From Bacteroidales bacterium (GTDB lineage: Bacteria > Bacteroidota > Bacteroidia > Bacteroidales > UBA3824): 33,551 nt of DNA. The stretch is from assembly GCA_017964465.1 (NCBI GenBank), contig JAGCRY010000054.1, forward strand, positions 1 to 33,551. Direction: 5' to 3'. Every line of letters starts with the position of its first letter. Positions within the stretch are counted from its first letter, which is position 1. The translations under genes and the position numbers were made by a program. Below, piece after piece: positions 1 through 33,551 of this stretch. Under the pieces are notes generated by a model. The model saw only the letters and a list, made by a program, of their open reading frames with translations, searched no databases and was not told the DNA's origin.

Positions 1-1
1 G

Positions 2-361
2 GCATTAGTCGGCACAAAGTACGACTTCAACCTCACCAACAAAATTCTGTTCATCGAGGAAATCAACGAGCCGCCTTACAAGATAGACCGAATGTTGACA
101 CACCTAAGAATGTGCAAAAATTTCAGCGGTCTGCGAGGCATCGTATTCGGCAAAATGAAGGGCTGCGAGGCGCAAGGCGAAAACAGTCTGACGCTCTCGC
201 AAGTAATCAACGATTTCATCAAAGGCTTGGACATTCCGATAATCACCGATTTCAGTTTCGGACACGTAAAGTCGCGCTGCACCCTGCCGATTGGCGCAAA
301 GGTCTCAATGAACGTAAAGAAACGGGAATTAACATTAATGGAAGACGTAGTTTTAACGTAA
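2..361 (+). CDS. LD-carboxypeptidase (peptidase family S66), 3' end only
   Basis: This is the C-terminal 119 residues of a protein that begins before the window. S66 enzymes are cytoplasmic serine peptidases that remove the terminal D-amino acid from murein tetrapeptides during peptidoglycan recycling; MccF immunity proteins share the fold. The visible part carries the family's C-terminal catalytic landmarks: a Glu in KILFIEEINEPPYKIDRML and a His in FSFGHVKSRCTLPIG. The nucleophilic Ser would lie upstream and cannot be seen. The frame is open from base 2 to the TAA at 359-361. It converges on mqnC across a repeat-rich spacer. The family call is secure; the exact substrate is not. Confidence 0.85.
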   Translation, partial: ALVGTKYDFNLTNKILFIEEINEPPYKIDRMLTHLRMCKNFSGLRGIVFGKMKGCEAQGENSLTLSQVINDFIKGLDIPIITDFSFGHVKSRCTLPIGAKVSMNVKKRELTLMEDVVLT

Positions 362-400
362 ATTTCCGAGCCGCCTACGGCGTCTCTTGTTTTTTTAGAA

Positions 401-530
401 CGTCAATTACCGTCAATTTTTTCGTCAATTACCGTCAATTTTTCATTTATACTGTAAAAATTGACGGTAATTCTTTATTGACGGTATTAAAAATTGACGG
501 TAATTTTTGTTTAATTGACGAAAATTGACG
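401..530. repeat. Inverted array of CGTCAAT / ATTGACG motifs
   Basis: Four forward copies of CGTCAAT (starting 401, 411, 423, 433) face five reverse copies ATTGACG (starting 460, 477, 493, 514, 524). At the centre is a perfect 17-bp inverted repeat, AATTACCGTCAATTTTT at 427-443 and its complement at 456-472, around a 12-base loop. The array fills the spacer between the converging LD-carboxypeptidase gene and mqnC. It may act as a bidirectional terminator, a multi-copy protein-binding site, or an expanding intergenic repeat; the sequence alone does not decide. Confidence 0.8.
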
Positions 531-537
531 TTAAACC

Positions 538-555
538 AACCGCCGCAAGGCGGTT
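538..555. terminator. GC-rich hairpin just after mqnC, possible terminator
   Basis: AACCGCC and GGCGGTT form a perfect 7-bp stem around a GCAA tetraloop, five bases beyond the mqnC stop codon. On the minus strand it is followed only by a short T-run (GGTTTAACG), so it is weak as an intrinsic terminator. It could equally protect the 3' end of the transcript. Confidence 0.45.
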
Positions 556-559
556 CTGT

Positions 560-1657
560 TCACGCCACAAATTCATAGCGGGAATTTCGGCGGCAAGGCT
601 CGAAACCGGCTTCGCGGATTGCGACCACCATTTCGTTTTGGTCGAGGGAGTAATTAGCACCCGCCGCGCTCACCACGTGCTCCTCCATCATAATGGAACC
701 GAAGTCATTTGCGCCCGAATGTAAGCAAACTTGACCGATAGACTTGCCGACGGTGAGCCACGACGCCTGAATATTGCGTATATTATTGAGCATCAGGCGC
801 GAAATTGCAATCATCCTTACATATTCGTCGCCCTCAATAGGTGCGAATGGACCCAATACTTTTTCCAACCGCGTGCCGTCGCTGCAAAATGGCCACGGAA
901 TGAAGGTAACAAAGCCCTGCGAATAGTCGGGTTTGCGGCTTTGAGTTTCACGGAGTGCGGCGAGATGTTCAATGCGCTCGCGGATGGTCTCCACGTGTCC
1001 AAACATCATCGTCGCCGAGGTCGGAAGATTGAGGACGTGGGCTTGGTGCATCACTTCGAGCCAATCGGCGGCGGAGCATTTGGCGGGCGAAACAATCTTG
1101 CGCACCCTATCAACAAGAATCTCCGCACCCGCGCCGGGCAAACTGTCGAGCCCCGATTCGTGAAGCCGTTTCAAAGTATCATAAAAACACAGATTGGCGG
1201 TCTTGCTGATAAACGCCACCTCCGCCGGACCCAATGCGTGGAGAATCAGTCCGGGGAAAGTCCGTTTCAACTCCGAAAACAAGTTGCAATAGAAATCCAA
1301 ACCAAACTTCTTGTGCATACCGCCCTGCAAAAGCACCTGACGACCGCCCGCCGCAAAAAGTTCACCAATTTTCTGTTTGTACTCGTCCATCGTGGTAACA
1401 TACGCCTCGTCGCTGTTGCTCGCCCGCGAAAAATTGCAAAACTTGCAACGTGTGGAGCAAATATTGGAGAGATTGATGTTTCGGTCGATAATCCAACCGA
1501 CCTTTTTCCTGTCCTCGGGAGGGCGCAGTTTGTTTTTGATTTCGTTGGCAATATACGACAATTCAGCGAGCGGCGCATTCTTAAAGAGATACTCGCCCTC
1601 GTCTATTGTAATCGGCTGCAAGTCAAGAGCCTTGGTATAGATATTATTTATTTGCAT
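560..1657 (-). CDS. mqnC: Cyclic dehypoxanthinyl futalosine synthase MqnC (radical SAM)
   Basis: MqnC is a radical-SAM enzyme that cyclises dehypoxanthinyl futalosine in the futalosine route to menaquinone. The 365-residue protein has the cluster motif CxxxCxxC at Cys67, Cys71 and Cys74 (NICSTRCKFCNF), a following GGxH-type segment (VLLQGGMHKKFGLDFY) and the YSQGFVTFIPWPF motif typical of MqnC/MqnE. I chose the ATG at 1655-1657 (MQINNIYTK) because the longer ORF adds 19 residues that overlap the upstream toxin gene and look like no known N-terminus. The start lies 8 nt after the toxin stop on the same strand, so mqnC is probably co-transcribed with the toxin-antitoxin pair. No separate promoter was recognised. 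The other mqn genes are not in the window. Confidence 0.9.
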   Translation of the reverse strand: MQINNIYTKALDLQPITIDEGEYLFKNAPLAELSYIANEIKNKLRPPEDRKKVGWIIDRNINLSNICSTRCKFCNFSRASNSDEAYVTTMDEYKQKIGELFAAGGRQVLLQGGMHKKFGLDFYCNLFSELKRTFPGLILHALGPAEVAFISKTANLCFYDTLKRLHESGLDSLPGAGAEILVDRVRKIVSPAKCSAADWLEVMHQAHVLNLPTSATMMFGHVETIRERIEHLAALRETQSRKPDYSQGFVTFIPWPFCSDGTRLEKVLGPFAPIEGDEYVRMIAISRLMLNNIRNIQASWLTVGKSIGQVCLHSGANDFGSIMMEEHVVSAAGANYSLDQNEMVVAIREAGFEPCRRNSRYEFVA

Positions 1658-1665
1658 AATAGAAA

Positions 1666-1977
1666 TTATTTTACACGTTTTGCCTGCGCCACTGGGTCGC
1701 AGCGGCAGTCCCAAAAGCCAACAACGTTGACAACATCGCCATCAACACGATAGACTAACCTACTCAAATTGTTGATAAAGATACTGCGATAAACATCGGC
1801 GCGGTCTTCAAATAAAGGGTCTTTGGGGGCAATGTCTGGATTGCGTTTCAACAACTCCTCCGTTTCATACACTTTAAGCATAAAATTTTGACGAGCCTTT
1901 TTGCCAAAACTTCTTTTTATATAATTGGCAACATCCCTCAATGATTCTATTGCATCAGGATCCCAAATTGTTGTCAT
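1666..1977 (-). CDS. RelE/ParE-family toxin
   Basis: A 103-residue protein of the RelE/ParE superfamily, whose members are ribosome-dependent mRNA nucleases (RelE) or gyrase inhibitors (ParE). The family pattern is clear: an N-terminal helix with AIESLRDVANYIKRSFG, then the C-terminal strands YRSIFINNLSRLVYRVDG and VVNVVGFWDCRCDP, which resemble the usual 'RxfxxNNysRxiYrvd...iWDcRrdP' signature. The start overlaps the antitoxin stop by 4 nt (ATGA), typical of translationally coupled toxin-antitoxin pairs with the antitoxin first. Which target is hit cannot be told from sequence. mqnC follows after 8 nt. Confidence 0.85.
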   Translation of the reverse strand: MTTIWDPDAIESLRDVANYIKRSFGKKARQNFMLKVYETEELLKRNPDIAPKDPLFEDRADVYRSIFINNLSRLVYRVDGDVVNVVGFWDCRCDPVAQAKRVK

Positions 1978-2303
1978 ACTGCCTCCAATAATAAATCATG
2001 TTCTACTGATGCTCCCATTAATGTGGCTTCATCTTCGGCATCTTCTTTCGCGAACTCCTCTCTAAGTTGACGCATAACAACATCTCCCGGTATTCCAAGA
2101 CCCGCAGCCAAATGCGCCTCTGCCCTATCAAGCATCGCATTGATTTCGTCCATCGTGTAAGGACGGAATTTTTCTTCGTGGGTTGTTTCGTCATAGTAAT
2201 AACGACCAACCGCATATTGGTCAACATCCGTTATGGCAGAAACGTCTATGCCTGTGCCATCCACTATCGCCTTAATTTCGTCTGTTGTATATTTTGTTTT
2301 CAT
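1974..2303 (-). CDS. Probable antitoxin partner of the RelE/ParE toxin
   Basis: A 109-residue acidic protein that I do not recognise by family. It is called an antitoxin from position and size: it precedes the toxin, overlaps it by 4 nt, and has its own promoter (2336-2343 with an upstream TTG). It is rich in Asp and Glu, with a predicted helical segment MDEINAMLDRAEAHLA near the middle, as expected for a toxin-wrapping region. No clear ribbon-helix-helix or helix-turn-helix could be assigned by eye, so autoregulation is an assumption. Confidence 0.6.
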   Translation of the reverse strand: MKTKYTTDEIKAIVDGTGIDVSAITDVDQYAVGRYYYDETTHEEKFRPYTMDEINAMLDRAEAHLAAGLGIPGDVVMRQLREEFAKEDAEDEATLMGASVEHDLLLEAV

Positions 2304-2335
2304 CGTATTGTCGTTTTAATAAAGTTAATTTGCAG

Positions 2336-2366
2336 CAAATATAACACCTTTCCTCGAAAATTGCAA
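2336..2366 (-). promoter_or_regulatory. Bacteroidota-type promoter of the toxin-antitoxin-mqnC operon
   Basis: Reading the minus strand, a -7 element TATATTTG (2336-2343, consensus TAnnTTTG) is preceded after 20 nt by TTG (2364-2366) at the -33 position. It lies 33 nt upstream of the antitoxin ATG. Spacing and sequence match the known sigma-ABfr promoter pattern. Confidence 0.65.
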
Positions 2367-2375
2367 GAAATTTTT

Positions 2376-2397
2376 GCGGGCGAGCCGCCCGCACTCC
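2376..2397 (-). repeat. REP-like 22-bp palindromic element, copy 1
   Basis: A 22-bp element made of the hairpin GCGGGCG-AGC-CGCCCGC followed by ACTCC. An exact reverse-complement copy occurs at 10031-10052 and a two-substitution variant at 10065-10086. It lies in the 115-bp spacer between the CHAT gene 3' end and the antitoxin promoter. It has the size and form of a bacterial REP element. Confidence 0.75.
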
Positions 2398-2418
2398 AAC
2401 GCACCCCAACGCACTCAA

Positions 2419-4983
2419 TCAATTGCCATCCACCATCACAAACGCTGCCCAGTAGAGCGGATTTGGATATTTGGCGCGGACGGTCTGTTGTGCGGCGAGG
2501 AAGGCGGCACGCTTGCTCTGTCCGGCGGTGAGGTTTTTGAAAAATTCTACCATCAGGAGTTGCGTGGGCTCGTCGGCAACTTTCCAAAGGCTCATCACGA
2601 TGGTCTGTGCGCCTGCCTTCTTAAAACCGCGCTGCAAACCAAACACGCCTTCGCCAGTTACTTCGCCCAAGCCAGTCTGACACGCCGACAACACCACCAA
2701 ATCCAAACCGCTGAAATTCAACCTTGAAATCTCCTTCGCCGTCAGGATGCCGTCGTCCGCGCCTTCGGGTATTTCATTTACGCGCTTTGGATTGAGGGCA
2801 GAATTTGCACCCGCAAACAACAATCCGCTGCAACTCAACGCCTTGTCCTCGTCGGTCTGTTGACTTGCCGCCGTGTAAAATTTGTAGCCCGCGTTCTCCA
2901 TATCGCCTTCGCTTTCATAAAAACCGTGAGTGCCGATGTGCAGGATTTGGATGCCCGAACCAGAAAGCATTTTGAAGGATTCTTCTGTGGCGGCGGCATC
3001 GGACAATGCGTTTACGTCATAATTGACAGAACGGAGAAGATTGGCAATTGCCGCCGATTCTAATTTTGTGCCGTCGAGATAAGACATACCAGATGCACCG
3101 CCACGCATATTGTCGGCAATCTGCGGAATATCGCGGAAACTGCGCTCAATAGAATCGTTGACATCCTGCAAACTACGCCATTCGTCCGGGGTAAACTCAT
3201 ATTGTATGCCGCCGTATGTTGTGGCTTTGCGGTTGGGGTTGATTGTGTGATTTATTGCAAGTTCGCGGGTGGAAGATAGGCGGTAAGTATCAAATTTTTC
3301 GGCGAAGATCTTGCCGTCGTCGCCACTCAGATATTCGATGCCGATGGTATGAATCCGTCCGGCGGGCGAAAAATAGACAGACTTTGCGTCTTTCAAATAT
3401 TCCGCCAATGGCTGCCAAACAAGATTGAAAAGTTTTGGCGTTGTGTAATATTCATTGGACTTGATGGCGTAGAAATCGTCCGAACTGAAAAGATTTACAA
3501 ATTCAGGTGCTGCCATTCCTTTTTTCAAGACAAGAGCATAATAAACCTGTTGCTTAATTGTCGTATCAGGAACATTGACAAACTCTATCGCCAAATCATT
3601 GTCTTTTAAGTTTTTCTGCACATCGCGCCAAGAAACCGAAAGATTTTTTGTATAATCGCCCAGTTCTTTAGTAGATGCCACCAAAAGACGCTCCTCTTTT
3701 TCAATCACTTTTGCCAACGAATCGGCATCCATTTCGCGTTCTTCGGGTGATGTCTGGTAAAGGTCGTCGAGGGTGGCGCGGTCTTGTTTTAGTTTGTAAT
3801 AACGATTTGCAAAAACAGTGTCGCCGCTCTGCTCGATGAGTTTTTGGATTTCGAGTTCAGCGTTCAGGAGAAGACCTTTGGCTAAAATTTGACTGTCGTA
3901 GGCAAGGGAAGTCATTGACGTATCGGGATGTTTGTAAGCATCAAACGGCAGGTCATTGCGTATCATTTTTCCAGCTATAATACCATTCCAATAATATGAA
4001 CGCTCTTCTAATGTCATTGTGAAAAAATTCTTCAAAATGTATGATTTAGTTCTGTCAAAAATCTTACGGTAAAGTTTTGAAGACTCATCATAGTTGCCAT
4101 CATGAAAGTAATAATCAGCAAGATTAATTAAAGACAAGAGATAATCACTATGCTGCTCACCCAAAACCTTTTTCTGGATTTCCATTGCAATATTTCCAAG
4201 CCTGATAGCCTCTTTATAATCGCCAACAAAATCATACTCAACAGCAAGATTGTTCAACGACGTAGCATAGTAAGGATCCTCCTCCCCCAAAAGATCTTTT
4301 AAGAGTTGCATTGCAATATTTCCAAGCCTAATAGACTCTACATGGTTACCAAATGTAGAATAATAATTAGCAAGATTGAGAACCGATAGAGCGTATTGTG
4401 GGTCTTCTTCGCCCAAATATTTTTCATTTAATTCCATAGCAATGGTACCAAGCCTTATTGCCTCAGCGTAATTTTCAATATTAGAATTGAATGCCGCAAG
4501 ATTATTTAACGCATTGGCATAATAAGGATGTTCCTCGCCCAAAGTATTCTTTATTATTTCCGCAGCTTCTGTTCCTAACTTTATTGCTTCGTCATCCTTG
4601 CCAATACAGAAATAATAATAAGCAAGGTTGCCTATCGCCTCCGCGTATTTAGGATCATTGTCTCCCAATACTTTCTTACGTATTTCTACCGTCAGGTTTT
4701 CCATAATAATTGCTTCTGACAAATTGCCGATTTCATCATTATAACCAGCAAGCCCCTGATAGCAATCCGCCATTGCAAGCTCCGCCCGATAATAGTTCTC
4801 GTGCGTTGGTTTTAATTTCTTCTTGTCCAACGAATCAGATTTTTGGAAACATGTCAACGCCTCCTCGAATTTTCCGGCATCTAAGAGTTCCATGCCTTGC
4901 GCGTAGAGTCGGTCGGACTTCCTACTCTGCGACATAGCGAGGAGCGGAAGTAGCAGCAGAATCAGTGTAAATATTTTTTTCAT
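2419..4983 (-). CDS. Secreted TPR-repeat protein with C-terminal CHAT (caspase-like) domain
   Basis: An 854-residue protein. I chose the ATG at 4981-4983 because it gives a clean signal peptide (MKKIFTLILLLLPLLAMSQ) and sits 24 nt below a good promoter. About residues 20-340 are tetratricopeptide repeats, four or more of the 42-residue type with the phrases A(I)RLGxIAME and LGEExPxYAxSLNNLA. The C-terminal ~300 residues are a CHAT domain, a caspase-fold peptidase family, with the catalytic pair visible as His686 (LHIGTHGFYES) and Cys768 (VVLSACQTGLGEVTGEG). Export suggests action in the periplasm or at the surface rather than as a cytoplasmic effector such as the CRISPR-associated TPR-CHAT. 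Neighbouring repeats are nearly identical in DNA (see findings). Its substrate is unknown. Confidence 0.88.
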   Translation of the reverse strand: MKKIFTLILLLLPLLAMSQSRKSDRLYAQGMELLDAGKFEEALTCFQKSDSLDKKKLKPTHENYYRAELAMADCYQGLAGYNDEIGNLSEAIIMENLTVEIRKKVLGDNDPKYAEAIGNLAYYYFCIGKDDEAIKLGTEAAEIIKNTLGEEHPYYANALNNLAAFNSNIENYAEAIRLGTIAMELNEKYLGEEDPQYALSVLNLANYYSTFGNHVESIRLGNIAMQLLKDLLGEEDPYYATSLNNLAVEYDFVGDYKEAIRLGNIAMEIQKKVLGEQHSDYLLSLINLADYYFHDGNYDESSKLYRKIFDRTKSYILKNFFTMTLEERSYYWNGIIAGKMIRNDLPFDAYKHPDTSMTSLAYDSQILAKGLLLNAELEIQKLIEQSGDTVFANRYYKLKQDRATLDDLYQTSPEEREMDADSLAKVIEKEERLLVASTKELGDYTKNLSVSWRDVQKNLKDNDLAIEFVNVPDTTIKQQVYYALVLKKGMAAPEFVNLFSSDDFYAIKSNEYYTTPKLFNLVWQPLAEYLKDAKSVYFSPAGRIHTIGIEYLSGDDGKIFAEKFDTYRLSSTRELAINHTINPNRKATTYGGIQYEFTPDEWRSLQDVNDSIERSFRDIPQIADNMRGGASGMSYLDGTKLESAAIANLLRSVNYDVNALSDAAATEESFKMLSGSGIQILHIGTHGFYESEGDMENAGYKFYTAASQQTDEDKALSCSGLLFAGANSALNPKRVNEIPEGADDGILTAKEISRLNFSGLDLVVLSACQTGLGEVTGEGVFGLQRGFKKAGAQTIVMSLWKVADEPTQLLMVEFFKNLTAGQSKRAAFLAAQQTVRAKYPNPLYWAAFVMVDGN

Positions 4984-5007
4984 AGTCGTAAATACATTAT
5001 TCAGCCG

Positions 5008-5040
5008 CAAATATAAACAAAAACTCCCCGTTATCCCAAA
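5008..5040 (-). promoter_or_regulatory. Promoter of the TPR-CHAT gene
   Basis: On the minus strand, TTTG (5037-5040) is followed after 21 nt by TATATTTG (5008-5015). This is a full match to the Bacteroidota TTTG...TAnnTTTG consensus, 24 nt upstream of the chosen ATG. It supports the shorter start for the CHAT protein. Confidence 0.75.
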
Positions 5041-5049
5041 AATTTTTGT

Positions 5050-5057
5050 TACTTTTG
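5050..5057 (+). promoter_or_regulatory. Possible -7 element for the DUF4296-recO operon
   Basis: TACTTTTG fits the TAnnTTTG -7 consensus, 26 nt before the ATG at 5084. No convincing TTTG was found at the expected upstream distance, so this half of the divergent promoter pair is less certain. Confidence 0.45.
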
Positions 5058-5083
5058 CCATCGGAAAACAACAATGATACGCA

Positions 5084-5818
5084 ATGAAAAAAAACTACAT
5101 ATTACCCCTCGCCCTGACACTTGCACTCGCCGCATCATGCAGCGAGCCGCAGCCTGACATTCCGGAAGACAAAATCGCAGAGATTGTTTTCCAGATGCAC
5201 CGCGCCGACGCAATCCTGAACACAAAAGGGCTCAGTGACAACTCGCTCAAAGACGATTCTTTGTCGTATTATAACTACGTGCTCATTAAGGAAGGCATCA
5301 CGCGCAAGAAATTCAACGAGATAATTGACTGGTACTTAAACCATCCAAAACAATACAAAGACCTCTACGACAAAGTAATAAAGAAAGTTTCTCAATTTGA
5401 ACAGGACGAGGCGCGGCGATATGAAGTGGAAGGCAACCGTGACTCAAACGACGTATGGAACATGCGTAGCACATGGAACCTGCCGCTCGACGGCGAGACA
5501 AACCCTGTCGCGTTCAACATCGATGTTGACAGCAGCGGCACATACACACTCGCCTGCGACGTGATATACTACGAGGACGACCTTTCCGACAACCCGCGCA
5601 CAACACTCATCGCAGTATATTCAGACGGCACAACCGATGAAAACTCGGTGTATGGAGTTGTGAAGGACGGAAAGGAGAGACCGGTAAGCGTAATGCTGAA
5701 GACGAACCCAAACAAAAAGCTCAAACAACTCAAAGGCTGGGTGCTCGACCATTCAAGCGAAACAATCAAAAAACACATTGACTGCTACAACATCACACTC
5801 AAACGAACAGACGATTAA
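5084..5818 (+). CDS. DUF4296-domain lipoprotein
   Basis: A 244-residue lipoprotein. It begins with a signal peptide ending in a lipobox (LALAASC, lipidated Cys19). About residues 25-115 are the DUF4296 domain found in Bacteroidota (IPEDKIAEIVFQMHRADAIL, then SYYNYVLIKEGITRKKFNEI), whose function is unknown. The C-terminal half (roughly 125-244) is a beta-rich region of no family I recognise (TYTLACDVIYYEDD). Its stop TAA shares a base with the recO ATG (TAATG), so the two are translationally coupled. It may have an envelope role, but nothing in the sequence shows a reaction. Confidence 0.82.
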   Translation: MKKNYILPLALTLALAASCSEPQPDIPEDKIAEIVFQMHRADAILNTKGLSDNSLKDDSLSYYNYVLIKEGITRKKFNEIIDWYLNHPKQYKDLYDKVIKKVSQFEQDEARRYEVEGNRDSNDVWNMRSTWNLPLDGETNPVAFNIDVDSSGTYTLACDVIYYEDDLSDNPRTTLIAVYSDGTTDENSVYGVVKDGKERPVSVMLKTNPNKKLKQLKGWVLDHSSETIKKHIDCYNITLKRTDD

Positions 5819-6534
5819 TGGAAAAGACAGACGCCATAATCCTCAACACCGTTAAATACGGCGACAACAAACTGATAATCAACGCCTACACACGCGAGTG
5901 TGGGCGCATGACGCTCAGTGTTGCCATACCGAAAACGAGGAACCACACGTCTGCTCTGCCCTACTGCCAGCCGCTTTTCCAGAATGAAATCGAATACTCA
6001 ACAAAAGGCAACATCAGCCGAGCCGCAAGGATAACGCCGGTGTTCACATACAAGTCGATACCGTTTGACACAGCCAAAATGTCAGTTGTCATGTTTTTGG
6101 CAGAAATACTGACAAAAACTCTGACATACTCCGAGAAGAACGATGACATGTTTTCATACCTTTCTACAAGCCTGCGCCTACTCGACGACCAGGAATACAA
6201 GGGTTTAAACTTCCACATCAAATTTCTCCTGCAACTTACTAAATACATGGGATTTACTCCTATGGGAAGTTTTTCGGAAACACTGCCATGCTTCGACCTT
6301 ATGAAATCTAAATTTGTGGAAAACAGAGTTGGAGTTCCACATTTGATAACGCCGCCATACTCATTGACATTCAGTCAAATCTTGGACAAAGATTTTCTTG
6401 AATGTGAGCAGATGGAACTCAGCGGCGACACACGCAGCCACCTGCTGCAAAAAACTTTGGACTATTACCGCTACCACTTTGAAACGCTTGACAACATCAA
6501 GAGCCTCGAAGTGCTGCAAAAAATATTTCACTAA
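5818..6534 (+). CDS. recO: DNA repair protein RecO
   Basis: RecO helps RecR load RecA on single-stranded DNA coated by SSB during gap repair. The 238-residue length fits the family. The N-terminal OB-fold opening is typical (KTDAIILNTVKYGDNKLIINAYTRECG), followed by an all-helical C-terminal half (LNFHIKFLLQLTKYMGFTPMG). I saw no CxxC zinc motif, which only some RecO proteins have. It overlaps the DUF4296 stop by one base and is followed after 18 nt by the next gene, so it sits inside an operon. Confidence 0.9.
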   Translation: MEKTDAIILNTVKYGDNKLIINAYTRECGRMTLSVAIPKTRNHTSALPYCQPLFQNEIEYSTKGNISRAARITPVFTYKSIPFDTAKMSVVMFLAEILTKTLTYSEKNDDMFSYLSTSLRLLDDQEYKGLNFHIKFLLQLTKYMGFTPMGSFSETLPCFDLMKSKFVENRVGVPHLITPPYSLTFSQILDKDFLECEQMELSGDTRSHLLQKTLDYYRYHFETLDNIKSLEVLQKIFH

Positions 6535-6552
6535 CAACAAAACAAAGAAAAA

Positions 6553-7026
6553 ATGAGCAAAATTGGTACATTGGTAATCGGACAGGGCATGGGACCTGCC
6601 AAATTCGGAATGACCGAGGAAGAAATCATCGACCTTTTCGGCAAACCCGACGAGCGCGAAATCGAGTCATACGGCGAAGACCCGGACGAAAAGACGCTCA
6701 CACTCTTCTACGACAACATCATGTCAGACTTCTCATTCGACCTCGCTGAGGGCGAGGACGGCAAGGACGTCTTCAGGCTGAGCTCAATCCTCTGCACAAA
6801 CCAGGAGTACAACCTCGACAACAAAATCAAGTTTGGAGACTCGGAGGAAACACTCCTCAAATACACACGCAACCTCAAAGTCGCCGACCCGGAAATCGAG
6901 GTTGACAAGGAAACAAACGAGAGAATCCTCATGTTCGACGACCTTAGCCTCTTAGCAATTTTCGACAGTGAAGGTCTCTCCGCAATCCAAATCGGATACT
7001 GGGACGAGGAAGACACGGAAGAATAA
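6553..7026 (+). CDS. Small acidic cytoplasmic protein with two SmpA-like half-repeats (unknown function)
   Basis: A 157-residue, strongly acidic protein without signal peptide or membrane segment, ending in DEEDTEE. I do not recognise its family. The two halves look alike: GMGPAKFGMTEEEIIDLFGKPDE followed by a beta-rich stretch ending LFYDNIMSDFSFD, then NKIKFGDSEETLLKYT followed by LMFDDLSLLAIFDSEGLSAIQIG. The phrase 'xxGMTxEEVxxLxGxPD' recalls BLIP/SmpA-type folds, suggesting a duplicated binding module. It sits 18 nt after recO and 31 nt before the S41 protease, clearly in the same transcription unit. Confidence 0.6.
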   Translation: MSKIGTLVIGQGMGPAKFGMTEEEIIDLFGKPDEREIESYGEDPDEKTLTLFYDNIMSDFSFDLAEGEDGKDVFRLSSILCTNQEYNLDNKIKFGDSEETLLKYTRNLKVADPEIEVDKETNERILMFDDLSLLAIFDSEGLSAIQIGYWDEEDTEE

Positions 7027-7057
7027 AGAAATAGTTTAATCAAAAATCAAAAACGCA

Positions 7058-8722
7058 ATGAAAATCAAAAAATTGACTAAACCAAAAATAATCGTCGCGG
7101 CGGTGGTTCTTGCGGCGATTATTCCGCTGCTGTCATTCACGAAGGACGACGACGACGACTTCGAGTTAATAAAAAACCTCGAAATCTTCCATTCCCTCAT
7201 GCGTGACATCCGCACGATGTACGTGGAGGAAACCTCGAGCGGCGAACTCATCAAGACCGCCATCGACAAAATGCTTGAATCCCTCGACCCATACACAGTG
7301 TATTACCCCGAATCACTCGTGGAGGACGTCAGGATAATGAACACCGGCGAATATGCAGGCATAGGCGCAAACATCGAGGAGATAAACGGACAGTACACCG
7401 TCTCCACAATCTTCAAAGGCACACCGGCGGACAAGGCGGGCATGAAGATTGGAGACATAATCCTGAAAATCAACGACAAAGATGTCAAAGGCAAAACCTA
7501 CGAGGAACTCGAATTGATTCTGAAAGGCGAGCCGGGCACGCCTGCAAACTTCCAAGTCATGCAGGACGGACAAACCAAGTCGTTCCAGGTTAAACGTGCA
7601 ATGATCGACATCCCCGACATCCCATATTACGGCGAGGTTGCGCCAAAGATCGGCTACATCAATCTCTCAGGCTTCACACAGGACTGTAGCAAACAATTCC
7701 GCGACGCATTCATGCAACTCAAAAACGAGAATCACATCGACAAACTCATCATCGACCTCCGCTTCAACCCCGGCGGACTTCTCGTGGAGGCTGTGAACGT
7801 CGTCAATATCTTCGTGGACAAAGGCGAGAAAATCGTTGAGATGAAAGGACGTGTCGAAGAATGGAACAACACATTCAAAACCGAGAAAGCCGCACTCGAC
7901 ACAGAAATCCCCATTGTGGTACTCGTGAACGGCAATTCTGCATCGGCGGCTGAGATTGTTTCGGGCGCATTACAAGACCTCGACCGCGCAGTCATCATCG
8001 GCGAAAAAACCTACGGCAAAGGCCTCGTGCAGACCACGAAAAAGTTAGTTTTCAACTCCACGATGAAGGTCACGACTGCAAAATACTACATCCCATCGGG
8101 ACGCTGCATCCAGAAACTCGACTATGGACACAAGGACTCCACGGGCAAGGCAACGCAGATTTCTGAATCTCAATCCAAGAGCTTCAAGACCAAAAACGGC
8201 CGCCCCGTGAAGGACGCCGGCGGAATCATGCCCGACATTCTCGTAAACAGCGACACGATTGCATACGTATTGGAGAATCTCATTGAAAACAACATAATCT
8301 TCGATTTCGCTACCCAATACCAGAAGAAACACCCCACGGTAAAGAAACCTGAAGAATTTGAGATTTCCGATAGCGAAATACTTGATTTGAAGGCATTTGC
8401 CGGCGACAAACTCTACAAGTACAGCACAATGGTGGACGAAGACCTCGACGAGCTGACGAAAGACATCAAGTCTGAATACCCCAACCCCTCGATAAACGCC
8501 GCCCTGAACACGCTCAAAAAGCAAATCGAAACCGAAAAGCGCAAAGAATTTGAGAAAAACACGTCCCAAATCCGCACCGCGCTCGGCTCCGAAATCATCC
8601 GGCGGTACTATTATGACGAGGGCATGATTCAATACACACTCAAGCACGACCAGTTCATCGACAAGGCGGTCGAGGTGTTGAATAATGCAATTCTCTATCG
8701 GAAAACGCTCTCAGGAAAATAG
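7058..8722 (+). CDS. S41-family C-terminal processing peptidase (CtpA/Prc-like)
   Basis: A 554-residue tail-specific serine protease that acts in the periplasm on the C-termini of envelope proteins. Order of parts: one N-terminal membrane anchor or signal (IIVAAVVLAAIIPLLSF), an N-terminal helical domain with SLDPYTVYYPE, a PDZ domain at about 95-185 (GEYAGIGANIEEINGQY, GTPADKAGMKIGDIIL), and the S41 core. The catalytic pair appears as Ser296 (NGNSASAAEIVSGALQD) and Lys321 (GEKTYGKGLVQ), 25 residues apart as in E. coli Prc. A C-terminal helical tail of about 150 residues follows. It is the last gene of the recO operon. Confidence 0.9.
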   Translation: MKIKKLTKPKIIVAAVVLAAIIPLLSFTKDDDDDFELIKNLEIFHSLMRDIRTMYVEETSSGELIKTAIDKMLESLDPYTVYYPESLVEDVRIMNTGEYAGIGANIEEINGQYTVSTIFKGTPADKAGMKIGDIILKINDKDVKGKTYEELELILKGEPGTPANFQVMQDGQTKSFQVKRAMIDIPDIPYYGEVAPKIGYINLSGFTQDCSKQFRDAFMQLKNENHIDKLIIDLRFNPGGLLVEAVNVVNIFVDKGEKIVEMKGRVEEWNNTFKTEKAALDTEIPIVVLVNGNSASAAEIVSGALQDLDRAVIIGEKTYGKGLVQTTKKLVFNSTMKVTTAKYYIPSGRCIQKLDYGHKDSTGKATQISESQSKSFKTKNGRPVKDAGGIMPDILVNSDTIAYVLENLIENNIIFDFATQYQKKHPTVKKPEEFEISDSEILDLKAFAGDKLYKYSTMVDEDLDELTKDIKSEYPNPSINAALNTLKKQIETEKRKEFEKNTSQIRTALGSEIIRRYYYDEGMIQYTLKHDQFIDKAVEVLNNAILYRKTLSGK

Positions 8723-8832
8723 AGAAAACGATTTAGGCACGGTTTTTGATGTTATGATAATCGTCAAAATTAAATGAACCGTCTAAAATTTCCGAAAAAT
8801 CAATAGATTGCCTACAATAGTCTAAAATGGGG

Positions 8833-8896
8833 ATATGAAATTTTTTTTGAAAAAAAGTTGCTTAAAGTTTTGCTTTATATAAAAAAAATTTCATAT
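8833..8896. repeat. Perfect 16-bp AT-rich inverted repeat overlapping a promoter
   Basis: ATATGAAATTTTTTTT (8833-8848) and its exact reverse complement (8881-8896) flank a 32-base centre containing the -33 element. The right arm runs into the -7 box of the 8936 gene. It could be an operator or a structure competing with RNA polymerase binding. Confidence 0.7.
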
Positions 8897-8901
8897 ATTT
8901 G
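8869..8901 (+). promoter_or_regulatory. Promoter of the 8936 gene
   Basis: TTTG (8869-8872), a 21-nt spacer and TATATTTG (8894-8901) match the Bacteroidota promoter consensus. The ATG follows 34 nt after the -7 box. An inverted repeat surrounds and partly overlaps it. Confidence 0.75.
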
Positions 8902-8935
8902 AGCCGTGAAATAATAAACGGTTCACAAAGAGACT

Positions 8936-9319
8936 ATGAAAGCAAATTTACTGATTCTACTATTGACGATTGTGGTAATAACAACGGCAGGCAGGATCAA
9001 GACTGAAATGCTAACATTGGATAGTCCGAGCATATCTATAAAGGACGTCAACGTTATCACTTCAGATACATGCAAAGTTGTCTGTTACACAATCAATCTG
9101 TATTCGCCTTCAAGACTTTGTGAGTTTGTTGCTATTCCAAATGTATCGGAACACGACACAGTCACTACGATAGAGTTTAGCGACCATGCTCGTCGTGCAA
9201 CGGTTACATACTACTATGTAGTGCCGCGCAACAATGACAGCGAGCACTTCGACATCAAGTTTTTCCTCAAGGACAACGAGGAAGGCCAAAATGTCGCGGA
9301 ATTGACGCACAGCCTCTAA
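8936..9319 (+). CDS. Small exported protein of unknown function
   Basis: A 127-residue protein that I do not recognise. It starts with a short hydrophobic export signal (MKANLLILLLTIVVITTAG). The rest is beta-rich and polar (DVNVITSDTCKVVCYTINLYSPS, then RRATVTYYYVVPRNN), like a small periplasmic or surface beta-sandwich. Two cysteines sit close together (TCKVVC) and a third lies further on. It has its own strong promoter with an overlapping inverted repeat, and the SiaC-like gene follows after 107 nt. Whether the two work together is unknown. Confidence 0.6.
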   Translation: MKANLLILLLTIVVITTAGRIKTEMLTLDSPSISIKDVNVITSDTCKVVCYTINLYSPSRLCEFVAIPNVSEHDTVTTIEFSDHARRATVTYYYVVPRNNDSEHFDIKFFLKDNEEGQNVAELTHSL

Positions 9320-9426
9320 AATGATGCGAAGAGCGAAAATTTACGTGAAAAATGCATAGTTTGGCATAATTTTTATTACATAAAATGGTAAAAATGATGC
9401 TATAATACGACAAAACTCATAAAGCC

Positions 9427-9819
9427 ATGATAGAACATTTGATATTAGAACAGTCGGTTGACACTCCGGGCATTGACATGGACCCGAACACGGGTGTCTG
9501 CGAATTTACAGGTAAGTCGTTCCCAGCCGACGTGACGGCATTCTACAAGCCAGTGATTGACTGGATTGAAGAGTACGGCAAGAATCCGTGTGCAAAAACC
9601 GAGGTGAACTTGAAGTTAGATTACTTCAACACAGCCTCGTCCAAGATACTGTTGGAGATGTTCAACAGGTGGGAGACCTTGTACAAAAACGGCAACGATG
9701 TCGTCATCAACTGGTACTACCCCGACGACGACGACGACATGCAGCAGACAGGTCAAGAGTACTCCGAACTCCTGATGCTTCCTTTCAACAAGATTGGATT
9801 CTCCGTGCAATTCATGTAA
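9427..9819 (+). CDS. SiaC-family regulatory phosphoprotein (DUF1987)
   Basis: A 130-residue cytoplasmic protein of the SiaC/DUF1987 family. In Pseudomonas, SiaC is phosphorylated by kinase SiaB and dephosphorylated by phosphatase SiaA, and when unphosphorylated activates a diguanylate cyclase. Family hallmarks here are GIDMDPNTGVCEFTGKSFPADV at the N-terminus, the LDYFNTASSKILLEMF segment that carries the usual Thr/Ser phosphosite (Thr69 or Ser71), and the WYYPDDDDDMQQTGQEYSEL acidic stretch. No SiaA, SiaB or diguanylate cyclase gene is nearby, so its partners must be elsewhere. A strong terminator follows. Confidence 0.85.
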   Translation: MIEHLILEQSVDTPGIDMDPNTGVCEFTGKSFPADVTAFYKPVIDWIEEYGKNPCAKTEVNLKLDYFNTASSKILLEMFNRWETLYKNGNDVVINWYYPDDDDDMQQTGQEYSELLMLPFNKIGFSVQFM

Positions 9820-9884
9820 TATGACAGTTTGAGAAAAGATTAGATATTTTTTGTTTTTCCTTGTACGTTTGATTTTTGAGTAGT

Positions 9885-9917
9885 AAGACCGGCACTTTTT
9901 TCAGCCGGTCTTTTTTT
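9885..9917 (+). terminator. Intrinsic terminator after the SiaC-like gene
   Basis: A 9-bp perfect stem AAGACCGGC / GCCGGTCTT encloses a 10-base loop and is followed directly by a T-tract. It lies 65 nt after the stop codon and is the clearest Rho-independent terminator in the window. Confidence 0.9.
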
Positions 9918-10030
9918 ATGCCCATTTTTCGGGCGATTTACATGGATGATTTCATTGAGACAAGCATTTTATCAATCCCGAGCGCCAAAGGCTAATTTCG
10001 GCACAAAAACAAGGCATATCACGCCGAATT

Positions 10031-10086
10031 GGAGTGCGGGCGGCTCGCCCGCTTTCAAAAAAAAGCAGGCGAGCCGCCTGCACTCC
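10031..10086. repeat. REP-like inverted pair, copies 2 and 3
   Basis: Two 22-bp elements in opposite orientation (10031-10052 and 10065-10086) are separated by a 12-base A-rich spacer. The first is the exact reverse complement of 2376-2397. The second differs at two positions, and both changes fall on paired bases of the internal stem, so GCGGGCG/CGCCCGC becomes GCAGGCG/CGCCTGC. Such paired elements (BIMEs) are typical of REP sequences between convergent genes and can end or stabilise transcripts. Confidence 0.8.
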
Positions 10087-10208
10087 ATATCCCCATTTCT
10101 TTTGAAAAACTCGACTTCCCGCACACGACAAACTAAAAAATCGAAAGGAAATCAAGATATAATTTTTGTAAAAATACACTAACTATCTGATTTTCAATCA
10201 CTTCTCCC

Positions 10209-12083
10209 CTACTCCGCAAAATTATCGTTTTCAGGCGTTTCAGCCGCATTTTTGCCAGAAAGGGCAGGATTGTTGTCTTCGGGATGGAAATGCTGGTAGA
10301 TTTTCATGGCGCGGTCGAGATTGACAACTTTTCGGAGTTCGATGAGCGGAAGTTCGGAAATTTTGTTGACCGAGCCGAAAGTCGTCAAAAGTTTTCCGAT
10401 GGTCTTATCACCGATTCCCGGTATGTCCTCGAGAATTGAATGAATCATTCCTTTCGACCTCTTGTTCCTATGGAAAGTAATACCGAAGCGATGCGCTTCG
10501 TCGCGGAGATGTTGAATGACTTTCAGGGTCGGCGATGTACGGTCAAGATAAAGCGGAATCGGGTCGTTTGGATAGAATATTTCTTCCAATCTTTTTGCAA
10601 GTCCGATAACCGCAATTTTAGTATCAAGCCCCAAAGCCTGCAGCGTTTCATACGCACAACGCAACTGACCTTTGCCACCGTCGATGACAATCAACTGCGG
10701 CAAATCCTTGCCCTCTTCACTAAGGCGTTTATAGCGTCGATAAACAACTTCACGCATCGTCGCAAAGTCGTCCGCGCCGACAACAGTTTTCACGTTGAAC
10801 AAACGGTAATCACGTTTGTAAGGTTTGCCATTCCTGAAAACCACACACGACGAAACAGGGTTTGTGCCTTGTATGTTGGAGTTATCAAAACATTCAATAT
10901 GTCTCGGCTCGACATCAAGTTGAAGGTCGTCCTTCATTTTTTTCATCAAATTATTCACGGACGCATCGGGATCGACGAGTGTGCGCTGACGTTGCTGCTC
11001 CGACATATAGAGCCTGCAATTCCTCAGCGACCAATCCAACAACTGTTTTTTGTCGCCGGTTTTCGGGACTGTGGATTTTATGTTTTCCACATCAAACTCA
11101 ATCTCAAAAGGCAGTATAAATTCTGTGGCGGGTTCTCCAATGTTGAACTCCGAAAAATGTATGTCAGCCAAAGTCGTCGCGAGAATATCTTGTGGAGATT
11201 CGTCTGCACGGTCTTTAATTTCGCGCGTGAATGAACGGATGATAATGCTGTTGCTGACCTTCATGAAATTGATGTAGTAATAATCATCACGCTCATCCTT
11301 GAGAATTGAATAGACTTCGACGGTGTTTGGAATATATACGGAAATCACATTCTTGGCGTGATAATTATTGAGCAAATCATATTTTTCTTTTATGATTTGC
11401 GCCTTCTCAAATTCGAGTTTCCCAGAAAGCTCCATCATCTGCTCGCGCAAAATATTGAGGACTTCGGCAGTGCGACCACTGAGGATTTTGCGGACGCTGT
11501 TGAGATTGTTTGCATACTCATCTTTGCTCACATCGCCGATGCATGGGGCGCAACAATTCTTGATATGATAATCAAGACAAACATCATACTTACCTTTTTT
11601 CACATTTTCCTCGGTCAGCGGAGTGCGGCACGTTCTGAGTGAAAATGTTCTTCTTATCATGTCCAACACTTCACGCATTGCAAAAATCGAAGTGTAAGGG
11701 CCGTAATATTGAGAGCCGTTGTTGAGCTTTTTGCGCGTGAAAAACACACGCGGATAATCTTCATTTGTGATGCAAATCCACGGATAAGTCTTGTCATCTT
11801 TGAGGAGAATGTTATATCGCGGCTGGAATTTTTTTATCAATTTGTTTTCAAGCAGCAGCGCATCCGTCTCCGTATCGACACAAATATGCAACAAATCATG
11901 AATGTGTTTCACGAGGATTGCAGTCTTTCCGACTTGGTTCTTTTCACGGAAATATGACGAAACCCTATTGCGCAAATTCTTCGCTTTCCCCACATAAATC
12001 ACAGTGCCGTTCTCGTCGAGGAAATTGTAAACCCCAGGCGACAGCGGCAAAGTTTTTACTTTATATTCGAGCGACTCGTTCAT
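10209..12083 (-). CDS. uvrC: Excinuclease ABC subunit C (UvrC)
   Basis: UvrC makes both incisions around a DNA lesion in nucleotide excision repair after UvrAB recognition. The 624-residue protein has, in order, the GIY-YIG nuclease domain (PGVYNFLDENGTVIYVGKA then LRNRVSSYF), a UVR motif for UvrB binding (LSGKLEFEKAQIIKEKYDLL), the RNase-H-like endonuclease domain (HIECFDNSNIQGTNPVSSCV with its catalytic Asp, and LIVIDGGKGQL), and a C-terminal helix-hairpin-helix pair (LEDIPGIGDKTIGKLLTTFG). A short acidic tail follows. It is the last gene of the ten-gene minus-strand run, 26 nt after mnmG. Confidence 0.96.
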   Translation of the reverse strand: MNESLEYKVKTLPLSPGVYNFLDENGTVIYVGKAKNLRNRVSSYFREKNQVGKTAILVKHIHDLLHICVDTETDALLLENKLIKKFQPRYNILLKDDKTYPWICITNEDYPRVFFTRKKLNNGSQYYGPYTSIFAMREVLDMIRRTFSLRTCRTPLTEENVKKGKYDVCLDYHIKNCCAPCIGDVSKDEYANNLNSVRKILSGRTAEVLNILREQMMELSGKLEFEKAQIIKEKYDLLNNYHAKNVISVYIPNTVEVYSILKDERDDYYYINFMKVSNSIIIRSFTREIKDRADESPQDILATTLADIHFSEFNIGEPATEFILPFEIEFDVENIKSTVPKTGDKKQLLDWSLRNCRLYMSEQQRQRTLVDPDASVNNLMKKMKDDLQLDVEPRHIECFDNSNIQGTNPVSSCVVFRNGKPYKRDYRLFNVKTVVGADDFATMREVVYRRYKRLSEEGKDLPQLIVIDGGKGQLRCAYETLQALGLDTKIAVIGLAKRLEEIFYPNDPIPLYLDRTSPTLKVIQHLRDEAHRFGITFHRNKRSKGMIHSILEDIPGIGDKTIGKLLTTFGSVNKISELPLIELRKVVNLDRAMKIYQHFHPEDNNPALSGKNAAETPENDNFAE

Positions 12084-12109
12084 GGTTGATGAGTTGAAAG
12101 TTGAATCTA

Positions 12110-13996
12110 TTACCTTCCGAGATGTATCAACAGAGTGTTAATATCCGACGGGCTGACGCCGGGGATTCGCGATGCCTGACCGATATTTGCGGGACGGATT
12201 CGGGCGAGTTTTTGACGCGCTTCCGTGGAGAGCGACAACAATTTTTCATAGTCGAACCCTTCCGGAATTTTCACGTAATCGAGCCGTGAAAGTTTTTCAG
12301 CCGTCTGCTCTTCCCTATCAATGTAGCCTTGATACTTCAATTTAATCTCCGCCGATTCAATTTCATAACGTCCGAAACGTTTCAGGAATGGGAACAAACC
12401 CTTCAATTCCGACAGCGCAACTTCCGTCCTCAACACAATCGCCGCAAGTCTGTTGCCCTGCACGAGCGGTTTGCCGCCCTTGGACTCGATGTAAGGATTG
12501 ATTTTTTCACGTGAAACAGACGTGTTTTTACAATATTCAAGAATCTTGTTGACGTTTGCTTCCTTTGTTTTGAACGTGCTGAGGCGTTCCTCGGACGCCA
12601 ATCCAATATCAAAACCTCGTTGAGTTAACCTTTCATCAGCATTATCCTGGCGCAACAAAATCCTGTACTCGGAGCGCGATGTAAACATCCTGTAAGGCTC
12701 ATCAACGCCCTTCGTAACGAGGTCGTCAATCAAAACTCCAATGTAAGCATCCTTGCGCGAGAGTGTAAATTCATCCTTGCCGAGGAACGACAGCGCAGCA
12801 TTGACGCCCGCAACCAAACCCTGACAAGCCGCCTCCTCATATCCTGTCGTGCCGTTCACTTGTCCAGCGAAGAAACAGCCCTTCACAACCTTGGATTCTA
12901 ATGTATGCAACAACTGTGTCGGGTCAAAATAATCGTATTCAATCGCATAACCCGGACGGAAAATCTTACAATTTTCAAGTCCAGGAATCTTGCGGATTGC
13001 GGCATATTGAACCTCAAAAGGCAGCGACGATGAAAAGCCATTCAAATAATATTCGCACGTTTCAGTGCCCTCCGGTTCGAGGAAAACAGGGTGCGACTGC
13101 TTATCCGCAAACGTCACAATCTTAGTTTCGACCGACGGACAATACCTCGGACCGGTCGATTTTATCGTGCCGTTGAACAACGGAGAACGGTCAAAACCCT
13201 TCCTCAATTCATCATGGACGGCGGGATTCGTGTATGAAATGTAGCAATCACGTTGCGGCAAACGTGAAAATTCACGACCAAAAATTGAAATTTTTCCAGT
13301 ATTCTCATTGACCAAATATGAAAAAGAATCGGGATTTTCATCGCCTGATTGAGCAGTCATCACAGAAAAATCGATGGTTCTTCCATCAATTCGGGCGGGA
13401 GTTCCAGTCTTCATGCGGCTTGTTTTCACACCTGCCGCAATCAAAGTTTCCGTCAAACCGTGGCTCGGAATCTCGCCAATCCTGCCGCCTTCATAACGAT
13501 TCATGCCGACGTGCATCAAACCATTTAAGAAAGTTCCAGCCGTAACGACAACTTTTGAGCATTTAAATTTCACGCCAAAAACGGTTTCAATGCCCACTAC
13601 CCTGCCCTCATCAACATCGATACTCTTCACAGAATCCTGCCAAAAATATAAATTTGGAATTAATTCCAACAAATTTCTCCAATTCACAGAAAACTTCACG
13701 CGGTCACATTGGGCGCGTGGAGACCACATCGCGGGACCTTTCGAGCGGTTCAACATCCTAAATTGTATCGAACTCATGTCCGTCACAACGCCCGTCAAGC
13801 CTCCGAGCGCATCAATTTCGCGTACAATCTGCCCCTTCGCAATGCCGCCGATGGCGGGATTGCAGGACATTTGGGCGAACTTGAACATATCCATAGTTAT
13901 GAGCAAAGTCTTCACACCGAGCCTTGCAGACGCTGCCGCAGCCTCACATCCGGCGTGTCCTGCGCCTATCACAATTACATCGTATTCCTCAATCAT
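12110..13996 (-). CDS. mnmG: tRNA uridine-5-carboxymethylaminomethyl modification enzyme MnmG (GidA)
   Basis: MnmG, with MnmE, builds the cmnm5 group on the wobble uridine of certain tRNAs. The 628-residue length is normal. The N-terminal FAD-binding motif is intact (VIGAGHAGCEAAAASARLG), as are the GidA signatures GPRYCPSVETKIVTF and GQVNGTTGYEEAACQGL and the C-terminal MnmE/tRNA-binding helical domain ending in RIPGVSPSDINTLLIHL. The start overlaps the ybeY stop by 4 nt. A parS-like sequence lies inside the gene at 12503-12518. In E. coli gidA lies beside oriC; here the candidate origin is about 13 kb away. Confidence 0.97.
   Translation of the reverse strand: MIEEYDVIVIGAGHAGCEAAAASARLGVKTLLITMDMFKFAQMSCNPAIGGIAKGQIVREIDALGGLTGVVTDMSSIQFRMLNRSKGPAMWSPRAQCDRVKFSVNWRNLLELIPNLYFWQDSVKSIDVDEGRVVGIETVFGVKFKCSKVVVTAGTFLNGLMHVGMNRYEGGRIGEIPSHGLTETLIAAGVKTSRMKTGTPARIDGRTIDFSVMTAQSGDENPDSFSYLVNENTGKISIFGREFSRLPQRDCYISYTNPAVHDELRKGFDRSPLFNGTIKSTGPRYCPSVETKIVTFADKQSHPVFLEPEGTETCEYYLNGFSSSLPFEVQYAAIRKIPGLENCKIFRPGYAIEYDYFDPTQLLHTLESKVVKGCFFAGQVNGTTGYEEAACQGLVAGVNAALSFLGKDEFTLSRKDAYIGVLIDDLVTKGVDEPYRMFTSRSEYRILLRQDNADERLTQRGFDIGLASEERLSTFKTKEANVNKILEYCKNTSVSREKINPYIESKGGKPLVQGNRLAAIVLRTEVALSELKGLFPFLKRFGRYEIESAEIKLKYQGYIDREEQTAEKLSRLDYVKIPEGFDYEKLLSLSTEARQKLARIRPANIGQASRIPGVSPSDINTLLIHLGR
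12503..12518. other. parS-like ParB site 1 (15/16 match)
   Basis: TTTTTCACGTGAAACA differs from the established parS consensus TGTTTCACGTGAAACA at one position. It lies within the mnmG coding sequence, as many chromosomal parS sites do. See the finding on the cluster. Confidence 0.65.
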
Positions 13997-14424
13997 TTCT
14001 TGAATTGCTTATTAAAAACATCAATATAAAAATCCTCCTTCCTGTGTATTTCAGCCTCCTGTTCGTCGGTCTGGTCGTCATATCCGACGAGGTGCATCAC
14101 ACCATGAATCATCACGCGCAACAACTCTGTTTCACGCGAAACATTAAACTTTTGAGCATTATCAACAATCCTGTCGTAGCTGATGAACATATCACCACTC
14201 ACATATTTATCCTCGACATAATCAAAAGTGATGATGTCAGTGTAATAATCATGACCAAGATACTGCTTGTTCATGTTCCACAAATACTCATCGGAACAGA
14301 AAATATACGACAAGTTTCCCGTGAAACAATCCTCATTTTTCACCGCATAATCAATCCAAGCGGTCAGAGATTGCTCGTCGGGAAGCGCAAATTCGACGTC
14401 TTCAAAATTGAAATCAATGTTCAT
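13993..14424 (-). CDS. ybeY: Endoribonuclease YbeY (16S rRNA 3' maturation)
   Basis: YbeY is a metal-dependent ribonuclease in rRNA maturation and ribosome quality control. The 143-residue size fits. The metal motif reads HGVMHLVGYDD rather than the proteobacterial HGxLHLxGYDH: the first two His ligands are present and the third is Asp, which as I recall is common in Bacteroidota YbeY. The upstream segment EYLWNMNKQYLGHDYYTDIITFDY is also typical. The start overlaps the upstream RsbW-like gene by 11 nt and the stop overlaps mnmG by 4 nt. Two parS-like sequences lie inside it. Confidence 0.93.
   Translation of the reverse strand: MNIDFNFEDVEFALPDEQSLTAWIDYAVKNEDCFTGNLSYIFCSDEYLWNMNKQYLGHDYYTDIITFDYVEDKYVSGDMFISYDRIVDNAQKFNVSRETELLRVMIHGVMHLVGYDDQTDEQEAEIHRKEDFYIDVFNKQFKK
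14128..14143. other. parS-like ParB site 2 (15/16 match)
   Basis: TGTTTCACGCGAAACA differs from the parS consensus only at position 10 (T to C). It sits inside ybeY, where it encodes the NVSRET segment. Confidence 0.65.
14313..14328. other. parS-like ParB site 3 (14/16 match)
   Basis: AGTTTCCCGTGAAACA differs from the consensus at positions 1 and 7. It also lies inside ybeY, 185 bp from site 2. Confidence 0.45.
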
Positions 14425-14833
14425 TTTCGCTGGTTTTAGTCAAATCGAAATACATATTGATAAGCGTGCCGCCCTCAAGGAACTCGGTTTTGTCGGAAAG
14501 TTCACGGATGAGATACACTCCCCTACCGCTAAACTTCAAGATATTTTCAGGCTTCGTCGGGTCGCCAAGTTTGTCAGGGTCAAAGCCAAGACCTTCGTCC
14601 TTGACGGACAAAACAAGATAGTTTCCGTCAATTTGGGTGCTGACAAAAACATACTTCGTCGGGTCGCAACGGTTGCCGTGCGTAATGGCGTTTGTGACGG
14701 ACTCCAAGGCGGCAACAAGGATGTTGCCATACAAGTCCTCGGAGATTTTGTACTCCGCGCTGAGCTGGTCGATGAACTTTTCAACGACCGTTATGTTCTC
14801 AATGTCCGATGTGATTGTGATAAATGTTTTCAT
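14414..14833 (-). CDS. RsbW-like ATP-binding protein (anti-sigma-factor kinase fold)
   Basis: A 139-residue GHKL ATPase of the RsbW/SpoIIAB type (HATPase_c_2). The nucleotide-binding boxes are complete: N-box ALESVTNAITHGN, G1 box VKDEGLGFDPD, and G2 box FSGRGVYLIRELSD. In Firmicutes such proteins bind sigma factors and phosphorylate anti-anti-sigma partners. Bacteroidota homologues are widespread without a known sigma-B, so the target is unknown. I chose the ATG at 14831-14833; the longer frame would need a TTG start and adds three residues. It lies 11 nt after the DUF4175 stop and overlaps ybeY by 11 nt. Confidence 0.85.
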   Translation of the reverse strand: MKTFITITSDIENITVVEKFIDQLSAEYKISEDLYGNILVAALESVTNAITHGNRCDPTKYVFVSTQIDGNYLVLSVKDEGLGFDPDKLGDPTKPENILKFSGRGVYLIRELSDKTEFLEGGTLINMYFDLTKTSENEH

Positions 14834-14841
14834 GTGAAACA
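14826..14841. other. parS-like ParB site 4 (13/16 match)
   Basis: GTTTTCATGTGAAACA matches the parS consensus at 13 of 16 positions. It covers the start codon and upstream bases of the RsbW-like gene, so any protein bound here could affect that gene's expression. Confidence 0.3.
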
Positions 14842-14844
14842 ATA

Positions 14845-16287
14845 TTAGTCGATGTTTTGAATATAGTCGTTATATATGTTTTGGTAAAACAAATTGAGGT
14901 TTACGGGCGAATAATTTATGTATTCTTTCACGCCGAAATCCTTCAACTTCAGGTTCAAATTATCAGAGTTATTGTTTTGAAAATCCGAACCTTGTTTACT
15001 CTCGCGTTTTTCCTCGTAGTCTTGCGTTTTTTCCGCCTTTTCGAGGTCAAGAAGCTTGTTGAAAATGGCGTCCTGACGGTCAATCATGTTGCGGTTGATG
15101 TTGCGGTTGATGATGTCGGACTTGTTCTGCTCCATCATTTGCTGAATCTGGTTCATCAACTTCTGTTCGTCACCCGAAAGTCCCTGCGAACCTTTCATTT
15201 CCTGCAACTTTTGCATCATCATTTCCTGCATTTTCAAACTCTCAGCAAGCTGTTGCGCAGACGGTTTGCCGCCGTCTTGAAGTTGTTGGAGCATCTTTTG
15301 AAGGCTTTCTTTCAAAGACTGCTGCTGCGATTTCATTTGCTGAGTGCTCTGTTCACGCTGTTGCATTTCCTTCTTATTGCGCGAAGTGTTTTCCTGCTGT
15401 TGGTCTTGAGACTGACTGCCCTGCTGGTTTTGCTGGTTCTGCATTTGGTCAGAAATCTCATTGAAAATCAACGCCAAATCATTGACATTTGAGAGCAAAC
15501 GCTGTTGAGACGACATCACACTTGAACGTGAATTAGAATTGATGCCGCTGAAAATCTTGTTGAAATTAGTGTTTGCATCATCAATCTTCTCATATACAGC
15601 ATGGCCGAGTTCGGGAACACGTTTTGCAAGCGCATAAATTGAATCTTTAACAAGCAAAAAGTCCTTCTGAATTGAATTTTCAGCGCCTAACAAATCGGTT
15701 GAAAGATAAACGCTTTGTGTGTTTTGCTTCAACTTATCAATCAACGACTCCTGATTAAAAGAAATCGTTAACAAATTGTCCAGGATTTGACGTATGTCAT
15801 TGATGTTTTCCTGATATTTTTTCTTCTGATTTTGCATGTTCAAACCCTGCATCTGCTGAGAAAGTTCCTCCATATCCTCGGCAGATTTCTGCATTTCTTG
15901 TGAAAGATTCTCACGCTTTTGACGGCTGTCATTGTTCTGATTTTGATTGTTTGAATCCTGTTTGTTTGAGTCGGACTTCTGTGAATCCTGTTTGTTTGAG
16001 TCGGACTTCTGTAAATCTTGTTTGTTTGAATCGGACTTCTGCGAATCTTGTTTGTTTGAATCGGACTTCTGTGAATCCTGTTTATCGGAATCACCATTCA
16101 TTTCCTTCATGTCTTCAAGTTGTTTCTCGAGGTTCTTTTTCAAATCCTCAAACTCCTTATTCAAGTCTTTTATATCAAGCTTATTGTCACCTAATTCCTC
16201 GTTCAACTTGTTCAAATCCTTATAATCATTGAACTTATCATTGAATAGATTCTGTAAATCTTCCATCTTTTTTGCCAAATCCTTCAT
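14845..16287 (-). CDS. DUF4175-type protein, C-terminal fragment after a frameshift
   Basis: A 480-residue reading frame, rich in Gln, Asn, Lys, Asp and Ser and largely coiled coil (MKDLAKKMEDLQNLFNDKF onward). It is the continuation of the 16284-18491 gene in the -1 frame. Upstream of its ATG the frame stays open to about 16428 and encodes KSDKN-type repeats that join smoothly to the KSDK at the break. It contains a 10-residue repeat (SDSNKQDSQK) copied four to five times, and long Q-rich helices (LQQLQDGGKPSAQQLAESLK). The ATG at 16285-16287 overlaps the first frame's stop (ATGA), but that start is probably not natural. Confidence 0.7.
   Translation of the reverse strand: MKDLAKKMEDLQNLFNDKFNDYKDLNKLNEELGDNKLDIKDLNKEFEDLKKNLEKQLEDMKEMNGDSDKQDSQKSDSNKQDSQKSDSNKQDLQKSDSNKQDSQKSDSNKQDSNNQNQNNDSRQKRENLSQEMQKSAEDMEELSQQMQGLNMQNQKKKYQENINDIRQILDNLLTISFNQESLIDKLKQNTQSVYLSTDLLGAENSIQKDFLLVKDSIYALAKRVPELGHAVYEKIDDANTNFNKIFSGINSNSRSSVMSSQQRLLSNVNDLALIFNEISDQMQNQQNQQGSQSQDQQQENTSRNKKEMQQREQSTQQMKSQQQSLKESLQKMLQQLQDGGKPSAQQLAESLKMQEMMMQKLQEMKGSQGLSGDEQKLMNQIQQMMEQNKSDIINRNINRNMIDRQDAIFNKLLDLEKAEKTQDYEEKRESKQGSDFQNNNSDNLNLKLKDFGVKEYINYSPVNLNLFYQNIYNDYIQNID
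15953..16084. repeat. 30-bp tandem repeat inside the DUF4175 gene
   Basis: Four complete 30-bp units (15953-15982, 15983-16012, 16013-16042, 16043-16072) and a partial fifth encode the decapeptide SDSNKQDSQK. Units 1 and 2 are identical and the others differ by a few bases, which suggests recent expansion. The array is in frame, so copy changes would lengthen or shorten a hydrophilic linker without breaking the protein. Confidence 0.9.
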
Positions 16288-18491
16288 GTCAGAATCTGTT
16301 TTATCGCCTTTCTGATCCTGATTTTTAGCATTTTTGTCAGACTTGTCTGCATTATTTTTGTCAGACTTATCTGTGTTGTTTTTGTCGGATTTATTAGCGT
16401 TATCCTTGTTGTTTTTATCTGCATTTTGTCAGATTTGTCGCCTTTTTTTTCATCGACATCGGACTTTTCATCCTTAATTTTCTCTGAAAGTTCGCGATAT
16501 TCTTCGGCAAGTTTGTCCAAATCTTGTGAAAGATTCTGCATCTTTTTATCAACATTATACATCTTCATCAACTCGTTGTTACGCTCCAACTGCTCGTTGA
16601 TTTGGTCAAAATCAAACTTCAAATCCGAAATATTGTCACGCAAATTCTTCTCATTCAACGAGTTTTTCATCTCGTTAATCTTGTCCAACAATTCTTTTAT
16701 ATCGTCTGTCAAAAGATTGTCCCAAAGTTCCTGTAATTGACGTTGTTTCTCCAACAAATCTTCCGACATTTCGGGTGAAATTTGGTTTTCAAATGAGTTT
16801 TTCGACAAATTTTCCTTTGACAACTCCTGCATCAACTGCTCTAACCTGTTCTGTTTTTCCATCAAATTATTAAGTTTCAACTGCTTTTCCCAGTCTGAAA
16901 TCTTGTCATTTGAGGATATGGATTTTTGAAAATCATTCAAATCGTTACTCAATTCATTCAGAATACGTTTCGCCTGGTCAACTTTATCAGAGATTGAAGT
17001 GTTGAGATTGTTTACGCGCTCCTGTTTTTCCTCATTTGTGATGGTTGTATAGACCGAAATTGGAGTTTTTGAGGACTTGAAACCTGACACAGCGTCATTG
17101 TCACGGACTTCAAAATAGTAGGAAACTGACTTTGGCAGATTATTGAAGTCAAAATAGAAATAAAAGTCCTGAGACAACGACTGAGCAACGTCAATCGGCT
17201 GAGTTTTAACATCTTGAGGCGTTTTTGAATCGAAATAATTGAAGGACAAAGAATGGAAACCATAATCATCCGCAATGTGTCCCGAGAAGAACATCGCGTT
17301 TGAAGTCGTGGAATCCACAGCCGAAACGACCATAATCTGCGGATGATAATCGGGAACAATATTCACGTGAAACACGTTTGAAGTGTATTTGTAGCCATTT
17401 TCGCCCTCAGCATCATATCGATAATCAAAAGACTTCATGGCTCGCTTGTTCGTAACGATTTTATTTTCATCAATTTGAGACTCCACACGCGCCGTATCAG
17501 CAATGAAATTGAAGCCATGGCAGTTTGAAACGTCGAATTTCCATGAAATCTGTGAGCCGAAAGGGACGGTAAAATCGCCGGTATTTTCAAACTCATCCGA
17601 CTTTATATTTGTGTATGCAGGCGGCGTAACAGAAACCGTAACACCCAAAACCTGAGGTTTTTGGAAGACTGAAACTTTGAAATCATCAGTCTGATAACCC
17701 AAATATCCAAACGAAAAATCAACGTCCGCCGTCAGATTTCGGAACGTGTATGAATAATGGTTTGCAGAATCGACATTCATGCGGGCTTTGAAAACTGAAG
17801 TGTTCAAAAACACATCCTGCGGCGACGATGGACCATTAACTTCCAGTAAAACAGTGAAATCGTCCCCACTCGCACAAGTCAAAGAGTCATTCAAAACGCG
17901 CACAGAATACGGATTGTCAGGTTGATAATAAACTGAATAATTCATAAACCGCGTCGCACCCGACGACATTTTTGTCCTGAAAAAATAACTCATCAACAAC
18001 AAAAACATCAAAATTCCACCCGAAACATACAAAAATTTCAAGGTTTTATGGAAATTTATGGCGTGTGTAAAATTCCACGGCGAGATTTTGTCAATCTTTT
18101 GATTGATTGCCGCAACAAGAAAATCATTGCTCTCTCCCCTATTCAACTGAATGACATTCAATATCATATCGTTTGAATCGGAGAAATATTCAGATATGAT
18201 TCCCGCCGCTTCCTCGTATGAAATGTAGGGCACAATTTTCAACAATTTGCACAACGGAACCCCAATGAAAAACACAAAAATCGCTGCAAATACAAACAAC
18301 AAAAAGTAAAACAAAATAGTCTTCACAAAAGGCGACATGAACGCAAAACTCTCAATCATGAACACCGAAAACAGCGATATTGCAGCCACCAAAAGCAGCA
18401 ACAACACGCCCACGACAATCCTGTTGGAATAGAACTTCCTAACAAAATCGTCCAATTTGGATTCTATGACTGAAAACTTTGACTCCATCAT
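16284..18491 (-). CDS. DUF4175-type membrane protein, N-terminal part with frameshifted 3' end
   Basis: A 735-residue frame. The N-terminus has three membrane segments (VVGVLLLLLVAAISLFSVF, then ILFYFLLFVFAAIFVFFIG, then FLYVSGGILMFLLLMSYFF), a periplasmic beta-rich middle (about 200-480), and long charged coiled coils (MEKQNRLEQLMQELSKE, MKMYNVDKKMQNLSQDLDKL). This is the plan of DUF4175 proteins of Bacteroidota, usually about 1,100 residues. After KSDK near 16428 the frame degenerates to TTRITLINPTKTTQ; the expected KNADKNNKDNANKSDKN continues in the -1 frame. Adding one A to the A4 run at 16424-16427 restores a single protein of about 1,215 residues. The start overlaps the EnvC-like stop by 4 nt. 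The reconstructed gene is 14845-18491. Confidence 0.75.
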   Translation of the reverse strand: MMESKFSVIESKLDDFVRKFYSNRIVVGVLLLLLVAAISLFSVFMIESFAFMSPFVKTILFYFLLFVFAAIFVFFIGVPLCKLLKIVPYISYEEAAGIISEYFSDSNDMILNVIQLNRGESNDFLVAAINQKIDKISPWNFTHAINFHKTLKFLYVSGGILMFLLLMSYFFRTKMSSGATRFMNYSVYYQPDNPYSVRVLNDSLTCASGDDFTVLLEVNGPSSPQDVFLNTSVFKARMNVDSANHYSYTFRNLTADVDFSFGYLGYQTDDFKVSVFQKPQVLGVTVSVTPPAYTNIKSDEFENTGDFTVPFGSQISWKFDVSNCHGFNFIADTARVESQIDENKIVTNKRAMKSFDYRYDAEGENGYKYTSNVFHVNIVPDYHPQIMVVSAVDSTTSNAMFFSGHIADDYGFHSLSFNYFDSKTPQDVKTQPIDVAQSLSQDFYFYFDFNNLPKSVSYYFEVRDNDAVSGFKSSKTPISVYTTITNEEKQERVNNLNTSISDKVDQAKRILNELSNDLNDFQKSISSNDKISDWEKQLKLNNLMEKQNRLEQLMQELSKENLSKNSFENQISPEMSEDLLEKQRQLQELWDNLLTDDIKELLDKINEMKNSLNEKNLRDNISDLKFDFDQINEQLERNNELMKMYNVDKKMQNLSQDLDKLAEEYRELSEKIKDEKSDVDEKKGDKSDKMQIKTTRITLINPTKTTQISLTKIMQTSLTKMLKIRIRKAIKQILT
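17359..17374. other. parS-like ParB site 5 (13/16 match)
   Basis: ATATTCACGTGAAACA matches the consensus at positions 4-16, including the whole palindromic core TTCACGTGAA. It is inside the DUF4175 gene. Confidence 0.35.
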
Positions 18492-19594
18492 TTTTTGTTA
18501 TATTTAATTAGCCATTTGTACGGGTCGAGGCATTGAGTGCCCCTCCATACCTGGAAATTGAAATTTGCATACTGATCGTCAGTCGTAAACAAACCGACAG
18601 TTTCACCACGCTCAATCTCATCGCCTACAGACACTTTTATGCGGTCGAGACCATTGTAAACCGTGTAATAATTGCCATGCCGGACAATCACAACATACTT
18701 ATTTTGAGGCAATAACGTCACTTTCGCAACAATGCCATCATATACACATTTGACTTCTGAAGACGACGGCACACAAAAATCCAAGCCGTCATTCTTAACC
18801 TTCACTCCATCAAAAACGGGATGCGGCGTTTCACCAAAATAATTGATAATGACCGCTTTATGCACGGGCCACATCAAATAACCTTCCTGCAACTGGAACA
18901 AAGTCGAGGAATCGGATTGAGAATCATAAACTTGCTCTATCTTTATGGTATCCAAGTTGTTACGATGAATTTCATTGTTGACAACATTGGCGTTTGAGAG
19001 GTTTTTGAGCAAAGCCGACCTGCGAATCCTGATTTGAGTCAAAAGGCTGTCCTCAATACCGCGCTGTTTTGTCTTTTCAATTTGAATGGTTTTCTTGCGC
19101 TCCAACTCCAAAACTATCATTTCAATCCGAGATTTCAAGGAATTGATGCGAATGATTTTTTTCTTTCGATAATCATTTAACCACTTGACATACAGGAACT
19201 GACGGTATGTTGTGTAAAGATTGTCAAGGCTGAAAATGTCAAACTGTTCATACATCAAAGTCCTTAAACGATAAGCCTTTACAACCATGTCAGCATAGTT
19301 CTTTTTCTCAAAATCAAGTTCAGAATTGAGACGGTCATAATAGACTTCATGGTTCTTTATGTCCTTGTCAATCTGAGAAATAGTGTCTTTGAGATTACGG
19401 ATGACAGTGTACTTTATGGCTGCCGCCTGGTCTAAAATTGAAACGCCAAGCTCTGCATCCGAGCTTTCAGTCACGTTATTCTTTATGACATCATCAAAAA
19501 ACGCACTCTCATCGCGTTTGGCCATCTGCGAGTAACAGTCTGAACCAAAAGCAATTAGCAAAAGAATTACAAATATTTTCCTTACAGTTTCCAT
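18488..19594 (-). CDS. EnvC-like murein hydrolase activator with degenerate LytM (M23) domain
   Basis: A 368-residue exported protein: signal peptide (KIFVILLLIAFGSDCYSQ), a long coiled coil at about 50-210 (YDRLNSELDFEKKNYADMV, RINSLKSRIEMIVLELERK), and a C-terminal M23/LytM domain (GLDFCVPSSSEVKCVYDGI, VIVRHGNYYTVYNGL, VGDEIERGETVG). EnvC proteins activate cell-wall amidases at the septum rather than cutting wall themselves. Consistent with that, two zinc-ligand positions are changed: the usual HxGxD is NDGLD, and the usual HxH-type 'YxHL' is VYNGL. The start abuts the DUF4292 stop with no gap and the stop overlaps the DUF4175 gene by 4 nt. Confidence 0.85.
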   Translation of the reverse strand: METVRKIFVILLLIAFGSDCYSQMAKRDESAFFDDVIKNNVTESSDAELGVSILDQAAAIKYTVIRNLKDTISQIDKDIKNHEVYYDRLNSELDFEKKNYADMVVKAYRLRTLMYEQFDIFSLDNLYTTYRQFLYVKWLNDYRKKKIIRINSLKSRIEMIVLELERKKTIQIEKTKQRGIEDSLLTQIRIRRSALLKNLSNANVVNNEIHRNNLDTIKIEQVYDSQSDSSTLFQLQEGYLMWPVHKAVIINYFGETPHPVFDGVKVKNDGLDFCVPSSSEVKCVYDGIVAKVTLLPQNKYVVIVRHGNYYTVYNGLDRIKVSVGDEIERGETVGLFTTDDQYANFNFQVWRGTQCLDPYKWLIKYNKK

Positions 19595-20419
19595 CTAAAA
19601 TTCAAACGGTTTATAGCTCGACGGTATTGTCAATGGATAATTCAATTTTTTCTCATACGTAATCTTGGTCGTTGTGAAAGTAACTTCGGTATCGTCCATC
19701 ATTATCTCCATGACATTTGGATGCAAATGACCTGCAACCTCCTCATAATCAGAATAAACAATGTTGACAGTCTTATTGTTTTTCGGCATTTGAACCAAAG
19801 CACTATTCAGACGGTTATTAGATTTTGAGACGTTGAACAAATAGTTGAAACCGAACAACTTAGCATAGTCGGGATTACCAAAAGAACTAACCTTTATGAC
19901 ATTCTCATCATCAGAGAAATTGAAGTATGACAAATTCTCAACTTTATTCTCTGGGAACAGGAAAATTTCATTCATAAAGATACTTTGCAAGACGCTAAAA
20001 TCCACAGCCACAGGCAGATAACGTTGCATTGCGGAGTAGTCACCTTTGAAATAAGAGTTTTTCAACTTCACAACCGCAGCCACAGAATCTTTTGTGAACT
20101 TTGCACGCGCAACTTCGAAGCCCATAGCCTTCACATACAACCAAATTACAGAATCATTGGCGATACGTAACTGCCCTGATGCAGAAAGATTTCTCTCAGG
20201 CGAGTTCAACTTTAAGTTGAATGAAACTTCAACAGTTGAAAACTGTTCATTTTTGTCAAACAAGCCTTTGACATCATTCAACAAAGCGGGGTTGTTGGTC
20301 GATTCAACAACCTCAACTTCAACAGGTTTCGTCTTGCCATTCTTTTTGTCTTTGTGTTTATGACACGCACCGAGCATCAAAACACATGTCAACAATAAAA
20401 ATATCCATTTAGTTCTCAT
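19595..20419 (-). CDS. DUF4292-domain lipoprotein (LolA/LolB-like fold expected)
   Basis: A 274-residue lipoprotein with lipobox LMLGAC (Cys19), a short charged linker (HKHKDKKNGKTK), then the DUF4292 domain of Bacteroidota (FSTVEVSFNLKLNSPERNLSASG, NDSVIWLYVKAMGFEVARAKF). Members are thought to resemble LolA/LolB lipoprotein carriers; a role in moving lipoproteins or lipids to the outer membrane is inference. I chose the ATG at 20417-20419, since the longer frame would start at TTG and adds two residues. It lies between the TPR protein (6-nt gap) and the EnvC-like gene (no gap). Confidence 0.85.
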   Translation of the reverse strand: MRTKWIFLLLTCVLMLGACHKHKDKKNGKTKPVEVEVVESTNNPALLNDVKGLFDKNEQFSTVEVSFNLKLNSPERNLSASGQLRIANDSVIWLYVKAMGFEVARAKFTKDSVAAVVKLKNSYFKGDYSAMQRYLPVAVDFSVLQSIFMNEIFLFPENKVENLSYFNFSDDENVIKVSSFGNPDYAKLFGFNYLFNVSKSNNRLNSALVQMPKNNKTVNIVYSDYEEVAGHLHPNVMEIMMDDTEVTFTTTKITYEKKLNYPLTIPSSYKPFEF

Positions 20420-20425
20420 AATCAA

Positions 20426-22105
20426 CTATTTACATTTTTGAATTTTTTTGTTAATTTTCACTGCATCGCCGCCCTTGTCGATGGCAGTCTGCCAATTTTT
20501 GAGGGCTGAAGTGCAATCATTTTTTTGTTTCATTATGTCTCCAGCAAGTTCGTAAATTGCTGGGTTTGAATCTTTTAACTGCAATGCAGTCATAATGTCT
20601 TTCTGTGCATCATCATTATTACCTTTCTGGAAATTGTAATAGGCATCCACAAAATAATGATAATAATATTTTTTCAACTCACGACCAGTTTTCACTAACA
20701 GATTGCCAGCCAATGTCATGTTGCGTTTTGAATCCACGAGGCAATAGACGTACCTCAAAACAAAATACCAGTCGAGATGGTTAGCATTATAATATTTGTC
20801 GAAATAATCAAATGCAACATCCTTATTATCAAGCAAATAGTTATAAAGCGCATAAAAATACCAATAGTAATGTGCGACCGGTGAAACGACAATCCCAAAA
20901 TCCATCGCCGTGGAAAAATCATCCTCCGCATCGCTGAACTTTCCGAGATACATGTTTGCAACCGCCGAATACAGATAAACCTCGGCGACATCCGGGTACA
21001 AGTCCAAAGCCTCGTCAACAAATTTTCTCAAACCTTCATAATTCTCGGTTATGAAATAGAGTTGGAAAATATTATGGAAATTTTTATACTCAGACTGATT
21101 GTGCTTAACAGCGAGTTCAAGCTGCTCGAGAGATTTTTCGGGCTTATTGATGTATAGATAAAAATCTGAAAAGTTTGTATGCACCAAAGACGACTCCGGA
21201 AAAAAGTCGTTCAAAACTTGAAAGAGACTTTCAACCCGATCCTCATCAAAAAATTTCTGATCATTGACAATATCGGAAATAATCAGAAGTTTGTCTTGAA
21301 TTGTGATTTTGTCGCTCTTGAAAGACTCGCTGAGATTTTGATAGAAACAATCGACCTTACCACTCGATCGGCACAGCATAGCCTGAGAGAGTTGTGAGAG
21401 CGGATTATTGGGGTCAATTTTCTTAATTTTGTTTTGAACTTCTTGAGCCTCAGCAAGTTTGCCATGAGAATAATACAATTCTTCAAGCAAACCGTATGCA
21501 GATAAATTTGTGGAATCTGTACGAATTATGCGTTTATACTCCTCGGCAGCTGACTTTATGTCATTTTTCTTCGTGAAAAGTTCGGCTCGTTGCAAAGAAT
21601 ACATGGTTTGATAGCCGAACAGGTCTTCCATCTTGTTGAGAGTCTCGATTGCGTCGTCGAACTTCCGGTAACTGAGTTGAAAATCCAAAAAATCCACGTA
21701 CTCGTCGTAAACAGGATCGATGTTCAGAAAAATTTCATAAAAATGTTTGGCGTCTTCATACCGGCCGGTCTTCTCATATACCGCTCCGACAAAATTGGAA
21801 TACCAGCGGTTTTTGGGATTGAGGTTGTAAGCCTGCATTCCATACGAGAGCGCGGCGTCCATGTCCTGCTTTCCATAAAAAATTCTCGCGAGCTCAAAGT
21901 TGCACACAGACGACTGAGGGTTGACCTTCAATGCCGACATCAAGCACGACATCGCCTTTTCGGTGTCGCCCTTCATCAACAAGATGTTCGCCTGAGACAA
22001 CAAACCCTTGAACTCAACATCTGGCGGCAAAGGCTTATTAGCCTCTTGCGCATACACGGACGCCAAGCCTGACAAAAAAATTAATATGAATGTAAAAAAT
22101 CTCAT
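20426..22105 (-). CDS. Exported TPR-repeat protein
   Basis: A 559-residue protein with a signal peptide ([20 protein letters not shown]) and tetratricopeptide repeats along nearly its whole length, for example [42 protein letters not shown] and [21 protein letters not shown]. Such proteins are periplasmic scaffolds. The flippase-dut-TPR-DUF4292-M23 order recurs in Bacteroidota as I recall it, which hints at a shared envelope task. The ATG overlaps the dut stop by 4 nt. Confidence 0.85.
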
Positions 22106-22533
22106 ACACCTGTATGTCCGAAGCCACCATCACTCCTCACGGAATCAGACAAGACTTCAACTTCCTGTAAATCAGCCTTTTCATACTTTGCAATCACCAT
22201 CTGGCAAATCCTGTCTCCATGATGAACTGTGAAATCTTGGTCGGAAAGATTGACCAAAATGACTTTCACTTCACCACGATAATCACAGTCAATCGTGCCT
22301 GGCGTGTTGAGGACAGTGATGCCAGACTTGATGGCAAGTCCAGACCTCGGCCTAATCTGCGCCTCATATCCGTATGGAAGTTCAATGAACAATCCCGTGG
22401 GAACCAAAACACGTTGTAACGGCTTGATAATCAAGTCGTCTGTGAGGTTTGCACGTAAATCCATTCCAGCCGAAAACTCGGTTGAATACTGCGGAAGTGG
22501 ATTGCTGCTTTTGTTTATAATTTTTACCACCAT
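22102..22533 (-). CDS. dut: dUTP diphosphatase (dUTPase)
   Basis: Dut hydrolyses dUTP to dUMP, keeping uracil out of DNA and feeding dTMP synthesis. The 143-residue protein contains all five trimeric-dUTPase motifs: [36 protein letters not shown] (with the catalytic Asp and the Tyr that stacks on the base), [12 protein letters not shown], and the P-loop-like tail [11 protein letters not shown]. The ATG at 22531-22533 is preferred to a TTG two codons upstream. It follows the flippase gene after 40 nt and overlaps the TPR gene. Confidence 0.95.
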
Positions 22534-22573
22534 AATCAATTAAAATGAAAATTCAGACAAAATTAATCAAAAA

Positions 22574-24079
22574 TCACCGCTTTAACAATTTATTGGCAAG
22601 ATTTTTTAAAGGTTGCCAAAGATTTTCTACTTTTATAACAATTAAAGCGAAAATGATGATTATCAAAGAGTTAATTGAAAGTTTGGGTATCAACGGTAAA
22701 TCGTTTGTAAAACTCATTGCGTAATATGACACGCAAGCTAACAAAATGAAAATGATGATGTTGCGATAGTCGTAAGTGCATGGTAGATAGCGTTTTCCCC
22801 ATACAAATGTTATGCACAACATCACAAAAGTGCTTATCGCGTTAGTCAATGCACACGCGAAATATCCCATCTTCGGAACGAGAAGATAATCGAGAATGAT
22901 AGTCAACACGCTGCCAATCAGGAAGATATAAATGCCATAAACTGTTTTTCCATCCAACTTGTACCAGAACGACTGAAGATAGACCATGCCGGCAAGCCAA
23001 TGTCCAATCAACAACAATGGCACGACATTCAATCCATCCCAATAGGACGATGCAATGAAGTGCTTCACGATATCCAAGTAGCCCATGATGCCGAGGAAAA
23101 TGAACGCACCAAATATAATAAGGTATTTATTGACGTTTGCGAACAGCGGATTGAAATCCTTGCTGCCCTTCTGCGAGAAGAAGAACGGGTCGGCTGCATA
23201 ACGGAAACATTGAACAAACAGTGTCATCAAAACTGCAATTTTAGCATTTGCTCCATAGATGCCCATCTCGCTGAGAATGAACTTGTTAGCATCAGCAACG
23301 CCGTCGGGAACTGTGTAGAAAAACTTGATAGCAATACGATCAAAGAAATCGTTTATCATGCCTGCCAAACCCGACACAACCAACGGCAATGAATAAAGAA
23401 GCATTCGACGCAGCAAATTGCCATCAAAACTATACTTAACTCTCAGAAAATCAGGTATGAAGATTAACAAAGTCAACGAACTCGAAATCAAATTTGCAAG
23501 AAAAACATAGCCAACGCCGAAATCTTTTGAATAGATTGATGCAAAAAATTCATAATTTTGCGCTAAATTTGGCAGCCAGAGAATGAAAAACAGGTTCAAA
23601 CCGATGTTCACAAAGATGCCAATCAGCTTAAACAATGCAAACTTGACAGCCTTGTTTTGCTGACGAAGCCGCGCAAACGGGATTGCAGTGAAGGCATCAA
23701 GACCAAGAATGATGATGATATACGAAACATAATCGACATGGTCATCATAATCGAGCGCGTGAGCAATGTTTGGAGCAAACAAAAGTCCCAACAAAATGAA
23801 AAGCGAACTCGTTGAAAACAAGGAAGTTGCGGAAGTTGTGAAAACTTTGTCAGGATTACTTTCGGTTTTGGTAAAATTAAAAAAGCCGGTTTCCATGCCG
23901 TAAGTAAGAATGATAAGCAAAAATGTAACATAAGTGTACATTTCGACAACTATACCATACTCCGACGAGGGGAAACAGTTGGTATATAATGGAACGAGAA
24001 GATAGTTGAGAATGCGCCCAACTATAGAACTCAGTCCATAGATAAATGTTTGACCAGCAAGTTGCTTAAGTTTGCCCAT
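22574..24079 (-). CDS. Polysaccharide flippase (Wzx-like, MOP superfamily)
   Basis: A 501-residue integral membrane protein with 12-14 hydrophobic segments spread evenly, such as FLLIILTYGMETGFFNF, SLFILLGLLFAPNIA, YLIIFGAFIFLGIMGYL and FILLACVSYYAMSF. The opening GKLKQLAGQTFIYGLSSIVGR and the early helix YGIVVEMYTY are typical of lipid-linked oligosaccharide flippases. No glycosyltransferase genes are nearby, so it is not in a polysaccharide locus. It begins the ten-gene minus-strand run; a possible -7 box (TAACTTTG on the minus strand, 24120-24127) lies 40 nt upstream without a clear -33 partner. Confidence 0.88.
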   Translation of the reverse strand: MGKLKQLAGQTFIYGLSSIVGRILNYLLVPLYTNCFPSSEYGIVVEMYTYVTFLLIILTYGMETGFFNFTKTESNPDKVFTTSATSLFSTSSLFILLGLLFAPNIAHALDYDDHVDYVSYIIIILGLDAFTAIPFARLRQQNKAVKFALFKLIGIFVNIGLNLFFILWLPNLAQNYEFFASIYSKDFGVGYVFLANLISSSLTLLIFIPDFLRVKYSFDGNLLRRMLLYSLPLVVSGLAGMINDFFDRIAIKFFYTVPDGVADANKFILSEMGIYGANAKIAVLMTLFVQCFRYAADPFFFSQKGSKDFNPLFANVNKYLIIFGAFIFLGIMGYLDIVKHFIASSYWDGLNVVPLLLIGHWLAGMVYLQSFWYKLDGKTVYGIYIFLIGSVLTIILDYLLVPKMGYFACALTNAISTFVMLCITFVWGKRYLPCTYDYRNIIIFILLACVSYYAMSFTNDLPLIPKLSINSLIIIIFALIVIKVENLWQPLKNLANKLLKR

Positions 24080-24145
24080 TGCAATTAATAGTTAAAGTAA
24101 ATTATACATAAATTTCACACAAAGTTACAAAATAAAACTCAAAGT

Positions 24146-24877
24146 ATGAAAACAACACGACTGATAATAACAATATTGCTGAGCATCATGTCAGCAATCG
24201 CAACAGCACAGGAAAACAAATGGAACTTCGAGTTTGGCGCGGGCGCGTCAGACAACTCGGGTAACGTGGACAACATGAGCCTCAAAAACAATAGCAGCAT
24301 ATATTATGAAGACTCAACTCTCTGTTTCAGTACGAGTTACAAATTCATTTTCCAGATGGAAAACGGTCGTGAAAGCAACAAAGGAATAAACGGAAGCCTA
24401 AATTTCGACTTCTACAAATTTGGAAACTGGTCCACATTCGTCGCGACAGAGATGGTCAGCAACCATTATAAAGGCTACGACTTCAAGACGAGCGCACTCG
24501 CCGGCTCAAAATACTATTTTCATCAAAAACCCGACACGTGCGAATACTCCATAAGCGCGGCAATTGTCTATGACAATGTGAATTACACAGATGAAGAAAC
24601 CTACCTCAACAAAGAAGTTTGGAGAATGTCGCTCCGTCCAAAAATCATACAACGTATCGGCTCGTCGCTCATGTTCACATTCGTAACGTTCTATCAGCCA
24701 GCGATTAAGGATTTTGGAGACTACATCATAAACGCATCAATGCACCTCGAGAACAAAATCAGCGCACACATCTTCCTCGACCTGTCGTATAACTATGAAT
24801 ACCGCAGCGAAATCCCGTCCGACAAATACAAACATTACGACTCAACGACAGAACTGACGCTAAAAATCAAACTCTGA
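24146..24877 (+). CDS. Probable outer-membrane beta-barrel protein (DUF481-like)
   Basis: A 243-residue protein with signal peptide (MKTTRLIITILLSIMSAIATAQ) and alternating amphipathic strands to the end (WNFEFGAGASDNSGN, SLNFDFYKFGNWSTFVATEM, HIFLDLSYNYEYRSE), closing with the aromatic or hydrophobic ending typical of barrels (LTLKIKL). The pattern of a Trp start, 'GNVDNMSL', and paired strands resembles DUF481 outer-membrane proteins. Function is unknown. It is transcribed alone, divergent from the flippase and convergent with hemW. Confidence 0.65.
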   Translation: MKTTRLIITILLSIMSAIATAQENKWNFEFGAGASDNSGNVDNMSLKNNSSIYYEDSTLCFSTSYKFIFQMENGRESNKGINGSLNFDFYKFGNWSTFVATEMVSNHYKGYDFKTSALAGSKYYFHQKPDTCEYSISAAIVYDNVNYTDEETYLNKEVWRMSLRPKIIQRIGSSLMFTFVTFYQPAIKDFGDYIINASMHLENKISAHIFLDLSYNYEYRSEIPSDKYKHYDSTTELTLKIKL

Positions 24878-24890
24878 ACACACCAAAACT

Positions 24891-26030
24891 CTAAATAAAT
24901 AACTCTGAAATTATGTAATCTGAAATGAACAAGCCATTAATGTTGAGCCTTACATAACGGTCATTAACCTCAAAATACTCAGTCAAATCTCTACGGCGGA
25001 GATTTTTCTCAAAATGTTCTTTATACTTGGCGAAATGCACCGTCAAATACTCTTTATCAATTCCTTCACGGGTCCGCAGACGGAGCATGATGAACTCATT
25101 GAAAAGGTCGTCGGGAGAAAGTATTTCATGCTCGGCGTAATGTCTATTTTCGGCGATTTGTCGCTGATAATCAGCAAGTTTTCGCTCATTCCAACTGCGG
25201 CTCCCTTCATAATACGAATGTGCCGACGGTCCAAAACCAAGATAAGGCACTGATTTCCAATAGTTTGAATTGTGGCGGGAATGAAGACCAGGCAATGAAT
25301 AATTGGAGATTTCATAATGATTGTAGCCATTGGACTCCAACAATTCATGTATCAAAAGAAACTGCCGAAGATAGAAATCATCATCCATCTTACGGATTTC
25401 ACCCTTGCGAAGTTTCATCATGAAAGGCGTATTTTCCTCAATACCAAGACTATACGCTGAAATATGTGGAATATTTTCATCTATGAAAAACCGAAAAGCA
25501 TCCTCAATTTGATAATCATCCAAGGTCTCATAACCAAAAATGTAATCAACCGAAAAATTCTCACAACCATATTTGCAGCATAGTTGTAAATATCTGTAAT
25601 TGTCTGAAACACAATGTCTTCTGCCTAAATATTTCAAACCAGCATCAGTCATCGCCTGAAAACCAGTACTTAACCTGTTGACAAAGCCCAATGACTTCAA
25701 ACCTGCAAAATATTCGTCTGTGGCATGTTCAGGATTGATTTCCAAGGTACATTCAAGGGCTTCAGAAGAAGAAAGATTGTAGTTATCGGCGATGGCGCGG
25801 AAGATGCTCTCTATATGCTTCAAAGGCAATATCGATGGAGTTCCACCGCCAAAATATATGGTGTCAACTGTCTGATTTTTAAACAAATAAGCCTTCTGCG
25901 TGATTTCATCGACCACAGTTTTTATGAAATCTGCAGCAAAATCACTATCTTTGTAGCGTTTTATGGAGTAGAAGTCGCAATAGCCACATTTACTCTCACA
26001 AAACGGGATATGAACATAAAGACCTGACAT
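24891..26030 (-). CDS. hemW: Radical SAM heme chaperone HemW (formerly coproporphyrinogen III oxidase-like)
   Basis: HemW binds heme and passes it to membrane respiratory proteins; it is often mislabelled oxygen-independent coproporphyrinogen oxidase. The 379-residue protein has the radical SAM cluster motif at Cys11, Cys15 and Cys18 (HIPFCESKCGYCDFYS), the SAM-binding YFGGGTPS (residues 59-66), and the HemN-family TLEINPEHATDEY and RLSTGFQAMTDAGLKYLGR. The C-terminal HemN_C region carries LGFGPSAHSYY. It converges with the DUF481-like gene and diverges from the vanZ-like gene. Confidence 0.92.
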   Translation of the reverse strand: MSGLYVHIPFCESKCGYCDFYSIKRYKDSDFAADFIKTVVDEITQKAYLFKNQTVDTIYFGGGTPSILPLKHIESIFRAIADNYNLSSSEALECTLEINPEHATDEYFAGLKSLGFVNRLSTGFQAMTDAGLKYLGRRHCVSDNYRYLQLCCKYGCENFSVDYIFGYETLDDYQIEDAFRFFIDENIPHISAYSLGIEENTPFMMKLRKGEIRKMDDDFYLRQFLLIHELLESNGYNHYEISNYSLPGLHSRHNSNYWKSVPYLGFGPSAHSYYEGSRSWNERKLADYQRQIAENRHYAEHEILSPDDLFNEFIMLRLRTREGIDKEYLTVHFAKYKEHFEKNLRRRDLTEYFEVNDRYVRLNINGLFISDYIISELFI

Positions 26031-26046
26031 ACAATAAAATACAAAG

Positions 26047-26400
26047 ATGAATTTTTTAAAAAAATATCATTTGAGCATCATCTGGGCGGTGATAATGTTG
26101 CTTGCAACGACGATGAAGTCCGGCGATGAAATGCCAAAATTCGACATTCCATACATGGACAAGATTGTGCATTTCGGCATTTTTGGAGTCTTAGGATTCC
26201 TCATCACATACGAAAAACGCCGCGCAGACATACTCATACTCGGTTTATGCGCCCTGTACGGTGCTGTAATCGAGGTTATACAATTATTCCTGCCATGGCG
26301 TAGTTTTGAGTGGGCGGACATGCTCGCCGACACACTCGGCGCTTTGGCAGGAATATTGGTAGCCAAGTACTTGATTGGGTTTGCTAAAAACCTGAAATAA
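26047..26400 (+). CDS. VanZ-family small membrane protein
   Basis: A 117-residue protein with four hydrophobic segments (LSIIWAVIMLLATTM, IVHFGIFGVLGFLITY, ILILGLCALYGAVIEVIQLFL, TLGALAGILVAKYLIGF). The phrase MDKIVHFGIFGVLGFL and the ALYGAVIEVIQLFLPWRSFEWADMLADTLG block are the VanZ signatures. VanZ of enterococci gives low teicoplanin resistance; the role of stand-alone copies in Gram-negative bacteria is unknown. It ends two bases before the convergent rpiB gene. Confidence 0.85.
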   Translation: MNFLKKYHLSIIWAVIMLLATTMKSGDEMPKFDIPYMDKIVHFGIFGVLGFLITYEKRRADILILGLCALYGAVIEVIQLFLPWRSFEWADMLADTLGALAGILVAKYLIGFAKNLK

Positions 26401-26402
26401 AG

Positions 26403-26843
26403 CTACTTGACCGGCATTTTATCGATGCGACGCTGATGGCGGCCGCCCTCAAACTCTGTGGAGAGGAACATGTCGAGAATCTTCAACGCCTCGTCCTTGG
26501 AGATGAACCTCGCGGGCATGGAGAGCACATTTGCGTTGTTGTGGGAGCGTGCAAGGCGCGAAATCTCCTCATTCCAGCACAACGCAGCGCGGATGCCCTG
26601 GTGCTTGTTGGCGGTCATGGCGATGCCGTTTCCGCTGCCGCAGATTGTAATGCCGTAATAATCAGGCGATTTCTCGACTTCAACGGCAAGCGGGTGCGCA
26701 TAGTCGGCATAATCACAGCTCTCGGCGGAGTTTGTGCCGAGGTCGGTGACATCAAAACCCTTCTTCTGGAGGTAATCCTTGACGAAGAGTTTGAGTTCGT
26801 AGCCTGCATGGTCGGAGGCTATGAATAATTTGCTGATTTTCAT
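26403..26843 (-). CDS. rpiB: Ribose-5-phosphate isomerase B
   Basis: RpiB interconverts ribose-5-phosphate and ribulose-5-phosphate in the pentose phosphate pathway. From the ATG at 26841-26843 the protein has 146 residues. Active-site features are ASDHAGYELK (residues 9-18), Cys68 in ICGSGNGIAM (the base), and His101 in RSHNNANVLSMPAR. I rejected the longer frame because it runs 15 codons into the putative replication origin with non-family sequence. Its upstream side faces nadA across the origin-like spacer. Confidence 0.94.
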   Translation of the reverse strand: MKISKLFIASDHAGYELKLFVKDYLQKKGFDVTDLGTNSAESCDYADYAHPLAVEVEKSPDYYGITICGSGNGIAMTANKHQGIRAALCWNEEISRLARSHNNANVLSMPARFISKDEALKILDMFLSTEFEGGRHQRRIDKMPVK

Positions 26844-27401
26844 AATATTAACTATAAAAAAGTATTTAAAATGTTTACTAAAAATCACAGTGTTGATAAC
26901 TTTTATACAGCAAAGTTAACGAAAATGTTGACTTTTAGGGCATTAGCGTTATATAAAAATATCACAAAAACCGCCATAACGCGCTATCAGTCAGGATTTC
27001 GGCGAGGTTTTCCACTAATAATGTGGAAAACGATGTTGAAAACCGAGTCTCCGATGTTGACAACATCCGAAAGCCGATGCAAAGTTAAAAATTATCAACA
27101 AAACAAACTTTTTTTCCACAAAATATCAACCGTGAATCAACAATTTTATAACTTAGAACCATGAAACAGTTAGCAAGTGTAAAATTCGCGTAACAATTTT
27201 TGTGGCATTGTTGATAAACTCTGCAATTTGTTAAGCCAAAAAGATTTGCAAGCGTCAAAAATTTTAGGCGAAAAATAGTTACGATGTTGAAAACTTCGGT
27301 ACAAAATTACTCAAATCCGAGTTATCAACAATATCAACAGGCTATAAAAATCATAATAAATTTAAAAATATAAAAAAAATTATAATAATACCGAAAAAGC
27401 A
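26844..27401. other. Candidate chromosomal replication origin (oriC)
   Basis: This 558-base gene-free stretch lies between divergent rpiB and nadA. It contains nine DnaA-box-like 9-mers (consensus TTATCCACA). TTATCAACA occurs at 26891-26899(-), 27092-27100(+), 27209-27217(-) and 27322-27330(+); ATATCAACA at 27331-27339(+); TTTTCCACA at 27022-27030(-) and 27112-27120(+); and TTTTCAACA at 27034-27042(-) and 27285-27293(-). Two small palindromes occur: TTTTCCAC/GTGGAAAA (27008-27030) and GATGTTG-A-CAACATC (27053-27067). The last 60 bases before nadA are almost only A and T, as expected of a duplex-unwinding element. dnaA is not in the window, so this is inference from sequence. Confidence 0.75.
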
Positions 27402-28385
27402 ATGGAAGGAGAAATGAAACCGACTTTGAAAAATGGCCATCTCGACATGCCGGTACCCGAGGGCATCGACCTCAAGGCAGAGATTGACCGCATGAAGAAA
27501 GAGAAGAACGCCGTCATTCTGGCGCATTATTATACGACTGCGGAGGTTCAGGAAATTGCCGACTACACCGGCGACAGCCTCGGCCTGAGCCAGCAGGCGG
27601 CGAAAACCGACGCTGACATCATCGTGTTTGCGGGTGTGCATTTCATGGCTGAGACCGCTAAAGTCCTGTCGCCTAATAAGAAAGTGCTCATTCCAGACCT
27701 GATGACAAGCTGTTCGCTTGCGGATTCGGTGAATGAGAAGTCCCTCGCCGAGTTCAAAAAGAAATACCCGGGTCACACTGTCATTTCATACGTGAACACC
27801 ACGGCGGAGGTCAAGGCGCTGACTGACATTGTTGTAACGTCGTCAAACGCTGTGAAAATTGTTTCTCAACTTCCTGAGGACGAGCCGATTATCTTTGGTC
27901 CAGACCGCAATCTCGGTAATTATGTTCAGAAGGTCACCGGCCGCAAAAACATGGTGATTTGGGATGGAGGTTGTCATGTTCATGACCATTTCGACGCGAA
28001 AAAACTCGCCGAACTCAAAACGCAGCATCCCGCCGCAAAGGTTCTCGCCCACCCCGAATGTAACGAGACTATTCTCGCTCAGGCTGATGTCATCGGCGCA
28101 ACTTCTGCATTGCTCAAAGCGTCGTATGAACTGCCCGAAACTGAGTTCATTGTAGCCACCGAGCCGGGCATTTTCTATGAAATGACAAAACGCAGCCCAA
28201 ACAAGACTTTCATCCCCGTGCCAAACGAGAACGGCCACCCGCTCAACGTTTGTGTAAACATGAAGCGTAACTCATTGAAAAAGATTTACTTGACTCTCAA
28301 ATATGAGTTTCCCGAGGTCGATTTGCCTGAAGAGTTGTCGAGGAAGGCAAAGGTCTGCATCGAGAGGATGATGGCAATGTCGTAG
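27402..28385 (+). CDS. nadA: Quinolinate synthase NadA
   Basis: NadA joins iminoaspartate and dihydroxyacetone phosphate to make quinolinate for NAD synthesis, using an oxygen-sensitive 4Fe-4S cluster. The 327-residue protein shows the three ligand cysteines at Cys104 (LMTSCSLADS), Cys191 (WDGGCHVHDHF) and Cys284 (LNVCVNMKRNSLKKIY), plus AHYYTTAEVQEIADYTGDSL and HPECNETILAQADVIGATS. The ATG at 27402 is used; a second ATG at 27414 is possible. Neither nadB nor nadC is adjacent. Its stop codon lies within a perfect 28-bp palindrome. Confidence 0.95.
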   Translation: MEGEMKPTLKNGHLDMPVPEGIDLKAEIDRMKKEKNAVILAHYYTTAEVQEIADYTGDSLGLSQQAAKTDADIIVFAGVHFMAETAKVLSPNKKVLIPDLMTSCSLADSVNEKSLAEFKKKYPGHTVISYVNTTAEVKALTDIVVTSSNAVKIVSQLPEDEPIIFGPDRNLGNYVQKVTGRKNMVIWDGGCHVHDHFDAKKLAELKTQHPAAKVLAHPECNETILAQADVIGATSALLKASYELPETEFIVATEPGIFYEMTKRSPNKTFIPVPNENGHPLNVCVNMKRNSLKKIYLTLKYEFPEVDLPEELSRKAKVCIERMMAMS

Positions 28386-28409
28386 AGACGATGTGCACAT
28401 CGTCTCTAC
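28382..28409. repeat. Perfect 28-bp palindrome overlapping the nadA stop codon
   Basis: GTAGAGACGATGTG is followed at once by its exact reverse complement (14+14, no loop). The TAG stop of nadA is bases 2-4 of the palindrome. Similar 'GTAGAGACG...CGTCTCTAC' palindromes are scattered in many Bacteroidota genomes. It may serve as a 3'-end structure, though no T-tract follows. Confidence 0.85.
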
Positions 28410-28462
28410 ATTGCCGACAATCATTCGCATAAATTGTTGATATTATGATTATTAAAAACATT

Positions 28463-30007
28463 ATGAAAAGAGTATTTTTGCTGTTGATGACAATTCTTGT
28501 GGCGGCGACCTGTGCCAATGCCCAAGACGTCAATCCCAACGGCTATAACAAATTTTTCTATCCTGACGGCAGCATTTCTTCGGAGGGCAACCTTCGCGAC
28601 GGCAAGCCGGACGGGATGTGGAAGACATATTTTCCAAATGGACAGCTCAAGTCCATCGGCCGCCGCACGGAGTTCATGCTCGACAGTACATGGCTGTTTT
28701 TTGATGAAGCCGGCGACACGACGAGCCTTGTCAACTACAATTTTGACAAGAAGAACGGCTATTTCTGCACATACGAATCATTCAACGATTCCGTTCACCA
28801 CAATGTAGTGAAGTCGCGTGAACTTTACAGGGACGACAAGCGGCAGGGGTTTGCTTTATATTACGAAAAAGGCGTCCTCGACACTGAAATTCCATTCAAA
28901 GATGACATAAAGCACGGCGAAGGGTACCAATATAATAGCGAAGGAACGGTAATCGCAATCCTTACCTACAAATATGGGCAACTTCTCGACAAAAACCTCA
29001 TCAATCGCGTCGATGACAAAGGCCGCAAACAGGGCATTTTTCGCGGCTATTATCCCGATAAAAAGGTCAAGTGGGAGTGTTATTACAAAGACGACTATAT
29101 GAACGGTTATTACCGCGAATTTGACCAGCGCGGGAAAGAGACGAAAGTCGCACGCTACATAATGGGTCAGTTGCAGAATGAGGACAAAAATTCGCTTGCC
29201 TCAAACAAGGACGCCGTGAAGGTCAAGAATGAATATTACCCGAATGGTGGTGTAAAGAGCAGCGGCGGCTATAAAGATTCCATTCCCGTCGGCGTCCACC
29301 GTATCTACAATGAGGAAGGCAAAATCAAGGGCGGCGTGACTTACGACAACTCGGGTCACAAGATTGCTGATGGAATTGTTGACGGTCGAGGCAGAGAACA
29401 GGGCAAATGGACTGTGTATGATACACTTGGCTTAGTCAATGCGAAGGGCAGCTACAAGAATGGCAAGCGTGAAGGGCAATGGTATTTTTATTTTGCGGAT
29501 GGAAAGACCGAGCAGGAAGGCGTCTATAAGGATGGAAATCCCGACGGCAAATGGCAATGGTACTATCCCGACGGCAAAATCCGCCGCGTAGAGAATTTCG
29601 CGAAGGGCAAGGAGGATGGAGAGTTCTATGAGCTTACAAACACTGGCGACACCCTTCAGTCCGGCATGTATTCCGTTGGTGAGAAGGACGGCACGTGGCG
29701 CACAAACACCGGTGACGCGCTTGTCGTGGAGAAATTCAGCGACGGCTCGCTTCATGGCGATTATTTTGTGTATTACATGCCTGACAATAAAATAAAAATC
29801 GCCGCGAAGTACCTTTCAGGCAATCTTCATGGCGATTATAAGCAATATTATCCCGACGGCAAGGTTGCAGTTGATGGCGTCTATGCAGCCGGAAACGAGA
29901 ACGGTACATGGCGTTTCTATGGCGAAGACGGCCTCCTGGAATCCACGCTTGACTATTCGCAGGGCGAAGTGGTGAAAGTGGATGGAAATTCGATGCCGAA
30001 GAAGTAG
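28463..30007 (+). CDS. Exported YwqK/MORN-repeat protein
   Basis: A 514-residue protein. The ATG at 28463 gives a good signal peptide (MKRVFLLLMTILVAATCANAQ); the upstream ATG at 28445 would add six residues. The rest is a string of about 15 YwqK/MORN-type beta-hairpin repeats with the pattern 'YyxdGkxxxxGxYkxGkxdGxWxxY' (for example FYPDGSISSEGNLRDGKPDG and DGNPDGKWQWYYPDGKIRRV). Such repeats usually bind proteins or membranes. The relation to YwqK, annotated as an antitoxin in Bacillus, is structural only. It stands alone after nadA, and its stop lies 5 nt from the convergent 30013 gene. Confidence 0.85.
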   Translation: MKRVFLLLMTILVAATCANAQDVNPNGYNKFFYPDGSISSEGNLRDGKPDGMWKTYFPNGQLKSIGRRTEFMLDSTWLFFDEAGDTTSLVNYNFDKKNGYFCTYESFNDSVHHNVVKSRELYRDDKRQGFALYYEKGVLDTEIPFKDDIKHGEGYQYNSEGTVIAILTYKYGQLLDKNLINRVDDKGRKQGIFRGYYPDKKVKWECYYKDDYMNGYYREFDQRGKETKVARYIMGQLQNEDKNSLASNKDAVKVKNEYYPNGGVKSSGGYKDSIPVGVHRIYNEEGKIKGGVTYDNSGHKIADGIVDGRGREQGKWTVYDTLGLVNAKGSYKNGKREGQWYFYFADGKTEQEGVYKDGNPDGKWQWYYPDGKIRRVENFAKGKEDGEFYELTNTGDTLQSGMYSVGEKDGTWRTNTGDALVVEKFSDGSLHGDYFVYYMPDNKIKIAAKYLSGNLHGDYKQYYPDGKVAVDGVYAAGNENGTWRFYGEDGLLESTLDYSQGEVVKVDGNSMPKK

Positions 30008-30012
30008 CGTTT

Positions 30013-30306
30013 TTATTTCAACGCTTTCATCATGTTGTCGCGGATGGCATTCTCTATCATTCCAGAGAGCGGCAGTGCGAAGAATGGGACTTTGCCATCC
30101 ACGATGACTTCATCATCCTTCACGATTATTTTGGCGGCGAATTTCATGCCGTTGAAAGTGCATGAATATTGTCCGGTGTCGCCGTCCCATGTTTCCTTGA
30201 GGTTTGAAACCCGCGCACCGTTTTCCTCCTTGAGTTTTGTGAGGAACTTCTTGGCCTTCTCGAGCGCAACCTCCTTGCTGTGAGTGTGTTTAACTTTTAC
30301 TATCAT
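30013..30306 (-). CDS. Polyhydroxyalkanoic acid system-type small protein (PHA_gran_rgn family)
   Basis: A 97-residue protein of the PHA_gran_rgn (polyhydroxyalkanoic acid system) family: VKVKHTHSKEVALEKAKKFL, then ETWDGDTGQYSCTFNGMKFAAKI, then KVPFFALPLSGMIENAIRD. Despite the name, members occur in many bacteria that do not make PHA; the fold is like that of START/SRPBCC or small ligand-binding proteins. No PHA synthase gene is seen here. A likely promoter lies upstream on the minus strand (30339-30373). Confidence 0.75.
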   Translation of the reverse strand: MIVKVKHTHSKEVALEKAKKFLTKLKEENGARVSNLKETWDGDTGQYSCTFNGMKFAAKIIVKDDEVIVDGKVPFFALPLSGMIENAIRDNMMKALK

Positions 30307-30338
30307 GGTATTTTTGGGTTATTTTGTATTGTTTGGGG

Positions 30339-30373
30339 CAAAGATAAACATTTTTGGGATTATTTCTGCCAAA
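30339..30373 (-). promoter_or_regulatory. Possible promoter of the PHA-system-type gene
   Basis: On the minus strand, TATCTTTG (30339-30346) fits the -7 consensus TAnnTTTG. TTTG (30370-30373) lies 23 nt upstream, slightly longer than the usual 19-21. Confidence 0.5.
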
Positions 30374-30429
30374 GTTCTTTTTATTTTGTTGAATATTTTA
30401 ATTGCAACGCATATTAATTTATGTTAAAT

Positions 30430-30448
30430 TTTGAGATTTTTTCTCAAA
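30430..30448. promoter_or_regulatory. Inverted repeat upstream of the RloA/RloB promoter
   Basis: TTTGAGA-TTTTT-TCTCAAA is a 7+7 inverted repeat directly before the -33 region of the defence cassette. It may be an operator, or the remnant of a terminator, although no gene ends there on the plus strand. Confidence 0.35.
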
Positions 30449-30474
30449 TCTTTACATTAATTGTTTTTTCTTTG

Positions 30475-30482
30475 TATCTTTG
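30475..30482 (+). promoter_or_regulatory. -7 element of the RloA/RloB cassette
   Basis: TATCTTTG matches TAnnTTTG exactly. A TTTA (30451-30454) lies 20 nt upstream as an imperfect -33. The first ATG follows 39 nt downstream. Confidence 0.6.
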
Positions 30483-30521
30483 TGAATGAATCATAAACAC
30501 AATAATAAACCATAACTTATT

Positions 30522-31751
30522 ATGTTACTTGAATTTACAGTAGGAAACTTTCGTTCGTTTTATGAGAAGAAGACATTTTCTATGTTGGCTCAATCTCTTA
30601 AAGAAGAGCCTAAGGAGAATGTCGCTAAAGAATTGTCATACAATGTCTTGAAAACCGTTGCGGTTTATGGAGCCAATTCGAGTGGAAAGTCTAATTTGGT
30701 AAAGGCAATACAAACGATGACAAATGTTGTCCTTTCTTCTGTAAAACTTAATCCAGAAGATAAACTCCCATACAAGCCTTTTTTACTTTTAAAAGACAAT
30801 TTGGAGCCGACCTTTTTTGAAGCAACGTTCTTAAAAGACGATTTTTGCTATCGTTATGGTTTTTCATATAACGAAACAGACATTGTTGAAGAATGGCTGT
30901 TTCGCAAAACCACTCCACGTTCAAAGGAGCAGGCATTATTCATCAGAAACAATGAAGGAATTGCATTTGAAGACAAGAGGTTTCCGGAAGGAATTGGTTT
31001 GGAATCAAGGGTGAATAACAATCGTCTTTTCCTCTCTCTATGTGCACAACTTGGTGGCAAGATTTCAGGTCGGCTGATTTCGTGGTTTCATTATACACTT
31101 TTTTTGGTTTCGGGTCTTGATAATCAAAAATACGGTTTTTATTCAAAAAGACTTTTCCGTTTAAAATCACCTTTAAGTAAAAGAGCTTTGGAGTTTTTCA
31201 AAATGCTTCAATTGGGATTTGAAGATATATTCACTTATGCTGACGAACCAAACAATAGAATAACTCTTAATTCAGATCGCATTAAAATCGAATCTGTTCA
31301 CCGTTTGTATAATAATTATGGGGAAGTCTGTGGACATGTTAATTTCGTTTTTGACGACAAGGAATCATCAGGCACAAAAAAAATGTTTGACATGGCAGGT
31401 CATATTTTTGAAGTGTTAGATAGCGGTTGGGTTCTCGTCATTGACGAGTTGGACGCCAAGATGCATCCGTTGATTTCACAGCAAATCATCAAGTTGTTCA
31501 ATGATCCTAAAACCAATCCTAATAATGCGCAGTTGATTTTCACTACTCACGACACGCATCTCTTGTCGTCAAAAATGCTCCGTCGCGATCAGATTTGGTT
31601 TACAGAGAAAAATGATGTGGAACAGACTGATTTGTATTGTCTTACGGACATTGTTCTACCCGACGGCTCTAAGCCCCGCAACGATGCAAATTACGAGAAA
31701 AACTACATTGCAGGTCGTTACGGCGCAATTCCATATATCGTTAACGACTAA
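30522..31751 (+). CDS. RloA/AbiLi-like AAA ATPase (putative phage defence)
   Basis: A 409-residue ABC/SMC-type ATPase of the AAA_15/AAA_21 group. It opens with the usual LLEFTVGNFRSFYEKKTFSM, has Walker A GANSSGKS at 50-57, an ABC-signature-like SSGTKKMF, Walker B VLVIDELDAKMHP (304 onward) and a switch histidine His343 in IFTTHDTHLLSS. This is the layout of RloA and of the lactococcal abortive-infection protein AbiLi. It is followed after 11 nt by an RloB-family gene, the expected partner. Known relatives are thought to sense phage infection and stop host growth; the trigger is unknown. The region is AT-richer than its neighbours by eye and unrelated to flanking genes, which suggests horizontal gain. 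Confidence 0.85.
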   Translation: MLLEFTVGNFRSFYEKKTFSMLAQSLKEEPKENVAKELSYNVLKTVAVYGANSSGKSNLVKAIQTMTNVVLSSVKLNPEDKLPYKPFLLLKDNLEPTFFEATFLKDDFCYRYGFSYNETDIVEEWLFRKTTPRSKEQALFIRNNEGIAFEDKRFPEGIGLESRVNNNRLFLSLCAQLGGKISGRLISWFHYTLFLVSGLDNQKYGFYSKRLFRLKSPLSKRALEFFKMLQLGFEDIFTYADEPNNRITLNSDRIKIESVHRLYNNYGEVCGHVNFVFDDKESSGTKKMFDMAGHIFEVLDSGWVLVIDELDAKMHPLISQQIIKLFNDPKTNPNNAQLIFTTHDTHLLSSKMLRRDQIWFTEKNDVEQTDLYCLTDIVLPDGSKPRNDANYEKNYIAGRYGAIPYIVND

Positions 31752-31762
31752 AACTCTTGACT

Positions 31763-32500
31763 ATGCCGGCAAACAGAATAAAATTGGATCCCGCGCTTGA
31801 ACGCCGCTATGCTCGTAAGGAACAAAGGCGCAAATCGAGGCAGATTGTGTGCAAAATTCTCATCGTGTCCGAGGGAACTAAAACAGAGCCAAATTACTTC
31901 AAGAATTTCGATTCAAGAGAAATGGGAAAGTATATTGTCAATGTTGAAGTAAAAGGTGAAGCCGACAATACTATCAATGTGGTTAATACGGCGATAGAAT
32001 TAAGTAAAAAAGAAGAATATGATAGCGTTTGGGCGGTGTTTGACAAGGATTCGTTTTCTGATGACAGATTCAACGCCGCCATCATAAAGGCTGAAAAAAA
32101 CGGCATTGGCTGTGCTTGGAGCAATGAGGCGTTTGAATTGTGGTTTTTGTATCATTTTCAAAACAGGGTTACGGCGATGAGCCGAAAAGAATACGCGGAT
32201 GCTATTTCCGATGCTGTGAACAAGTCGTCAAATTACAAAGAGAAAAAGAAGTTCAAGTATGATAAACCTGACAAAAATCTTTATAAAATTATGACCACAT
32301 ACGGCTCTATGGACAATGCCATAAAGTATGCCGAAGCCCAAAGCAAAAAATACACGGACAAGCGTTATTCCACGCATAATCCGTGTACGATGGTATATAA
32401 ACTTGTCAGGTTGTTGATAGGTCAGGACTCAGATTTCAATAAATATATGGCGCAGAAAGTGGAAGGTAAGTTGACTAATCCCCTCCCCTACACTATCTGA
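31763..32500 (+). CDS. RloB/AbiLii-like protein (Toprim-like effector)
   Basis: A 245-residue protein of the RloB family. From the ATG at 31763 (a TTG two codons upstream was rejected) the N-terminus is very basic (RRYARKEQRRKSRQ). Then come the family blocks: LIVSEGTKTEPNYF (about 33-46, a Toprim-like Glu motif), WAVFDKDSF with the paired Asp residues, SNEAFELWFLYHF, and NPCTMVYKLVRLL at the C-terminus. These acidic motifs suggest a metal-dependent nuclease, so it is the likely effector of the pair. Its last 13 bases overlap the convergent M14-like gene. Confidence 0.85.
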   Translation: MPANRIKLDPALERRYARKEQRRKSRQIVCKILIVSEGTKTEPNYFKNFDSREMGKYIVNVEVKGEADNTINVVNTAIELSKKEEYDSVWAVFDKDSFSDDRFNAAIIKAEKNGIGCAWSNEAFELWFLYHFQNRVTAMSRKEYADAISDAVNKSSNYKEKKKFKYDKPDKNLYKIMTTYGSMDNAIKYAEAQSKKYTDKRYSTHNPCTMVYKLVRLLIGQDSDFNKYMAQKVEGKLTNPLPYTI

Positions 32501-33408
32501 AACGCTGCCGTTTTTTCCATTATCAATGCTTTGGAGTGGGCGAAGAAGATTACGCCGTCTTTGGGGGCGGAGATTTGGGCAAGGACGCTGCCGTTGTAGG
32601 GGTCGAGGATTTTGGCGATTGTTTCGGAGCGGCGGACTTCGTTGCCTGAGGATTTCAATTTGTAAAAAATACCGGCGCACGGGGCTGAGATTGTGGTAAA
32701 ATCTTTGTCTTCAAGCACTTGACTCTTATAACCCGGAAAAACATCCCTTTTTACTAATCCATTTTCAGACAGGAAACGGATAATCGACAGCCAAGTCTGT
32801 TTGGCGGAGGTTTTGTCGATGACGTCGGTGGTGCCGGCGTAGATGGAGTATGCCGCAGTGTTCCAAATTTGCCAATTGTAATTAAGCATCACAGTATCAA
32901 AAGGTTCGGGAGTTTTAAGATAGACATACGGAAACCCAAAAACCTTTGCGCCTGCGGAGATGTCAACGGCTGTTTTGATTACCCTTACGTGCGGCACAAA
33001 CTCGCCCGCAAAATGGTAACTCGCCAACTGAACGCCTGTTTCATAGTCTTTTAACTTGTCAAACAACGCCGAGGCAATGCGCTGAGTGGTTTCGCCCAAG
33101 CCGTAACCCGGAAACATTCGGTTGATGTCGGTATTGTCCATTGGCCAAAAACGCTTGCCGATGTTCATCGAAAAATGGTTGGCGGATGGAATAACGAGGA
33201 TTTCGTGGTCGTGAGCCAACATTCCGCGCTGTTCTAAATCGGTGAGAATCCTCACCAACTGACTGCAAACAAACTGTTGCTGCACCTCGTCGCCACGCAT
33301 TGCGCCCACAATTGCCACCGACTTTTCGCCGCTGCCAAATACGTATCCACTTATGTGAAATGCCTCACGGTAAGGCGATTTCATCGAAAATATCTTAATC
33401 TTTTCCAT
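32488..33408 (-). CDS. M14/AstE-like (succinylglutamate desuccinylase/aspartoacylase family) protein
   Basis: A 306-residue protein of the AstE/AspA-type M14 family, zinc hydrolases that cleave amide bonds of acylated amino acids or peptides. The family core is visible (KSVAIVGAMRGDEVQQQFVC, HEILVIPSANHFSMN, MDNTDINRMFPGY), followed by a C-terminal beta-barrel with biotinyl-like turns (AGIFYKLKSSGNEVRRSETI and ISAPKDGVIFF). The usual zinc motif HxxE reads RGDE here, so the first His is Arg, while His in LASYHFAGEFVPH remains. Substrate and even activity are uncertain. A paralogue lies two bases upstream, and the 3' end overlaps the RloB-like gene. Confidence 0.78.
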   Translation of the reverse strand: MEKIKIFSMKSPYREAFHISGYVFGSGEKSVAIVGAMRGDEVQQQFVCSQLVRILTDLEQRGMLAHDHEILVIPSANHFSMNIGKRFWPMDNTDINRMFPGYGLGETTQRIASALFDKLKDYETGVQLASYHFAGEFVPHVRVIKTAVDISAGAKVFGFPYVYLKTPEPFDTVMLNYNWQIWNTAAYSIYAGTTDVIDKTSAKQTWLSIIRFLSENGLVKRDVFPGYKSQVLEDKDFTTISAPCAGIFYKLKSSGNEVRRSETIAKILDPYNGSVLAQISAPKDGVIFFAHSKALIMEKTAAFQIV

Positions 33409-33410
33409 TT

Positions 33411-33551
33411 TTAATCTTTTATAATCCTTGCCAATAGCGACCCTTCGTAAACTATCGGATAGGCGCGGATGGTCATCAAAAGTCCGTCTTCGTTGGCAGT
33501 GGCAACAGAAAGTACCTCGCCTGTCAACGCACTGACAATCCGCCCGATAAC
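33411..33551 (-). CDS. Second M14/AstE-like protein, C-terminal end only
   Basis: The last 46 codons of a gene that enters from beyond the window. The readable tail (IVSALTGEVLSVATANEDG, then GLLMTIRAYPIVYEGSLLARI) matches the C-terminal barrel of the adjacent M14-like protein: compare 'VLAQISAPKDGVIFFAHSKAL'. The TAA at 33411-33413 lies two bases before the next gene's ATG, so the two are tandem genes in one operon. Confidence 0.65.
   Translation of the reverse strand, partial: VIGRIVSALTGEVLSVATANEDGLLMTIRAYPIVYEGSLLARIIKD

Follow-up and report, generated by a model that had tools for sequence, protein, structure and literature searches.

Replication origins that lie far from dnaA are already known in the Bacteroidetes, and the locus described here adds another predicted DnaA-type oriC. 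In the first chromosome of Prevotella intermedia, an oriC was predicted in a region of about 480 bp that contains multiple DnaA boxes at the switch of the GC skew, far from dnaA; such a distance is common in the Bacteroidetes (PMC4755523). The origins of Bacteroides caecimuris and Muribaculum intestinale were placed by a parS cluster together with the inversion of the GC skew, and were not always located at dnaA (PMC10197239). The basal unwinding system of the Bacillus subtilis oriC is formed by tandem DnaA boxes and DnaA-trios (PMC8287927). R-type DnaA boxes have the form TTWTNCACA, and deviations from it reduce the affinity (PMC5043019). Among predicted boxes, the word TTATCAACA has been listed once, for Cyanothece, and no explicit report of TTATCAACA boxes or of a nadA-linked origin in Bacteroidetes was found in the literature searched.

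A preliminary description of the locus had proposed a candidate oriC between rpiB and nadA. Box clustering, a skew switch, conservation, tracking of the skew through rearrangement and nearby parS-like sites bear this out, and as judged from the sequence data the probability that the rpiB/nadA spacer is the chromosome replication origin was put at about 95%.

DnaA boxes and A/T tract of the rpiB/nadA spacer

The window analysed is one whole contig of 33,551 nucleotides (C174), taken from an assembly of 2.37 Mb in 218 contigs that is 64% complete. The spacer is flanked by rpiB on the minus strand (start codon at 26843) and nadA on the plus strand (start at 27402), both confirmed by NCBIfam. The nearest named record for NadA was found in a Bacteroidales MAG from yak omasum, with 81% identity. 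Searches of the window for tRNAs, Rfam families and riboswitches found none, in line with the earlier statement that no gene, tRNA or riboswitch explains the spacer. The following features were assigned; fractions give identical positions in the four closest genomes.

26844..27401: candidate oriC region, the rpiB/nadA spacer, 558 bp, 30% G+C, assigned from box enrichment, skew and identity with congeners
26891..26899, minus strand: predicted DnaA box TTATCAACA, 9/9
27008..27016, plus strand: weak predicted DnaA box TTTTCCACT, one base off, TTTTCAACA in the closest relatives
27022..27030, minus strand: predicted DnaA box TTTTCCACA, 6/9
27034..27042, minus strand: predicted DnaA box TTTTCAACA
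27055..27063, minus strand: weak predicted DnaA box TTGTCAACA, one base off
27092..27100, plus strand: predicted DnaA box TTATCAACA, 9/9
27112..27120, plus strand: predicted DnaA box TTTTCCACA, 9/9
27209..27217, minus strand: predicted DnaA box TTATCAACA, 9/9
27285..27293, minus strand: predicted DnaA box TTTTCAACA, 9/9
27322..27330, plus strand: predicted DnaA box TTATCAACA, first of a tandem pair bordering the A/T tract; all three gene settings retain the pair
27331..27339, plus strand: predicted DnaA box ATATCAACA, one base off, second of the tandem pair
27340..27390: A/T-rich tract, proposed unwinding element, 92% A+T
27343..27360, plus strand: candidate DnaA-trio-like run (conserved ATAAWAATCATAAT) at the start of the unwinding element, suggested by alignment

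The spacer contains eight exact TTWTCMACA sites, in both orientations, and three sites that are one base off. The clustering of a 9-mer family in both orientations was thereby confirmed, while the nine sites originally counted were an undercount. Four identical copies of TTATCAACA had also been reported, and were recovered at 26891 (-), 27092 (+), 27209 (-) and 27322 (+). With 254 occurrences of TTWTCMACA in the 2.37 Mb genome, 0.06 boxes were expected in the spacer against the 8 found (Poisson P about 3e-15), a clustering beyond chance as looked for in an oriC. Closely spaced direct box pairs were observed only twice in the whole assembly, both times in this spacer. Among four close genomes, box bases were 93% identical compared to 76% outside the boxes (p 0.0006).

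Among 98 near-matches from nine diverse origins of the genus, 69 have A and 29 have C at position 6 of the box, and TTATCAACA was the commonest shared 9-mer, with 35 copies in eight of the nine origins. Of the earlier idea of a lineage-specific box with A at position 6, the A-favouring family is borne out and the lineage specificity is not: the family is widespread in Bacteroidales, and in the genus these counts describe a preference and not a fixed change. At loci upstream of nadA, A was likewise preferred in some Prevotella, Duncaniella and other Muribaculaceae, Dysgonomonadaceae and one Bacteroidaceae MAG; other nadA-side loci of Prevotella were mixed at this position or had C. C was found in Chitinophaga barathri, Chitinophaga sp. 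E66, one Chitinophaga MAG (L108), Sphingobacterium and Pedobacter helvus, and A in another Chitinophaga MAG (L096). The recognition helix of DnaA in the genus reads GGRDHSTV or GNRDHSTV, which is canonical except for a T to S exchange at the position of E. coli T435. As S occurs in both C-box and A-box genomes, the helix was rejected as an explanation of the A at position 6.

The nearly pure A/T tract noted previously beside the boxes corresponds to 27340-27390 and adjoins the conserved tandem pair, the position of an unwinding element, and would be the site of opening. One plan is common to all gene settings of the cluster: two abutting boxes, 3-4 bases, an ATAAWAATCAT-like run and a long A/T stretch. 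DnaA-trios were defined as one or more boxes, a spacer of at most 16 bp and at least three trios of the form 3'-NAN-5'. Trio-like runs such as ATA ATA ATC AT were observed in four congeners (G001, G004, G009 and G016). The run in the window, ATA AAA ATC ATA ATA, has one non-fitting step, and chance runs arise easily in DNA this rich in A/T.

GC skew, parS-like sites and the location of dnaA

The cumulative GC skew of the window drops from the left end to a minimum at 25,715 and then climbs, a local minimum for this contig. Whether the skew minimum of the full chromosome falls at 26.8-27.4 kb had been suggested as a check; the local minimum of the window adjoins the spacer, and the contigs of seven congeners have theirs near the cluster. 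Skew at third codon positions changed across the spacer from -0.274 on the left to -0.066 on the right in plus-strand genes, and from -0.028 to +0.190 in minus-strand genes. The shift of about +0.21 was the same on both strands, and gene direction is therefore not the cause of the skew change. On each side, 78-79% of the coding bases point away from the spacer.

Sites similar to parS were searched with the word TGTTTCACGTGAAACA, allowing two or three mismatches. Three were found at up to two mismatches:

12503..12518: parS-like site TTTTTCACGTGAAACA, one mismatch, inside mnmG
14128..14143: parS-like site TGTTTCACGCGAAACA, one mismatch
14313..14328: parS-like site AGTTTCCCGTGAAACA, two mismatches

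The sites are located in mnmG and neighbouring genes, with weaker ones at 14826 and 17359. The five sites obtained at three mismatches were a count reached by none of 100 shuffles of the window. The three sites at up to two mismatches are 12-14 kb from the spacer, a distance resembling that in relatives, and in five genomes 3 of 5, 5 of 5, 5 of 6, 6 of 9 and 3 of 5 two-mismatch sites were on the contig that carries the cluster. A parS cluster is thus present near the spacer, as looked for in an oriC, and the sites in the window probably form part of an origin domain. The 140 kb surrounding dnaA in G003 contained no parS-like site at this tolerance.

The absence of dnaA from the window, as described before, was confirmed, and a search of the whole assembly, 64% complete, gave no dnaA either. 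In congeners, dnaA was located on contigs other than that of nadA, so the adjacency to dnaA/dnaN that characterizes the dnaA-linked class of oriC was not found in congeners, window or assembly. The only dnaA region examined, the same 140 kb in G003, had at most two boxes per 550 bp and no clear or sustained skew switch. That oriC and dnaA are not always adjacent, which the preliminary description had allowed for, is already published for Bacteroidetes (PMC4755523, PMC10197239).

Two other gene pairs were observed in the window. An AAA_21 ATPase gene and a gene for a RloB-like protein at 30522-32500 (+) gave AbiLi (1e-96) and AbiLii (8e-28) as best PADLOC matches, and may form an AbiL-type anti-phage system, located 3 kb from the predicted origin. 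A ParE-family toxin gene at 1666-2303 (-) is overlapped by a small upstream gene with no Pfam match, which is likely to be the antitoxin.

Conserved and rearranged predicted origins in relatives

The order rpiB-spacer-nadA was retained in eight genomes of the same genus (L002-L004, L007, L010, L012, L014 and L030) and in a yak MAG locus (L080). Each of these spacers had 8-9 exact boxes, except L014 with 4, and the spacer was 82% identical in three congeners. Conservation of the boxes between rpiB and nadA of relatives had been suggested as a check on the proposal, and such conservation, expected for an oriC, was observed. On the contigs of G003, G011, G001 and G010 (225, 130, 106 and 99 kb, lengths in descending order), the spacer was the densest box cluster, in G010 with 5 boxes and by a narrow margin. 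The sign of the skew changed near the spacer in these four, and the cumulative minimum was 2-20 kb off; in some relatives it was near and not on the cluster, at 12 kb in G003 and 20 kb in G001. nadA was present in two copies in another genome (G017:C96 and G017:C259), 94% and 80% identical to that of the window. One of them may be foreign, as this MAG has a listed contamination of 7%.

In some congeners, rpiB and nadA are separated. The cluster, with 10-11 boxes, remains upstream of rpiB without nadA in G013 and G016. In G004 and G009 neither gene adjoins it: a search with the spacer DNA matched the nadA-side end of the spacer on other contigs, and 6-7 boxes are located there between genes for a flippase and a TPR protein. 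The same flippase and TPR genes are found in the window at 22.6-24.1 kb and 20.4-22.1 kb. The skew minimum was at 5,874 against a cluster at 6,912-7,123 in G009, at 11,266 against 10,019-10,229 in G004, and at 32,946 against a cluster start of 32,075 in G016, no more than about 1.3 kb from the cluster. In G013 the strong negative skew stops at the cluster, and the formal minimum of the stretch is at 72,136, near the contig end. The skew change tracks the cluster and is independent of the genes around it, the strongest sign that the origin is marked by the box array and not by a neighbouring feature.

The differing settings of the predicted origin within one genus (G004:C112 at about 10.0-10.3 kb, L255; G009:C24 at about 6.9-7.2 kb, L254; G016:C70 at about 32.1-32.5 kb, L256) imply rearrangement breakpoints at or very near it. 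One tentative explanation, which we hold at rather less than even odds, is that the origin is a discrete cassette which local rearrangements, breaking at the origin itself, have carried into at least three settings, and that DnaA has come to prefer A at position 6 of its box with no obvious change of its DNA-reading helix to account for this.

Loci from other Bacteroidota were also inspected. In Chitinophaga sp. E66, whose chromosome is closed, the boxes on the nadA side begin at 5,616,741 and dnaA is at 108 kb. Over a 240 kb stretch the skew minimum was at 5,614,431; sampled skew was mostly negative before this minimum and mostly positive after it. A Prevotella contig had a nadA-side cluster from 63,668 and a minimum at 77,828, with negative skew before and positive skew after the cluster region. 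Duncaniella (L126) has a nadA-side box cluster; its skew was weak and irregular (517-917 kb and samples), with no clear pattern, and was dropped as a control because it was too noisy. Origins on the nadA side may be old in Bacteroidota, as judged from sampled loci and not from a survey.

Alternative explanations and comparison with known systems

DnaA boxes occur outside origins, and the spacer must also house both divergent promoters. The cluster could therefore be a site that titrates or reactivates DnaA, similar to datA or DARS, or a double promoter through which DnaA regulates rpiB and nadA. Such a role would not explain why the skew switch follows the cluster to two other settings, with only rpiB or neither gene beside it, nor the nearby parS cluster, and was regarded as very unlikely. 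Chance was also considered, given that the spacer is 70% A+T; dinucleotide-preserving shuffles (n=5000), however, had a mean of 0.07 boxes and a maximum of 2 against the 8 found, and with the boxes conserved across the genus this explanation is already refuted and practically without credence.

In many bacteria oriC is found at dnaA, and the surroundings of dnaA could not be read in the window's assembly, which lacks the gene. The true origin might accordingly be at dnaA or elsewhere, with the local skew change an inversion boundary. This was considered highly improbable: the dnaA region of G003 has neither a box cluster, parS-like sites nor a sustained skew switch, seven congeners have the skew change near the cluster, and a large distance between oriC and dnaA is common in Bacteroidetes (PMC4755523, PMC10197239). 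Five independent lines (window skew, skew of congener contigs, tracking through rearrangements, parS and the location of dnaA elsewhere) agree on a predicted oriC in the spacer, which is strongly supported.

At such an oriC, DnaA would bind the array of TTWTCMACA 9-mers, which favour A at position 6, and with it the tandem pair at 27322-27339. Starting at this pair, it would extend on one strand of the tract at 27340-27390 and open it at the nadA end, and helicase loading would then give two forks in opposite directions. ParB would gather at the parS sites 12-14 kb away and move new origins apart.

The predicted origin belongs to an uncultured rumen-type (gut-type) Bacteroidales genus in which dnaA fails as a marker, and its location would help growth-rate estimates from metagenomes and the annotation of origins in MAGs. 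A at position 6 together with placement on the nadA side could serve as a rule for locating origins in Bacteroidales, and, as the rearranged congeners indicate, the origin can be followed without reference to neighbouring genes.

Clusters of TTWTCMACA directly upstream of nadA, similar to that of the spacer, were found in Prevotella, Muribaculaceae, Dysgonomonadaceae, Chitinophaga and Sphingobacterium (L089, L102, L126, L139, L134, L148 and L085). They differ in that rpiB was not detected upstream in these seven loci and that Chitinophaga and Sphingobacteriales have mainly C at position 6. The tandem boxes, short spacer and trinucleotide-like A/T run resemble the B. subtilis basal unwinding system (PMC8287927), a partial match in the window. 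Unlike in B. subtilis, the run ATAAAAATCATAAT is mostly not 3'-GAT-5' and has one AAA step, and the cluster is not beside dnaA; any role of the run is suggested by resemblance. The gut Bacteroidetes of PMC10197239 were studied with closed genomes, Hi-C and read depth, compared to contigs alone here, and share the same parS word, within two mismatches, beside a skew inversion. The oriC of P. intermedia was predicted with E. coli boxes, and is likened here by its description and not base by base; it is also a short box-rich region at a skew switch far from dnaA, in the same order, Bacteroidales (PMC4755523). Set beside these systems, the spacer appears to be a typical DnaA-type oriC, an ordinary element with a slightly unusual DnaA binding word.
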